Source of the DNA: a virus
Strand: one strand, 5' to 3'
Virus record (IMG/VR): IMGVR_UViG_3300047195_000504
Span: 1 to 44,742 of that record
Length of the DNA: 44,742 nucleotides
Each line of letters opens with the position of its first letter. Positions within the stretch are counted from its first letter, which is position 1. A program made the translations under genes and the position numbers. Below are positions 1 through 44,742 of this stretch, in pieces. Under the pieces are notes generated by a model. That model saw only the letters and a list, made by a program, of their open reading frames with translations, had not been told where the DNA came from and searched no databases.

Positions 1-127
1 CGCCTTGGTCAAAGGCGCGGCACAGCTCCAGCAGCAGCTGGGATTGTTTGATCCGAAAACCACGTTCACCCTTTCGAACCCCCGGGCGGTTGCGTGGATG
101 CGGAAGAACGGCGGCTCTGTCGATTAT
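1..127. repeat. Terminal direct repeat, left copy
   Basis: These 127 bases are identical to 44616-44742. The repeat lies inside the minor-head coding region and joins its two halves in frame. A 127-base exact overlap is what an assembler working at k=127 leaves on a circular or circularly permuted molecule, so this is most likely an assembly overlap and not a biological repeat. Confidence 0.97.
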
Positions 128-526
128 ATCAAGGACATCCAGCAGACGACTGCCGATAGCCTGAAACAGGTGATCACCACCGGCCTTGATGAAGGCTGGA
201 GCTACAACACCACCGCCCGCGAGATCCAGAAGCTCTACGATGAACCGATCAGCCGTGATCGTGCCCAACTCATTGCCGTGACAGAATCAGCACGCGCTTA
301 CGAGGCGGGAAACCATGCTTTCGCGCAGTCCATCGAGGACGAAGGGATCGCCATGGAAAAGCAGTGGACTACCTCGCACGACGACCGCGTGAGCGACGGG
401 TGCGCAGAGAACGAGGCCGCCGGCTGGATCCCGCTGGATGAAGCGTTTCCGTCCGGTGATCAGGAGCCCCCCCGGTTCCCCGGGTGCCGGTGTTACTGTA
501 TGTATCGACAAGTGAAAGGAGGATAA
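1..526 (+). CDS. Minor head protein, SPP1 gp7 / Mu gpF family (C-terminal part)
   Basis: C-terminal 175 residues of a head morphogenesis protein whose start is at the other end of the window (44281). Joined across the overlap, the gene is 861 nt and encodes 286 residues. The family signature is clear near the end: a W-T-T..D-D-R-V segment, a C..N..G-W-I segment, then F-P-S-G, P-P, and a C-R-C motif. Proteins of this family bind the portal and act during procapsid assembly or DNA ejection. The position directly after the portal fits. The stop at 524-526 is followed by a strong Shine-Dalgarno sequence for the next gene. Confidence 0.93.
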   Translation, partial: ALVKGAAQLQQQLGLFDPKTTFTLSNPRAVAWMRKNGGSVDYIKDIQQTTADSLKQVITTGLDEGWSYNTTAREIQKLYDEPISRDRAQLIAVTESARAYEAGNHAFAQSIEDEGIAMEKQWTTSHDDRVSDGCAENEAAGWIPLDEAFPSGDQEPPRFPGCRCYCMYRQVKGG

Positions 527-528
527 TA

Positions 529-750
529 ATGTCAAAAAAACTAGAACCGAAAAAGCAGGAAACAAAGCAGCAGGAACCGCCCGCGGAACAGCCACAGGAC
601 CCCGATGCAGGGGGACCCTACCGCCCGATGGCTGCGAAAGAACCGGACCCGATAGATAAGCTCGAAGCGGTCGAACTGAGACTCACGGTGCTGGAGAAGA
701 TCGTCGAAAAGCACCAGCGGTATCATTTCGGGGGCAGTGGGCAGAGTTGA
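529..750 (+). CDS. Small Pro/Gln-rich protein with C-terminal coiled coil
   Basis: 73 residues from ATG 529, chosen because AAAGGAGG at 516-523 lies at ideal spacing and the gene starts 2 nt after the minor-head stop. The first half is charged and disordered (Lys, Glu, Gln, Pro). The second half has a leucine/valine heptad pattern (K-L-E-A-V-E-L-R-L-T-V-L-E-K-I-V) that should form a short coiled coil. No family is recognised. Its place between head genes suggests an assembly accessory, which is inference. The stop overlaps the next start. Confidence 0.8.
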   Translation: MSKKLEPKKQETKQQEPPAEQPQDPDAGGPYRPMAAKEPDPIDKLEAVELRLTVLEKIVEKHQRYHFGGSGQS

Positions 751-950
751 CCTTCCGGCCACCATTCCCCCCGGCAGCGGTCGAATACCTGAAGCTGCAC
801 CTGGACGAATGGCCGTCCGTGCTGGCGTACCACATCAGCCTTCCTAAAGAACGTGGTGGGTATGGATATCTTTGCACTCCTCGCGGCGTCCGTGAACAAA
901 TCAAAAAAATCAGGCAGGAACAAACCAATGGCATCGTTCTACGGGGATAA
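747..950 (+). CDS. Small hypothetical protein, TTG start
   Basis: 67 residues starting at TTG 747, which overlaps the preceding stop (TTGA coupling). The sequence has a Pro-rich start, a helix around E-Y-L-K-L-H-L-D-E-W and a basic C-terminal helix. It overlaps the next gene by 23 nt if that gene starts at ATG 928. No family is recognised. Codon use is GC-rich at third positions in the first half, as in the neighbours, which supports real coding. Confidence 0.6.
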   Translation: MTFRPPFPPAAVEYLKLHLDEWPSVLAYHISLPKERGGYGYLCTPRGVREQIKKIRQEQTNGIVLRG

Positions 951-1602
951 CTTTACGGAAGACGGGCGGTTGTTCAACCGTGAGGGGAAACGGCAGATCA
1001 TGGAAGTCCTGTTCTGCGGCGGCGACCTGCTGAAACTCGCGGGTCTGGTCGTTAAAGAGGCATGGCTACGGGATGACGGCGAGGGATACCCCCCCAACAC
1101 CCGGTTCCTAATGACCATGCTGGATAATTTCACTTGGGAGAACTCCGTGTGGCTCATCAACCTCTCGCAACTGCACCAGAAAACCATCATGCGGGTCGGG
1201 AAATGGCTGATCGTGCTCTACCGTAATGACCAGATGTATTTCGAGCGGATCGGCGGCTGCATCCTATTCGTGATCATGAGGTTCCCGGAATACAAGGATG
1301 ACCTTCCTGGCCTGCTGCAAGCCCTGAAAGACTGGTATCTCCAAAACGAGAAACGGGTGGATCGATACGAGCATATGCAGCGCCTTTTTGCGCTGGTCCA
1401 GGCGCACTACGCAAAAGGCGGGTGGTTCCAGCAGATCATCGACTGGTGCTTCCGGTATCTCTATGAGCACCGCGAGAAATTCAATTGGCAGATTCCTTCC
1501 TCGGAAGATCCCGACAGGTCAGTCTATGATCCGCTGGTATGGGCAGGGGGTCCGAAAGGCCGGGGGGGAGAGTGGATCATGGTGAACGGGGGGCACGGAT
1601 GA
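928..1602 (+). CDS. Uncharacterised head-region protein, Trp/aromatic-rich
   Basis: 224 residues from ATG 928. The reading frame is open from GTG 853, but the stretch before 928 overlaps the previous gene and reads like out-of-frame sequence, so the shorter start is preferred. The protein is rich in Trp, Tyr and Phe and predicted helical, with no signal peptide or clear membrane segment. No family is recognised. The last bases overlap the methyltransferase start (1599), so the two are translationally coupled. Confidence 0.75.
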   Translation: MASFYGDNFTEDGRLFNREGKRQIMEVLFCGGDLLKLAGLVVKEAWLRDDGEGYPPNTRFLMTMLDNFTWENSVWLINLSQLHQKTIMRVGKWLIVLYRNDQMYFERIGGCILFVIMRFPEYKDDLPGLLQALKDWYLQNEKRVDRYEHMQRLFALVQAHYAKGGWFQQIIDWCFRYLYEHREKFNWQIPSSEDPDRSVYDPLVWAGGPKGRGGEWIMVNGGHG

Positions 1603-2225
1603 AACTCTGGGGCGATACCCCGCCGGTCGACCGCGAAGCATTTCTGAAGACCTTCAATAGCATCGACGGATACTTCACGGAATACGAGGCCCTGCGGGCT
1701 TATGAGATGGCGCGGTTCACCCGGGGATTCGGGGTAATCGTCGAGATCGGCTCCTACAAGGGCAAATCGACATATGCATGGGCATCTGGGGCGGTGGATG
1801 TCCCAATTTACTCTATCGATATCGCCCACGATCCGATCTTTGAAGAGAACATGAAGCGAACCGGGGTGATGGACCGGATCCGGATCGTCCGGGGCGATTC
1901 CACAACCATCGGTCGCAGCTGGGCCCTTCCGGTCGAACTGCTGTTCATTGACGGATCGCATGACTACAGCGCAGTGAAGGCAGATCTTGAGGGCTGGCTG
2001 CCGCATGTTGTCCCTGGTGGGTTCGTCGCCCTGCATGACGCCGGGGGGTACTGGCCCGACCCCACAAAGATTGCACACGAGGTCCTGGTCTGCAACCAGA
2101 CCACGCGGTTTTATGATGTGCGGGTAATCGACTCGCTCTGCCATGCCCGGGTGAGGATGAAGAGAAAGTATCCGGTCGATTACGATTCGGTGAATGGAGG
2201 TTTGCCATGGAAGAAGCCGTTCTGA
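1599..2225 (+). CDS. Class I SAM-dependent methyltransferase (Methyltransf_24-like)
   Basis: 208 residues. Motif I is visible as V-E-I-G-S-Y-K-G-K-S-T (about residues 48-58). An acidic strand end I-Y-S-I-D follows, then the strand 4 motif L-L-F-I-D-G-S-H-D-Y and P-G-G-F-V-A-L-H-D. This pattern is typical of the TylF/Methyltransf_24 group, which O-methylates sugars and small molecules. The substrate cannot be read from the sequence. The gene sits within the head cluster, overlapping both neighbours by 4 and 19 nt, so it is co-expressed with virion genes. Modification of a capsid glycan, a virion protein or a host surface sugar are options. Confidence 0.85.
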   Translation: MKLWGDTPPVDREAFLKTFNSIDGYFTEYEALRAYEMARFTRGFGVIVEIGSYKGKSTYAWASGAVDVPIYSIDIAHDPIFEENMKRTGVMDRIRIVRGDSTTIGRSWALPVELLFIDGSHDYSAVKADLEGWLPHVVPGGFVALHDAGGYWPDPTKIAHEVLVCNQTTRFYDVRVIDSLCHARVRMKRKYPVDYDSVNGGLPWKKPF

Positions 2226-2653
2226 AACTTCTGAAAGAAGCTGCAGAGAAGATCGAGAAAATCCAATTCGGGAGCGTGGTTTTCGAAGACGAGGTCGTCG
2301 ATCCATTCCGCCCGCTCTCAATGGCGCATTTCACGTACCGGGACCTCATCAGGAAATACGACGCGCTGGAGAAGGACCCGACCATGAAAAAGATATTCGG
2401 TGCCATGCTCCGGATCCGGGTTGCCCTCGCATTATCAGAGTATCCTTTCCGGCAGCGTCAGGAATGGGAATGGTGGTTCATGGCCGTGTACCGGGACGCA
2501 AAGTACTGGGATAGATGGGAAATCGTCAACCCCAACGACCCAAAGCAGGTCTTCATTCCGGCCGATCCCCGGAACTGGCAGCCTGCAATCAGCGAAGATG
2601 TCGGGCACTTCGAAAATGGGGTGTGGATACCATTCATCACCAAGAAGACGTGA
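2207..2653 (+). CDS. Uncharacterised head-region protein
   Basis: 148 residues from ATG 2207, preceded by GGAGG and overlapping the methyltransferase end by 19 nt. The N-terminus is an amphipathic helix (L-L-K-E-A-A-E-K-I-E-K-I); the middle and end are Trp/Arg-rich. Like the protein at 928-1602 it is aromatic-rich and helical. I recognise no family. It is the last gene before the gene-free stretch 2654-3094. Confidence 0.78.
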   Translation: MEEAVLKLLKEAAEKIEKIQFGSVVFEDEVVDPFRPLSMAHFTYRDLIRKYDALEKDPTMKKIFGAMLRIRVALALSEYPFRQRQEWEWWFMAVYRDAKYWDRWEIVNPNDPKQVFIPADPRNWQPAISEDVGHFENGVWIPFITKKT

Positions 2654-2766
2654 TCTTACTCTCTCAACTTATTTGTCAATCCCCCGCTATCGTCCCGGAA
2701 CCCGGCCCCCATCCCGGCACCTGTGCATTTCGCAGCCATCACAACCGGTACGGCCCGCTGGAGGGG

Positions 2767-2774
2767 TATAAAAA
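2767..2774 (+). promoter_or_regulatory. TATA box of candidate RNA promoter
   Basis: TATAAAAA in a GC-rich surrounding, preceded by a purine run. With usual archaeal spacing, transcription would start near 2792-2800. No credible start codon follows at that distance, so it appears to drive a non-coding transcript or a long leader. Confidence 0.5.
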
Positions 2775-2791
2775 CGTCCGGTTCTGTGGTT

Positions 2792-2990
2792 CTGTACTTA
2801 TTTCGATCCGGAGTTTGCGCACATGGGCCGGGGGAACGTGGATGGGGTGCTGATGCCGGAATTCAGGAACATCTAACGAATGCACATCGGAGCGCGAGCC
2901 CGGCGCCCGAACCCTGGGTCAAAAACAGGGAACTCCGACAAGGTGGCCTGCTTGATCTTCCGGGCCCGGTCAAGAGTCTTTTTTATTTTC
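2792..2990 (+). ncRNA. Candidate structured non-coding RNA
   Basis: About 200 nt between a TATA box (2767) and a terminator-like hairpin with T-tract (2951-2990). Complementary arms are visible: TCGGAG 2887-2892 pairs with CTCCGA 2933-2938 and encloses two hairpins, CCCTG 2912-2916 with CAGGG 2926-2930 and a GCGC/GCGC stem near 2892-2906, giving a possible three-way junction. Open frames here have no ribosome binding sites and atypical protein composition. Ends are estimates. It could instead be a long attenuator leader for the head operon. Confidence 0.45.
2951..2990 (+). terminator. Hairpin plus T-tract terminator
   Basis: CTTGA (2951-2955) pairs with TCAAG (2970-2974) around the self-complementary CCGGGCCCGG (2960-2969), followed by a T-rich run to 2990. 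Archaeal termination relies mainly on the T-tract. It would end the transcript from 2767 and/or the upstream head genes, ahead of the promoter at 3065. Confidence 0.6.
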
Positions 2991-3022
2991 TGTCTCATGA
3001 TTTACCTAGCGTAAGTGCCACC

Positions 3023-3094
3023 TGATATATACACTTTTCCCTTACATCACGTTACCGTGTGATGTTAATATACTTTTCCCCGCCCAATATATGT
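3023..3094 (+). promoter_or_regulatory. Head operon promoter with operator-like inverted repeat
   Basis: Two AT-rich boxes are present: GATATATAC at 3024-3032 and TTAATATAC at 3065-3073. The second lies about 26 nt before ATG 3095, right for a leaderless message. Between them is an inverted repeat ACATCAC (3044-3050) / GTGATGT (3059-3065), with an 8-nt spacer, abutting the second TATA box. A regulator bound there could control late head expression. Confidence 0.55.
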
Positions 3095-4576
3095 ATGCCT
3101 TATCCTTCAGAGCATGCTGCAAGGATAGCAGACCCTGATCAGTTCACCGGGATCAAGCGTAAGAACGGTGAATTTGGACCCGGTATTGATGTCATTTATG
3201 GAATTAAAAACGACAAGTCTGAGGTCCAGGCAATCAGGTTTGACTCTTCTAAGTACTCCCCAGAACAGGCAAAGGCGTGGCTGAAAAAGCACGATTACAA
3301 ACCGATCCGGTTTGAGCCGGCAACAGACAGCCGCGAGAACTCCGCGCCCGATGCACCACACTCCACCGGAGGCTCCGACCCGCAGCCGACCGGCAGTATT
3401 CCCCACATCCGGGCGTTGCAGGTCGCTTTTCACACCGCTAACAACCTCTACGATTTGGAGAACGGGGACCTCCTGATCAAGGACGTGCCACTCGTGGCTG
3501 AAGGGGAATGGACAGACTCCGCACAGAAATCCCCGCTCGTCTACACGGCAAAGACTCTCGAAGCGTACGCAGGGAACTGGATCCGCCGTACCGGTTACAA
3601 CCGGCATATGGGCGGCGTTCCCCGGGACGAGTCTAATCGGGTGAGCGAGGCGATCAATCCGCATTTTGGTCAATTCATGGACGAGGAGGGCACTACCCGC
3701 GCCGCCGTTATCTCTGATCTCCTTGTCTATGGCAGCACCCCGAGCGGCCGGGCGATGCAGGAGTTGATCAAGCGGAAGATCATCAAGTTCGTCAGCGTCG
3801 AGCACGGGGGCGACGAAGTGGAGAACCCACAGACCCACCGTATGGAAGCCGCCAGCCTCGTTTTCGGAGGGTTCGCCTTCGTGAACAAGGGAGCCTGTAA
3901 GGTTTGCAGGATCAACGAGGCAGCACCAGCTCAGGAGACACCGATGTTAAAAAAGGATGATTCTCTCGAAGGATTGCAGGTGATAATCCAATCGGCTCTT
4001 AATGACAAATTCAAATCACCATCCCCGGACGGATACCTCTCCGGTCTATATATTGTGATGACTTTCCCGGATCGCGTGATCTATTCCTATGATGGGAAGA
4101 AGTTCGAAGTTCCGTATATGGTCGAGAACGACTCTGCCACTCTCGGAACTCCGGTAGAGGTGGAGGAAGTCTACGTACAGAAAAAGGTACTCGAATTCTT
4201 CCCCGGGGCTGATGTGAAAGAGCTGATGGAAGCAATCCAAAAAAAACAGGACAAGAACATGACAGCAGGCAAGGAACTCGAAGCCGCAGTAGCGGCAGCC
4301 ACCGCTCCGATCATGAAGGAGATGGAGGCGATCAAGGCAGCGCAGAAACCCGCCGAGGTCAAGGTGGAGATCCCGAAGGAACTCTCCGAACTCCCGGGTA
4401 TGGTCAAGGAGCTCGCCGGTCTTCCGGCATCAATTAAGGCCCTTGCAGACCGGATCGATGCGCTGGAAAAAGATGGCATTCCGAAGACGGATGCTGGAAA
4501 CACCAAGGAACTCGAAGCCCTTCCGGAATATTACGTTCCGGTTGACAGGAAGAAGGGTATCGTAGGAGCGCAGTAA
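3095..4576 (+). CDS. Prohead protease (XkdF-like) fused to scaffold
   Basis: 493 residues from ATG 3095; the in-frame ATG 3059 is rejected because it lies within the promoter. Residues 1-75 show the XkdF-type N-terminus (M-P-Y-P-S-E-H-A-A-R, then G-I-D-V-I-Y-G-I and E-V-Q-A-I-R-F-D). Residues about 95-270 match a phage prohead serine protease, with F-V-S-V-E-H-G-G and F-G-G-F-A-F-V-N-K-G. The remainder is Lys/Glu/Ala-rich with coiled-coil repeats, as in capsid scaffolds. It cleaves scaffold and capsid termini during maturation. An internal start at 3944 could make scaffold alone. The decoration and capsid genes follow directly. Confidence 0.88.
   Translation: MPYPSEHAARIADPDQFTGIKRKNGEFGPGIDVIYGIKNDKSEVQAIRFDSSKYSPEQAKAWLKKHDYKPIRFEPATDSRENSAPDAPHSTGGSDPQPTGSIPHIRALQVAFHTANNLYDLENGDLLIKDVPLVAEGEWTDSAQKSPLVYTAKTLEAYAGNWIRRTGYNRHMGGVPRDESNRVSEAINPHFGQFMDEEGTTRAAVISDLLVYGSTPSGRAMQELIKRKIIKFVSVEHGGDEVENPQTHRMEAASLVFGGFAFVNKGACKVCRINEAAPAQETPMLKKDDSLEGLQVIIQSALNDKFKSPSPDGYLSGLYIVMTFPDRVIYSYDGKKFEVPYMVENDSATLGTPVEVEEVYVQKKVLEFFPGADVKELMEAIQKKQDKNMTAGKELEAAVAAATAPIMKEMEAIKAAQKPAEVKVEIPKELSELPGMVKELAGLPASIKALADRIDALEKDGIPKTDAGNTKELEALPEYYVPVDRKKGIVGAQ
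3933..3946 (+). promoter_or_regulatory. Internal ribosome binding site and in-frame start for a free scaffold
   Basis: AGGAG (3933-3937) precedes an in-frame ATG at 3944 with 6-nt spacing, at the junction between the protease and coiled-coil parts. Use of this start would give a 210-residue scaffold sharing the C-terminus of the protease, the arrangement known for lambda C/Nu3. Confidence 0.5.
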
Positions 4577-4577
4577 T

Positions 4578-5039
4578 ATGGCGGATATTACCACGTTCCC
4601 GACAATCCGGAACGTCCTCTATGCGGGGAATAATATCCAGGGCCGAAAAGCATCCGGGACAATCAAGGCCGGAATGGTCGTCTGTCCCGCAGCGACCGGT
4701 GTCGAAAAGGTCATGATCGCCTGCGTTGCAGGTGCAGGACAGGCTCCGGAAGGTGTCGCTCTGTACGACGCAGCCGATGGCGAATGGTTTGCGATGGCCG
4801 GACCCGGTTGTGAGATCTACGTTGCGAACACCGATGGGGTATCAGTTACTGCGGATGTCGGCGACTATGCGATTCCAGACGACAACGCAGTCGGAGGGTG
4901 TGTCTCACCGCTGGCACCCGGGGCAATCACAGCGGGTATCGTATACTCCCCGATTGGGCGGTTTACGACCGACATGGCCGCGAATGCAACGGGCCGCATC
5001 CTGATCAACCCGATCGTGATCAATGTGGCGGTGAGCTGA
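4578..5039 (+). CDS. Capsid decoration protein
   Basis: 153 residues, starting one base after the protease stop. The sequence is Ala/Gly/Val-rich beta protein with few charged residues and no signal peptide. Position between protease-scaffold and major capsid protein, size and composition fit a head decoration (lambda D-like or DUF2190-like) protein, which stabilises the expanded capsid. Assignment to one family is not certain from the sequence alone. Confidence 0.72.
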   Translation: MADITTFPTIRNVLYAGNNIQGRKASGTIKAGMVVCPAATGVEKVMIACVAGAGQAPEGVALYDAADGEWFAMAGPGCEIYVANTDGVSVTADVGDYAIPDDNAVGGCVSPLAPGAITAGIVYSPIGRFTTDMAANATGRILINPIVINVAVS

Positions 5040-5041
5040 AC

Positions 5042-6103
5042 ATGACACAGCTACTTATCAGGGCCCTCGAGGCCGCAGCATCTGGACCGGCTGAAAAGAA
5101 ACAGCTCCAGGAACAGATCGTCAAGAGGTTCCTCCCCGTAGTGGAGAGGGAACTTGGTATGACCTATATGATCCAGGGGGAAGATGGCAAGCCGGGCAAG
5201 GCCCGTGAACTGCTTCTCTCCACCGCAATTGAGAGCGGCACGCTGATTCAGACCGAGATCCACCGGACTATCATCGAGGGGGCAGAACCAGCGAGGTGTT
5301 TCCGGGGCGATGCGAACGGACAGGGTGGTGCAATGGCTGGCATACCCATGAAGGCCAAATCAATACAGGTCAACATCGGGGAGACCGGCTCGTATGCCCC
5401 CATTGTCCCGGAAGGTGCAGAGATCCCGGTCAAAACCCAGGACTATACCCCCCGCACATGGACTGCAGTCAAATTCGGAGAACGCCCGATCATTACACAG
5501 GAAATGATTGACGATTCCCTGTTTGCAGCTGCCGAACTGGAGGTCCGCAAGGCCGGCAAGAGGATCGAGAACACACTCAACCAGTGGTGTGTCCAGGTAT
5601 TGATGGACAATGCCGGGAACGAGTACGACATCAATGCCGCAGCTGGAACCGTTGCCGGCGTCCAGGCAATCATAGGCGCACGAACGCTCCTGATAGCCGA
5701 CGGGTATATCCCCAACACCTACGTCGCACACCCCAACGCATCGCAGTATCTTCTCAAGGACTTCATCCCCGGATATACTCCGGAAGCACTGGCAATCGTC
5801 AAGGAGGCTACCCTTCCTCGCGTTGTAGGATGTAACGGGTTTGAGTGCGGTGTGGAATGTACCACTACCACCTCCCCGTATCCCTCCGCCTCTTATGTCT
5901 GGGGCGCCCCGACAGATTCCTACATCGGATATCTGGTGTACGACCGCGATAACGCAGGGTATATCGGAACCCGCCAGGACATCGTGATCAAAAACTTCAA
6001 CGATGTGATCCGGGACTTGGTGAACTTTACCGTGACCGGACGGTATGCGGTCCAGTACGGCGTTGCGAATGCAATCAGCCGGGTAGAGTTCGGCGGCGCG
6101 TAA
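5042..6103 (+). CDS. Major capsid protein, HK97 fold
   Basis: 353 residues from ATG 5042, two bases after the decoration stop; the frame is open upstream, but that part overlaps the decoration gene. The N-terminal 80 residues are helical and charged. The core contains Y-A-P-I-V-P-E-G-A-E-I-P, F-G-E-R-P-I-I-T-Q-E-M-I-D-D-S, a long spine helix ending in N-T-L-N-Q-W, and a C-terminal V-R-D-L-V-N-F-T-V-T-G-R-Y-A-V, all typical of HK97-type shells. It is the main building block of the icosahedral head. Confidence 0.92.
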   Translation: MTQLLIRALEAAASGPAEKKQLQEQIVKRFLPVVERELGMTYMIQGEDGKPGKARELLLSTAIESGTLIQTEIHRTIIEGAEPARCFRGDANGQGGAMAGIPMKAKSIQVNIGETGSYAPIVPEGAEIPVKTQDYTPRTWTAVKFGERPIITQEMIDDSLFAAAELEVRKAGKRIENTLNQWCVQVLMDNAGNEYDINAAAGTVAGVQAIIGARTLLIADGYIPNTYVAHPNASQYLLKDFIPGYTPEALAIVKEATLPRVVGCNGFECGVECTTTTSPYPSASYVWGAPTDSYIGYLVYDRDNAGYIGTRQDIVIKNFNDVIRDLVNFTVTGRYAVQYGVANAISRVEFGGA

Positions 6104-6126
6104 GCATTGAGGGAGGGACATCCCTC

Positions 6127-6384
6127 ATGCTTTCGTCCAGGAACAGCGGGAAATACCTGATGGCGAGTTATGAGGAGGACCGCGAAGCCTGCGCTCTCGA
6201 CAAGGATCAGTTCAGCGCAGCTGATCAGGAATACCTCGAAGTCGATACCACCCCGCACCGGGGCCGTGGGCAGGCTGTCGAGGATACCTTCCTGATCGAT
6301 ACCTGCCCGGTCGATCCACTTACTCCTGCTGAAAAGGATGCAGTCGACATCCGGCACCTGCCACAGATGGGAGGAGATCCCTGA
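6127..6384 (+). CDS. Small acidic head-region protein
   Basis: 85 residues from ATG 6127; ATG 6160 is an alternative start in frame. GGGAGGG lies upstream at a long spacing. Acidic, no recognised domain. It lies between capsid and connector genes and its stop overlaps the next start (TGATG). Possibly a head completion accessory; function unknown. Confidence 0.65.
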   Translation: MLSSRNSGKYLMASYEEDREACALDKDQFSAADQEYLEVDTTPHRGRGQAVEDTFLIDTCPVDPLTPAEKDAVDIRHLPQMGGDP

Positions 6385-6779
6385 TGGCGTACTGCACCTA
6401 TACCGATGTCCAGCTCGAAGCCGGTACCGCGTGCGGCACGGCCACCACATCGGACATTACCAGCCTGATCGCCCGCAGCGACGCAGAGATCGCCGATATC
6501 CTCACGCAAAAAGGCATTACCGCGCCGGCATCTGCCACGCAGCTCAAGACTGCCTCGATCTACCTGACGATCGCCAAGATCAAGCGCCGGCAGGCACACG
6601 AGCTCAGCCGTCCGAACTCCCTCTCTCTCGGGGGAGACATCTCGTTTGGGGTATCGGTTGAAGCGGAGATCGCCTCGCTGGAAAAGGGGGCCATGGCAGC
6701 GATCGATCAGTATGTCTCTCATGTCAACGGCACGGGCATCCGGGTATCGCGGGTCCGGACCCGCATACGGGGGATCTGA
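6384..6779 (+). CDS. Head-tail connector protein (gp6/gp15-like)
   Basis: 131 residues, ATG overlapping the previous stop. The sequence shows the helical connector pattern: Y-T-D-V near the start, D-I-T-S-L-I-A-R-S-D-A-E-I-A-D-I-L, then A-S-I-Y-L-T-I-A-K-I-K-R-R. These proteins form a ring beneath the portal after DNA packaging. Order capsid, connector, closure, gp10-like protein, tail completion protein is the standard siphovirus order and supports the call. Confidence 0.78.
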   Translation: MAYCTYTDVQLEAGTACGTATTSDITSLIARSDAEIADILTQKGITAPASATQLKTASIYLTIAKIKRRQAHELSRPNSLSLGGDISFGVSVEAEIASLEKGAMAAIDQYVSHVNGTGIRVSRVRTRIRGI

Positions 6780-7364
6780 ATGGTTCTCCCCTCCGTCTTC
6801 CTAATCCACAGTGCCACCCTCCATCAGCAGCAGCAGAACTTCACGCTCGGGTACGATGCCGGCACCGCAGCATTCACGGCAGGCAAAACCCTCACAGGTG
6901 CAACCTCACATGCCACCGCAATCATTGTATCGACAGGCGCCGTTGCGTCCGGCACGCTCACCCTGCACACCATCACCGGCACGTTCCAGAACGACGAGGC
7001 AATCAGCGATAACGGAACGGTGCCCGGCGCGGCGGTAGTAAACGGCACGATTGCGGAAGCGTTCGATGCATACGGAAACCTCTCATATACGGATGTGACC
7101 GCCACGGTTGCATGCCGGTTTGTCGGGCCGCAGGAATCTTTCCGATCCGGTGCCCGGAACATTCCATACATCGTAAGCACACCCCGCGTCCTGCTCCCTG
7201 CAGGCACGGCCGTGGCTGAAGGCGATACCCTGACCAGCACAATTCTTGGATTCGCAGGAACGTTCCGTGTCAACAGCGTGAAGCAGACCTACGAGGCAGC
7301 GCAGGCGACCGTATCGCATATCACATGTGAGATCGCCGCTGCAGGCGCAACCGGGGGTGCATGA
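6780..7364 (+). CDS. Head closure protein with inserted beta domain
   Basis: 194 residues, starting directly after the connector stop. The C-terminal half (from about residue 95, with V-A-C-R-F-V-G-P and a beta-rich end) resembles a head-closure or stopper protein. The N-terminal half carries a Thr/Ala/Gly-rich beta segment (F-T-A-G-K-T-L-T-G-A-T-S-H-A-T) like domains often grafted onto phage structural proteins. The family is longer here than the usual 110-130 residues because of this insert. Assignment rests mainly on order. Confidence 0.65.
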   Translation: MVLPSVFLIHSATLHQQQQNFTLGYDAGTAAFTAGKTLTGATSHATAIIVSTGAVASGTLTLHTITGTFQNDEAISDNGTVPGAAVVNGTIAEAFDAYGNLSYTDVTATVACRFVGPQESFRSGARNIPYIVSTPRVLLPAGTAVAEGDTLTSTILGFAGTFRVNSVKQTYEAAQATVSHITCEIAAAGATGGA

Positions 7365-7365
7365 G

Positions 7366-7689
7366 ATGGATGAAGACGCGGTTCTGCTCGCCCTCGGGAA
7401 CCTGCAGGGTGAGATGAAAGGCTACAACACCCGGATGGATGGTATCGGGCGGGAGATCGGCGAGATCAAGGCTGTCCTGAAATGCAAATCCGAGGACTGC
7501 AACACCTGCCGGGAAGAGATCGATACCGAGATCGCCGGGCTCAAGAGCACCCATACCGGGGAGGCCGCGGTCCGGTCCTGGAAAGACAAAACCATCGGGG
7601 AAGTCGGAGTAATCATCGGCGCCGGTCTCGGTGTAGTCACCTTTACTGCATGGGTCGTGCGTGGTATCCTGACAGGGGACTGGGCCTGA
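7366..7689 (+). CDS. Coiled-coil protein with one C-terminal membrane segment (XhlA-like topology)
   Basis: 107 residues from ATG 7366, one base after the previous stop. Residues 1-70 form a charged coiled coil with a C-x-x-C (C-N-T-C) and one further Cys. Residues about 78-100 (V-G-V-I-I-G-A-G-L-G-V-V-T-F-T-A-W-V-V) form a transmembrane helix, followed by a short tail. Size and topology are those of XhlA-type lysis or membrane proteins, but the place, inside the connector genes, is unusual. It could also be a virion component that meets the membrane during entry. Confidence 0.72.
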   Translation: MDEDAVLLALGNLQGEMKGYNTRMDGIGREIGEIKAVLKCKSEDCNTCREEIDTEIAGLKSTHTGEAAVRSWKDKTIGEVGVIIGAGLGVVTFTAWVVRGILTGDWA

Positions 7690-8057
7690 TGGCATCGAAG
7701 ATCAAGGGGATGGCCGAGCTCCGGAAAGCCTTTTCCGACCTGTCGAAGATGGCAGAAAAGAACCAAAGCACAGCGCTGAAACTCGCAGCGAACGAGTACA
7801 AAAACGACGTGCAGGAAGGCGCCCCGTATAAGACTGGCACGCTCCGGCGGTCGATCCATGTCGAAATGGTATCATCGTCTCAGGCGCTGGTCGGTACTGA
7901 TCTACCCTATGCCAAACGGCTGGAGTTCGGGTTCGCCGACAAGGACAAGCTCGGCCGGGTCTACAACCAAGCCGCCCACCCCTACTTCCGCCCGCCTCTT
8001 GATCTGAACTGGGAAAAGTACCAGAAAACGTATCTGGAGGCGTTAGGCCGTGCGTGA
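7689..8057 (+). CDS. HK97 gp10-like head-tail joining protein
   Basis: 122 residues from ATG 7689, overlapping the previous stop by one base. The diagnostic core A-P-Y-K-T-G-T-L-R-R-S-I-H is followed by L-P-Y-A-K-R-L-E-F-G and, near the end, A-H-P-Y-F-R-P-P. These are hallmarks of the HK97-gp10/tail-component family at the neck. The gene overlaps the next by 8 nt. Confidence 0.9.
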   Translation: MASKIKGMAELRKAFSDLSKMAEKNQSTALKLAANEYKNDVQEGAPYKTGTLRRSIHVEMVSSSQALVGTDLPYAKRLEFGFADKDKLGRVYNQAAHPYFRPPLDLNWEKYQKTYLEALGRA

Positions 8058-8460
8058 TGTCGTGCTTGCGGTGATCACACGGCTGAAAGCCGATACGTCG
8101 GTGGCGGCAGTTGTCGGGACGCGGGTATACCGCAAGAAATTACCCGCAAACCCGACGTTCCCCGCGATCACTGTGAGTAGATTATCCCCTATCAGAGATG
8201 GTGATACCAACACGGGCCGGTATGGTCATGCGCGGGTCCAGTGCACGGCTTGGGCTGAAACGTCCGGGCCGGAAGAGAACCTCGCAGAGCTGATCGCCGA
8301 TTCGCTGCATCGCTGTAAGAATACCATCCTGACCGCTGGCACGTCGAACGTTTATGTTGTCAGCATCCGGGACGCCGGCGGTATGCCGGACGAGAACACG
8401 GAGATCCCGCTCTATATGGAGCACCGGGATTTCACCGTGCATTACGATTACAAGAAGTGA
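8050..8460 (+). CDS. Tail completion / terminator protein (DUF3168-like)
   Basis: 136 residues from GTG 8050 (frame mate of R-D-V-V-L-A-V-I-T-R-L). The pattern D-x-x-V-A-A-V-V-G-T-R-V-Y, F-P-A-I-T-V-S, then Q-C-T-A-W-A and a final Y-M-E-H-R-D-F-T-V-H-Y matches the DUF3168/gp17-like tail completion family, which caps the tail tube at the head side. It follows the gp10-like gene and precedes the tail tube gene, as usual. Confidence 0.87.
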   Translation: MRDVVLAVITRLKADTSVAAVVGTRVYRKKLPANPTFPAITVSRLSPIRDGDTNTGRYGHARVQCTAWAETSGPEENLAELIADSLHRCKNTILTAGTSNVYVVSIRDAGGMPDENTEIPLYMEHRDFTVHYDYKK

Positions 8461-8472
8461 GGATTTGGGAAA

Positions 8473-9219
8473 ATGACTGAAGAAGTTGGATCGACTCTGG
8501 GGGTAATGATCCTCCAGAACGGCCTTGTCATCGGGGAAATGGACGAGCCAAAATACCCGGCGGCAACGGCAACGGAAAAGGAGACCCGCGCCCAGAATAA
8601 TATCGGCGGGGTCATGACCAAACTGGTGACGTGGATCAATCACGATAACCTCGGGTTCAAGGTGAAATACACCGGTTCCGCAGCGCAGGAAACCCTGCGG
8701 ACGGACATCTACGATCGTCATATGGATACCTGGACGGTTGTCATGCCGCCGGATTTCCACAGTGGCGGGCATTCATTCCAATGGACCGGCCAGATCGCAA
8801 AATGCGCCCTGACAGAAGACGATGGTGTTGCATACCTCGACATGGAAGTCACTGTGAACGGCAGGATAACGCCGATCACCACATGGGCGGGTGGCCTGAC
8901 AACGCCATTCTTCGCGGTTGTCGATGATGACACCCCGGCAAACGTGCTCACGCCAGTGCCAGCAGCGGCAGCGGCAGTCTACGAATACGACCTCGAAGTC
9001 TATTCAGACAATGCCTATATCATCATCACCCCGACCGCAACCACGGGCACGATCTACGTGAACGGCACGGTTGTGGCAACCGGTGTAGCCTCAGGGAACC
9101 TCACGCTCAATGTGGGCGCCGGGCAGGTCACGTACATGTCGATTGTCGTGTCTGAATTGAACAAAACCCCGAAGATCTACTGGATACGGTGCCACGGCAG
9201 CACAACTGCGCACCCGTGA
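8473..9219 (+). CDS. Major tail tube protein with C-terminal Ig-like domain
   Basis: 248 residues. The first 160 residues behave as a siphovirus tail tube protein. After an Ala/Pro linker (about 157-170), the last 75 residues form a Thr/Val-rich beta sandwich (Y-I-I-I-T-P-T-A-T-T-G-T-I-Y-V-N-G), similar to cadherin-like Pb2/Ig-like decorations on tail tubes. Such surface domains may bind host glycans. The chaperone gene follows after 9 nt, the canonical order. Confidence 0.85.
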   Translation: MTEEVGSTLGVMILQNGLVIGEMDEPKYPAATATEKETRAQNNIGGVMTKLVTWINHDNLGFKVKYTGSAAQETLRTDIYDRHMDTWTVVMPPDFHSGGHSFQWTGQIAKCALTEDDGVAYLDMEVTVNGRITPITTWAGGLTTPFFAVVDDDTPANVLTPVPAAAAAVYEYDLEVYSDNAYIIITPTATTGTIYVNGTVVATGVASGNLTLNVGAGQVTYMSIVVSELNKTPKIYWIRCHGSTTAHP

Positions 9220-9228
9220 GCGTGACGC

Positions 9229-9618
9229 ATGGACGGCAGGAAACATACCGTTTTTGAGGTCGGCGGGAAGGTCTACAACCTCCGGGTCAGCTACAATGCC
9301 ATGTGCATGTTCGACGATCAGATCGGGCCGGTTACGGAACTCCTGAAAGGCACGACGGACTCAAAGAACTTCGTGGCGTACCGGGGCCTGGTATGGGCTT
9401 GCATCAACGCGTACGGCGCGGATCGGGTGACCGTCGAGCAGGCAGGTGACCTCTGTGAGCAGTACATCGCCGATCACGGGATGGAACAGTTCGGAAAAGC
9501 CATGAAAGGCATCATTGAATCCTCCGGCTGGCTGGGAGGCAGTGGTAAGGGCGATATAAAAAACCCGACCCCGGCCCCCGCAGCTTCCGGGAAACATTCC
9601 GGGAAATCGAGCGGATAG
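9229..9618 (+). CDS. Tail assembly chaperone, short form (gpG-like)
   Basis: 129 residues from ATG 9229. A beta start (V-F-E-V-G-G-K-V-Y-N-L-R-V-S-Y-N-A-M) and helical body match tail assembly chaperones that bind the tape measure. The last 19 residues after the slippery site are low-complexity (Pro, Ala, Ser, Gly, Lys), as expected for a region whose reading is optional. A -1 shift at 9558-9564 would replace this tail with a 130-residue extension. Confidence 0.88.
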   Translation: MDGRKHTVFEVGGKVYNLRVSYNAMCMFDDQIGPVTELLKGTTDSKNFVAYRGLVWACINAYGADRVTVEQAGDLCEQYIADHGMEQFGKAMKGIIESSGWLGGSGKGDIKNPTPAPAASGKHSGKSSG

Positions 9619-9956
9619 CCTACGGTATCGGCGGTCTGACCCCGGCAGAGTTCGGGACGATGACACCCGCCGAATTCCAGCCCTACATTGAAGCAAGGAT
9701 CGAACGAGAAAAGGAGACCGTGAAGATGGAGAACGAACGGATCGGCCTGATTGCGGCGATATTGCAGAACGGTATCCCCACGGTATCGGTCAGGAAAACC
9801 AGCTCAGCCCGGAAACCGTCGGACTACTTCAAGCCGGTGAAGTCCGATTCAGCAGAGCCCCATGTTCAAGATCCGGCCATCCGGGAAACCAGAATGCAAC
9901 GGATCTATTCGACGATGATGCAATGGGTAGGCGCGACGAAAGGGGGCGACCGGTAG
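9229..9956 (+). CDS. Tail assembly chaperone, frameshifted long form (gpGT-like)
   Basis: Predicted product of -1 ribosomal frameshifting at A AAA AAC (9558-9564): 112 residues from the first frame and about 130 from the second, 242 in total. The second frame is open from 9549 to the stop at 9954-9956 and has no good start of its own near its beginning. It contains F-R-E-I-E-R-I-A-Y-G-I-G-G-L-T-P-A-E-F, typical of the T part of these chaperones. In siphoviruses the ratio of the two forms controls tail assembly. The tape measure gene starts directly after. Confidence 0.85.
9558..9564 (+). promoter_or_regulatory. Programmed -1 frameshift heptamer A AAA AAC
   Basis: The heptamer is in the zero frame as ATA AAA AAC, fitting X XXY YYZ exactly, and lies within the 70-nt overlap of the two frames (9549-9618). 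About 20 nt downstream, TTCCGGGAA occurs twice (9585-9593, 9597-9605) and can form a short hairpin with one G-G mismatch and a 3-nt loop; this may stimulate the shift. Confidence 0.85.
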
Positions 9957-11927
9957 ATGCCATTTGAAGGATTTGCCAAGGGACTCGCGTTTCCGATCAT
10001 CGCTGATCTGACTGGCCTGAAAGCGGGGGTCTCCGAAGCTCTCGGGGAACTCGACAAGACGGAAGAGCGGTTCAAGGGACTGACCGCCGGCGCGAAGAAT
10101 CTCGGACTTGGGATGACTGGCGCAGGGCTCGCCATCGTCGCCCTCACCGACGATGCAAAGAAGACCAACGCCGAATTTGCCGGAACCGCGATCACGCTTG
10201 GTACCACCACAGAAGGTATCCGGAACCTTGCACTGGAAACTTCCGATGCGGGATTCCCCCTCCGGGATGTAACTGAGACCTTTGATCTGCTTGCCCGGGC
10301 GGGTGTCCGTGGCGACGATCAGATTCGGGCAATCTCCAAGAGCATGGACACGCTCGGAGACGCGACCGGCAACAGCGCCGTAACCGTCACCAGTTCCCTG
10401 ATTCCCGCCCTAAATGCTTTTGACATCCCGCTCTCTAAAGTCGGTGAGCATATGGACGGACTCACGTACCTGACGAAACATAGTACTATCGATCTTACTG
10501 ATTTTGCCGGTACAGTATCAACCTTGGGTCCAAAACTTAACTCAATGGGAATCTCTCTCGAAGATACTGAGGGGATAATGCTTGCCCTTGCGGATAAGGG
10601 ATACCAGGGCGCAGCCGCTACAAGATTCCTCCGAACGGCATTCACCGATGCAACGAAAGAATCGGATGGGTATTCTAATGCATTAGATGACCTGAAGACC
10701 AAATCCGAAAATCTCCAAAAGTCACAGGAAGATCTTAAAAATACTCAAAAAAGTCTACTCCAGACTCAAAAGGATCTTACCACTTCAACCCGGGATACTT
10801 CGCTCTCCTTACAGGAAAATACTCTCTCAATTGCCGATGCAAAGGATCAGCTTGCTGAAATGATCAGCAAAGGGAAGGACAAGGATGAGACTGATGCACA
10901 GTATTCCCGCAGACTTGAAGAACAGCGTCTTCGCATTATCTCTCTTGGTTATGCGCATGATGATCTGATCGTAAAACAGGCAGAACTGAAAACCAAAACC
11001 ATCGAAAATGCACAGGCACGGGCGGATAACACCATCGCACAGACCACGAATACTAAGGCAATCGTGGACAATGCAACAGCTCAATCCGACTTGCAGATTA
11101 AGATCGGATCCTCTACAGTAAAAGAAACAGATTTTTATGCTGCTCTTGGACTGACAAAAAAAGAGGTCGCTGCATATACTGAGAAAATCAAAGGCGCAAC
11201 CGGGGATACGGAAAAGTATGCCGATGCAGCCGACAGCGCCATCGGCACAACAGACAAATTTAAAAACATGTTTGATGAGCTCAAGTTATCCGTCGGTACT
11301 GCACTCGCTCCCTTCGATGGCTTCGGTGCGGTACTCGCAACCGGAGGCCCGCTGATCCTCGGGCTCACGCAGTTGCCGGCTCTCATCGGTGCCGTGAACG
11401 CGGGGCTCCTGTTCATGGCAGCAAACCCCATTGTGCTGGTCATTGCGGCGGTTGCAGCGCTGGTTCTGGGGCTGGCATACCTTGAGACGCGGTTCGGAGT
11501 GATCTCAAACACATTCAAACTTCTCGGGATCGTCTTCGGGGAGGTTTGGGGCGTCGTTGTCGAAACGATGAAATGGGCGGTCAACATCGTCATCGACGGT
11601 ATCAACACGATGATCCGGGGTCTGAACCTGCTGAACTTCTCCGTTCCGGACTGGGTACCGCTGATCGGCGGCCAATCTATCGGGTTCCACCTATCGGAGA
11701 TCCCGAAACTTTCTGCAGGGGCGATTGTCACGCAGCCCACGATCGCCATGATCGGTGAGTCCGGGCCGGAAGCCGTGGTCCCGCTCACCGGCAGAAACGC
11801 CGGGGGAGGTATCACCATCACCGGCAACACATTTGTCGTCCGGAACGATCAGGATATCAAGCTGGTCGCTATCGAACTGAAATCGCTCATTGACCGATCG
11901 AACCGGGGCCGGGGTGCAATAACGTGA
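9957..11927 (+). CDS. Tail tape measure protein
   Basis: 656 residues. The N-terminal 240 residues match TP901-type tape measures (N-A-E-F-A-G-T-A-I-T-L-G-T-T, then L-A-R-A-G-V-R-G-D-D-Q). A long coiled-coil/heptad section follows (about 240-450, e.g. L-Q-K-S-Q-E-D-L-K-N-T-Q-K-S-L), then two hydrophobic helices (about 465-510), and a C-terminus with G-E-S-G-P-E-A-V-V-P-L, a common tape-measure ending. At about 0.15 nm per residue this implies a tail near 100 nm. The middle section is more AT-rich than its flanks, suggesting mosaic exchange. Confidence 0.92.
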   Translation: MPFEGFAKGLAFPIIADLTGLKAGVSEALGELDKTEERFKGLTAGAKNLGLGMTGAGLAIVALTDDAKKTNAEFAGTAITLGTTTEGIRNLALETSDAGFPLRDVTETFDLLARAGVRGDDQIRAISKSMDTLGDATGNSAVTVTSSLIPALNAFDIPLSKVGEHMDGLTYLTKHSTIDLTDFAGTVSTLGPKLNSMGISLEDTEGIMLALADKGYQGAAATRFLRTAFTDATKESDGYSNALDDLKTKSENLQKSQEDLKNTQKSLLQTQKDLTTSTRDTSLSLQENTLSIADAKDQLAEMISKGKDKDETDAQYSRRLEEQRLRIISLGYAHDDLIVKQAELKTKTIENAQARADNTIAQTTNTKAIVDNATAQSDLQIKIGSSTVKETDFYAALGLTKKEVAAYTEKIKGATGDTEKYADAADSAIGTTDKFKNMFDELKLSVGTALAPFDGFGAVLATGGPLILGLTQLPALIGAVNAGLLFMAANPIVLVIAAVAALVLGLAYLETRFGVISNTFKLLGIVFGEVWGVVVETMKWAVNIVIDGINTMIRGLNLLNFSVPDWVPLIGGQSIGFHLSEIPKLSAGAIVTQPTIAMIGESGPEAVVPLTGRNAGGGITITGNTFVVRNDQDIKLVAIELKSLIDRSNRGRGAIT

Positions 11928-12505
11928 CCGACAACGGCGGGTTCACAATCGATGGCGCGACTGCGACATCTTTCGGTGTCACCCTGCAGTATGCCCCCGG
12001 GCAGCCGATGCTACCCGGTACGCGGGATCGGGCTGTCGAGATCCCCGGGCGGGCCGGGACGTACTGGTTTGATTCTGATGTGGGACAACGGACGTTCTCG
12101 CTCCCCTGCCGGTTCACCGGCGCGGCGGATGCTGCAGCCCTTGACACGCTGATCCGGACATTCGCCCGGATCTTCACGCACGTCAGGGGGAAACCCCGGA
12201 CGATGGAGATTGAGTTCGACGATGCGCCCGGCCTGAAGTATCTCGTCCGGTACGCAGGGCAGATTCCCTTCGACCGGGCGTGGGTCGGATGCAGTGAGTT
12301 CACGCTGGAGTTGATCGCCGATGATCCGTACGCCTACGAGGCGGAGGATAACACCACGATCTCCCCGATCACCACGTCCGGCAGCGTTGCGGGAACCGTG
12401 ACCAGTTCCGGCAATGTCGAAACGCCCGCAGAGTTTTGCATCACGAACAACGGAGGAGCCGCCGTTACCGGCTTCACAGTCAAAGTCAATTACGAGGTGA
12501 CTTAA
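11924..12505 (+). CDS. Distal tail protein (Dit-like)
   Basis: 193 residues from GTG 11924, overlapping the tape measure stop. The sequence has the Dit pattern: a short N-terminal strand with F-T-I-D-G-A-T-A-T-S-F-G-V, R-D-R-A-V-E-I-P-G-R-A-G-T-Y, F-S-L-P-C-R-F and a F-T-L-E-L-I-A-D-D-P-Y-A-Y-E element. Dit forms the ring joining tail tube to hub. A beta-rich C-terminal addition follows. Confidence 0.82.
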   Translation: MTDNGGFTIDGATATSFGVTLQYAPGQPMLPGTRDRAVEIPGRAGTYWFDSDVGQRTFSLPCRFTGAADAAALDTLIRTFARIFTHVRGKPRTMEIEFDDAPGLKYLVRYAGQIPFDRAWVGCSEFTLELIADDPYAYEAEDNTTISPITTSGSVAGTVTSSGNVETPAEFCITNNGGAAVTGFTVKVNYEVT

Positions 12506-12509
12506 GGAA

Positions 12510-12938
12510 ATGGTATACGAAGGATTTGCCGAATACGCGGCAAAGAAGATTCTCGATCACGCGCTGGGTAAGACCGCATGGACGATGCCCACGAATGTTT
12601 ACGTCGCGCTCTACAATGGCGACCCGCTGGGGGCCGGTTCAGAGCTGGCAGATCCGCCGGCGACCGATTACGCCCGCGAGCAGTGCACCGGCGCGACGTG
12701 GGTTGCGGCGGCGTTTGCGTCCCCGACGGCAGAATCGGTATCCGCGCTGGATGTCGACTTCGGTGTTGCCGGGTCGGCATGGGGAACGGTGAACTACGTG
12801 GCGATCTTCGATGCCGCAACAGCGGGCAACATGATCGCCGCCGGCCCGCTGGAAGTGTCCCGGTCCGTCCAGCTCAACGACCCGGTCAAATTCCCGGCGG
12901 GAGAGCTGAAGGTGCGGCTTACTCAGGCGACAGTCTGA
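12510..12938 (+). CDS. Tail fibre-type structural protein (Gp80-like)
   Basis: 142 residues from ATG 12510. The pattern N-V-Y-V-A-L-Y-N-G-D-P, Y-A-R-E-Q, A-A-F-A-S-P, then W-G-T-V-N-Y-V-A-I-F-D-A-A-T-A-G-N and a final F-P-A-G-E-L-K-V-R-L is shared by many small phage tail proteins of the Gp80 type. It is probably a baseplate or fibre component. It is tightly placed between Dit and the repeat protein. Confidence 0.75.
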   Translation: MVYEGFAEYAAKKILDHALGKTAWTMPTNVYVALYNGDPLGAGSELADPPATDYAREQCTGATWVAAAFASPTAESVSALDVDFGVAGSAWGTVNYVAIFDAATAGNMIAAGPLEVSRSVQLNDPVKFPAGELKVRLTQATV

Positions 12939-12947
12939 CGGTGAACG

Positions 12948-13751
12948 ATGCGACTGGATAGGGATGCAGTAGACCGGATGGGGCGGCTCGACCGCATGAG
13001 CGGTATCGGGTACCTACAATCCCTCGCAGCCTATCTCGGCACTTCCGGTGACGAATACGCCCGGCTCCAGATCTCGCATCTTCTCGCAGTCCCGGACACG
13101 ATTGGTTTCAGCGGCACATCGGGCCGCGAACATCTCGACCGCGCAGGGCTGGATCGGCGGTATACTCGCACAGTTTCTAGTTCGCACCCGGATTACGGCA
13201 CGCTCTCCAGCCTGTTCGACCGGCTGCGGATCGATCACAACCTGGCTGGATACCTGGAGAGCAAAAGTGATGTCCATGCCGCCCTACTACTCGCGCTCGC
13301 GGCATATATTGAGAGCAATTCAAGTGTCTACGCCCGGCTGCAGATCGCCCACAACATCGCAACCGAGCTGGATACTGAAAGTGATGTCTACGCCCGGCTC
13401 CAGATCGCCCAATTCCTGAAATCATATATCGGCACCGAATCCAATGTCTACGCCCGGCTCCAGATCGCCCACAACATCGCGGCCTACCTCCGCACGAACT
13501 CCAGTCTCTATGCGCAACTCCGTCAGATCGATTCGTGGACGTTCACGTTCTCGGGATCTCTGGCTGCCGGGAAAACGCTCTGCATCAACATGCGGGATTT
13601 CACGGTCAAGAACGACGGCGTGAACGCGATCGCCAACTTTACCGGGGACTTTCCCTCGATATTCCCCGGCACGAACTGGGTGATCTACACTGATTCTGAA
13701 GGGTCGAGAACCCTACGACTGGTCGTCTCAAAACGAGACAGGAAGGTTTGA
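12948..13751 (+). CDS. Tail protein with 20-residue tandem repeats
   Basis: 267 residues from ATG 12948. Residues about 86-190 contain consecutive 20-residue units of the form S-x-V-Y-A-R-L-Q-I-A-H-N-I-A-x-Y-L-x-T-E; one related unit lies earlier (about residue 33-50). The C-terminal 75 residues are a beta domain (W-T-F-T-F-S-G-S-L-A-A-G-K-T-L). The amphipathic repeats could form a coiled or solenoid shaft ending in a tip domain. No known family is recognised; position suggests a fibre or baseplate spacer. Confidence 0.78.
   Translation: MRLDRDAVDRMGRLDRMSGIGYLQSLAAYLGTSGDEYARLQISHLLAVPDTIGFSGTSGREHLDRAGLDRRYTRTVSSSHPDYGTLSSLFDRLRIDHNLAGYLESKSDVHAALLLALAAYIESNSSVYARLQIAHNIATELDTESDVYARLQIAQFLKSYIGTESNVYARLQIAHNIAAYLRTNSSLYAQLRQIDSWTFTFSGSLAAGKTLCINMRDFTVKNDGVNAIANFTGDFPSIFPGTNWVIYTDSEGSRTLRLVVSKRDRKV
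13202..13521 (+). repeat. 60-bp coding tandem repeats
   Basis: Units of 60 bp begin near 13202, 13262, 13322, 13382, 13442 and 13502. Three central units share long nearly identical stretches (for example TACGCCCGGCTCCAGATCGC). Each encodes one 20-residue unit, so unit gain or loss would keep the reading frame. Confidence 0.85.
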
Positions 13752-13757
13752 AAAGAT

Positions 13758-14666
13758 ATGGCTTATGTAGAAATGAAGAAACTGAAAAAGAACAGCGTCT
13801 CGACGACGATAACCGGCGATCTTCTTGTCGGAACGACTACGATCCCGGTTGCAGAACTCGCATATTTCCGCGACGCTGACGGTACCCTGATCACAAAAGG
13901 GATCGTGCTCGGGTATAACGACGCGACGGAAGCACAGTCAGAGGAGATCACGATCACGGGCGCGTCCGGATCGTCCGGGGCAGGTAACCTCACCGGAGCA
14001 ACCCGTGGCATCAAAGCAGATGGGTCAATCGGGCAGGCGTATGCATGGCCGTCCGGCACCCGGATCGCCGTGATGTTCTCGACTACGATCTATGAGATCA
14101 TCAAAGACAACTTCATCGCGCACGAATCCGGGAAAGCTCCAAATCCGTTCTTCGATTACCGCACGCTCTATCCGGGCGGCGCGATGGTTCCGACCGTCGA
14201 CCCGGCGGGGATGGTCGAGCAGTACGAAACGACCACCAACAAGAACAACTATGTCGCGGGGCAGTTCACAGACGGCGGCACGGACGAGCTGCAATGGCTC
14301 GTTGATTTCCCTGAAGACTGGGACGGCGACCATGCGACTCTGGGGAAAATCATCATCACGCCGATATGGACGGCAGCAAGCGGTAGCGGCACGGTCAAGT
14401 TCGTCTTCACTGGCAAGTTGTTCGCAAACGATGATGCGCTCGATACCGCTCTCGCCGCCATCGGAGACAGCACGGATACCCTGATCACGGCGGAGGATGT
14501 GCATGTCGGGCCGGCATCAACCGCAGCGGTCATCTCGCCGATTTCTGCGGGTGCAAAGACCGCCATCCTTAAGGTGACGCGGGACTCTGCGAATGACACA
14601 CTCAATGCGACTGCCCGGCTGATTGCAGTCCGGGTCAAGTTCATCCGGACACTGGCATACACATGA
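13758..14666 (+). CDS. Tail fibre / baseplate protein
   Basis: 302 residues from ATG 13758. The N-terminal 110 residues form a beta-rich domain (V-S-T-T-I-T-G-D-L-L-V-G-T-T-T-I-P-V, then R-D-A-D-G-T-L-I-T-K-G-I-V-L-G-Y) typical of phage baseplate or fibre attachment domains. The rest is a second beta domain with D-F-P-E-D-W-D. No enzyme motif is seen. It most likely carries receptor-binding or tip-assembly functions. Confidence 0.65.
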   Translation: MAYVEMKKLKKNSVSTTITGDLLVGTTTIPVAELAYFRDADGTLITKGIVLGYNDATEAQSEEITITGASGSSGAGNLTGATRGIKADGSIGQAYAWPSGTRIAVMFSTTIYEIIKDNFIAHESGKAPNPFFDYRTLYPGGAMVPTVDPAGMVEQYETTTNKNNYVAGQFTDGGTDELQWLVDFPEDWDGDHATLGKIIITPIWTAASGSGTVKFVFTGKLFANDDALDTALAAIGDSTDTLITAEDVHVGPASTAAVISPISAGAKTAILKVTRDSANDTLNATARLIAVRVKFIRTLAYT

Positions 14667-14676
14667 GGCAGAGCGG

Positions 14677-15936
14677 ATGAAACCTCATTATTTTGTTCTT
14701 GCGGGCATCATCGTTTTGCTGCTGATTGGAGTGGTACAGGCAACGACGTACACCAGTCAATATCCACTAGCTCACAACGACACGTATGTGAAATCTACAT
14801 CTGAACTAGCTGCGAATTATCACATTTATTATGCAACCGACCCGACAAAATCGCTGATCGGAGATGCGGATGGTAATGCTTGGATAGCGGCAACGGAGTC
14901 AAACCAACGTATACATGTCGACCTCGGATCTGCAAAAGTGATTAAGCGAATATACTATGAGAATCATCACCAGGCAGGGGGGTATACCGACCGTGGATCG
15001 AATGCTGTAACATTCTGGGGCACAAATTCCAGCACAGCGTTTGCAGAACTGACTTACTCGATAGACACCGACTGGACACAGATGACATTGGCTTCCGGCA
15101 ACCTCACACAGCATGTGGCGCTGGATCAGGCAGATCCTCAGTATATACTTGTCACAAACGATGCACCGTGTCAGTATTATGCTTTGAAGGTCGCGTCTAA
15201 CTTCGGGGGCACATATATAGGTATCCGGCGCATCGTGTTGCAGACCGAGGACCCCGCCGCTCCGGTAGGGAACTTTTCGATCAGCAACACGACCGGCACA
15301 GCTCCCTTGATTGCGGCATTCACGGATACATCGACGAATACCCCGACAGGATGGAACTGGAGTTTCACGAACGTTACCGGCGACAATATCCAAGTCTGGT
15401 TCAGCACATCGCAGAACCCGACAAAGACGTTTACCCTCGCCGGGAACTACTCGATCCAGCTCAATGTTACGAACGCGGGGGGAGCGAACACGACGCCTGC
15501 GAACACGAAATGGGTGAATGTATCCAGCGGTGCGACAACGCCGATAGTCCTGTGGACGGTCAACTCCCAGACAATTGTATTCCCCGGCAGGCTTATTGGC
15601 AATGACTCGTCCCTGAACACACCGACAGCCTGGTGCTGGTCGTTTGGTGACGGATCGGCCGTCCAGACCACCAAGAACGTCACGTACCAGTATGTGAAAA
15701 GAGGTGTCTGGAATGCCTCGCTGAACGCATCGAACGCGGCGGGGTACAACCAATCATACAAACTGATCCGGATTCTTGGGTTCGCGCAAGGAGCAGGGCC
15801 CAGTGCGCCTTTACCGGGCGTGCCGTGGCGGGAACAGGTGTCGATGGAGTACGGGACGTATTCGGTGAGCCGGGAACTCTCACCAGCGGAAAGAAGGATG
15901 ACTGACTGTAAACTCATCGGGCTCTGCGAGGTGTGA
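14677..15936 (+). CDS. Secreted protein with F5/8C-like and two PKD domains
   Basis: 419 residues from ATG 14677. Residues 1-22 form a signal peptide (hydrophobic A-G-I-I-V-L-L-L-I-G-V-V, cleavage after Q-A). Residues about 30-190 look like an F5/8-type carbohydrate-binding sandwich, with I-H-V-D-L-G-S-A-K-V-I-K. Two PKD domains follow, around 195-290 and 295-375, with W-N-W-S-F and W-C-W-S-F-G-D-G. Many N-x-S/T sequons suggest glycosylation. The last 50 residues lack this composition. Base use at the start is more AT-rich than the tail genes. Host-derived adhesin or exported receptor-masking protein are both possible. Confidence 0.8.
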   Translation: MKPHYFVLAGIIVLLLIGVVQATTYTSQYPLAHNDTYVKSTSELAANYHIYYATDPTKSLIGDADGNAWIAATESNQRIHVDLGSAKVIKRIYYENHHQAGGYTDRGSNAVTFWGTNSSTAFAELTYSIDTDWTQMTLASGNLTQHVALDQADPQYILVTNDAPCQYYALKVASNFGGTYIGIRRIVLQTEDPAAPVGNFSISNTTGTAPLIAAFTDTSTNTPTGWNWSFTNVTGDNIQVWFSTSQNPTKTFTLAGNYSIQLNVTNAGGANTTPANTKWVNVSSGATTPIVLWTVNSQTIVFPGRLIGNDSSLNTPTAWCWSFGDGSAVQTTKNVTYQYVKRGVWNASLNASNAAGYNQSYKLIRILGFAQGAGPSAPLPGVPWREQVSMEYGTYSVSRELSPAERRMTDCKLIGLCEV

Positions 15937-17558
15937 TGGCATACCAGGTCTGGGCATTCACGGCAGCAGGGGCAAAGGCAGCCTACCTGCATAACGCCTA
16001 CAACATTAGCCGCACCGTCAAAATGAATGAGACCCCCCAGCTATCGTTTTCCCTGCCGGCCGATGACGGCAAGGTCTCGTTCCTGACTTCTGCCTATGAC
16101 GTGAAGGTCTGGAACACCATCAAGGACCGGTGGGAAGGGCTGTATTACCTCCGGGACGCAACCGAGAAATGGGGCCCGGACGGGAAATATGTCGATGTTT
16201 TCTACCAGGGCGCCATGATCCAGCTCGCCGAAGAGGAGAACATATCCTACGACACGACCGCAACACCGAAGACGCCAACGCAGATCGTTACCGCGCTTCT
16301 CGCCCTGCAGGAACATATCCCCGCAGTAACGGTCGGGACCATCCAGCCCACCACGTCGTTCGCGTTCGCCATCGAGAACACAAACCTGCTCGCGGCGCTG
16401 CTGAAGTGCGTCGAGTACCTTGGCGGGTACATGGAGGTTGATTCCAGCCGGGCGCTGAACTGGTACAACGAGCCCTCGGGGAACCCGGTACGGGAGATCC
16501 GGTACAAGAAGAATATGAAAGGCGTCACCCGGAAGACGGACTTCACCACGATCCGGAACAAGATCTATGCCTACGGTGATGGGGAAACCGAAGCGCAGGT
16601 GACGCTCATCGATGCCGGGGAAACGTACGAGTATATCGAGAACGTGCCCTCCCAGACCGCGTACGGGGTCAGGATCAAGCGCATCACCGACAAGCGCATC
16701 ACCCACCCCTCGACGCTGCTCCTGTGGGCGCAGCGGTATCTGGCGACCTACAAGGATCCGGTCTACTACTACACGGTCGACGTGGTCAACCTCGCGGAAC
16801 ACCGGGATTTCGATTTCGATTTCGAGGAACTAACGGTCGGGCAGATCGTCCGGGTCGTGAACTCCGATCTGAATAACCTGCTTGTGAATGTCAAGATCGT
16901 ATCCGTCGAGACGAACCTGTCGACGCCGGAGGAGATCCGGATCGAGCTCGCCAATGCCACAAAGGATCTGTCGGACTCGTTCTCAAGCGTCAACTCGTTC
17001 AAGAACTTGTCGGAGAACGTTGCGGTTCAGATCGGGGCCGGGCAGGTCACCGTGCAGGGCGTGTTCACGGTCGACGGGTGGCGGACTGCCGGGCAGACCA
17101 CGATTGATGGCGGGAAGATCACCGCAGATACTGTTACCTGCGACCGGCTGAAGACCTCGACGCTGAACGCGAAGACGATCACCCTTGGCACGACCGGCGG
17201 GAACGGTGCGATCCAGTCGGTGAACTTCGTAGCCGGTACGTCCGGGTTCCAGATCCTCGGGGATGGTAACGCAGAGTTCAACAATGTGACGGTGCGGGGG
17301 ACACTTGGAGCGACAAATATCGTTGCTGGTCAAACCTTGACCGTAAATGGGTACGTTGCATCAAATAACTATAATGGCATAGTCGGATGGAGACTTGGTG
17401 CAACCGGAGAAGGGGAGTTCCTAAGCAACACCATTACATATTTCTGCTATCTCCGGAAAGTTGGAAGCACTGATAAGGGCTATCTGCAAACACCGGATGG
17501 CATCTCCCTACAATGGTTCGATAAGGATGGGAATGCACACACTATATCCATGACATGA
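15936..17558 (+). CDS. Tail-associated hub protein (prophage tail endopeptidase-like, Tal)
   Basis: 540 residues from ATG 15936, which overlaps the previous stop. The N-terminal 370 residues match the Prophage_tail/Tal group: S-F-S-L-P, Y-D-V-K-V-W-N, then A-L-L-K-C-V-E-Y-L-G-G-Y-M and a typical L-T-V-G-Q-I-V-R-V element. A coiled-coil-like neck (about 340-360) leads to a beta-helical C-terminus (repeated V-x-G/T motifs), probably the tip. It caps the tail and contacts the host. No peptidase active site can be proven by eye. Confidence 0.82.
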   Translation: MAYQVWAFTAAGAKAAYLHNAYNISRTVKMNETPQLSFSLPADDGKVSFLTSAYDVKVWNTIKDRWEGLYYLRDATEKWGPDGKYVDVFYQGAMIQLAEEENISYDTTATPKTPTQIVTALLALQEHIPAVTVGTIQPTTSFAFAIENTNLLAALLKCVEYLGGYMEVDSSRALNWYNEPSGNPVREIRYKKNMKGVTRKTDFTTIRNKIYAYGDGETEAQVTLIDAGETYEYIENVPSQTAYGVRIKRITDKRITHPSTLLLWAQRYLATYKDPVYYYTVDVVNLAEHRDFDFDFEELTVGQIVRVVNSDLNNLLVNVKIVSVETNLSTPEEIRIELANATKDLSDSFSSVNSFKNLSENVAVQIGAGQVTVQGVFTVDGWRTAGQTTIDGGKITADTVTCDRLKTSTLNAKTITLGTTGGNGAIQSVNFVAGTSGFQILGDGNAEFNNVTVRGTLGATNIVAGQTLTVNGYVASNNYNGIVGWRLGATGEGEFLSNTITYFCYLRKVGSTDKGYLQTPDGISLQWFDKDGNAHTISMT

Positions 17559-17567
17559 GGAAAAACC

Positions 17568-17717
17568 ATGATCCGAACACTGACAATTATCGAGAATGTA
17601 AAAGAGGACGGACTGGTCGAATATACGATCAATGGAAGTCTCCCGCTGGAAGAGGTAGCCCGGGCCCTTGTGATCATAGCCTTCAATGCGCCGAAACCGG
17701 CAGAAAAAGAAGAATAA
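17568..17717 (+). CDS. Small protein ending the tail operon
   Basis: 49 residues (M-I-R-T-L-T-I-I-E-N-V to a Lys/Glu end), starting 9 nt after the Tal stop with a weak GAGG upstream. The stretch L-P-L-E-E-V-A-R-A-L-V-I-I-A-F is an amphipathic or membrane-touching helix. Last gene of the tail unit, converging on the minus-strand gene that ends 1 nt later. Unknown function. Confidence 0.65.
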   Translation: MIRTLTIIENVKEDGLVEYTINGSLPLEEVARALVIIAFNAPKPAEKEE

Positions 17718-17718
17718 C

Positions 17719-18357
17719 TTATTTTAAGCCGAGGAATCGTAGGATCGCATCGATCCAGGATCCCTGCTCCTCGATCTGCGTTTGCATTGCCGCGATAGTC
17801 GCCTCGTAATTCGGGGTTGCCGTCGGGGATGGGGTCGGTGCGGTGACCTCTGCGATCACCGGTGTCGGCGTGTTCTGGAGCGTGGCGATCTTGGTATCCT
17901 GCTCAGCGACTTTCTTTTCAAGCTGCGCAATCTTCGCGCTATAGTCGGGGGTTGGCTCGGGTGTCGGAGTTGGTGTCGGGATCTTCGGAAGCGATCTTGC
18001 GACTGTAAACCCGGCCGTGGCAAAGTCTTGGGAATCCATGAAGTTGGTTCCCTCCAGTGAAGAAGCATATATGATATATCCCCCGATGGCAGGGGTAAAC
18101 GAGTGCGACCATGATTTATCGGGATTCACTGATACTTCAAGGAACCGATCTTCCCATGTGTTCATATTCGTTAATTTGAGGTATGCTTTCCCCGAGACTG
18201 TGTTTGTCCCGGAAATTGTTACGGTATCCCCGGTCATGAACATAGGCTGCCCGTTCGGTGGATTTGTCACCGTGATAGAGATATTCCCTGCCGCAGCAAT
18301 CCCACAGAGCAACAGTACGCAGATCCCGACCGCCAACCATCGCGCCATTTTTTGCAT
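17719..18357 (-). CDS. Exported S-layer-like protein with Thr/Pro stalk
   Basis: 212 residues. Residues 1-23 are a signal peptide. Residues about 25-120 form a beta domain (I-T-V-T-N-P-P-N-G-Q-P, then G-D-T-V-T-I-S-G-T-N) resembling the domain found in S-layer-type surface proteins of Methanomicrobiales. Thr/Pro stretches (T-P-T-P-T-P-E-P-T-P) alternate with coiled-coil segments up to the end. There is no C-terminal membrane anchor. Opposite strand to the tail genes and next to the integrase: probably expressed in the lysogen to alter the cell surface. An upstream TATA box suits a leaderless start at 18357; a second ATG lies at 18348. Confidence 0.82.
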   Translation of the reverse strand: MQKMARWLAVGICVLLLCGIAAAGNISITVTNPPNGQPMFMTGDTVTISGTNTVSGKAYLKLTNMNTWEDRFLEVSVNPDKSWSHSFTPAIGGYIIYASSLEGTNFMDSQDFATAGFTVARSLPKIPTPTPTPEPTPDYSAKIAQLEKKVAEQDTKIATLQNTPTPVIAEVTAPTPSPTATPNYEATIAAMQTQIEEQGSWIDAILRFLGLK

Positions 18358-18377
18358 GGAGGGATATTATTCACGGT

Positions 18378-18391
18378 GAGATGATAAAAGT
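18378..18391 (-). promoter_or_regulatory. Minus-strand TATA-like box
   Basis: CTTTTATCATC on the minus strand lies about 25-30 nt before the start of the S-layer-like gene, consistent with an independent promoter and a leaderless message. Confidence 0.45.
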
Positions 18392-18509
18392 GATGGAAGG
18401 AAAGAACCAGTATGAAAGATGAGATTTGAATCCCCGAACGTCTATAAGGAGGGATATTGCTCATTGTATCAAAAAGATGGGTATCTTCATATTCCAACCT
18501 CAGTTACAA

Positions 18510-18543
18510 CGGATATTTATATCTCTGAGCTCAGTTCCTGAGC
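18510..18543 (+). promoter_or_regulatory. Integrase promoter with overlapping palindromes
   Basis: GGATATTTATATCTC (18511-18525) is a TATA element 20-30 nt before GTG 18544. CTGAGCTCAG (18525-18534) is a perfect palindrome, and GCTCAG (18529-18534) pairs with CTGAGC (18538-18543) across 3 nt. Three half-sites are therefore packed between TATA box and start, the right place for repression. Confidence 0.55.
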
Positions 18544-19584
18544 GTGTACACCGTTGCCCAATATCTGCGGATGCTGCGGCTTGCCAAACGCGCCGATAGC
18601 ACCATCAAACTCTATGAGAAGGTCTTCCGGCATTATGCCGCGTTCCTGGATGTGCCTCTGACTGAAATTCACAATCATCTTTTGCCGGAGAACCTTATTA
18701 AATATTCAGAATCCCGGCCGGGGAAAAGCAACCGGAGAACCAAGGTGAATCTCTCGATCATTCATCGGTTCATGGAGATTAATGGCGTGAAGTTCGATCC
18801 GCTGGAAATGAACGTCGTGAGAGCGCAGAGTATAGAGGAGCCTGACGATAAACCGCTGGAACTTGCGACCCTGCAGAAGATGATGGATCTGACCAGTGTC
18901 CACGGGAAAGCAATCATTTCAACCCTGATCAGTACCGGCATGCGCCGGAACGAATGCTCACGGGTTCTGCTCTCTGATCTGGAGGGTGATATGATCAGGA
19001 TCCGGAACGAGACCGCCAAGGGTGGGCGCGGGGGAACCGTCTATCTCACTTCAGAAGCGCGGGAATATCTGGATCTCTGGTTGAAGGAACGACCGGATTA
19101 TCTGGAACGGGTGAAAAGGAAGCGCTTCTCTGGGTACCGGCCAAAGGACGATCAAAGACTCTTTGCCTGTGGGGACTTCACAATGCGGGATATCTTTCAC
19201 CGTCTATATATGCGCGTGGATGGTGAACGGGGGAAATACCGGGACCGCATCACCCTTCATTCATGCCGGCGATATTTCAGGACGCACGCGGTAAAAACCA
19301 TGCCGCTGGACTTGGTTGAAAAGATATTAAGGCATACCGGATACCTCACCAGTTCCTATGTCAGGATCTCGGATGAGGAGGCGCGCCGGATTTTTCATGA
19401 GGGCGAGCATGTCTTATATATCACCCGGAAAGACCAGAGAATGACAGAGAATGCGCTGGAATCCTTGGAACGAGAGAATAAGGCACTCGCTGTACGGCAG
19501 GAGAAGGAGATCGCAGAACTCAAACTTCAACAGGTCGCAACGGAAAGAGTTCTTGCCCGACTCGTGCAAAAGCAGGGAAAATAA
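18544..19584 (+). CDS. int: Tyrosine recombinase / integrase
   Basis: 346 residues from GTG 18544. An N-terminal SAM-like core-binding domain (residues 1-95, with Y-E-K-V-F-R-H-Y-A-A-F-L) precedes the catalytic domain. The catalytic set is visible: Arg134 in T-G-M-R-R-N-E, H239-x-x-R242 in H-S-C-R-R, His264 in L-R-H-T-G and nucleophile Tyr272 in S-S-Y-V-R-I. A charged coiled-coil tail (about 300-346) follows, as in XerC/D-like archaeal integrases. It mediates integration and excision at an att site that I could not locate. The start is probably leaderless. Confidence 0.95.
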   Translation: MYTVAQYLRMLRLAKRADSTIKLYEKVFRHYAAFLDVPLTEIHNHLLPENLIKYSESRPGKSNRRTKVNLSIIHRFMEINGVKFDPLEMNVVRAQSIEEPDDKPLELATLQKMMDLTSVHGKAIISTLISTGMRRNECSRVLLSDLEGDMIRIRNETAKGGRGGTVYLTSEAREYLDLWLKERPDYLERVKRKRFSGYRPKDDQRLFACGDFTMRDIFHRLYMRVDGERGKYRDRITLHSCRRYFRTHAVKTMPLDLVEKILRHTGYLTSSYVRISDEEARRIFHEGEHVLYITRKDQRMTENALESLERENKALAVRQEKEIAELKLQQVATERVLARLVQKQGK

Positions 19585-19604
19585 GGAGAGAATCTAAGGT
19601 TAGA

Positions 19605-20042
19605 TTAAATAGGCATGAGATCCGAGGCAGTATTCAAATCATCTGCAGAGCCAGTGAAATAAGCATTTGCCTGTTTTAGATTGATAGTATATTTCACCAT
19701 ATCATTTGTTGCATATCCATCCAGGATCAATTGGCATCCTTTCTTTTGTTTTTCGAGGGCCAAGAGGATATACTTTTTTGGATTCCGGTATTTCTCACTG
19801 ACTTCTAATGCTGAGATCTTTATGATATAGGTATTATCAATAGAAATTATATTCCGGCAATGGATGTTGGCTCCGGATAAATCAAAATCCTCAAATGCCT
19901 TCCCAAGGAGAACAGTATCGGGTTTGATTGCTATTGCCATATCGGATACTGTGCTTTTAAACTGCGAATCATTATTTACACAGCCGGGGGTAATTGCAAC
20001 GGCGATTACCAGCAACAATAAAATGAAAGGAATAATTTTCAT
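19605..20042 (-). CDS. Membrane-anchored lipoprotein, candidate exclusion factor
   Basis: 145 residues. Residues 1-20 are a hydrophobic signal and I-T-P-G-C (Cys21) is a lipobox, so the mature protein should be lipid-anchored outside the membrane. The rest is a mixed domain of about 120 residues with no recognised family. It is clearly more AT-rich than the tail genes. Its place between integrase and regulators, on the lysogenic strand, suggests a lysogenic conversion or superinfection-exclusion protein (inference). Confidence 0.78.
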   Translation of the reverse strand: MKIIPFILLLLVIAVAITPGCVNNDSQFKSTVSDMAIAIKPDTVLLGKAFEDFDLSGANIHCRNIISIDNTYIIKISALEVSEKYRNPKKYILLALEKQKKGCQLILDGYATNDMVKYTINLKQANAYFTGSADDLNTASDLMPI

Positions 20043-20063
20043 AAAGAGTAGTATAATGAATCA

Positions 20064-20077
20064 ATTATAAAGTATCT
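20064..20077 (-). promoter_or_regulatory. Lipoprotein gene promoter
   Basis: Minus-strand ACTTTATAATTG is a good archaeal TATA box 25-30 nt upstream of the ATG at 20042, implying a leaderless transcript independent of other genes. Confidence 0.55.
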
Positions 20078-20165
20078 TCCTTAACCTCACGGTTATCACT
20101 TTCACACCACCTGCCCATTACTTCATTATTTAATATTATAATTCCCTCTCGGATGGTGTGGGCTC

Positions 20166-20294
20166 ATGTCGATGTATTCCGATGAAGAGATTATCAGCGC
20201 ATTGCAAAAACTCTACGATGAAAAACAGATCATTTTCGTTGAATCTTCCGGGCAACATCAGGATCATCAAGAAGAGCCAATAACTGTAGTTTAA
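20166..20294 (+). CDS. Short protein, possibly the remnant of a larger gene
   Basis: 42 residues from ATG 20166 (M-S-M-Y-S-D-E-E-I-I-S-A-L-Q-K-L-Y). An AT-rich TATA-like run (TTAATATTATAAT) lies about 28 nt upstream. The first 22 residues look like a regular helix of a DNA-binding or kinase N-terminus. After that the frame runs antisense through the end of the ribbon-helix-helix gene, so the C-terminus may be accidental. A truncated gene is as likely as a functional micro-protein. Confidence 0.4.
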   Translation: MSMYSDEEIISALQKLYDEKQIIFVESSGQHQDHQEEPITVV

Positions 20295-20436
20295 GCGCAG
20301 TATCAGTTATTTTCCCATCGAGAACATCAAGAATATATTCAGACATATGATTATACCCATGAGCTGTAGCCAACTCTCGTATCCTCTTCTTCTCTTCTGG
20401 AGTAACCCGCAGTTGGATGAGTTCACTCCTTTCCAT
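20230..20436 (-). CDS. Ribbon-helix-helix regulator, candidate lysogeny repressor
   Basis: 68 residues. L-I-Q-L-R-V-T-P-E-E-K-K-R-I-R-E-L-A forms the strand and first helix, and M-S-E-Y-I-L-D-V-L the second helix of an RHH fold, close to MobC/Arc-like regulators. It is divergent from the early region and separated from it by a 150-bp regulatory interval with repeated palindromic sites. It is the best candidate for a repressor of early genes. A GGAAGG sequence upstream of the ATG could serve as ribosome binding site. Confidence 0.8.
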   Translation of the reverse strand: MERSELIQLRVTPEEKKRIRELATAHGYNHMSEYILDVLDGKITDTALKLQLLALLDDPDVARKIQRK

Positions 20437-20473
20437 ACTTCACACGCCTTCCATCCATATTGACGACTTAAAT

Positions 20474-20575
20474 ATGTAATTACAACTTATATTTAAAACC
20501 TCCTCAAGAAACACCCGTTTCCGCCACTCTTAACAAGGTTTATATATCAATGTGTCATTACATTAATGTAATTAC
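20474..20575. promoter_or_regulatory. Divergent switch region with repeated operator ATGTAATTAC
   Basis: ATGTAATTAC occurs at 20474-20483 and at 20566-20575. The second copy is part of a perfect 16-bp palindrome ATTACATTAATGTAAT (20557-20572). Each copy sits between a TATA box and its gene: minus-strand TTTAAATATAAG (about 20488-20499) for the RHH gene and plus-strand TTTATATATC (20540-20549) for the early gene at 20585. Binding of an RHH protein would affect both promoters. Confidence 0.7.
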
Positions 20576-20584
20576 GGATGGAAG

Positions 20585-20749
20585 GTGAAGACCCTGAAAA
20601 CTGGTACATTACAGATAAGGACCGACGAGCGCGACCGTGCGATGCTAGACGCTCTGGCAGAGAAAAGCATCGGGGAAACAAACACCGAACGTCTCCTGAT
20701 GGGATTGGAATTGCTCTGTAAGAAACACAAAGTGGAGATTCCCGCATGA
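20585..20749 (+). CDS. Small ribbon-helix-helix protein, first early gene
   Basis: 54 residues from GTG 20585 (M-K-T-L-K-T-G-T-L-Q-I-R-T-D-E-R-D-R-A-M-L). The L-Q-I-R strand, helix E-R-D-R-A-M-L-D-A-L-A and helix N-T-E-R-L-L-M-G-L-E-L-L form an RHH fold. It is the first gene downstream of the rightward promoter and may be a Cro-like counterpart of the divergent RHH protein. Its stop overlaps the next ATG (ATGA). Confidence 0.72.
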   Translation: MKTLKTGTLQIRTDERDRAMLDALAEKSIGETNTERLLMGLELLCKKHKVEIPA

Positions 20750-20898
20750 CCGGCGCGCTGGCGATTACCCCGAAAATTGAGGCGCACCTAAGAACGATTG
20801 CACCCGGTATTGTGGATGAAATGATTGCTGACGGCGAGATCGTCGTCATAAAAGAGATGTGTGGCAAAAATGAAGGAGATAGCTCTAACACAAGGTAA
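20746..20898 (+). CDS. Short protein interrupted or overlapped by the HNH gene
   Basis: 50 residues from ATG 20746. The first 38 residues (to I-V-V-I-K-E-M) read as a regular helical protein; the final residues overlap the HNH gene start (20870) in another frame and look accidental. This is what one expects if an HNH-AP2 gene entered the end of an older gene. Function unknown. Confidence 0.6.
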   Translation: MTGALAITPKIEAHLRTIAPGIVDEMIADGEIVVIKEMCGKNEGDSSNTR

Positions 20899-21361
20899 AG
20901 TTGCACTCGTTGATGATGCCGATTATCCAGAGTTAATCAAGTATTCCTGGTGTGCGCATGCTGAACGAGATGATTACAAAAAACCGGCGATAAATCGTTG
21001 GTATGCTCTTCGTAGAATCTTACGCCACGAAATGGGATTCCCCGGTCAGATCGCAATGCATCGGGTGATTCTGAATCCTCCGAATGGATTGTTTACCGAT
21101 CACCTCAATGGAAATGGTCTCGATAATCGGAGAGAGAATCTTCGGATCGTCAATAATCGTCAGAATCTCCAGAATATTCACCCGGTTAAGAAATCGAGAT
21201 ACCCCGGTGTAAGTTCAACTGGAAAGAAATGGCGTGCGTATATCCATCTGAATGGAAAGCAGCGCCACCTTGGCCTGTTTTCTGACGAACTTGAAGCTGC
21301 GACTGCATACAGGGTCGCTTGTGCTGTATTAGGAAGTGATAACGGTGTTAAAATTAACTAA
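20870..21361 (+). CDS. HNH homing-type endonuclease with AP2 domain
   Basis: 163 residues from ATG 20870. The start M-K-E-I-A-L-T-Q-G-K-V-A-L-V-D-D is the usual beginning of this family. The nuclease part contains M-H-R-V-I-L then D-H-L-N-G-N-G-L-D-N-R-R-E-N-L-R; the C-terminus is an AP2-like DNA-binding domain (Y-P-G-V-S ... W-R-A-Y-I ... L-G-L-F). A second member lies at 37754-38320. The gene is more AT-rich than its neighbours, fitting a free-standing mobile gene. Confidence 0.9.
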   Translation: MKEIALTQGKVALVDDADYPELIKYSWCAHAERDDYKKPAINRWYALRRILRHEMGFPGQIAMHRVILNPPNGLFTDHLNGNGLDNRRENLRIVNNRQNLQNIHPVKKSRYPGVSSTGKKWRAYIHLNGKQRHLGLFSDELEAATAYRVACAVLGSDNGVKIN

Positions 21362-21428
21362 AGAATATGATGGCAGCCCCAGCTCGGGCCTACAAACCAA
21401 GGGCGGGGAGTCTGCCGGTACAGCATTC

Positions 21429-21803
21429 GTGAGCACAGTATATCAGAATTTTCCTGTCAGGGTTGCCCCGGGCATCTGCCGGCAGTGTGCCGACCATCAC
21501 CGGCCCGGGGATGATTTGTCCGATGGCAAACCGTATGCCTGCGGCCTGATGGTCGAGGCGATGGACGCGGGGCACACGGTCGGGTCCTGTGCGCATTTCA
21601 GGTTCGGTGTCGTTGCGCCGGTTATCGATGCCGAGGCGCAACAACTCAAGGCATTGCTCGCGGCCCGGGACCCGAAAGAATCTCTGCGCCAGATCCGCGC
21701 CTCCGCCAGGGATCTCCGCCAGATGTTGAGGAACGGAGCCGATAAGACTGCCATGGCCGTGGTACTGAACAACATCATTATCTTGACGGGGGCGCTCCCA
21801 TGA
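21429..21803 (+). CDS. Uncharacterised early protein with Cys/His cluster
   Basis: About 124 residues from GTG 21429; the frame is open further upstream to ATG 21336, but that part overlaps the HNH gene and looks like random sequence. C-R-Q-C-A-D-H-H, a later Cys and C-A-H-F could bind a metal. The C-terminal half is helical (L-R-Q-I-R-A-S-A-R-D-L-R-Q-M-L). The upstream end may have been altered by the HNH insertion. Ends in ATGA overlap with the next gene. Confidence 0.65.
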   Translation: MSTVYQNFPVRVAPGICRQCADHHRPGDDLSDGKPYACGLMVEAMDAGHTVGSCAHFRFGVVAPVIDAEAQQLKALLAARDPKESLRQIRASARDLRQMLRNGADKTAMAVVLNNIIILTGALP

Positions 21804-21997
21804 CCCGGGTTTGCCCCAAGATCAATGCCCCGTGCCGGTACTGCTCGAATGAGCCGAGGGGCCCGTTTTGCAATAACGACGGCAAGCACTACGTATCGGA
21901 GCTGGCTGAATGCCCGATACCGGGTGCACGGGCCGCGCCACTCGTCGCTTTTGAATTATCGGAACTTCAGTGGATGCAACGGAGAGAAACACTATGA
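21800..21997 (+). CDS. Small Cys-rich protein
   Basis: 65 residues from ATG 21800 (ATGA overlap). Cys residues in C-P-K-I-N-A-P-C-R-Y-C and C-N-N-D plus a later Cys suggest a small zinc-binding fold. Translationally coupled to its neighbours on both sides. No family recognised. Confidence 0.68.
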   Translation: MTRVCPKINAPCRYCSNEPRGPFCNNDGKHYVSELAECPIPGARAAPLVAFELSELQWMQRRETL

Positions 21998-22158
21998 GCC
22001 GCTACACCATCCGTGAGGAGCCGATTGATCCCGCCGGTGTGCAGGAAGTCCTCGCCCGACAGGACGAACCAGTGCGGCCATGCAGAATATCCGTATTCCA
22101 GATGGCCCGGAGAATCCTCCAGCGCGAGGGATCGGCAGCACACCGCAGGAGCGAGTGA
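21994..22158 (+). CDS. Small basic protein
   Basis: 54 residues from ATG 21994, preceded by GGAGAG and overlapping the previous stop by 4 nt. The C-terminal half is basic (R-I-S-V-F-Q-M-A-R-R-I-L-Q-R-E) and could contact nucleic acid. Unknown function. Confidence 0.6.
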   Translation: MSRYTIREEPIDPAGVQEVLARQDEPVRPCRISVFQMARRILQREGSAAHRRSE

Positions 22159-22160
22159 CT

Positions 22161-22646
22161 ATGCTGTCACCACTTGAAGAGGCGCAAGACCTGAGACAGA
22201 ACCCGCTGCCCGGCGATGGCGCTCAAGTCGTCCTGTCGATGGATTACACCACGGCACCGGATGACAGGCTGCTCTCGTCAATCTACGATATCGACCAGCA
22301 GACAAAAGCCTTACAAGACGAGATCCAGCGGCTGTATGCTCAGAGAGCCGTGCTGCTCGACCGGGCCCTGAAGACCGGCATCCGACAGGACATGAACTGC
22401 GAGCTGCGCGAGATCCCCGGGAAGAAGTTCCGGGTGCTCGATGCCGAACGGATCGTGAAGGACTGGCCCTGCATGTGCACCGAAGCGGCGGAGCTGGAGT
22501 ACCGGCGCGCCCGTGAGAAGATCGCAAAGGACGGCCCGACCCTGAAGACCCTGGAGGCCGTGATGGGCAAAGTCCGGGTTGACCAGTATTGCACGATCAA
22601 GCAAGGATCGACTACCTATGAGGTCATACCCCGGGGTCGGTTCTGA
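22161..22646 (+). CDS. Coiled-coil early protein of unknown function
   Basis: 161 residues from ATG 22161, two bases after the previous stop; longer in-frame starts overlap the preceding gene. Residues about 35-65 form a coiled coil (I-D-Q-Q-T-K-A-L-Q-D-E-I-Q-R-L-Y-A-Q-R). The C-terminal half holds V-L-D-A-E-R-I-V and V-D-Q-Y-C-T-I-K. It resembles phage early proteins only in general form. The stop overlaps the HD gene start. Confidence 0.72.
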   Translation: MLSPLEEAQDLRQNPLPGDGAQVVLSMDYTTAPDDRLLSSIYDIDQQTKALQDEIQRLYAQRAVLLDRALKTGIRQDMNCELREIPGKKFRVLDAERIVKDWPCMCTEAAELEYRRAREKIAKDGPTLKTLEAVMGKVRVDQYCTIKQGSTTYEVIPRGRF

Positions 22647-23737
22647 TGTCGAAATGCAAGAAGTGCGGGGAGACCGTCGTCTGGAGGGAGAAACCAAACG
22701 GCGGGTTTTTCCCGCCAGAGAATCCGGACGGTTCCCGCCATGACTGCGAGAACAAATCGGCAGGGAAGCCCGGCGGAGACTCGATCGTCGGCCGGCTCGA
22801 TTCCTATACGAGCGGATCAGCGACATTCGCGGTCCAGGACGGCAGCCTGAAGACCTACGCAATCACGCCCGGCATGGCACAGGAATGGAGGCAGGCCGGG
22901 TTCCTGCAACCGCCCGAGATCCACGCCGATGTCTGGCTGGAGTTCACGAAGGATAAGGCAGCGTTCATCCAGCCGGGATGGAAGACGGTACAGAAACCGG
23001 CTTGGGCCGCCCAACTGAGCGATCCGACGCAGCAGAAACCCGCACAACCGGCCGCAGCACCGCCACAGGAAACTTGCACGTCCCCTAATGCGGTGCAGCC
23101 GGAACAACAGCAGGCTAAGCCGGATACCTGGAGCCGGGAGCGGGAAGAGTTCTACCAACTTCTAAAGTCAGCCGGGCGGGAGGGCATGCCGGCCCTTCTC
23201 GAGTATCTCACCGAGAAGACCGACTTCTTTATCGCTCCGTCGTCCACGAAATACCACGATGCCCGGGACGGCGGCCTGCTGCACCATTCCCTCACAGCTT
23301 ACCACAACCTCGTAGCCCTGTCCCGGATATTTGCCGGGGATTACCCGGAAGATACCCTGAAAATCATCGGCCTCCTGCATGATGTCTGCAAGGCTAATTT
23401 CTACAAGACCTCGACCAGGAATGTGAAGAAAGAGCTCGCCGGCGGGTTCTCCGAGTGGGTCAAGGAACCCTATATCGACATCGACGACCAGTTCCCGCTC
23501 GGGCACGGGGAGAAATCCACCATCCTGATCCAGCGTTACCTGAAGCTGACCGATACCGAGATCATGGCGATCCGGTGGCACATGATGGCCTACGATGACA
23601 TCCGCTGCTCGTACGCGGGAAACCTCGCCATCACCAATGCCTGCGGCAAGTTCCCGATCATTGTCCTGATGCATATTGCGGATCTGTCGGCGTCGTTCCT
23701 TGAGATGCGGAAATCCCCGGAAGCCGGGGGTGCGTGA
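22646..23737 (+). CDS. HD-domain phosphohydrolase with N-terminal zinc ribbon
   Basis: 363 residues. A zinc ribbon at the start (C-K-K-C-G ... H-D-C) precedes a small beta domain and a Gln/Pro-rich linker (about 125-165). The HD domain has H-H near residue 212, H245-D246 in L-L-H-D-V-C-K, His287 in G-H-G-E-K-S, His312 in R-W-H-M and Asp346 in H-I-A-D-L-S-A. These metal ligands fit a nucleotidase or phosphodiesterase acting on nucleotides or nucleic acid. In a virus this may be dNTP hydrolysis, signal-nucleotide removal (anti-CBASS or anti-type III CRISPR) or DNA processing; sequence alone does not decide. Confidence 0.82.
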   Translation: MSKCKKCGETVVWREKPNGGFFPPENPDGSRHDCENKSAGKPGGDSIVGRLDSYTSGSATFAVQDGSLKTYAITPGMAQEWRQAGFLQPPEIHADVWLEFTKDKAAFIQPGWKTVQKPAWAAQLSDPTQQKPAQPAAAPPQETCTSPNAVQPEQQQAKPDTWSREREEFYQLLKSAGREGMPALLEYLTEKTDFFIAPSSTKYHDARDGGLLHHSLTAYHNLVALSRIFAGDYPEDTLKIIGLLHDVCKANFYKTSTRNVKKELAGGFSEWVKEPYIDIDDQFPLGHGEKSTILIQRYLKLTDTEIMAIRWHMMAYDDIRCSYAGNLAITNACGKFPIIVLMHIADLSASFLEMRKSPEAGGA

Positions 23738-23883
23738 TGCCCGTCTATCGCTGCACCGGGTGCACATATGCTCCCTGTCTTTATTTTACCCTCGATCCCG
23801 ATGTCGATGGCGATGATCTGGCATGCATACGCCGCACTCTGAATTGTCTCCCGGTCTGGCGCGAGATGAGGGAGGCAGACTGA
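23737..23883 (+). CDS. Small Cys-rich protein
   Basis: 48 residues from ATG 23737, overlapping the HD stop. C-T-G-C and C-L plus two later Cys can bind one zinc ion. Overlaps the next start by one base. Unknown function; one of a series of miniature Cys proteins in this region. Confidence 0.68.
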   Translation: MPVYRCTGCTYAPCLYFTLDPDVDGDDLACIRRTLNCLPVWREMREAD

Positions 23884-24113
23884 TGCCGCAGCTCCAGCAA
23901 CCGCCACAGTTCAGGAAAGGCGATACCGTCTGGTGGGAACCAAGGGACCCACTCAAGTCCCGGGATGCCAGGACTGCCAAGCAAGCCGGCTGGCTCGGGA
24001 CGGTCAACTATGAAACCGGGATGGCCCTCTTCCTCCGGTACAATGAAGAGCGAAAGGAAATCGGCGACCTCGTCCCGCTGGCCGAACTCCGGCACCGGGA
24101 ATTACCGAGGTGA
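23883..24113 (+). CDS. Small protein with SH3-like beta barrel
   Basis: 76 residues from ATG 23883. F-R-K-G-D-T-V-W-W-E-P, W-L-G-T-V-N-Y and a final L-V-P-L-A-E-L-R resemble the small SH3-like barrels (Tudor/KOW-type) that bind nucleic acid or peptide. Tightly coupled to neighbours. Confidence 0.65.
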   Translation: MPQLQQPPQFRKGDTVWWEPRDPLKSRDARTAKQAGWLGTVNYETGMALFLRYNEERKEIGDLVPLAELRHRELPR

Positions 24114-24118
24114 TTGAG

Positions 24119-24331
24119 ATGGAAAAAGGATTACTCGTATCAGTACTTGCGTTGCCCCGTGAAGAAGAAGGGGACTTTGAGGACTATCCCGGAACATTGG
24201 AGTTCATCGACCAAAGAGTCTATCTGAACGTCCTCGACACGAAACAGAATCTTGATATTTCGTTGGGATTCAATCTCAAAGAACTTCTCGCGGCAATGCG
24301 AGAGGCATTTTTCGATCAGGGGGCGGACTGA
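24119..24331 (+). CDS. Small acidic protein
   Basis: 70 residues from ATG 24119, preceded by CCGAGG; GTG 24110 is an alternative. Alternating strands then a helix (L-K-E-L-L-A-A-M-R-E-A-F-F), a compact alpha/beta fold. No family recognised. Acidic early proteins of this size often act as host inhibitors, but there is no direct evidence. Confidence 0.66.
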   Translation: MEKGLLVSVLALPREEEGDFEDYPGTLEFIDQRVYLNVLDTKQNLDISLGFNLKELLAAMREAFFDQGAD

Positions 24332-24636
24332 TGGCACAAATTGAGATCCCCTCTTCCGATGCCATGGCCGAAGCTGCACTCGATGGGCGGAAGATCTGTA
24401 CGACACGAAGCGAGAAGATGGACGAGATCGGTGATACTTTTCAGATCCTCGGTGCGAAATTTGTCCTGATCGATATCTGGCCTGCAACGTGGATCACATA
24501 TGTCAGGGACGACCTGTACCGCCTTGAGGGCTTCGAGAGCCCGGAGGAGTTCGAGAAAACGTGGCGTGCACTCCACCGGGGCCACTTCATCATGAACAGG
24601 GATTATGTCCTTCACTTTTTCGGGAGGGTTGCGTAA
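24331..24636 (+). CDS. ASCH/PUA-like domain protein
   Basis: 101 residues. The pattern A-A-L-D-G-R-K-I-C-T-T-R, G-D-T-F, a beta strand F-V-L-I-D-I-W, then Y-R-L-E-G-F-E-S-P-E-E-F and a final F-x-F matches ASCH-type PUA-fold proteins. These bind RNA or modified nucleotides, and some act as ribonucleases or nucleoside hydrolases. Here it is likely an RNA-binding early protein. Overlaps the neighbours by one base at each end. Confidence 0.78.
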   Translation: MAQIEIPSSDAMAEAALDGRKICTTRSEKMDEIGDTFQILGAKFVLIDIWPATWITYVRDDLYRLEGFESPEEFEKTWRALHRGHFIMNRDYVLHFFGRVA

Positions 24637-25898
24637 TGAAAATCGATATCCAGATCCATGATGCAACCCCGGAGGAGGTACAGAGATTCCTGATCGGTCT
24701 GCAGGTCAATACCCTGCACTACTCTAGACTGGCACCGATCCACAAACTCGGGAAAAAAGAATCCAACGCCAAGAATGCCGCGTCACCACGATGGACGGAA
24801 CCGGAATACGCGGTTGTCAAGGCGCACCTGAACGATCCCGATTGGCACAAGGCATGGAAAGAGTATCAGGAGAAGTTCCCCGGCCAGCGGAACGAGCATT
24901 CGGTCTACCTTAAGTGGTATGCCTACCGGATCCAGGGAAAGAAGGACAAGCCGGAACCTGAGAAGAAAGGAGCCGGTATCAAGTCGGGAAATCGGTACTT
25001 CAACAAATGGAAGATTCCATATTCCCACAAAGACCCCGAATACGAACCGGCCCGCAGGCTTTGTAAGAAGCACGGCAAACCCTACCCGGAAGCGCTCGCG
25101 CTCAAAGAGGCTGCGGATGCAGCGGAGCGGCAGAAGAAGCCGGAAAAGGTAGAAAAGCGCACGCCGGCGCCAAAAAAGAAGATTGATGCCCGGAAATGCA
25201 ATAAAGGAGGGGCGGTTATCCGATGGACACCCGACGAGGACAAGGCCATCATTGATTGCAAGGACAAAGACGACGCCATCAAGGCATACCGAAAATTATT
25301 CCGGGACAGCAATCGGAAGGGCAATGGAATCCGTCAGAGATTTCTTAAATTGCGGGAAAAAACGGTAACGGCATCACAATTAAATAGTGATAAAATTACA
25401 ATGGCGCCCCCCCCGGACGGGATCATAACCGGTATCAATGTCAGGCAGATCAAACCCGTCGATGGGAAACTATTCTTCGGCACCGGCACGGTCCTTGTCC
25501 GGGATGGCGATCTGGTCACGATTCGCAATGGCAAAGGGAAGAAGTATACCCTCGATGTGAGCAAACTTGAGATCGCCACGGGGCCGGAAAAGAAGGCGCC
25601 GGAGCACGGACGTTTTCGGGACGAGAGAAACCCGGAGGAGATGTCATCCCCCGGAGAGCGACCCGCACCGGAAGTGGCTACTAAGTCACCACAAAGCGAT
25701 CCCGGCCCGGTACCAGCCCGCCACATCACCAGAGGAGACAAAGTCCGGCATACCGTGACACATCCTTTGTTCCCCGGTATCGGGACGGTCGTGAAAACCA
25801 CAATCAATGGGAACGAGGTTCTGGTGGATTATGGTAGCGGCACTGAGTGGCTGGATCGGAAGAACCTTGAACTCATGCCGGTGGAGGCGAAGACATGA
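24636..25898 (+). CDS. Two SANT/Myb-like domains plus C-terminal SH3-like domain
   Basis: 420 residues from ATG 24636. SANT-like unit 1 is at about residues 50-105 (R-W-T-E-P-E-Y ... F-P-G-Q-R ... Y-L-K-W-Y). A Lys/Glu-rich linker follows, then unit 2 at about 190-245 (R-W-T-P-D-E-D-K ... F-L-K-L-R). A beta section lies at 260-320. The end (about 360-415) has G-D-K-V-R-H-T, F-P-G-I-G-T-V-V and V-D-Y-G, like an SH3/Tudor barrel. Tandem SANT domains usually bind DNA, so this may be a transcription or chromatin-type regulator. No known protein with this full order comes to mind. Confidence 0.72.
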   Translation: MKIDIQIHDATPEEVQRFLIGLQVNTLHYSRLAPIHKLGKKESNAKNAASPRWTEPEYAVVKAHLNDPDWHKAWKEYQEKFPGQRNEHSVYLKWYAYRIQGKKDKPEPEKKGAGIKSGNRYFNKWKIPYSHKDPEYEPARRLCKKHGKPYPEALALKEAADAAERQKKPEKVEKRTPAPKKKIDARKCNKGGAVIRWTPDEDKAIIDCKDKDDAIKAYRKLFRDSNRKGNGIRQRFLKLREKTVTASQLNSDKITMAPPPDGIITGINVRQIKPVDGKLFFGTGTVLVRDGDLVTIRNGKGKKYTLDVSKLEIATGPEKKAPEHGRFRDERNPEEMSSPGERPAPEVATKSPQSDPGPVPARHITRGDKVRHTVTHPLFPGIGTVVKTTINGNEVLVDYGSGTEWLDRKNLELMPVEAKT

Positions 25899-26113
25899 GT
25901 TCTGTTGAAGTCATCATATGCGACGGGTGCGGAAAAGGATCCGATGTTGGTAAGAACAAAGGCTGGATCCGCATCAATGCCAACGAGGATTATTCTGTCG
26001 ATATCATAGGTGGCGGCGATGTCTTTACCCCGGTAGCAACCACCCAGCATGATTTCTGTTCTCCCAGATGCCTCTGTTCGTGGATTAAGAGAATATATGG
26101 GGCGAAGGCATGA
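25895..26113 (+). CDS. Small zinc-binding protein
   Basis: 72 residues from ATG 25895 (ATGA overlap). C-D-G-C near the start and C-S-P-R-C-L-C near the end form a probable treble-clef or rubredoxin-like zinc site, with H-D-F-C-S-P-R-C. Similar small proteins detect or process nucleic acids; function unknown. Confidence 0.72.
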   Translation: MSSVEVIICDGCGKGSDVGKNKGWIRINANEDYSVDIIGGGDVFTPVATTQHDFCSPRCLCSWIKRIYGAKA

Positions 26114-26271
26114 CCGACAAATACCCCGACGACTGTAAGCACCGCGACAACGAGAACCACATCGTTTGTAAAATCTTCGATATGTCCTGTGCAATGTTCC
26201 ATACCCGCATCTTCAGTCTCCCATCCTGCGCCGGGAAAGGGAAATGCCCCTACTACGAGGCGGCACCATGA
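26110..26271 (+). CDS. Small Cys-rich protein
   Basis: 53 residues from ATG 26110, overlapping both neighbours by 4 nt. Cys at positions 9, 20, 27, 40 and 46 with a His-rich N-terminal part suggests one metal site. Unknown function. Confidence 0.7.
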   Translation: MTDKYPDDCKHRDNENHIVCKIFDMSCAMFHTRIFSLPSCAGKGKCPYYEAAP

Positions 26272-27047
26272 CCGGCGAACTCGTCCCGGTCGGCCAGACC
26301 GTGCGGGTGATCCCATCAGAAATCGGGCCGGTAATCCCGGTGGTCGATATCTCTGAGATGATCGGGGTTGATGACAGCACCATCAGCAAGAAGTTCAAAG
26401 CCTTTGAAAAGTGGCTAAGCCCCTGTTCGGTTTTCATACCCTTGTCAACCACCGGCGGGATGCAGCGGTTCCGGTGCCTGAACCGCAAAGGGTTTGACCG
26501 GCTCCTGATCCTGATGCGGCCTAAGAAGACCGGTGAGGAAAGCATCGACCGGCTCTTTGAGCTCAGGGAATCGATCCTTGAAAAAATGAGTACTGGGGGT
26601 AAGGAGATTGTGCAAACCCAAAACCTCGACACCGAACTCCAGCAGGCCCGGAGGATTGCGGAGCTCACGGATACCGACCCCCGCGTCATGCAGGCCGCCG
26701 CGCTCAGGAAATGCGGTCTTCCGGAATATGCTGACGTGCTCGTGCCGTCCGTCATTCATGGTGAGAACGGTTGGTACAATCCCTCCGGTCTGGTTAAGCT
26801 CTGCAACGACCCGCTCCTGAATGCCGAACGGCTGAACTGGTACCTGCGAAACAAGGGATACCAGTACCGGGACGGTTTTCTGTGGCGGCTGACACCTGAG
26901 GGGATGGAGCACGGCAAAGAATATATCTATACCGCGCCGTCACAGCATCAGGAGATCCGGATTTCATGGCGGGGGAGCATCCTGTATGCGTCCGGGCTGA
27001 AGCGCCCGATAGCGAACGATCAGGCGGCACTACCGGCAAGGGCGTGA
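26268..27047 (+). CDS. Phage antirepressor (P22 AR N-like)
   Basis: 259 residues from ATG 26268. The N-terminal domain has I-P-V-V-D-I-S-E-M-I-G-V, D-S-T-I-S-K-K-F, then F-I-P-L-S-T-T-G-G and F-R-C-L-N-R-K-G-F-D-R-L-L-I-L-M, the pattern of P22-type antirepressor N-domains. The C-terminal half (E-N-G-W-Y-N-P-S-G-L, L-N-W-Y-L-R-N-K-G-Y-Q) resembles an antirepressor or Rha-like DNA-binding domain. Such proteins inactivate repressors during induction, so it may act on the RHH switch. Overlaps the previous gene by 4 nt. Confidence 0.75.
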   Translation: MTGELVPVGQTVRVIPSEIGPVIPVVDISEMIGVDDSTISKKFKAFEKWLSPCSVFIPLSTTGGMQRFRCLNRKGFDRLLILMRPKKTGEESIDRLFELRESILEKMSTGGKEIVQTQNLDTELQQARRIAELTDTDPRVMQAAALRKCGLPEYADVLVPSVIHGENGWYNPSGLVKLCNDPLLNAERLNWYLRNKGYQYRDGFLWRLTPEGMEHGKEYIYTAPSQHQEIRISWRGSILYASGLKRPIANDQAALPARA

Positions 27048-27223
27048 TGGTGATGGGGACATATTTTCAGCAAATCAGATGCCCGGTTTGTAACGGGGCC
27101 GGTGGAGTTGAACCCTCTTTTGGCACAGGTGCATCTGTTGGTGGTGGGACATCGAATATATCCGAAAAACCTTGTCCCGGTTGTGGGGGATCGGGAATTC
27201 AGATCGTTCAGGTAACGGAGTGA
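27047..27223 (+). CDS. Small DnaJ-type zinc finger protein
   Basis: 58 residues from ATG 27047 (ATG 27053 is an alternative). Two C-x-x-C-x-G-x-G units (C-P-V-C-N-G-A-G-G and C-P-G-C-G-G-S-G) separated by 33 residues of glycine-rich sequence match the DnaJ central zinc motif, here without J domain. It could bind unfolded protein or RNA. Confidence 0.75.
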   Translation: MVMGTYFQQIRCPVCNGAGGVEPSFGTGASVGGGTSNISEKPCPGCGGSGIQIVQVTE

Positions 27224-27228
27224 TATCG

Positions 27229-27444
27229 ATGGCCCGAAAATCAAGGCGCAACAAGAGCGCACGCAAACCCCCGAAGACTATCACCGGCCCGACCGCGAAG
27301 CAGATCCTGGCAAAGGCGAAGCTCGGGAGAGTGGAACAGGACATACTTTATAGGGATCTCATCCGGAAGCACGGCGACAACGTGCCGGTCTACGTTCTCT
27401 TTGAGCACCGGGCGATCCGGCTCCAGGGGGCGATCTCGGGATGA
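27229..27444 (+). CDS. Small basic protein
   Basis: 71 residues from ATG 27229. The first 20 residues are very basic (A-R-K-S-R-R-N-K-S-A-R-K-P-P-K), the rest helical with a beta end. Probably nucleic-acid binding. ATGA overlap with the next gene. Confidence 0.65.
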   Translation: MARKSRRNKSARKPPKTITGPTAKQILAKAKLGRVEQDILYRDLIRKHGDNVPVYVLFEHRAIRLQGAISG

Positions 27445-27632
27445 TGTGCCCGCTGACAATGAGGGATCGGATCGGCCGCCTGAAATGCGGTGGCCGGAAT
27501 GGCAGGTGTGAGAAACGATACGATCGCCAGATCACCTGCGAGCTCCGGGACGGCGAGAATGATCCGGATATGAAAGATGTCCGGGATTCGGTACGGAAGA
27601 TATTCCGGGATGCTGCCGGGAGGAGATTATGA
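27441..27632 (+). CDS. Small basic Cys-containing protein
   Basis: 63 residues from ATG 27441. Cys in C-P, C-G-G, C-E-K and C-E-L plus many Arg residues suggest a zinc-binding nucleic-acid contact. Overlaps neighbours on both sides. No family recognised. Confidence 0.65.
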   Translation: MMCPLTMRDRIGRLKCGGRNGRCEKRYDRQITCELRDGENDPDMKDVRDSVRKIFRDAAGRRL

Positions 27633-28561
27633 CAAGATGTCCTGAATTTTACGAGAAGCTTGAACGAGATGGGAATTTCTGCGGGCTTTCACCAAGTGAG
27701 GTTACCCGGATCAAGGCGTACCGGGAACTGGTTGACAAAATCTCAAAGCAGGGAATCGACCGGACGCTCATCTATGAACATTTCCCCGCAGGTGCAGCGC
27801 GGGAGATCACTGCCCTGAAAGATGACGAACTCCGGATCAAGGGACTCAACTATGTGGTTGCCTGCCTGAAGCGGAATGAAAAGATCACAGCTGGTGATCT
27901 ACTAAAAACGCTGGAAGGATTCCGAGAGGAATCAGGGTCGCGTTCTAAAAAGTTGCCATTTGGCAAGAAAGGAACACATCCCACGCCAGAATCGGCAAAA
28001 GAACCGCGAACTGAAAAACCACCCATGGGACAGGTAAAACGACCATTGCCAGTGGAGAGACCACCCGATGCCCCACCGGCCCCGCTCGCTGCGCAGCTCA
28101 AGGAGAGATACGCTCCGGTGCAGAACCCGCCGCCAAATGTAGCGAATGTAGGCAATGTATTGAATGTAGAAAAACCCCCCTGCCAGGAAGGGGAACCCTG
28201 CCCGGCACCGAACGGCCGCGACCACCTCGTCAGACAACAGGTTCTCGGGAACAAGTGCGATCTCACCGGCAGTCTGGTCAGGAACCTGACTGTCTGCCCG
28301 ATAATCCAGCGCCAGCGTGCCGCAGAAGCCAATGGCGCGGTGTTCACATCCGCCGGGCAGGTGAGAGCACCTGCCGATGAACGGGCGCCAAGGGAATTGC
28401 CACGCTCAACGCAGGCCGCGCCCCGGCAGGTTGTCATCACATTCAGTGAAAAACAATGGAACATCCTGAAACAGATCCAGCGTGAGGATCTCGCGGATTC
28501 GTTTGAAAATGCGGTCAAATACCTGGTCAATGAAGCCGGGGAACGGATGGAAGGGGCGTGA
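27629..28561 (+). CDS. Multi-domain early protein with disordered centre
   Basis: 310 residues from ATG 27629. The N-terminal 100 residues are helical (L-S-P-S-E-V-T-R-I-K-A-Y-R-E-L-V, then I-Y-E-H-F-P-A-G-A-A-R-E-I and G-L-N-Y-V-V-A-C-L-K-R), reminiscent of replication or partition accessory domains. A Pro/Lys-rich centre contains four N-V repeats encoded by 9-bp direct repeats. The C-terminal 50 residues (V-V-I-T-F-S-E-K-Q-W-N-I-L-K) look like an RHH-type helix bundle. It may be a DNA-binding replication protein; this is inference. Confidence 0.65.
   Translation: MTRCPEFYEKLERDGNFCGLSPSEVTRIKAYRELVDKISKQGIDRTLIYEHFPAGAAREITALKDDELRIKGLNYVVACLKRNEKITAGDLLKTLEGFREESGSRSKKLPFGKKGTHPTPESAKEPRTEKPPMGQVKRPLPVERPPDAPPAPLAAQLKERYAPVQNPPPNVANVGNVLNVEKPPCQEGEPCPAPNGRDHLVRQQVLGNKCDLTGSLVRNLTVCPIIQRQRAAEANGAVFTSAGQVRAPADERAPRELPRSTQAAPRQVVITFSEKQWNILKQIQREDLADSFENAVKYLVNEAGERMEGA
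28136..28168 (+). repeat. Four 9-bp direct repeats, AATGTA core
   Basis: AATGTA occurs at 28136, 28145, 28154 and 28163 with exact 9-bp spacing. The AT-rich block stands out in GC-rich surroundings. In protein it gives N-V repeated every third residue. Iteron-like, but it may merely be a coding repeat. Confidence 0.7.
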
Positions 28562-28564
28562 ACC

Positions 28565-29041
28565 GTGCACGGCAACTGCAAGGATAAAACCCGGTTCCCG
28601 CTATCGATCTACCAGTACGCTGAGTTCAAACCATATCTCACGGTCGTGAAGAAGATCACGCGCCGGGAACTCAAAGGCGTGCCGGTCGTTTCAAGGACGC
28701 GGATTATCGATATTATCGAGAACACCGAGGAATACCGGCGTGCTGTGGAAGGTGTGACGGTCCCGAACCCGGGAATGTGGAGACCGAAAGACCGGCCGGA
28801 ACGGTACCGGGAGCGCCGGGTCTGGAACGTCATGGGTGTGATCATGCGGGATCTGGGATACTATAAATATTCCGATCACGCATGGTGCCGGACCCCTCTT
28901 TTTCCTGTCGAACCTGAGAAAACAACAGATCGACCTTTCCAAGAGGAATCGTGTGGTGTGTTACACACCACACTCAGTACGTACTCTCAGGAAGGAAGGA
29001 AGGAAGGAAGAGCCGGACTGGAAACAATGGGGTTGGTCTGA
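28565..29041 (+). CDS. Uncharacterised DNA-binding-like protein, GTG start
   Basis: 158 residues from GTG 28565. The first 110 residues look like a regular domain (L-S-I-Y-Q-Y-A-E-F-K-P-Y, then R-E-L-K-G-V-P-V-V-S-R-T-R-I, R-R-V-W-N-V-M-G-V-I-M-R-D-L-G-Y), compatible with a winged-helix-like fold. After about residue 130 it enters an AGGA tandem repeat and becomes low-complexity. The next gene overlaps in another frame, and loss of one repeat unit would join the two. Confidence 0.65.
   Translation: MHGNCKDKTRFPLSIYQYAEFKPYLTVVKKITRRELKGVPVVSRTRIIDIIENTEEYRRAVEGVTVPNPGMWRPKDRPERYRERRVWNVMGVIMRDLGYYKYSDHAWCRTPLFPVEPEKTTDRPFQEESCGVLHTTLSTYSQEGRKEGRAGLETMGLV
28989..29010 (+). repeat. AGGA tetranucleotide repeat
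   Basis: Five AGGA units plus AG inside coding sequence. Four-base steps are not frame-neutral; deletion of one unit would fuse frame 2 of the upstream gene with frame 3 of the downstream one. It may also serve as a purine-rich ribosome binding site for the downstream gene. Confidence 0.8.
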
Positions 29042-29042
29042 A

Positions 29043-29579
29043 TTGGTATTCAGGCGCATCAATGTCACCGTCGATGATGATGTTCACCGCGTTTTTGTCG
29101 ATGAAGTCGGTACCGGGAATGTCTCGGAAGCCATCCGGATCATTGAGGAGGAACTGATCCTCGGGCCGGAAGAAGAGCGCCATCTGACCATCCGGGCCCG
29201 GTCCCGACTGGTTGCCGATCGCGCCCGGAAGAAACTCCTGGAGCAGCGCAAGCTGCTCACCGATGAGGAGAACCGGAAGATCGATCAGCAACAGGCTGCC
29301 CGGGCCCGGGAACTTGCTATCAAACAGGCTGTCACATCCGAGATCCGCCGGCAGCGGTTCAGGCCCGAATACATCTATGACGATCAGCTCTATACTTGGC
29401 AGCGGAAACGGGACGAATTAGCTGATGGCGTCACCCACGCCTGCCAGATTGATCTGACATGGAAAGACATCGAGCCGGTCGTGATCCGGTGCATCGGGCT
29501 TCCAAAAGATCCCGACACGCCAAACTTCGTTCAGGAAGCCGCCGGGTTCGTGGAACAGGATATCGGTGACGCGTCATGA
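29043..29579 (+). CDS. RHH-type protein with coiled coil
   Basis: 178 residues from TTG 29043; the frame is open to 28953, so an upstream start or a fusion is possible. I-N-V-T-V-D-D-D-V-H-R-V-F ... N-V-S-E-A-I-R-I-I-E-E-E-L is an RHH pattern. A long charged coiled coil (about 60-130) follows, then a small C-terminal domain. Such proteins bind DNA as dimers. It lies directly after the tetranucleotide repeat. Confidence 0.65.
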   Translation: MVFRRINVTVDDDVHRVFVDEVGTGNVSEAIRIIEEELILGPEEERHLTIRARSRLVADRARKKLLEQRKLLTDEENRKIDQQQAARARELAIKQAVTSEIRRQRFRPEYIYDDQLYTWQRKRDELADGVTHACQIDLTWKDIEPVVIRCIGLPKDPDTPNFVQEAAGFVEQDIGDAS

Positions 29580-29680
29580 CCCCCGGTGAGCGCCGCATGT
29601 GGATCGTGATCGTGCTGGTGCTCCTGCTCATGCTGGCACTGACGATCCGGAGCCGGTGGTGGTGGGTTGCATGGCTCTAG
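29576..29680 (+). CDS. Single-pass membrane micro-protein
   Basis: 34 residues from ATG 29576 (ATGA overlap). One transmembrane helix (W-I-V-I-V-L-V-L-L-L-M-L-A-L-T-I) and an Arg/Trp-rich end (R-S-R-W-W-W-V-A-W-L). Tiny membrane proteins like this may act as pinholins, antiholins or membrane effectors. The HNH gene starts inside its last codons. Confidence 0.65.
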   Translation: MTPGERRMWIVIVLVLLLMLALTIRSRWWWVAWL

Positions 29681-30180
29681 CTGCCGTTTGCCCGCAGGAG
29701 ATCCGTATCGCGAACCACAAGGCACAGACCGCAGAATGGTGGGCGGATCCCTCATATCAGGCAATCGCCGCGAAACGCATCGAAGGCGAGACCTGCCATT
29801 ACTGCATGCAGCACCCGGCGACCCTCCCGCACCACGATGAGGACTGGATGTACCTGACTAAAGAAGCCTACTACGATCCAGCGAATATGACGCCCTGCTG
29901 CGGGAGCTGTCACCGGATGTACCGGCGGGGATACGTGATCTGTCCGGTGTGCAAAGAACACTACATGCGGCGCGGATCTGATAAGTGTCAGCACTGCCGG
30001 GGCGTCAAAGTTCACCCCCGCAAAAGACCGCACCACACGAGCCGCAAGAGGCGCATGCTGCACCCGTGCCGGTTCCGGGAGACCTTCCAGCGCTGCCAGA
30101 TGCACGGCCTGTGCACCCACTCATGGAAGCGGGCCCGGGGGTGTGGGGGATTTGAGGAACGAAAAAAGGAGGTATCATAA
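29671..30180 (+). CDS. HNH-type zinc nuclease
   Basis: 169 residues from ATG 29671. C42-H-Y-C45 begins the fold; H54-H55-D follows, then N72 in P-A-N-M-T-P-C and C77-G-S-C80-H81, an HNH treble clef with structural zinc. A second C-x-x-C pair (C-P-V-C) and C-Q-H-C further on may bind another zinc. The C-terminus is basic. Unlike the AP2-type genes it lacks a mobile look and may serve in viral DNA processing or host DNA degradation. Confidence 0.78.
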   Translation: MALAAVCPQEIRIANHKAQTAEWWADPSYQAIAAKRIEGETCHYCMQHPATLPHHDEDWMYLTKEAYYDPANMTPCCGSCHRMYRRGYVICPVCKEHYMRRGSDKCQHCRGVKVHPRKRPHHTSRKRRMLHPCRFRETFQRCQMHGLCTHSWKRARGCGGFEERKKEVS

Positions 30181-31916
30181 TGTCATCATGTCCGGCAAAG
30201 CCGGTAAAAGAAAAGAAATTTGGCGTCGCAGTCTGCCGGGAAAGAAAGTGCATCGATCTCCAGAAAGATCCAAAGTATCCCGACTCCCCGCAACATTGCG
30301 CCGTCACGCACGGAATGCCTGGCAGCATGCACTGTTGCGTCAAGGAGATGGATGCGGATCATTTCATCCGGCACATCAGCGGGCAGCTCAACAACGGCCC
30401 GTATACTTCCCGACCCGGCCCACGGAACTGTCCGAAGGAATGCCCGTACAAGATCCTTGTCGATGGCGAGAAGTTCGTTTTTGTGAAGGGTAAGCCGGAA
30501 AGCAGCAAGGTCCCCGCCAAGATCGGCACCTGCGCATTCACGGGAAAACCTCTCGGTGATTGGGGAGTATGTCCCTGCAATGTCCTGGGCAAGGAGCCCA
30601 AGTTCCAGGAGAGCCAGATCCTCCAGATCAAAGCAGCGATCGACCGGTGCCAGGACGTTTCACGCGATGCGTTCGAGTCCGGCCATGCTTGTGGCGGCAC
30701 CTCCTGCCCCGACGGCATTCAGCGGATTGAACATAAGGGCACTACCTGTCCACTCATCAGGGTGCCCTTCAAGGACCTGAAAGAGTGCCCGCTCTGGCGG
30801 ATCCCCGCGAAGATGCTGCCAGCACCAGACGCATCCGATTCAAAAAGCGTTCCTGACATAAAAAAGAATCCCCCGGCCCGGAACTGCTCACTGAAGGAAT
30901 GCCTGGAGAAAAAGTGCGAAGACGTGGTCGACAAACCCTATCCGGGTCCGCACTGCGGCAATCCGATAAGGATCTGCCAGACCTTGGGAAAGACCCCGCA
31001 GAATATCCACCGGTCCGATTGCCCGAATCATCTCTACGATGACCAGTCGGGAAGTGACACAAAAGTGACAGAGGCCCCACTTCGCGATGTTGAAAAACCG
31101 GCACAAAAAGACAAACCAACCTCCAAGAAACCGGTACAGAAAGAGCAACCAGATGCAACGGATACAAAGATAGCCGGATCCCGGCAGCTCACCTTCATGG
31201 ACTTTGTCATTTCCAGAAAATCCGGGAGATCCACGGTGCAGGATCCCCGCTGCAAACGGTGCGAGTCATCTCCGGATTGCCTGACGCATGATCCAGAGAA
31301 AGAGAATTGCGTCGCGAAGGCACTCCGGAAGAAGTCCGCCCGGCCCCCAAGTGCCGGCACCGGTGGCGGCCCGCAACCTATTCAACACTGCTGCGGCACC
31401 TGCGGGCACCACAAGGGCCGGAAGACTTTTCACGAGACCTGCCCACGGCTCGGAGAGCTGCTGTTCAAAGGCGGCCCCAAGAGCGCGAAGGTGCTGATGG
31501 AGGAGACCGCCGGCAGCCATCCCTGTGCGTTCTGGATAACCAAGGAGGCGGACCGCTTCGGCCCCTGTCCGGAGAAGAATTCGATGGGGAGCTGTATGCA
31601 TGGAGCTTACAGTTGTCCGCATAAGACTGAGCAGGCGCGGTCGGCGGTGGGTTGTACATATCCCATCCAACCCCCGCACTTTGCTGGCGATTCCCCTATA
31701 ATGAAGAAAGGCGCGAGCAAGAAACCGAACTGCGGAGGGAAACGTCCCGCGATCATGCGATGCCCGGACGACTGCCCAGAGAAGATGATCGTACCGGAGG
31801 ATCACGGCAAGGAAAAGAATTACCCTCAAGGTCGCTGTCGCATAACGGGTGAAAAACTCCGCGAGATGAAAGCATGTCCGAACGATCCCCCAAAAAGGAG
31901 TGTGAAAAAATCATGA
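30180..31916 (+). CDS. Giant Cys-rich protein with PIP-like PCNA-binding motif
   Basis: 578 residues with 40 cysteines (about 7%). At least six groups of C-P-x-x-C / C-x-x-C type are spread along it, including C-P-K-E-C-P-Y, C-P-C-N, C-K-R-C-E, C-C-G-T-C-G-H-H and C-P-D-D-C-P. A Lys/Pro-rich linker (about 285-335) carries Q-L-T-F-M-D-F at residues 336-342, matching the PIP-box form Q-x-x-h-x-x-F. The next gene is a PCNA homologue, overlapping by 4 nt. Zinc or iron-sulfur clusters are likely. It may tether an enzyme or repair function to the clamp. No family is recognised. Confidence 0.8.
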   Translation: MSSCPAKPVKEKKFGVAVCRERKCIDLQKDPKYPDSPQHCAVTHGMPGSMHCCVKEMDADHFIRHISGQLNNGPYTSRPGPRNCPKECPYKILVDGEKFVFVKGKPESSKVPAKIGTCAFTGKPLGDWGVCPCNVLGKEPKFQESQILQIKAAIDRCQDVSRDAFESGHACGGTSCPDGIQRIEHKGTTCPLIRVPFKDLKECPLWRIPAKMLPAPDASDSKSVPDIKKNPPARNCSLKECLEKKCEDVVDKPYPGPHCGNPIRICQTLGKTPQNIHRSDCPNHLYDDQSGSDTKVTEAPLRDVEKPAQKDKPTSKKPVQKEQPDATDTKIAGSRQLTFMDFVISRKSGRSTVQDPRCKRCESSPDCLTHDPEKENCVAKALRKKSARPPSAGTGGGPQPIQHCCGTCGHHKGRKTFHETCPRLGELLFKGGPKSAKVLMEETAGSHPCAFWITKEADRFGPCPEKNSMGSCMHGAYSCPHKTEQARSAVGCTYPIQPPHFAGDSPIMKKGASKKPNCGGKRPAIMRCPDDCPEKMIVPEDHGKEKNYPQGRCRITGEKLREMKACPNDPPKRSVKKS

Positions 31917-32629
31917 TGCGTATAGAGAAGACACGGTTCCTGGCCTTCTGCGAGGCAGTCCTCGCGATCGCGCTAGAGTGCAGGGTATATCTGAAGAACA
32001 CCGGCATCGAGGTCCGGGTGGTGGACGCTGCCAACGTCGCCATGATCAGCGCGAAGATGCCGAAAGAGGCCTTTGTGGAATACAAGGAAGAGACCGGGAT
32101 CCTCGGGTTCGACCTGCCGAAACTCAAGACCGCCGCCAGCCTCATGAAAGCCGGCATGCTGGAGATCGAGCAGGACGGAAAAGCCAAACTCCTGATCACG
32201 GATGGAAAGACCCGGTACAGCAACACGCTCCTGGACGTCAACACCATCCGCAAGGACCCGAACCCGCCGACCATCGTGCTGCCGGCAATGGTCGAGATCA
32301 ACGCGAAGGAACTGCAGGAGAGCATCGTTGCGATGAGCCGGATCGGCGACAAGATCCGGTTCTCCCTGCAGGGCACGGTGCTCACACTGACCACCGAAGG
32401 TGATACCGATCTACTCATTAAGGAGATTAAAGGCGAGGCCGTCAAATCACTCAAAGAGCCGGTGATGTCGTTGTTCTCGACCGATTACCTGAAAGAGATC
32501 AGCCGGGTATTCCGGGACACTGAGACTGTCACCGTGAGTATGAACACCGATCACCCGATCAAAATCGAGTGCACGGTCGATGAAATCGAACTGGAGTACC
32601 TTGTAGCTCCAAGAATTGAGAAGGAGTGA
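31913..32629 (+). CDS. pcn: DNA polymerase sliding clamp (archaeal PCNA type)
   Basis: 238 residues from ATG 31913, close to the 245-250 of host PCNA. Recognisable segments: V-V-D-A-A-N-V-A-M-I in the first domain, F-D-L-P-K-L-K-T (like the F-x-L-x-x-L of PCNA), the interdomain linker near residue 115-130, S-T-D-Y-L-K-E-I-S in the second domain and the C-terminal Y-L-V-A-P-R-I-E. It should form a trimeric ring on DNA and recruit polymerase, ligase and nucleases. There is no polymerase in the window, so it probably captures host replication proteins. Confidence 0.93.
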   Translation: MMRIEKTRFLAFCEAVLAIALECRVYLKNTGIEVRVVDAANVAMISAKMPKEAFVEYKEETGILGFDLPKLKTAASLMKAGMLEIEQDGKAKLLITDGKTRYSNTLLDVNTIRKDPNPPTIVLPAMVEINAKELQESIVAMSRIGDKIRFSLQGTVLTLTTEGDTDLLIKEIKGEAVKSLKEPVMSLFSTDYLKEISRVFRDTETVTVSMNTDHPIKIECTVDEIELEYLVAPRIEKE

Positions 32630-32634
32630 GGAGA

Positions 32635-33177
32635 ATGTCACTGGAAACGAAAGGAACGATCAAATGGGATCCGGACGTGAAGCCGAGCGAACCACAGTAC
32701 ATGATTGAGGCCAAGCAACTGGGGATCTGTGTCGAAGGTTCGGGGAATCTCGAACAGATGATGGATGAGCTCACCGAACGGATCCGCCGGGGAATCTCGG
32801 AGGAGTTCGGGATCCCCCGTTGTGATGTTCAGATGGTCAAGTATTCCGCGACGTTGACCTTCGACGTATCAAGACCCATCAACCGGACACTGGAAGACTA
32901 CGAGAAAGATTTCACTGATCGCCCGGACGTGATCGCGCTTGAAAGGAAGATCCAAGCCTATGCAGAGCGCACCGGTCAGGATCCACAGGCGATATACCAG
33001 AAACTGATTGACGAAGGGATTGCAGAGGGACAAATAGCCGGCGCTGTTGTGTTGCAGGCTGCAGCGGACAAAGTGAACTCCGGCGCCCTTGATGGTAAAG
33101 GGTATACTGTCACTGCCTCACTAGGAGGAGAGAAACCGCCGGCAAAGAAGAAAAAGGGCAAGGAGGCGCCGGAGTGA
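32635..33177 (+). CDS. Uncharacterised replication-cluster protein
   Basis: 180 residues from ATG 32635, with GAGTGAGGAG upstream. An alpha/beta N-terminal half (Y-M-I-E-A-K-Q-L-G-I-C-V ... Y-S-A-T-L-T-F-D-V-S), a helical part (T-G-Q-D-P-Q-A-I-Y-Q-K-L-I-D-E) and a Lys-rich tail (K-K-K-K-G-K-E). The tail suggests nucleic-acid contact. Co-transcribed with PCNA; a role in replication is inference. The next start overlaps the stop. Confidence 0.72.
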   Translation: MSLETKGTIKWDPDVKPSEPQYMIEAKQLGICVEGSGNLEQMMDELTERIRRGISEEFGIPRCDVQMVKYSATLTFDVSRPINRTLEDYEKDFTDRPDVIALERKIQAYAERTGQDPQAIYQKLIDEGIAEGQIAGAVVLQAAADKVNSGALDGKGYTVTASLGGEKPPAKKKKGKEAPE

Positions 33178-33341
33178 GCTGTAGTATAATCCTTTCTATC
33201 GGTAGATATGGGGGATTCTATATCACAAATGGAGAGGCTATGAAACGTCTCTGTTTGGGTTGGGTTGCAATTACTGTGATTACCCCGGAATTCGACGAGG
33301 CTTTCCATCAAGTAATGCACACAGCAGGTGTTAAGTTATGA
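33174..33341 (+). CDS. Small hypothetical protein
   Basis: 55 residues from GTG 33174 overlapping the previous stop. Contains G-G-F-Y-I, R-L-C-L-G-W-V-A-I-T-V-I and P-E-F-D-E-A-F, a compact beta/helix shape. No family recognised; strict coupling and length suggest real coding. Confidence 0.6.
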   Translation: MSCSIILSIGRYGGFYITNGEAMKRLCLGWVAITVITPEFDEAFHQVMHTAGVKL

Positions 33342-33514
33342 CTGCCCCCTGTCATTGCGGTAATAAGTATTGCCCCTTAATCCCTCTGGGATGCACGAAT
33401 CCAGATCACCTGCGAGCTGAGGGGCGCCGTTATCTATTCAGAAACGTGGCCTGTGAAGCCCGGAAACCGAGCGGGCTGGAGAAGCATATGCCGGATGTCC
33501 GGGGGTGGACGTGA
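33338..33514 (+). CDS. Small Cys-rich protein
   Basis: 58 residues from ATG 33338 (ATGA overlap). C-H-C-G ... C-P ... C-T near the start gives a potential zinc site; the rest is basic. One of the miniature Cys proteins of the early region. Confidence 0.66.
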   Translation: MTAPCHCGNKYCPLIPLGCTNPDHLRAEGRRYLFRNVACEARKPSGLEKHMPDVRGWT

Positions 33515-33813
33515 TGAAAATCCAATTATCCGTTTATGTTGATCATGGCCCCGATTGTTTTGATTTGATCCTCGACGTTCCTGACGGGAGACAACTGCGC
33601 CACATACTCGATGAGATAAAGTCAGAAATTCATGCAAGATTCGCAGCAGGGCACATTGAGGTAGATCGGCAACGGAGGCAGGGAACCGTCTTTGAAGAGG
33701 GCATAATCCCCGAACCACTTCGGATCGATGTCCCGGGGATTTTCATCTCAATGCTCACCAAGGCGGGAATTCCCGCCGAACTTGTCGGCCTAAAATGGAG
33801 GCTGGTATTATGA
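33514..33813 (+). CDS. Small beta-rich protein
   Basis: 99 residues from ATG 33514, overlapping the previous stop by one base. The first part is beta (I-Q-L-S-V-Y-V-D-H-G ... L-I-L-D-V-P-D-G) followed by a helix (L-R-H-I-L-D-E-I-K-S-E-I) and a final strand. The next gene begins in its stop. Unknown function. Confidence 0.68.
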   Translation: MKIQLSVYVDHGPDCFDLILDVPDGRQLRHILDEIKSEIHARFAAGHIEVDRQRRQGTVFEEGIIPEPLRIDVPGIFISMLTKAGIPAELVGLKWRLVL

Positions 33814-34580
33814 GGATCATCTACGAGCCCCGGGGCCGGGCGCTGGAATACGCCCCGCTCGCCGTCTCCCTGTATCGGGGTTGCCCGCATGGGTGCGTGT
33901 ACTGCTTCGCGCCCGCATCGACCAGAACCGACCGCGAGAAGTTCCTACAGGCGAATCCCCGTAAGAATGCGATCAACCTGCTCAAGGCTGATGTAGCAGA
34001 GCTGGCAGCCGCAAACGACCAGCGCGAGATCCTGATGAGCTTCACAACCGACCCATACCAACCACTGGAACAGTACCATCACCTCACCAGCACAGCGATT
34101 GGCATCCTAATCAACCATGGACTTCACTTCACAGTGCTCACTAAGGCGGGCATCAATAGCATGGTTGATTTTGAGCGTCTCGCATCGCGGCCTGATCTGT
34201 GCCGGTACGGGACAACGCTCGTCTTCAACCGTGAAGAGGATCGGCAAAAATGGGAGCCGAATGCAGCGCCCACCACCGAACGGGTAAAAGCCCTCAAGGC
34301 AGCTCATGAAAAAGGTATTCCAACATGGGTCTCTCTGGAGCCGATGATCGATCCAGACCAGACCCTGTTCCTGATTACGGTTACCCATCCCTTCGTGGAC
34401 GAGTACCGGCTCGGTGCCCTCAATCATGCCGAAAAGACCCTGACTGATGATCAGATGGTCGATTTTGTCAGCAAAGCATACACCCTGTTGAGATTCTACA
34501 AGAAGAAATTCATTTTCAAGAAGGATCTGCAGCCGTACCTGCAGACTGCCGGAGGATGTCTCGATGACCAGCATGTATGA
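33810..34580 (+). CDS. Radical SAM protein, SplB-like (DNA photolyase family)
   Basis: 256 residues from ATG 33810. The cluster-binding Cys25-x3-Cys29-x2-Cys32 is clear in R-G-C-P-H-G-C-V-Y-C-F. S-F-T-T-D-P-Y-Q, L-T-K-A-G and W-V-S-L-E-P-M fit the spore-photoproduct-lyase-like DNA repair group and its relatives. These enzymes repair UV photoproducts or act on other DNA bases. In an anaerobic host this chemistry is available. Position after the PCNA cluster supports a DNA role. Confidence 0.85.
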   Translation: MRIIYEPRGRALEYAPLAVSLYRGCPHGCVYCFAPASTRTDREKFLQANPRKNAINLLKADVAELAAANDQREILMSFTTDPYQPLEQYHHLTSTAIGILINHGLHFTVLTKAGINSMVDFERLASRPDLCRYGTTLVFNREEDRQKWEPNAAPTTERVKALKAAHEKGIPTWVSLEPMIDPDQTLFLITVTHPFVDEYRLGALNHAEKTLTDDQMVDFVSKAYTLLRFYKKKFIFKKDLQPYLQTAGGCLDDQHV

Positions 34581-35001
34581 AGATTACGGCCCCGGCGCCC
34601 TTGAGCGGCTTAAAGACGAGTATGATATCGGGAATATTAACCAGCAAACCGAATGGGGCAACCGCGACCAGCAGACCATCAGGACATTTCTGGATGCCGC
34701 CGCAAAGCAAAAGGCAATCGTAGAGAAGACCGCGTTCAAATGGTTTGTCCTGTTCAACAAAGGTCATGATTATGGATCGGGAAAGATTGAGTTCTCTGCC
34801 TCTGCCTACCGGGTGCCGCAAGTACCGGGCAACGAGAAACTGAAAGTCTTCTCAAACGAAGGAAAACGATTCGTCGGAAACGACCGGAAAAAAGAGGCTG
34901 TCCAGTATGTTCGGGATCTCATGGTGAAATACCCTGATGCGATCCTGACAGGAACGGCAGCCGAACTTGTGAAGCCGGAGAAGGCGGCGATCGTCATATG
35001 A
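34564..35001 (+). CDS. Uncharacterised early protein
   Basis: 145 residues from ATG 34564, overlapping the radical SAM gene by 17 nt. A helical start is followed by K-W-F-V-L-F-N-K-G-H-D-Y and a beta/helix end (V-Q-Y-V-R-D-L-M-V-K-Y-P). No domain is recognised. Overlaps the next gene by 4 nt. Confidence 0.7.
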   Translation: MTSMYEDYGPGALERLKDEYDIGNINQQTEWGNRDQQTIRTFLDAAAKQKAIVEKTAFKWFVLFNKGHDYGSGKIEFSASAYRVPQVPGNEKLKVFSNEGKRFVGNDRKKEAVQYVRDLMVKYPDAILTGTAAELVKPEKAAIVI

Positions 35002-35456
35002 CCCACCGGATCGCATACCTCAAACCCAACCGGACTATCTACAAGGAGACCGAGGTACCCATCGACCGCACCATGGCCGAGATCAAGCTGATGCTCGTCA
35101 GGAATGGATGCTCCCGGATCGGGATTCAGGATGACATGCGGGGCGAGATCCCGCTCTATACGCTCATCTTTGAGAAGGATAATCTCCCCTACATGATCGA
35201 GTTCCCCGTGGTCTATGAGAGGCGGGCCAGCGGCAACCGGCTCAACACGAATCTCTCCGGGCGGATCATCAGGGACCGGATCAAGGTTCTCCTCATGGAG
35301 GTTGAGATCGGGATGTCACCATTCACGGCCGCGATGGCCCAGTTCGTGGCGATTGCGGATCGCTCGACCGGAAAACCGACTCCAATGGAGAACTACATCG
35401 CGGAGCACTCCGAGGAGATCCCTGCAGGGACATTGTTCCTGCCGGGCGGGAGGTAA
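34998..35456 (+). CDS. Uncharacterised early protein
   Basis: 152 residues from ATG 34998. An alpha/beta protein: I-A-Y-L-K-P-N-R-T-I-Y near the start, I-G-I-Q-D-D-M-R-G-E-I-P-L-Y-T-L-I-F-E in the centre and a long helix in the last third (R-D-R-I-K-V-L-L-M-E-V-E). No known family; similar small proteins occur near early genes of other phages only in general shape. Confidence 0.7.
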   Translation: MTHRIAYLKPNRTIYKETEVPIDRTMAEIKLMLVRNGCSRIGIQDDMRGEIPLYTLIFEKDNLPYMIEFPVVYERRASGNRLNTNLSGRIIRDRIKVLLMEVEIGMSPFTAAMAQFVAIADRSTGKPTPMENYIAEHSEEIPAGTLFLPGGR

Positions 35457-35462
35457 CCAGTG

Positions 35463-35711
35463 ATGGAAGAAGAGAAACGCATGACATGGCAGATCAGCAA
35501 GCGCAAGCGGAAACAAGCACATTTCATGGAGTCCGAGACCTCCGCCTTCTGCGGCCGCCCGCTCCTGAAAACCAAGGCGCTCCCCCCGGACTGGAATCCC
35601 ATGGAACATCTGGATTGTGTCTGCCCGACCTGCCTCGAATGGTATCGGCGGGTCAGAAAACCCTGCAAATCAGGGCAAAGACCTATCCTCTTACCACATA
35701 GCACCGCATAG
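35463..35711 (+). CDS. Small basic Cys protein, end of early cluster
   Basis: 82 residues from ATG 35463 with GGGAGGT upstream. Basic N-terminus (K-R-K-R-K-Q), one Cys in the middle and C-V-C-P-T-C near residue 55-60. The last codons run into a GC-rich tandem repeat (35700-35739). Confidence 0.68.
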   Translation: MEEEKRMTWQISKRKRKQAHFMESETSAFCGRPLLKTKALPPDWNPMEHLDCVCPTCLEWYRRVRKPCKSGQRPILLPHSTA

Positions 35712-35739
35712 CACCGCACGACACCGCGAAGCGCCGCGC
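35700..35739. repeat. Four 10-bp GC-rich tandem repeats
   Basis: AGCACCGCAT and AGCACCGCAC at 35700 and 35710, then GACACCGCGA and AGCGCCGCGC at 35720 and 35730. The period of one helical turn puts all copies on one DNA face, as in iterons or a multimeric operator. They lie just upstream of the lysis promoter. Confidence 0.7.
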
Positions 35740-35754
35740 TGCACGTCCCTAATC

Positions 35755-35764
35755 GGTATATCAT
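35755..35764 (+). promoter_or_regulatory. Lysis promoter TATA box
   Basis: GGTATATCAT lies about 28 nt before ATG 35789, again matching a leaderless message. It separates the lysis genes from the early cluster. Confidence 0.5.
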
Positions 35765-35788
35765 CCTCTTTTCAATCCTTTGTCAATC

Positions 35789-36964
35789 ATGCCCCCCCTT
35801 TTTCCTGTTCTCGATCCACCCCCGACCGGCAAACCGCAGGACTGGAGCCTGCGGGAAATGAGATCCTTGATGGCGATGGTTGCGCCCCAGCCTGCCGAAT
35901 GGCACAACCCATACGTCAAGGACACCGCTGACCGCGATCAGGACAAGGGCGGTACCTGCACCGGGCAGGCGTACGCCCGCGCTGCCGATCTGAACTACAT
36001 GCGGCTCACAAAAGACCTCCCGACCGCTGAAGATAAAGCCAAATTCCAGAAAGATTTTGTTGACGCCATCGGTACGCGCTGCGATATCCTCTTTCCGAAA
36101 TCGTTCAGCGCAGAGGCCGCGTACCAGATGGGGCGGCACGTCGGCAATATCACCTATCCGTCCGGAGGGGAGATCCGGTTCAATGCCCGTGCATGGCGGG
36201 ATATCGGGCAATTCCTCGAATCGCAGTGGCACACCGATAAGGAAAGGACATGCGTCTGGGCGTATCCGCCCGGCGTGCGCGCGGCAGCCAACGGCGGTGT
36301 AACGCAGGAACAGGCCGAACAGTTCGCAACGCTCCATAAAATCAAAGGGTGGGCGATGGTCGGCAGGGAGGACGGGTACGCCACATGGGACGAGATCTGC
36401 GACGCCATCTGGCAATATGGGTTCGTAATCTGCGCCATTCCAATCTACGAGAATTATGTAACAATGGCCGGCGGGGACGGCACCTACCCGGTCCCCAGTG
36501 GCAATATCGCCGGGTTTCACGCGCAGGTCGTGACCGGCTACACCCCGGATACGCTCGATATTGAACATTCGTGGGGAACCTGGTGCGGGCAGCACGGCAA
36601 GCTCCCGAAAGAGTATTACCAGGTCGCCCAGGATCAGTGCGTCTGGATGGTCATCCTTGACGATGAGGAAGCCCTGATCGCAGGCGCGACGATCTACAAG
36701 TCAATATCTGTGTCCTGCAACGTGCCGGCGCAGGTATCGGTCGATGGCATCGTGATCGGGATCACCCCCCAGAAATTCGCCATCGAGAAAGGCCGGATGT
36801 ACACGATCACCGTCAGCGCGGACGGGCATATCGCGCAGAGCCGGACGGTGGATGACAGCTCGCAGCCAGACCAGGTCTTCGAGCTTGAACCGTCTCCCCA
36901 GCCGGTCAGGAGCTGGTGGCAAATCCTGATTGAATGGTTGATCAACCTGTTCAAGAGGAAATGA
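35789..36964 (+). CDS. Papain-like (C1A) cysteine protease with PEGA domain, candidate endolysin
   Basis: 391 residues from ATG 35789. The nucleophile is Cys57 in D-Q-D-K-G-G-T-C-T-G-Q-A, with the oxyanion Gln just before it. His244 is in G-F-H-A-Q-V-V-T-G-Y. The third site is H-S-W-G-T-W-C-G, where papain has N-S-W-G: His260 replaces Asn. Residues about 305-358 form a PEGA domain, and the end (S-W-W-Q-I-L-I-E-W-L-I-N-L-F-K-R-K) is an amphipathic or membrane-binding helix. No signal peptide is seen. With the membrane protein that follows, it probably breaks the S-layer or sheath from inside. It could alternatively process virion proteins. Confidence 0.82.
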   Translation: MPPLFPVLDPPPTGKPQDWSLREMRSLMAMVAPQPAEWHNPYVKDTADRDQDKGGTCTGQAYARAADLNYMRLTKDLPTAEDKAKFQKDFVDAIGTRCDILFPKSFSAEAAYQMGRHVGNITYPSGGEIRFNARAWRDIGQFLESQWHTDKERTCVWAYPPGVRAAANGGVTQEQAEQFATLHKIKGWAMVGREDGYATWDEICDAIWQYGFVICAIPIYENYVTMAGGDGTYPVPSGNIAGFHAQVVTGYTPDTLDIEHSWGTWCGQHGKLPKEYYQVAQDQCVWMVILDDEEALIAGATIYKSISVSCNVPAQVSVDGIVIGITPQKFAIEKGRMYTITVSADGHIAQSRTVDDSSQPDQVFELEPSPQPVRSWWQILIEWLINLFKRK

Positions 36965-36967
36965 AAA

Positions 36968-37612
36968 ATGGACGTAAACTACATACTGCTGCTTTTCGTG
37001 GCAATCATAATGGCGCTCGCTTACGGGCTTCTCGGGTACTTCTCCGCAAGGATGAGCACCGGGGAACCGTGGAGCTGGTCGAAGTTCGCGGCAACAATCG
37101 TATACTCGTTCGTTGTCGGGTTCTTCGCGGTACAGACCGGGGTCATCACCCTTGAGAACATCGCCAACTGGCAGACTATATTCTCACCCTTGTGGGCGGA
37201 ATACGTGCTGATCTATACCGGGCTGCTCTACGTGTTCAGCAAATTCGTTGTCCCGGCAATCCAGCAGGTCACTTCCAAGACAGTGATCTTCCCGAAGGCC
37301 GAAGGAATAGACCCGGCTCACAGGATGGATGGGGAAACCCGTCACTGGCTGGTTTCCGACCAGAAAGAACCGATCGCTAACGGTGTCATGAAAGTGGTCG
37401 ATGCTGCCGAATCAGTGAAGACGTACCGGTACGCCATCGAAGCCGGTGCGTGGATCTACCTCGTCGAGTTCGGTATTGTCACCGGTGCGAAACACTACTA
37501 CTTCCGTGGCTGGTTCGGCACGCAGGCCGTGAGCTGGAAACCGATCACATCTGAATGTCTCGAAACCATCCGGAAGACCGGCAGGTTCCCGGACTATTCC
37601 GACCTGTACTGA
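36968..37612 (+). CDS. Multi-pass membrane protein, candidate holin
   Basis: 214 residues from ATG 36968, 3 nt after the protease. Three hydrophobic helices occur in the first 105 residues (about 5-25, 40-60 and 77-97). The last 105 residues are a soluble domain. Coupling to the protease suggests a holin or partner that moves the protease across the membrane. The soluble domain is larger than usual for holins, so another membrane role is possible. Confidence 0.72.
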   Translation: MDVNYILLLFVAIIMALAYGLLGYFSARMSTGEPWSWSKFAATIVYSFVVGFFAVQTGVITLENIANWQTIFSPLWAEYVLIYTGLLYVFSKFVVPAIQQVTSKTVIFPKAEGIDPAHRMDGETRHWLVSDQKEPIANGVMKVVDAAESVKTYRYAIEAGAWIYLVEFGIVTGAKHYYFRGWFGTQAVSWKPITSECLETIRKTGRFPDYSDLY

Positions 37613-37625
37613 AATATGACTATAC

Positions 37626-37720
37626 GGGCCCGCGTTCCACTCGGAGACCTTGACGGTGCGGTTCGGAGCCGCCCGGGCCCCTCACCCTGTCAACCGGGTT
37701 CCACACACATCTCCCGGTTG
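37626..37720 (+). terminator. Structured intergenic region, probable terminator
   Basis: A 7-bp stem GGGCCCG (37626-37632) / CGGGCCC (37674-37680) encloses a small arm GCGG-TTCGGAG-CCGC that resembles a T-arm, and is followed by a second hairpin CAACCGGG (37691-37698) / CCCGGTTG (37713-37720). There is no T-tract. Termination of the lysis operon or a processed small RNA are the options. Confidence 0.45.
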
Positions 37721-37753
37721 CGGGGGGGCATCATATGACAATTTAAAATCATG

Positions 37754-38320
37754 ATGAAAATTCCACTCACTAAGGGACAAACGGCACTTATTGACGATGA
37801 AGATTATGATCGTCTTAAAACATCAAGATGGCACACCATCAGGGTTCATAATGCCCTCTACGCAATCAGTCAACCAGTAGTCAACCCACGAAAACGTACC
37901 AACATCTATATGCATACAGCTATCTTGGGAAGACCCGAAAAAGGCATGCAAATTGATCATATCGACGGAAACGGGTTGAATAATCAAAAATCGAATCTCC
38001 GGTTTGTAACCCCTCGCCAGAATAACCAGAACCGCCACCACGAAAAAAGGAGCAGATTTCCGGGCGTTCATAGATTAGATGGGAAATGGAGCTCAAAAAT
38101 CTGGGCAAATAATAAACGGATATACCTGGGGTTGTTTAACTCGGAAGAAGAAGCCTTTGCCACCTATTCTAATGCCCTAAAATCAATCGGTCAGAGCTTT
38201 TGTCAGGACAATCCTGGTTCAAACCCAGAGAAGCTCATTACCCTGTCAAAGACGGCAGGGAATATCGACATGCTATCGCACGTCCCCGGCAGCCGGGTCG
38301 AACCGGCAACCGGGAATTAA
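37754..38320 (+). CDS. HNH homing-type endonuclease with AP2 domain, second copy
   Basis: 188 residues from ATG 37754 (ATG 37751 is adjacent). The start M-K-I-P-L-T-K-G-Q-T-A-L-I-D-D, M-H-T-A-I-L, D-H-I-D-G-N-G-L-N-N-Q-K and the AP2 part (F-P-G-V-H ... L-G-L-F) mirror the gene at 20870. About 25 C-terminal residues are unrelated and lie over direct repeats CCGGCARCCGGG (38286-38297, 38303-38314). This extension may be host sequence caught at insertion. AT-rich compared with neighbours. Confidence 0.88.
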   Translation: MKIPLTKGQTALIDDEDYDRLKTSRWHTIRVHNALYAISQPVVNPRKRTNIYMHTAILGRPEKGMQIDHIDGNGLNNQKSNLRFVTPRQNNQNRHHEKRSRFPGVHRLDGKWSSKIWANNKRIYLGLFNSEEEAFATYSNALKSIGQSFCQDNPGSNPEKLITLSKTAGNIDMLSHVPGSRVEPATGN

Positions 38321-38332
38321 GAGGTGAAAGAA

Positions 38333-38527
38333 ATGGTCTGCCAGGAATGCACCGGGAACGATGGCACTTGTCCGGACTGTGATCGCCCGGCTCCATTATC
38401 CCAAGACCCGCACCCATACGAGCCACGGATTGATATCAGATATACCCCGGGGTTAAGGAGAGAAAGCATGACAGGAGAAAGGGTGGGGTTACGAGAAGGG
38501 AGCACGACAACAGGAGGTTTCCCGTGA
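38333..38527 (+). CDS. Small Cys-rich protein
   Basis: 64 residues from ATG 38333 with GAGGTG upstream. C-Q-E-C ... C-P-D-C at the start is a clear zinc knuckle. The rest is disordered and rich in Gly, Arg and Thr. Overlaps the next gene by 4 nt. Confidence 0.65.
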   Translation: MVCQECTGNDGTCPDCDRPAPLSQDPHPYEPRIDIRYTPGLRRESMTGERVGLREGSTTTGGFP

Positions 38528-38691
38528 AAACCACTGATCCGGTCGATGAATCCACACCCTGCGGGCACCGCCCCGAGGATATGCCCTGCGCAACGTGCCA
38601 GCAGTATGCGTGTCGGGTATTCCAGGATCGTCCCACACCGAGACGCCAAAAGAACAAGAAACCACCGGGGGATTGTGTCACCGCATATTGA
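38524..38691 (+). CDS. Small Cys-rich protein
   Basis: 55 residues from GTG 38524. C-G-H-R, C-A-T-C and C-R give a Cys/His zinc site; the C-terminus is basic (R-R-Q-K-N-K-K). Probably nucleic-acid binding. Unknown family. Confidence 0.65.
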   Translation: MKTTDPVDESTPCGHRPEDMPCATCQQYACRVFQDRPTPRRQKNKKPPGDCVTAY

Positions 38692-38698
38692 GGCTACC

Positions 38699-39034
38699 AT
38701 GCGCCCGTCAGAAGTCCACCACATTTCCCAGATCCGGCCGAAAATCGTCCGTATCATCGACGATGCACCTGAACGGTACCTGCATGATGAAAAGTGGGTC
38801 AACCTTGATGAGCCGGACAAACACTTCGGGATCCGGTGTCTGGAAGCTTCGCGGGGTCAGGACTGTATGGTAATCACCGCACAGAGGAGAGGAAACGAGA
38901 TCTGGTATGAACTCTTTTTCGATCCCCCCTTGGAGGTTGAGAACATCCTTGGCAGCAAGCAGAGTTTCCGGTTCCTGCATGTGAGTGCCGATTACGTTCA
39001 GGTGATCAACTCGGGGTTTCTGGAGGCACGATAA
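38699..39034 (+). CDS. Uncharacterised small protein
   Basis: 111 residues from ATG 38699. An alpha/beta sequence (I-S-Q-I-R-P-K-I-V-R-I-I-D-D, then I-W-Y-E-L-F-F-D and F-R-F-L-H-V-S-A). No known motif. Followed after one base by a micro-protein. Confidence 0.7.
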   Translation: MRPSEVHHISQIRPKIVRIIDDAPERYLHDEKWVNLDEPDKHFGIRCLEASRGQDCMVITAQRRGNEIWYELFFDPPLEVENILGSKQSFRFLHVSADYVQVINSGFLEAR

Positions 39035-39178
39035 ATGAACATTCTTCCCATTCCCGGCAATCTCAACCACGACCCGGTGCGCCGCCGGGCAATCCTGCAA
39101 AAAAGAGTTGCACACATCACTGAAGAGATCGAGATCCTTCAGGATAGGAAGGTACTCATCGAGCAGGAGATTGAATGA
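39035..39178 (+). CDS. Coiled-coil micro-protein
   Basis: 47 residues from ATG 39035, starting one base after the preceding stop. Leu/Ile heptads from residue 20 (I-T-E-E-I-E-I-L-Q-D-R-K-V-L-I-E-Q) make a dimerising helix. Overlaps the phosphoesterase start by 4 nt. Confidence 0.68.
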   Translation: MNILPIPGNLNHDPVRRRAILQKRVAHITEEIEILQDRKVLIEQEIE

Positions 39179-40137
39179 ACCCAGCTCGTGAGAACCTTAT
39201 AAAACGTTCTGAATCTCGCCCGGAACGGATGAAACGGAATCAGGAGCAGGGGGATAAGTACCAGCATGATCACCCCCAATGGGCACGCGACCGGATGCGT
39301 AAACTCCGAACAGAACATGGCAGGAATGACGGTCTTTATGCCAAAATGATAGACGACGCACTCGAACCGATTATCTTTGAGTCCGATAATGTCGCCCTCA
39401 CCTCGGATTTTCACGTCCCGTTTACGGATGAAACCCTGATAAAGATCCTGTTCCTTGCCGCAGAGGAGCACGGCACGAGAGATCTTATCATTGCGGGAGA
39501 CTTTTTTGACTGTGATAACTGGAGCCAGTTCATCAAAATGACTGAATCAAATGTGAACATGAAGATGACCTGGCACGGCGAGAAGGAAGAGGCAAGGAAG
39601 GAACTGCGCCGACTCCTGTATCATTTTGATCGTATCTTCTTCTGTCGGGGGAACCACGAGAAACGGTGGATCAATCTCAATATGGGACGAGAAGGCATGC
39701 ACGATATCTTCTCGGGTATCAAACCCGGAAACATCTCCGAGGATAAGTACCAAGAACGGGTAAAAGTCACCCTTGACGATCACATTCACCTCATCCAACG
39801 CGGGCAACTCTGGAAGGTCTGTCACCCGAAGAACTTCCGTATCACGCCGCTTTCAGTAGCCCGGGACCTCGCGGCGAAACATCTCTGTAACATGTACATC
39901 GGGCACGGGCACATGTTCAATCAGGGTATGGATCGATCCGGGAGGTTCGTATGTCTGGACGGCGGCGGACTCTTTGACCCCAACGCGCTCGAATACCTCC
40001 GGGATACCAGTTGCCACCCCATGGTCAGGAATGGATTCTATATCCTCAAAGAAAGGGAGCTGCATGTTTATGAAGGGCATGGACTGGAACAACCAACCTC
40101 GCTCGATTTACTGGCGGGGAAATTAAAGGCACGGTGA
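39175..40137 (+). CDS. Calcineurin-like metallophosphoesterase
   Basis: 320 residues from ATG 39175. The metal motifs appear in order: S-D-F-H-V-P-F, G-D-F-F-D, R-G-N-H-E-K-R, C-H-P and a final G-H-G-H-M-F. These bind two metal ions in the phosphodiesterase fold (Mre11, YfcE, LpxH type). The first 70 residues are basic and may hold nucleic acid. Substrate unknown; DNA end processing before packaging is a reasonable idea because TerS and TerL follow. Confidence 0.86.
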   Translation: MNPARENLIKRSESRPERMKRNQEQGDKYQHDHPQWARDRMRKLRTEHGRNDGLYAKMIDDALEPIIFESDNVALTSDFHVPFTDETLIKILFLAAEEHGTRDLIIAGDFFDCDNWSQFIKMTESNVNMKMTWHGEKEEARKELRRLLYHFDRIFFCRGNHEKRWINLNMGREGMHDIFSGIKPGNISEDKYQERVKVTLDDHIHLIQRGQLWKVCHPKNFRITPLSVARDLAAKHLCNMYIGHGHMFNQGMDRSGRFVCLDGGGLFDPNALEYLRDTSCHPMVRNGFYILKERELHVYEGHGLEQPTSLDLLAGKLKAR

Positions 40138-40140
40138 AAG

Positions 40141-40407
40141 ATGATTGAAAGCATTGGGATCATCCTTACGGTACTGGGTTCAGCACTTGGTCTGATCGGC
40201 GCATGGGGAACGTCAAGCAAGGACCAGCGCGTCCGGCATCTCGGGTTCGCCTGCTGGGTTGTGAACTCTCCTCTGATCGTGATCTCACTTGCTGGAATAG
40301 CGAGCGGAGTCTGGGCTGGACTGAATGCATGGTGCTTTGTACCCTTGAACCTCTGCTACTGGTATACGGCCATGAGAGGGTACCGGAACACTACGGAGGC
40401 GCGATGA
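40141..40407 (+). CDS. Small membrane protein with three helices
   Basis: 88 residues. Helices at about 4-22, 33-55 and 60-78. No signal peptide. Possibly a membrane effector or antiholin; it lies away from the lysis pair. A 9-codon ORF (40404-40433) overlaps its end and is not counted as a gene. Confidence 0.7.
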   Translation: MIESIGIILTVLGSALGLIGAWGTSSKDQRVRHLGFACWVVNSPLIVISLAGIASGVWAGLNAWCFVPLNLCYWYTAMRGYRNTTEAR

Positions 40408-40422
40408 AGAGGCTGCGGGATA

Positions 40423-40872
40423 ATGTCCCGTGATGAAAATAACATGAAACGCCCCGTAACCAACCCGGACATCGATATTAGGGTTTCCCTGAGCATGAAG
40501 CACCTCGCCCGATGGGATATCCATGATGGCAGGTACCGGATCACGGTTAACCTGGTCCCACATTGGGAGAATGCAGTTAAAATCGTCGACCAGTATCGCG
40601 GATATTCAATCATTGGGAAGTTTCGTGAACCCGGTGACTGCCCGGAGAAATGGCCGGCATATGATATGTATATTGACTCGTTTATAGACCAGTCCAACGA
40701 GTCTCTCCTAACTGAGCTGGTCTGCATCGAACGGCGCCGGCAGGGCCTCCGCATGAAGCATAAGCGATGCGAACCGTGCTGCGTCGCCCGGGTCATAGCG
40801 TTCATGACAGATCACGCCTCCCTGTGCACCCGGTATACGAGGTTCCCGCAAAAGGTAGGTGCTACCGCATGA
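40423..40872 (+). CDS. Uncharacterised protein before terminase
   Basis: 149 residues from ATG 40423. A beta-rich N-terminal half (D-I-D-I-R-V-S-L-S, R-Y-R-I-T-V-N-L-V-P) and a basic C-terminal half with C-E-P-C-C near position 120. Overlaps the small terminase start by 4 nt. Unknown function. Confidence 0.68.
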   Translation: MSRDENNMKRPVTNPDIDIRVSLSMKHLARWDIHDGRYRITVNLVPHWENAVKIVDQYRGYSIIGKFREPGDCPEKWPAYDMYIDSFIDQSNESLLTELVCIERRRQGLRMKHKRCEPCCVARVIAFMTDHASLCTRYTRFPQKVGATA

Positions 40873-41411
40873 CGGCTGCAAAGAAGAAAAGAGCCGGGAA
40901 TAAAGCTCCGAAAGGAAAGCCTCCGAAAAGGGTAGGCCGGCCCTCGCGGTATAACGCCGAATACCACCCGAAGATAGCCCGACTCCTTGCGCAGCTCGGG
41001 AAGGTTGATAAAGAGATTTCCAAAGAGATCGGCATCTCTGAAGTCACGCTCAATGCATGGAAAAAGGAGCATCCTGAATTTCTTAAGTCCTTAAAAAAAG
41101 GCAAGGAAGAGATTGACCAGCAGGTGGAGAACACGCTCCTCCGTAGGGCGCTTGGGTACTCCTTTACAGAGACGAAACAATACCGCAAGCCGCTGTTTGC
41201 ATCCAATGGCGATCCGGTGATCGGCCCCGATGGAAAACAGGTCAAGGCATCGATCCGGGAAGAGGTTACCGAGAAGTCGCTTGTGCCAGACGTAACTGCG
41301 CAGATATTCTGGTTGAAGAACCGGAGGCCCGGCCGCTGGCGAGACAAGCACGATGTCGAACAGACCGGCAATATGACTCTTCAGTTTGACAAGGAGGACG
41401 CGAACTTATGA
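40869..41411 (+). CDS. Terminase small subunit
   Basis: 180 residues from ATG 40869. A Lys-rich start is followed by a helix-turn-helix (I-S-K-E-I-G-I-S-E-V-T-L-N-A-W-K-K-E-H-P), typical of TerS DNA binding. A coiled-coil section and a C-terminal part with V-T-A-Q-I-F-W-L-K-N-R-R-P-G-R-W form the oligomer and TerL contact region. It recognises the pac or cos site and starts packaging. It overlaps TerL by 4 nt. Confidence 0.87.
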   Translation: MTAAKKKRAGNKAPKGKPPKRVGRPSRYNAEYHPKIARLLAQLGKVDKEISKEIGISEVTLNAWKKEHPEFLKSLKKGKEEIDQQVENTLLRRALGYSFTETKQYRKPLFASNGDPVIGPDGKQVKASIREEVTEKSLVPDVTAQIFWLKNRRPGRWRDKHDVEQTGNMTLQFDKEDANL

Positions 41412-42754
41412 CGGCAGCCGCAGCCATGCCGGTCCAGTACCAGCAGCAGCCGGCGTTCCGGATGACCGCAGATCAAAAACGCCTCCGGGCACTTGCTGCG
41501 GCATCCTATAGCCGCATCCTGGCACACGGTGGCAGCCGAAGCGGAAAGACATTCGAGATCTGCAGGGAGCTTGTGATCCGGGCCCTCAAATCCCCAGGCA
41601 GCCGGCATCTTATCACCCGGTTCCACTTCCGGGATGCAAAGATCGCAATCTTCATGGACACTCTGCCGAAGGTTTTGGCACTTTGTTTTCCTGAGTTGAA
41701 AGGTCGGGTACGCTTCGATCGCACAGACTTCTTCGTCCGGTTCCCTAATGGAAGTGAAATCTGGATTGGCGGTCTTGACGACAAAGAACGCACCGAGAAG
41801 ATCCTCGGCCTTGAGTACGCGACCATCTACTTCTGCGAGATCAGCCAGATCAGCTTCCACGCAATCGAGACGGCCCTCACCCGCCTCGCGCAGAAATGCC
41901 CGGGTCTTAGGAACAAAGCATATTTCGATTGCAATCCCCCGACGAAACGCCACTGGGCATATTTATACTTCTTCCTGCATATCAACCCAGCAACGAAAGT
42001 CAAGCACCCATTCCCCGGCCTCTTTACAGATCTACAGATGAACCCAGAAGGTAACAGGGAGAATCTGCCAGATGGGTATATCGAGCAGGAGCTCGGGGGG
42101 CTGTCTGAGAGAAAACGGCGCCGGTTCAGAGATGGGGAATGGCTCGACGATGTGGAAGGCGCCCTATGGAAACGGGTATGGATCAATGCCAACCGTGTCC
42201 AGAAAGAACCCGAGATGCTCCGGATCGTTGTTGCTGTCGACCCGGCTGTGACCTCCGGGGAAGGCAGCAATGCAACTGGCATCACCATCCAGGGCATGGA
42301 TACTCGCCGCCCACTCCCGCATTTCTATGTGCTCGCTGACAGGACAATCGAGCATGCAACCCCGCTGGAATGGGGGCAGGCCGCCATCAATGCATTCCAT
42401 GAATTCAACGCGGATCTCATCGTCGGAGAGGTCAACAATGGGGGGGAGCTCGTCAAGCGCAACATCAATGCGATCGAGCCGAACGTGCCGTTCAAGATGG
42501 TGCATGCGTCAAGGGGAAAGATCAAGCGTGCCGAGCCGATCGCCAACCTTTACGAGCAGGGCCGGGTGCACCATGTCGACGAATTCCCCGAGCTTGAGGA
42601 TGAGCAGTGCAGCTATACGCCCCAGATGGAAGAAGTAGGTGCGAACAGCCCGAACCACATGGATGCCTGCGTCTGGGGGCTGACAGAACTGTCAGGGAAC
42701 ACCGGCGGCCACATCCGGGCAACCGGGCGAAAGATGGAGAAGGCAAGAAAATGA
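41408..42754 (+). CDS. Terminase large subunit
   Basis: 448 residues from ATG 41408. Walker A is G-G-S-R-S-G-K-T at residues 41-48. The Walker B region follows in T-I-Y-F-C-E-I-S-Q, then the coupling motif near residues 170-185. The nuclease domain begins with V-A-V-D278-P and continues through D-L-I-V-G-E-V-N-N and a late D-A-C-V-W-G. It is the ATP-driven DNA packaging motor with headful or cos cleavage activity. The next gene overlaps as ATGA. Confidence 0.95.
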   Translation: MTAAAAMPVQYQQQPAFRMTADQKRLRALAAASYSRILAHGGSRSGKTFEICRELVIRALKSPGSRHLITRFHFRDAKIAIFMDTLPKVLALCFPELKGRVRFDRTDFFVRFPNGSEIWIGGLDDKERTEKILGLEYATIYFCEISQISFHAIETALTRLAQKCPGLRNKAYFDCNPPTKRHWAYLYFFLHINPATKVKHPFPGLFTDLQMNPEGNRENLPDGYIEQELGGLSERKRRRFRDGEWLDDVEGALWKRVWINANRVQKEPEMLRIVVAVDPAVTSGEGSNATGITIQGMDTRRPLPHFYVLADRTIEHATPLEWGQAAINAFHEFNADLIVGEVNNGGELVKRNINAIEPNVPFKMVHASRGKIKRAEPIANLYEQGRVHHVDEFPELEDEQCSYTPQMEEVGANSPNHMDACVWGLTELSGNTGGHIRATGRKMEKARK

Positions 42755-42921
42755 GCAAATTACCAAAAATAAAGGAGGCTATTGAGAAATCGGAGGGTAT
42801 ATCCTCCCGCCTCTCAAGTTCACCCTCTCGCAATGACAGTGACAAATCCGAGCGGTGCATAGCCTGCGAAATTGATGATATCATCGAGAATTTGCGAAAT
42901 TACGTATGGGAGGAGGCATGA
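42751..42921 (+). CDS. Small protein between terminase and portal
   Basis: 56 residues from ATG 42751 (ATGA overlap with TerL; overlap of 4 nt with the portal). Lys/Glu-rich start, Ser-rich centre and R-C-I-A-C-E near the end. Possibly a regulatory or linker micro-protein. Unknown family. Confidence 0.68.
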   Translation: MSKLPKIKEAIEKSEGISSRLSSSPSRNDSDKSERCIACEIDDIIENLRNYVWEEA

Positions 42922-44279
42922 AAATCACAGTGTTTGGCAGGACGTTGAGCCTGCTGGAAGGCCCCACCGACAATGTAACGACACGGGCCAAGGCATGGAA
43001 CATGAGGGTGATCCCCGATCTCATGCAGGATCCGACCCGCACGTTTCAGCGATTGCGCGGGTTTAGGAACATCTATCTACAGGGCGGATATATCGCTGAA
43101 GCGATCGACATGTTCCCGATCTTCGCGCTTGGGGGCGGCTTCGACCTTGTGATCGACGAGAAGATTGCTAAACGGGTCAGAACCGATGGCACCACTGAGA
43201 AACAAGAAGTCAAGGAATTCCTTGACCGGATCAACTTCTTTGATATCCAGTGGCAACTCTCGGTCGATGCCGAAACCGTCCGGGATGGGGTAGCGGAGAT
43301 CGTGTATGGGAGGGGACAGAAAGATGACATCCCTATCAATGTAATCCCGCGCCCGGCAGAATCGTTCGACTTCGTCACGGACGTTCAGGGTAGGCTCCTC
43401 TCTTATAGCCAGGTCCGGGATAACCAAGGCAGCACGATTACAACCGTCTCGCTGCCCCCCGCCTCGGTCCTGCATTACCAGTTCCTGAGCCGCCCAGATT
43501 CCCCGTACGGAATCTCCTTGGTCGAGCGCACAATCCATGATATCAACCGTGATACCAAGGTTGCCGAGGCGGTCGCCGCCGGGATGATCCTGCACGGCAC
43601 ACCGAAGTTCGTCACGACCGTCAACGCGCACCGGCTTGATGCCTCCCCCCTGACTGATACCGAATGGGATGAATTTGAGGACAGTCAGGAAGACTTCAAC
43701 GCGAAGGATAACTTCCTTTATGAGGGCGATGTCGACATGAAAGTGATCGACACGACCGGCGTCCCGAATGTCCAGCAGTACTCCGACGTGACGCTCTTCC
43801 GGGTCTGTGCCGGCACGGGGGTCCCTGCCGAATTGCTGGGGCTCCGGCAGGGCACCACCGACGCCACAGCCGTCAGCCGGATTGGGGCGTTCCTGAAGAA
43901 GATCAAGATTGTCCAGCGGGACATCGAGAGCCTGTGGAACCTGAACATCATCGACAAGATTACGGGCAAACCCGGGCTTGTCAAACTGAAACTCACCGAT
44001 GCCAGCCCGGAGGACTTCGTACAGATCGCGGGAGCCATTGCAGCACTTCGCAGCGGGCCGAACCCGGAGGCAGTGGCACCGAAGGAATGGGCCCGGCAGC
44101 GGCTGAATATCCTGACGAATGAAGGGCTGGGGATCCCGGACGAGGAACCGCCGAAACAGCGACCTCCGGATCAGATCGACCTGCAGGACTCTGGTGGCAG
44201 CAACGATCCGGAACAGGATGCGCTCGCAAAGCTCACGCAGGCCGCCCATGCGTTATCCGAGGCGATAAGGGAGGTTTAG
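42918..44279 (+). CDS. Portal protein
   Basis: 453 residues from ATG 42918, preferred over ATG 42906 because GGAGGAGG lies directly before it. The sequence shows the portal pattern: F-R-N-I-Y-L-Q-G-G-Y-I-A-E-A-I-D near the start, the wing region, V-L-H-Y-Q-F-L-S, the stem/clip P-Y-G-I-S-L-V-E and a late G-V-P-A-E-L-L-G-L-R-Q-G-T-T-D-A-T. It forms the dodecameric DNA gate. The C-terminus is disordered (Pro/Gln-rich). The minor head gene follows. Confidence 0.93.
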   Translation: MKITVFGRTLSLLEGPTDNVTTRAKAWNMRVIPDLMQDPTRTFQRLRGFRNIYLQGGYIAEAIDMFPIFALGGGFDLVIDEKIAKRVRTDGTTEKQEVKEFLDRINFFDIQWQLSVDAETVRDGVAEIVYGRGQKDDIPINVIPRPAESFDFVTDVQGRLLSYSQVRDNQGSTITTVSLPPASVLHYQFLSRPDSPYGISLVERTIHDINRDTKVAEAVAAGMILHGTPKFVTTVNAHRLDASPLTDTEWDEFEDSQEDFNAKDNFLYEGDVDMKVIDTTGVPNVQQYSDVTLFRVCAGTGVPAELLGLRQGTTDATAVSRIGAFLKKIKIVQRDIESLWNLNIIDKITGKPGLVKLKLTDASPEDFVQIAGAIAALRSGPNPEAVAPKEWARQRLNILTNEGLGIPDEEPPKQRPPDQIDLQDSGGSNDPEQDALAKLTQAAHALSEAIREV

Positions 44280-44280
44280 C

Positions 44281-44742
44281 ACGGCACTCCATCCCGTCCT
44301 CTCCCGCGCCATCGCACGGTTCACCCGCGCCGCCATCGGCCTGAAGAAGACCCGGGAGAAGGACAGCATCGCCCGCGCCCACCAGCCGGCGCTTGAAGCG
44401 TTCTTCCGCAAACAGTACGGTCTCGTGATGTTCCGCATGATGTTCATGCAGGAGTATTTCCCACTGGTGCAGCAGGCCGAGCCGGCGGCCCGCGTGATGG
44501 AGGTCAAGCAGCCGCCGAACCCCGAGGCCCTGAAACGATGGGGGGCGATCTGGCAGGATGTCGAGCAGAAGACCACGGACGAGCTCCAGCAGATTGTGAA
44601 GGGAATCGAAGGCGACGCCTTGGTCAAAGGCGCGGCACAGCTCCAGCAGCAGCTGGGATTGTTTGATCCGAAAACCACGTTCACCCTTTCGAACCCCCGG
44701 GCGGTTGCGTGGATGCGGAAGAACGGCGGCTCTGTCGATTAT
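44281..44742 (+). CDS. Minor head protein, SPP1 gp7 / Mu gpF family (N-terminal part)
   Basis: First part of the gene that continues at base 1 (copy in the overlap: 44616-44742). The frame is open after the in-frame stop at 44266-44268. AGGGAGGT at 44268-44275 is a strong ribosome binding site, and the codon at the right distance is ACG 44281, one transition from ATG. The next in-frame ATG (44428) would remove about 49 conserved-looking residues. The start may be ACG or a population variant. Together with 1-526 the product has about 286 residues. Confidence 0.8.
44616..44742. repeat. Terminal direct repeat, right copy
   Basis: Identical to bases 1-127; see left copy. The overlap makes the circular length 44,742 - 127 = 44,615 bp. 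Confidence 0.97.

Follow-up and report, generated by a model that had tools for sequence, protein, structure and literature searches.

A conserved X_XXA_AAC heptamer and predicted -1 frameshifting in the tail chaperone genes of an archaeal virus

Described frameshift systems and the anatomy of the G/T overlap

Frameshifted tail chaperones are well established in tailed phages: the heptamer of the lambda G/GT pair is G_GGA_AAG, and a downstream stimulatory structure is not essential for frameshifting in the G/GT family. Within archaea, the sole demonstrated case according to a 2021 review is the fucA1 gene of Saccharolobus solfataricus, with -1 frameshifting at A_AAA_AAT (PMC8211752). For archaeal viruses, -1 sites have been predicted in HVTV-1 and in HCTV-1, -2 and -5 (PMC5009743, PMC8211752), at G_GGA_AAT in the HrrHc1_110/115 genes of Hardycor1 (PMC7911831) and, according to Xu et al. 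2004 (as cited in PMC3483164), in psiM2; the tail assembly chaperone of HCTV-2 is annotated in GenBank as a joined CDS (PMC5009743). The first-pass annotation of the locus described here held that such frameshifting is documented much less in archaea than in bacteriophages, which is overstated as far as predictions are concerned, since these date back to psiM2 and include A_AAA_AAC in HCTV-2, and is fair for direct experimental proof, which is scarce.

The window, i.e., the whole 44,742-nt stretch of viral DNA analyzed here, carries an exact 127-bp terminal direct repeat (1-127 and 44616-44742), and a gene resembling Mu gpF (PF04233, 5.3e-16) spans its ends; it appears to be a complete 44,615-bp genome, either circular or circularly permuted. 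The tail region contains the following features:

8473..9219, + strand: candidate gene for the major tail (tube) protein, from its position and from a homologue in a provirus of genome G195; its match to phrog_476 ('major tail protein') is only 0.14
9229..9618, + strand: gene G, encoding the 129-aa zero-frame product, a predicted tail assembly chaperone (phrog_2115, phrog_183, gene position)
9549..9956, + strand: open region of the T frame (-1), whose translated part is expected from 9564/9565 on
9549..9618, + strand: 70-nt overlap of the G and T frames, from the frame coordinates
9558..9564, + strand: A_AAA_AAC slippery heptamer, in the zero frame of G
9957..11927, + strand: tape measure protein gene (phrog_58, 2.2e-19; PF10145, 2.4e-22)

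The G/T pair is flanked upstream by the tail-tube-like gene, whose product is 30% identical (254 aa, E 9e-27) to that of the gene at the same position in the G195 provirus, and the tape measure gene lies directly downstream of T. Further along, in the tail-tip region, a PKD-domain protein (14623-15936) is a possible host-adhesion protein.

Two elements of the first-pass description are confirmed at this locus. The heptamer lies in the zero frame of G (codon context GAT ATA AAA AAC CCG) and inside the 70-nt overlap, and the second frame has no start at its beginning, the first ATG, GTG or TTG of the -1 frame being ATG 9660. Canonical in-frame heptamers (Y being A or T and Z not G) are scarce across the plausible genes of this genome, at 10 per 12,087 codon positions, and the chance expectation for one in the 23-codon overlap is ~0.02; the comparative evidence presented below is far stronger than this single-genome estimate.

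The locus resembles lambda G/GT (Xu, Hendrix and Duda 2004) in gene order, in a -1 shift late in G, in the T family and in product logic, while lambda has a bacterial host and an experimentally proven frameshift. HCTV-2 (Haloarcula californiae tailed virus 2, KC292028) shares A_AAA_AAC, the -1 direction and a tape measure gene immediately downstream, with an overlap of 64 nt against 70 nt in the window, and differs in its haloarchaeal host and in a heptamer that abuts the stop (AAC TGA). Methanothermobacter virus psiM2 (NC_001902) is similar as a methanogen virus with an in-register heptamer and an overlap of 67 nt; unlike the window, it has A_AAA_AAG, an extra gene that separates T from the tape measure gene, and an ATG overlapping the G stop. 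The T frame of psiM2 (L152, 13712-13948), which follows ORF19 (13209-13778), is unannotated in its record. Hardycor1 likewise offers an archaeal virus chaperone pair, although with another heptamer and another host, and fucA1 shares a six-A heptamer but is a cellular enzyme gene of a distant archaeal host.

Homology of both halves and conservation of the heptamer

To gather relatives, we used G, T and the tape measure protein as queries and also searched the order holding a Methanocorpusculum MAG. With duplicates removed, this gave 14 distinct homologues: L002, L003, L004 (= L005), L006, L007, L008, L010, L016, L017, L018, L019, L043, L046 and L096. G matched phrog_2115 ('tail protein') in 15/15 family sequences and phrog_183 ('tail chaperone protein') in three, the values for the window being 5.6e-15 and 0.0029. 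The T of 14/14 members matched the Pfam family Phage_TAC_6 (at best 5.9e-7), and that of 6 of 14 also matched the family of lambda gpT, Phage_tail_T (at best 6.8e-7), in agreement with the initial view of the second frame as a typical T extension; the match of the window's own T to Phage_TAC_6 is weak (0.013, under the curated Pfam cut-off). AlphaFold2 predicted an N-terminal beta-hairpin followed by helices for G, with moderate confidence (pLDDT 69.6), and a helical T, with mediocre confidence (pLDDT 63.0). The G model, at that pLDDT, gave no significant structural match against the PDB. Neither G nor T matched any named phage in tblastn, and scanning genomes with the G alignment yielded no relatives. 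Based on homology and gene order, we infer that G and G-T are tail assembly chaperones.

When heptamers were aligned across the family, as had been suggested at the outset, an in-register X_XXA_AAC was found at the equivalent place in 14/14 homologues (15/15 with the window). The sequence is A_AAA_AAC in the window and nine homologues, G_GGA_AAC in four (L016, L017, L019, L046) and C_CCA_AAC in one (L008). The residue preceding Asn varies among Lys, Gly and Pro, and the next codon upstream is equally variable (Ile, Thr, Ser, Lys, Glu, Gly, Asp), its third base being X in every case. Under random synonymous choice, the joint probability of the X_XXA_AAC pattern is 1e-17.7 for all 15 sequences and 1e-11.1 for the nine divergent members, values that are based on each locus's own codon usage, ignore shared ancestry, and thus serve only as a guide. 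Identity of G to the window goes down to 43% among virus contigs and to 22% for L096, so that synonymous sites should be well scrambled.

The T half is conserved as well, with 42-79% identity to the window in 13 relatives, all of which retain the frame relation and the in-register heptamer. With this pattern, it is highly improbable that the overlap arose through a frameshift mutation or holds the heptamer by chance, with T decaying or unexpressed.

Alternatively, ribosomes that have terminated on G could reinitiate inside the T frame, at ATG 9660 or at a non-standard codon, and make T as a separate protein. An in-frame ATG does exist at 9660, reinitiation is possible in the five relatives with an ATG or TTG somewhere ahead of the T block, and other archaeal chaperone pairs have a start overlapping the G stop (ATGA in psiM2; T-frame starts at -3 in L132 and the L161 group). 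However, ATG 9660 sits 42 nt past the G stop, and a start there would remove the conserved block FREIERIAYGIGGLTPAEF. Moreover, 10 of the 15 sequences, i.e., the window and nine of the 14 relatives, have no T-frame start codon (ATG, GTG or TTG) before the conserved block around AYGIGGLTPAEF, and an internal start would leave the retention of X_XXA_AAC unexplained. The T frame of L006 and of L007 opens with the heptamer, a stop lying directly ahead of it, so that no entry into the frame is possible upstream of the heptamer. A second frame with its own start in relatives had been named beforehand as the observation that would speak against frameshifting: it was absent from nine of the 14, with a possible start in the other five, and this check does not refute frameshifting. 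Separate initiation of T is rejected by the start-codon scan for the window and most relatives, and we consider it very improbable overall.

The two frames might also be joined during transcription, by an RNA polymerase slipping along the A6 run, rather than by ribosomal slippage, the window and nine homologues having at least six consecutive A. Yet five relatives carry G_GGA_AAC or C_CCA_AAC, with runs of at most three, and still keep the tandem-slippage pattern in register, which disfavors transcriptional slippage and leaves it with very little probability.

Given the gene order, the homology of both halves, the lack of a T start and the conserved in-register X_XXA_AAC, we read the locus as a G/G-T programmed -1 frameshift through which a single start codon is predicted to give rise to two tail assembly chaperones, at a fixed ratio (probability of about 0.93), a reading that the comparison makes very likely. 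Most ribosomes would translate G and terminate at 9618, and a minority would move back one base on A_AAA_AAC, with tRNA-Lys and tRNA-Asn re-pairing on AAA-AAA, and read on in the T frame to give a G-T fusion of ~242 residues ending at 9956; both the occurrence and the efficiency of this slippage are predictions from sequence. The analogy with lambda gpG/gpGT suggests that the tape measure protein would be coated by the G parts and tail-tube subunits recruited by the T extension, both chaperones leaving before tail completion. Once both tRNAs had slipped in tandem on AAA-AAC, translation would resume at CCC (9564-9566) and give the junction D-I-K-N-P-D (…G-D-I-K-N-P-D-P…). The K-K-P-D junction proposed in the first-pass annotation needs correction accordingly: tandem slippage would give K-N-P-D, and K-K-P-D would arise only if the P-site tRNA slipped alone.

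Candidate stimulators and other archaeal sites

Two elements near the heptamer were considered as stimulators:

9585..9605, + strand: hairpin formed by TTCCGGGAA-ACA-TTCCGGGAA, 8 bp, -9.6 kcal/mol, 20 nt 3' of the heptamer
9533..9551, + strand: G-rich Shine-Dalgarno (SD)-like stretch upstream of the heptamer, a tentative candidate for a dnaX-like stimulator

The downstream repeat can form a hairpin, as had been noticed from the sequence, but it begins 20 nt past the heptamer, is common to the window and L002 alone in the alignment, and coincides with a repeated FRE in T. No conserved hairpin or pseudoknot was found 5-9 nt past the heptamer across the 15 sequences (mean fold z of +0.1, -0.3 and -0.2 for 40, 60 and 90 nt). 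A role for the hairpin as a conserved stimulator is thus ruled out by fold z-scores and alignment.

Upstream of the heptamer, predicted pairing with the anti-SD (core assumed to be AUCACCUCCU) peaks in segments ending 5-7 nt before it, at a mean of -6.5 kcal/mol in the window's family vs about -2 elsewhere. The window's own G-rich stretch lies partly further upstream than its counterpart in relatives. Compared to other sites within the same genes, the pairing reaches z -4.6 in the window's family and z -3.2 at ten other archaeal sites, whereas against synonymous shuffles it reaches only z -2.2 and -1.3, and the signal may come largely from a Gly/Glu/Asp-rich linker. It is conceivable, if rather doubtful, that methanogen tailed viruses and their relatives use a common signal, i.e., a heptamer ending in A_AAC (usually A_AAA_AAC) with an SD-like purine stretch ~5-15 nt upstream as a stimulator, without downstream structure. 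If true, this would represent internal-SD-stimulated -1 frameshifting in archaea.

Beyond the window's family, 49 tape-measure neighborhoods from the order Methanomicrobiales and its phylum were examined for -1 pairs. Thirteen of these hold a -1 pair with an in-register A_AAA_AAC (L132, L134, L142, L146, L161, L163, L165, L166, L168, L169, L170) or A_AAA_AAG (L158, L164) at the end of its first gene, usually 3-9 nt ahead of the stop, and 21 nt in L142. Judged by eye from their T sequences, the 13 perhaps represent three or four independent lineages, several of them being one family. For some pairs in the set formed by these neighborhoods, psiM2 and HCTV-2, a start codon overlaps the G stop, and there reinitiation is possible. 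The Drs3 candidate gene showed neither a -1 pair nor a suitable heptamer. A separate archaeal provirus, L141, carries a chaperone pair (reverse complement, 3576-3968 and 3809-4306) with a -1 overlap of 160 nt and without a canonical heptamer.

Host and implications

The host assignment involves one further gene of the window:

31874..32629, + strand: archaeal-type PCNA sliding clamp (PCNA_C, 1.1e-6)

This PCNA was matched in 218 of 232 Methanomicrobiales-order genomes, with the best match, at 44% identity, being a second PCNA in G195 that lies ~20 kb away from L096, the T gene of the provirus. G195, from the order of the Methanocorpusculum MAG, carries in its chromosome a related provirus with A_AAA_AAC TAG, and this region shares with the window a radical SAM protein (75% identity), terminase (41%), the tail-tube candidate (30%) and T (39% over 49 aa). 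Together, the encoded PCNA and the kin integrated in an archaeal chromosome show that the host is archaeal, consistent with the initial description of an archaeal virus, and the virus very probably infects a methane-producing archaeon.

The terminase was left out of this assignment because its relatives are mostly found in bacterial genomes: a terminase-alignment scan returned mainly Victivallales/Lentisphaerae and alphaproteobacteria, along with Methanocorpusculum MAG contigs. Within the genome collection, the large terminase (41408-42754) is up to 55% identical to Victivallales/Lentisphaerae and alphaproteobacterial genomes vs 43-46% for archaeal entries, which points to a packaging module common to both domains. 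For the radical SAM protein (33795-34580), identity to the G195 provirus region is far above that of most other shared genes, which may reflect a recent exchange or else strong conservation of a viral function.

Overall, the window is a well-supported additional example of the known G/GT mechanism, in a methanogen virus family. The comparative set of sites across many methanogen viruses, some of them integrated, provides clean natural sites for testing, and the observed pattern, with X varying, A_AAC fixed and no downstream structure, leads to predictions on what stimulates slippage of archaeal ribosomes. In viruses of this kind, gene callers will overlook the T half of the chaperone.

Follow-up and report, generated by a model that had tools for sequence, protein, structure and literature searches.

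A papain-like cysteine protease and a three-helix membrane protein encoded side by side in four viral genomes: a candidate lysis module of tailed archaeal viruses

The stretch of DNA analysed here, a viral contig of 44,742 nucleotides taken over its full length (IMG/VR record IMGVR_UViG_3300047195_000504; hereafter the window), carries two neighbouring genes, A and B, encoding a papain-like protease and a membrane protein, and the same two genes are adjacent in all four genomes in which they were found. The best single explanation, with about an even chance of being right, is that tailed archaeal viruses exchange A and B as a lysis module made up of a holin and a protease. The features to which the following evidence refers are listed here with their positions in the window.

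35757..35763, plus strand: TATA-box-like site TATATCA, a candidate promoter by its position only, its first base 32 nt before the ATG of A
35789..36964, plus strand: gene A, papain-like cysteine protease of 391 aa without signal peptide (Q51-C57-H244-H260)
36692..36880, plus strand: PEGA-like beta domain of A, approximately residues 302-364 (profile match; strands at 304-364 in the AF2 model)
36911..36961, plus strand: C-terminal amphipathic helix of A, SWWQILIEWLINLFKRK, of a kind conserved in the four homologues
36968..37612, plus strand: gene B, membrane protein of 214 aa with three transmembrane (TM) segments and a soluble C-terminal domain
36968..37270, plus strand: membrane domain of B, residues 1-101, of which residues 7-55 weakly match the holin PHROGs 785 and 6384
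37280..37609, plus strand: soluble domain of B, residues 105-214, which two relatives share and record L006 has exchanged for a PKD domain
40141..40407, plus strand: gene M, 88 aa with two TM segments, a candidate accessory membrane protein

A two-gene pair at 35789-37612 had been proposed in a preliminary description of the sequence, and both ORFs were borne out, lying on the same strand 3 nt apart with an AGGA close to the start of B; since homologues about 50% identical exist in other viruses, A and B are regarded as true genes. Alignment of these homologues agrees better with the ATG at 35789 as the start of A than with an upstream TTG. The TATATCA site is in place for the promoter of its own that had been ascribed to the pair, and is suggestive of one only. 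A run of six or seven T residues, resembling a terminator, lies within about 20 nt after the stop codon of B in all three relatives and is absent from the window virus itself. In the two long contigs among the relatives, 3 of 154 ORFs with a minimum length of 100 aa have such a run at their end, and two of these three should, judging from the printed sequences, be the B genes. In each of the four genomes the pair is encoded on the strand of the terminase, and the TATA-like box, the T-runs and this orientation would fit a discrete transcription unit that is expressed late or independently.

The distribution of the pair was determined in 2.9 million viral contigs using A profiles and, independently, B or its membrane domain, and both searches gave the same three contigs: IMGVR_UViG_3300029959_000022, 3300037137_000296 and 3300027887_000012 (L006), the B of the last being found via the ORF list, a profile search and a membrane-domain scan. 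Other methanogen viruses had been named as the place to look for the pair; three further viral contigs now carry it, but no homologue of A or B was found in MetMV, a Methanosarcina virus (by profile search), or in vir524, a Methanomicrobiales virus. The top viral Foldseek match of A, A0A3G8F6J3, was suspected from its accession to be a MetMV protein, which the MetMV profile search, giving nothing, did not bear out. Two short-pattern scans of 84,980 prokaryote genomes confirmed no homologue, named phages had none besides a weak match in phage THSA-485A, and a plasmid search gave no match. All four records encode a terminase, yet these terminases are only about 20-28% identical over partial stretches, with chance-length matches only for two of the pairs, whereas A is 48-66% identical between the four genomes over nearly its full length. 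In an all-against-all comparison A was the most conserved protein in every one of the six genome pairs; two of these pairs, both involving the 13 kb contig, had no proteins in common other than A and B. Because A ranks first in every pair although the terminases are nearly unrelated, the simplest reading is that the gene pair has been exchanged as a unit. Genes for HNH endonucleases of the same family (45%) lie downstream of the pair in the window (37751-38320) and in record L002 (G002; 7198-7725), and could help it to move.

Protein A appears, from its sequence and its model, to be a divergent papain-fold protease, with proteolysis as its expected activity, and hydropathy analysis indicated neither a signal peptide nor a TM segment. 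A profile search matched A to xylellain (3OIS, E=0.0011) and also weakly reached papain. The AF2 model, whose mean pLDDT of 58.9 is modest and whose residues 85-186 are unreliable, matched xylellain 3OIS among solved structures in Foldseek (E=1.2e-5, prob 1.0), with matches to cathepsins too, and in HHalign A was aligned with three phage C1A peptidases (95.9%) such that C57, H244 and the S-W-G motif coincided. Across the four A homologues, Q51, C57, H244, H260, S261, W262 and G263 are invariant, and the spacings Q-6-C and H-16-[H/N] are those between Q19 and C25 and between H159 and N175 of papain; H260 sits at the position of papain's Asn175. Papain with changes at Asn175 stays active, with reduced activity. 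Because the Asn of the N-S-W motif is His in all four proteins, A is termed papain-like and not a canonical C1A member, and the replacement, being fixed in all four, is considered a family trait. The earlier assignment of A as a C1A protease with Cys57 and His244 is therefore retained for the residues, which are invariant, and for the fold, supported by 3OIS and HHalign, but is qualified by the missing Asn and by Pfam PF00112, which matched nothing in the four virus records (E<=10); the His260 that had been called unusual is present but is no oddity of this gene.

The description of the C-terminal part of A was also revised. The PEGA domain described previously scores 18.9 bits in the window protein, below the curated cut-off of 20.8, although all three members of the first A alignment match PEGA (best E=1.4e-6). 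What had been described as a C-terminal membrane helix is an amphipathic helix instead, with 16-19 residues, a mean hydrophobicity (H) of 0.17-0.30, a hydrophobic moment of 0.38-0.60 and a basic end; residues 376-389 are helical in the AF2 model. The tail is too short and on average too polar to span a membrane, and would be better called a membrane-docking helix than a membrane tail. A regular expression for the tail pattern, run on ORFs of at least 60 aa from the four virus records, found three A proteins and the B of L006, and the tail of the A protein of record G003, SWFQILIEWISKLFKR, is of the same kind and missed the exact pattern. One minus-strand ORF of 136 aa that also fits the pattern was judged spurious.

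The membrane-protein partner anticipated for A was confirmed, with three TM segments and, in addition, the soluble domain at residues 105-214. Hydrophobic segments lie near residues 5-23, 44-62 and 80-98 of B, and three peaks recur in the relatives, the third being weaker in L002; a topology with the N-terminus out and the C-terminus in, as in class I holins, is predicted from charges only. Residues 7-55 of the window protein, in its first two helices, weakly match the holin profiles phrog_785 and phrog_6384 (E ~1e-3), and phrog_785 matches three of the four B proteins (best E=1e-3). At 214-216 aa, roughly 110 of them in the soluble domain, B exceeds a small holin with a short polar C-terminus, and its structure model is poor (pLDDT 57). 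In L006, B (7247-7894) retains the three-TM domain but has a PKD domain plus amphipathic tail where the soluble domain would be; as two relatives keep the soluble part and L006 does not, the membrane part is regarded as the constant core of B. The product of gene M has a homologue in L006 (5714-5986; 31% over 84 columns, E=4e-5) whose gene lies directly upstream of A, whereas M is separate from A in the window. Since the L006 homologue adjoins A and very weakly matches a holin family (E=0.017), M may be what forms the hole in some of the viruses, and it is a possible second holin candidate or accessory holin. Pfam and PHROG scans, run on part of the window ORFs, brought up no further gene with a recognisable role in lysis; in the preliminary description, a separate known lysis gene would have counted against the lysis system.

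Several known systems resemble the pair in part. In the Thermoanaerobacterium phage THSA-485A (CP003186/NC_018264) the gene order is GH25 endolysin, C1A peptidase (phrog_16701) and holin-family protein (phrog_13712), and phrog_16701 matches A of L002, L003 and L006 (E 1e-6 to 1e-7) and not that of the window. Both arrangements thus place a C1A peptidase beside a holin-family or holin-like membrane protein, and the catalytic domains are profile-related; unlike A, however, the phage peptidase accompanies a muralytic endolysin, has neither PEGA domain nor tail and carries Asn, not His, while the membrane protein is unrelated to B and the part of the phage peptidase in lysis is putative. Thermoanaerobacterium is an S-layered genus. 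A C1A gene alone does not mean lysis, because that of Streptomyces phage Sycamore lies among tRNA genes and those of two gut-phage records (L014 3630-4537 and L015 3615-4351) come after a small lipoprotein-like ORF and before a dUTPase-like ORF that is adjacent or more distant, all outside lysis regions. Protein A shares the papain fold, the Q-C-H geometry and the S-W-G motif with xylellain (3OIS) and the short prokaryotic C1A peptidases, from which it differs in its long insert (~85-186), the His for Asn, the PEGA-like domain and the amphipathic tail. Similarly, B resembles class I holins (lambda S type) in its three TM segments, its predicted N-out/C-in topology and the adjacent gene for a cytoplasmic enzyme, and differs from them in being 214 aa long, in having a soluble domain that can be swapped and in matching their profiles weakly. 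As in a holin-endolysin cassette, a membrane-protein gene adjoins the gene of a leaderless hydrolase in all four genomes. The pseudomurein endoisopeptidases PeiW and PeiP, endolysins of archaeal viruses, are likewise cysteine peptidases used in methanogen-virus lysis; they target pseudomurein and belong to another family, C71, and in Pfam the A proteins showed neither the transglutaminase-like C71 catalytic domain nor pseudomurein-binding repeats. For egress from sheathed archaea, viral SH-like proteins that are secreted and amyloid-like and disturb assembly have been proposed (PMC11576556). For these proteins as for the A-B pair, the proposal is that they let viruses of Methanomicrobiales overcome an envelope made of protein, but A is an enzyme without signal peptide, and B also lacks one.

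The window virus probably infects methane-making archaea. Its PCNA has its closest phage-record match in vir524 (42.6%), the other matches being haloarchaeal viruses, and the matches of its terminase include MetMV, the two best being Synechococcus phages; from these sequences the host is likely a member of the Methanomicrobiales. Members of this order have S-layers, and certain genera have sheaths as well (PMC11576556). No named enzyme has been known for the exit of tailed viruses from archaea with only a protein coat. A combination of holin and S-layer protease was proposed for archaeal viruses in a 2015 review, according to which no enzyme that degrades S-layers was known and the isolated archaeal viruses had yielded no holin gene (PMC4456609). 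A 2025 survey of lytic proteins covers Pei, PVAP and, by structure, putative candidates of C39-like and holin type (PMC12596118); in the parts of it consulted no papain-like protease paired with a holin was found, and as the literature was checked by term searches an earlier report is possible. The A-B pair makes the question of egress by an S-layer protease testable with two genes, and provides a sequence signature for finding further cases.

As a lysis module, the pair would work as follows. Produced in the cytoplasm and lacking an export signal, A would take the endolysin's part, and B, as a three-helix membrane protein, that of the holin by letting A out or, alternatively, by opening the membrane where the amphipathic tail docks A. 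Once outside and positioned by its PEGA-like domain, A would cut the protein envelope, S-layer or sheath, that such hosts have in place of a peptidoglycan wall, and virions would escape. What the sequences show are the two genes, the fold of A with its invariant active site, the constant pairing, the transfer between nearly unrelated genomes and the holin-like matches; within this scheme we infer the proteolytic activity, the pore formation, the late expression, the envelope target and the host of the module. Lysis by a protease, as first suggested in the preliminary description, gains support from the strict pairing in four nearly unrelated viruses, the leaderless A, the holin-profile matches, the terminase strand and the cassette of THSA-485A; the suggestion is weakened in that the helix of A is not membrane-spanning and a rival involving superinfection exclusion persists. 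Against lysis there are also the length of B, greater than that of most holins, its soluble tail and weak matches (E ~1e-3), the candidacy of M as a holin, the catalytic Asn being His, the phage C1A genes found elsewhere, including the two gut-phage records, and the absence of A and B from vir524. That A is the first endolysin for a protein envelope, with a holin-like partner, a mobile module, hosts among S-layered or sheathed archaea and swappable surface-type domains (PEGA/PKD), falls somewhat short of an even chance.

The main rival, which we consider unlikely, is that the pair is a moron serving to exclude superinfecting viruses or to alter the host surface, transcribed independently in the provirus or early in infection, with B and the protease A cleaving a receptor, an incoming virus protein or a surface protein. 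The TATA-like box, the terminator-like T-run in the relatives and the mobility among nearly unrelated viruses fit such a moron as well, as do the HNH gene flanking the pair in two genomes and the integrase (18544-19584) encoded by the window virus; a leaderless A, however, would need a hole to get to the surface, the pair shares the terminase strand in all four genomes, and B weakly resembles holins. It is improbable that A is an intracellular protease for anti-defence or host takeover, held to the inner face of the membrane by its tail and by B and cutting a host defence protein: a cytoplasmic protease with a membrane-binding tail and a patchy, mobile distribution would suit this role, but surface proteins are where PEGA and PKD domains typically occur, and the co-conserved membrane protein is explained less well. 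Slightly more improbable still is an entry protease carried in the virion, with B aiding assembly or entry. In its favour, virion proteins often contain beta-sandwich domains, A weakly matches Head_fiber_dimeric in Pfam (20.8 against a cut-off of 30) and the pair lies near the portal gene in G003; against it, A is ~50% identical among four viruses whose structural genes are nearly unrelated, and a three-TM B would be unusual for a tailed virion.

Some further features of the genomes were observed. The integrase gene of the window is flanked by two minus-strand genes (17719-18357 and 19605-20042) whose products have signal-peptide-like starts, the second lipoprotein-like, and which are candidates for lysogenic surface change; the secreted protein of 17719-18357 had no informative match to families or solved structures. 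A head-morphogenesis ORF is cut at the left end of the window (1-526) and an ORF is open at its right end (44425-44742), and the contig possibly represents an almost complete genome in circularly permuted form. Surface or tail proteins with PKD and F5/8-like domains are related between the window (14623-15936) and L002 (2559-3893), and likely serve in receptor binding.
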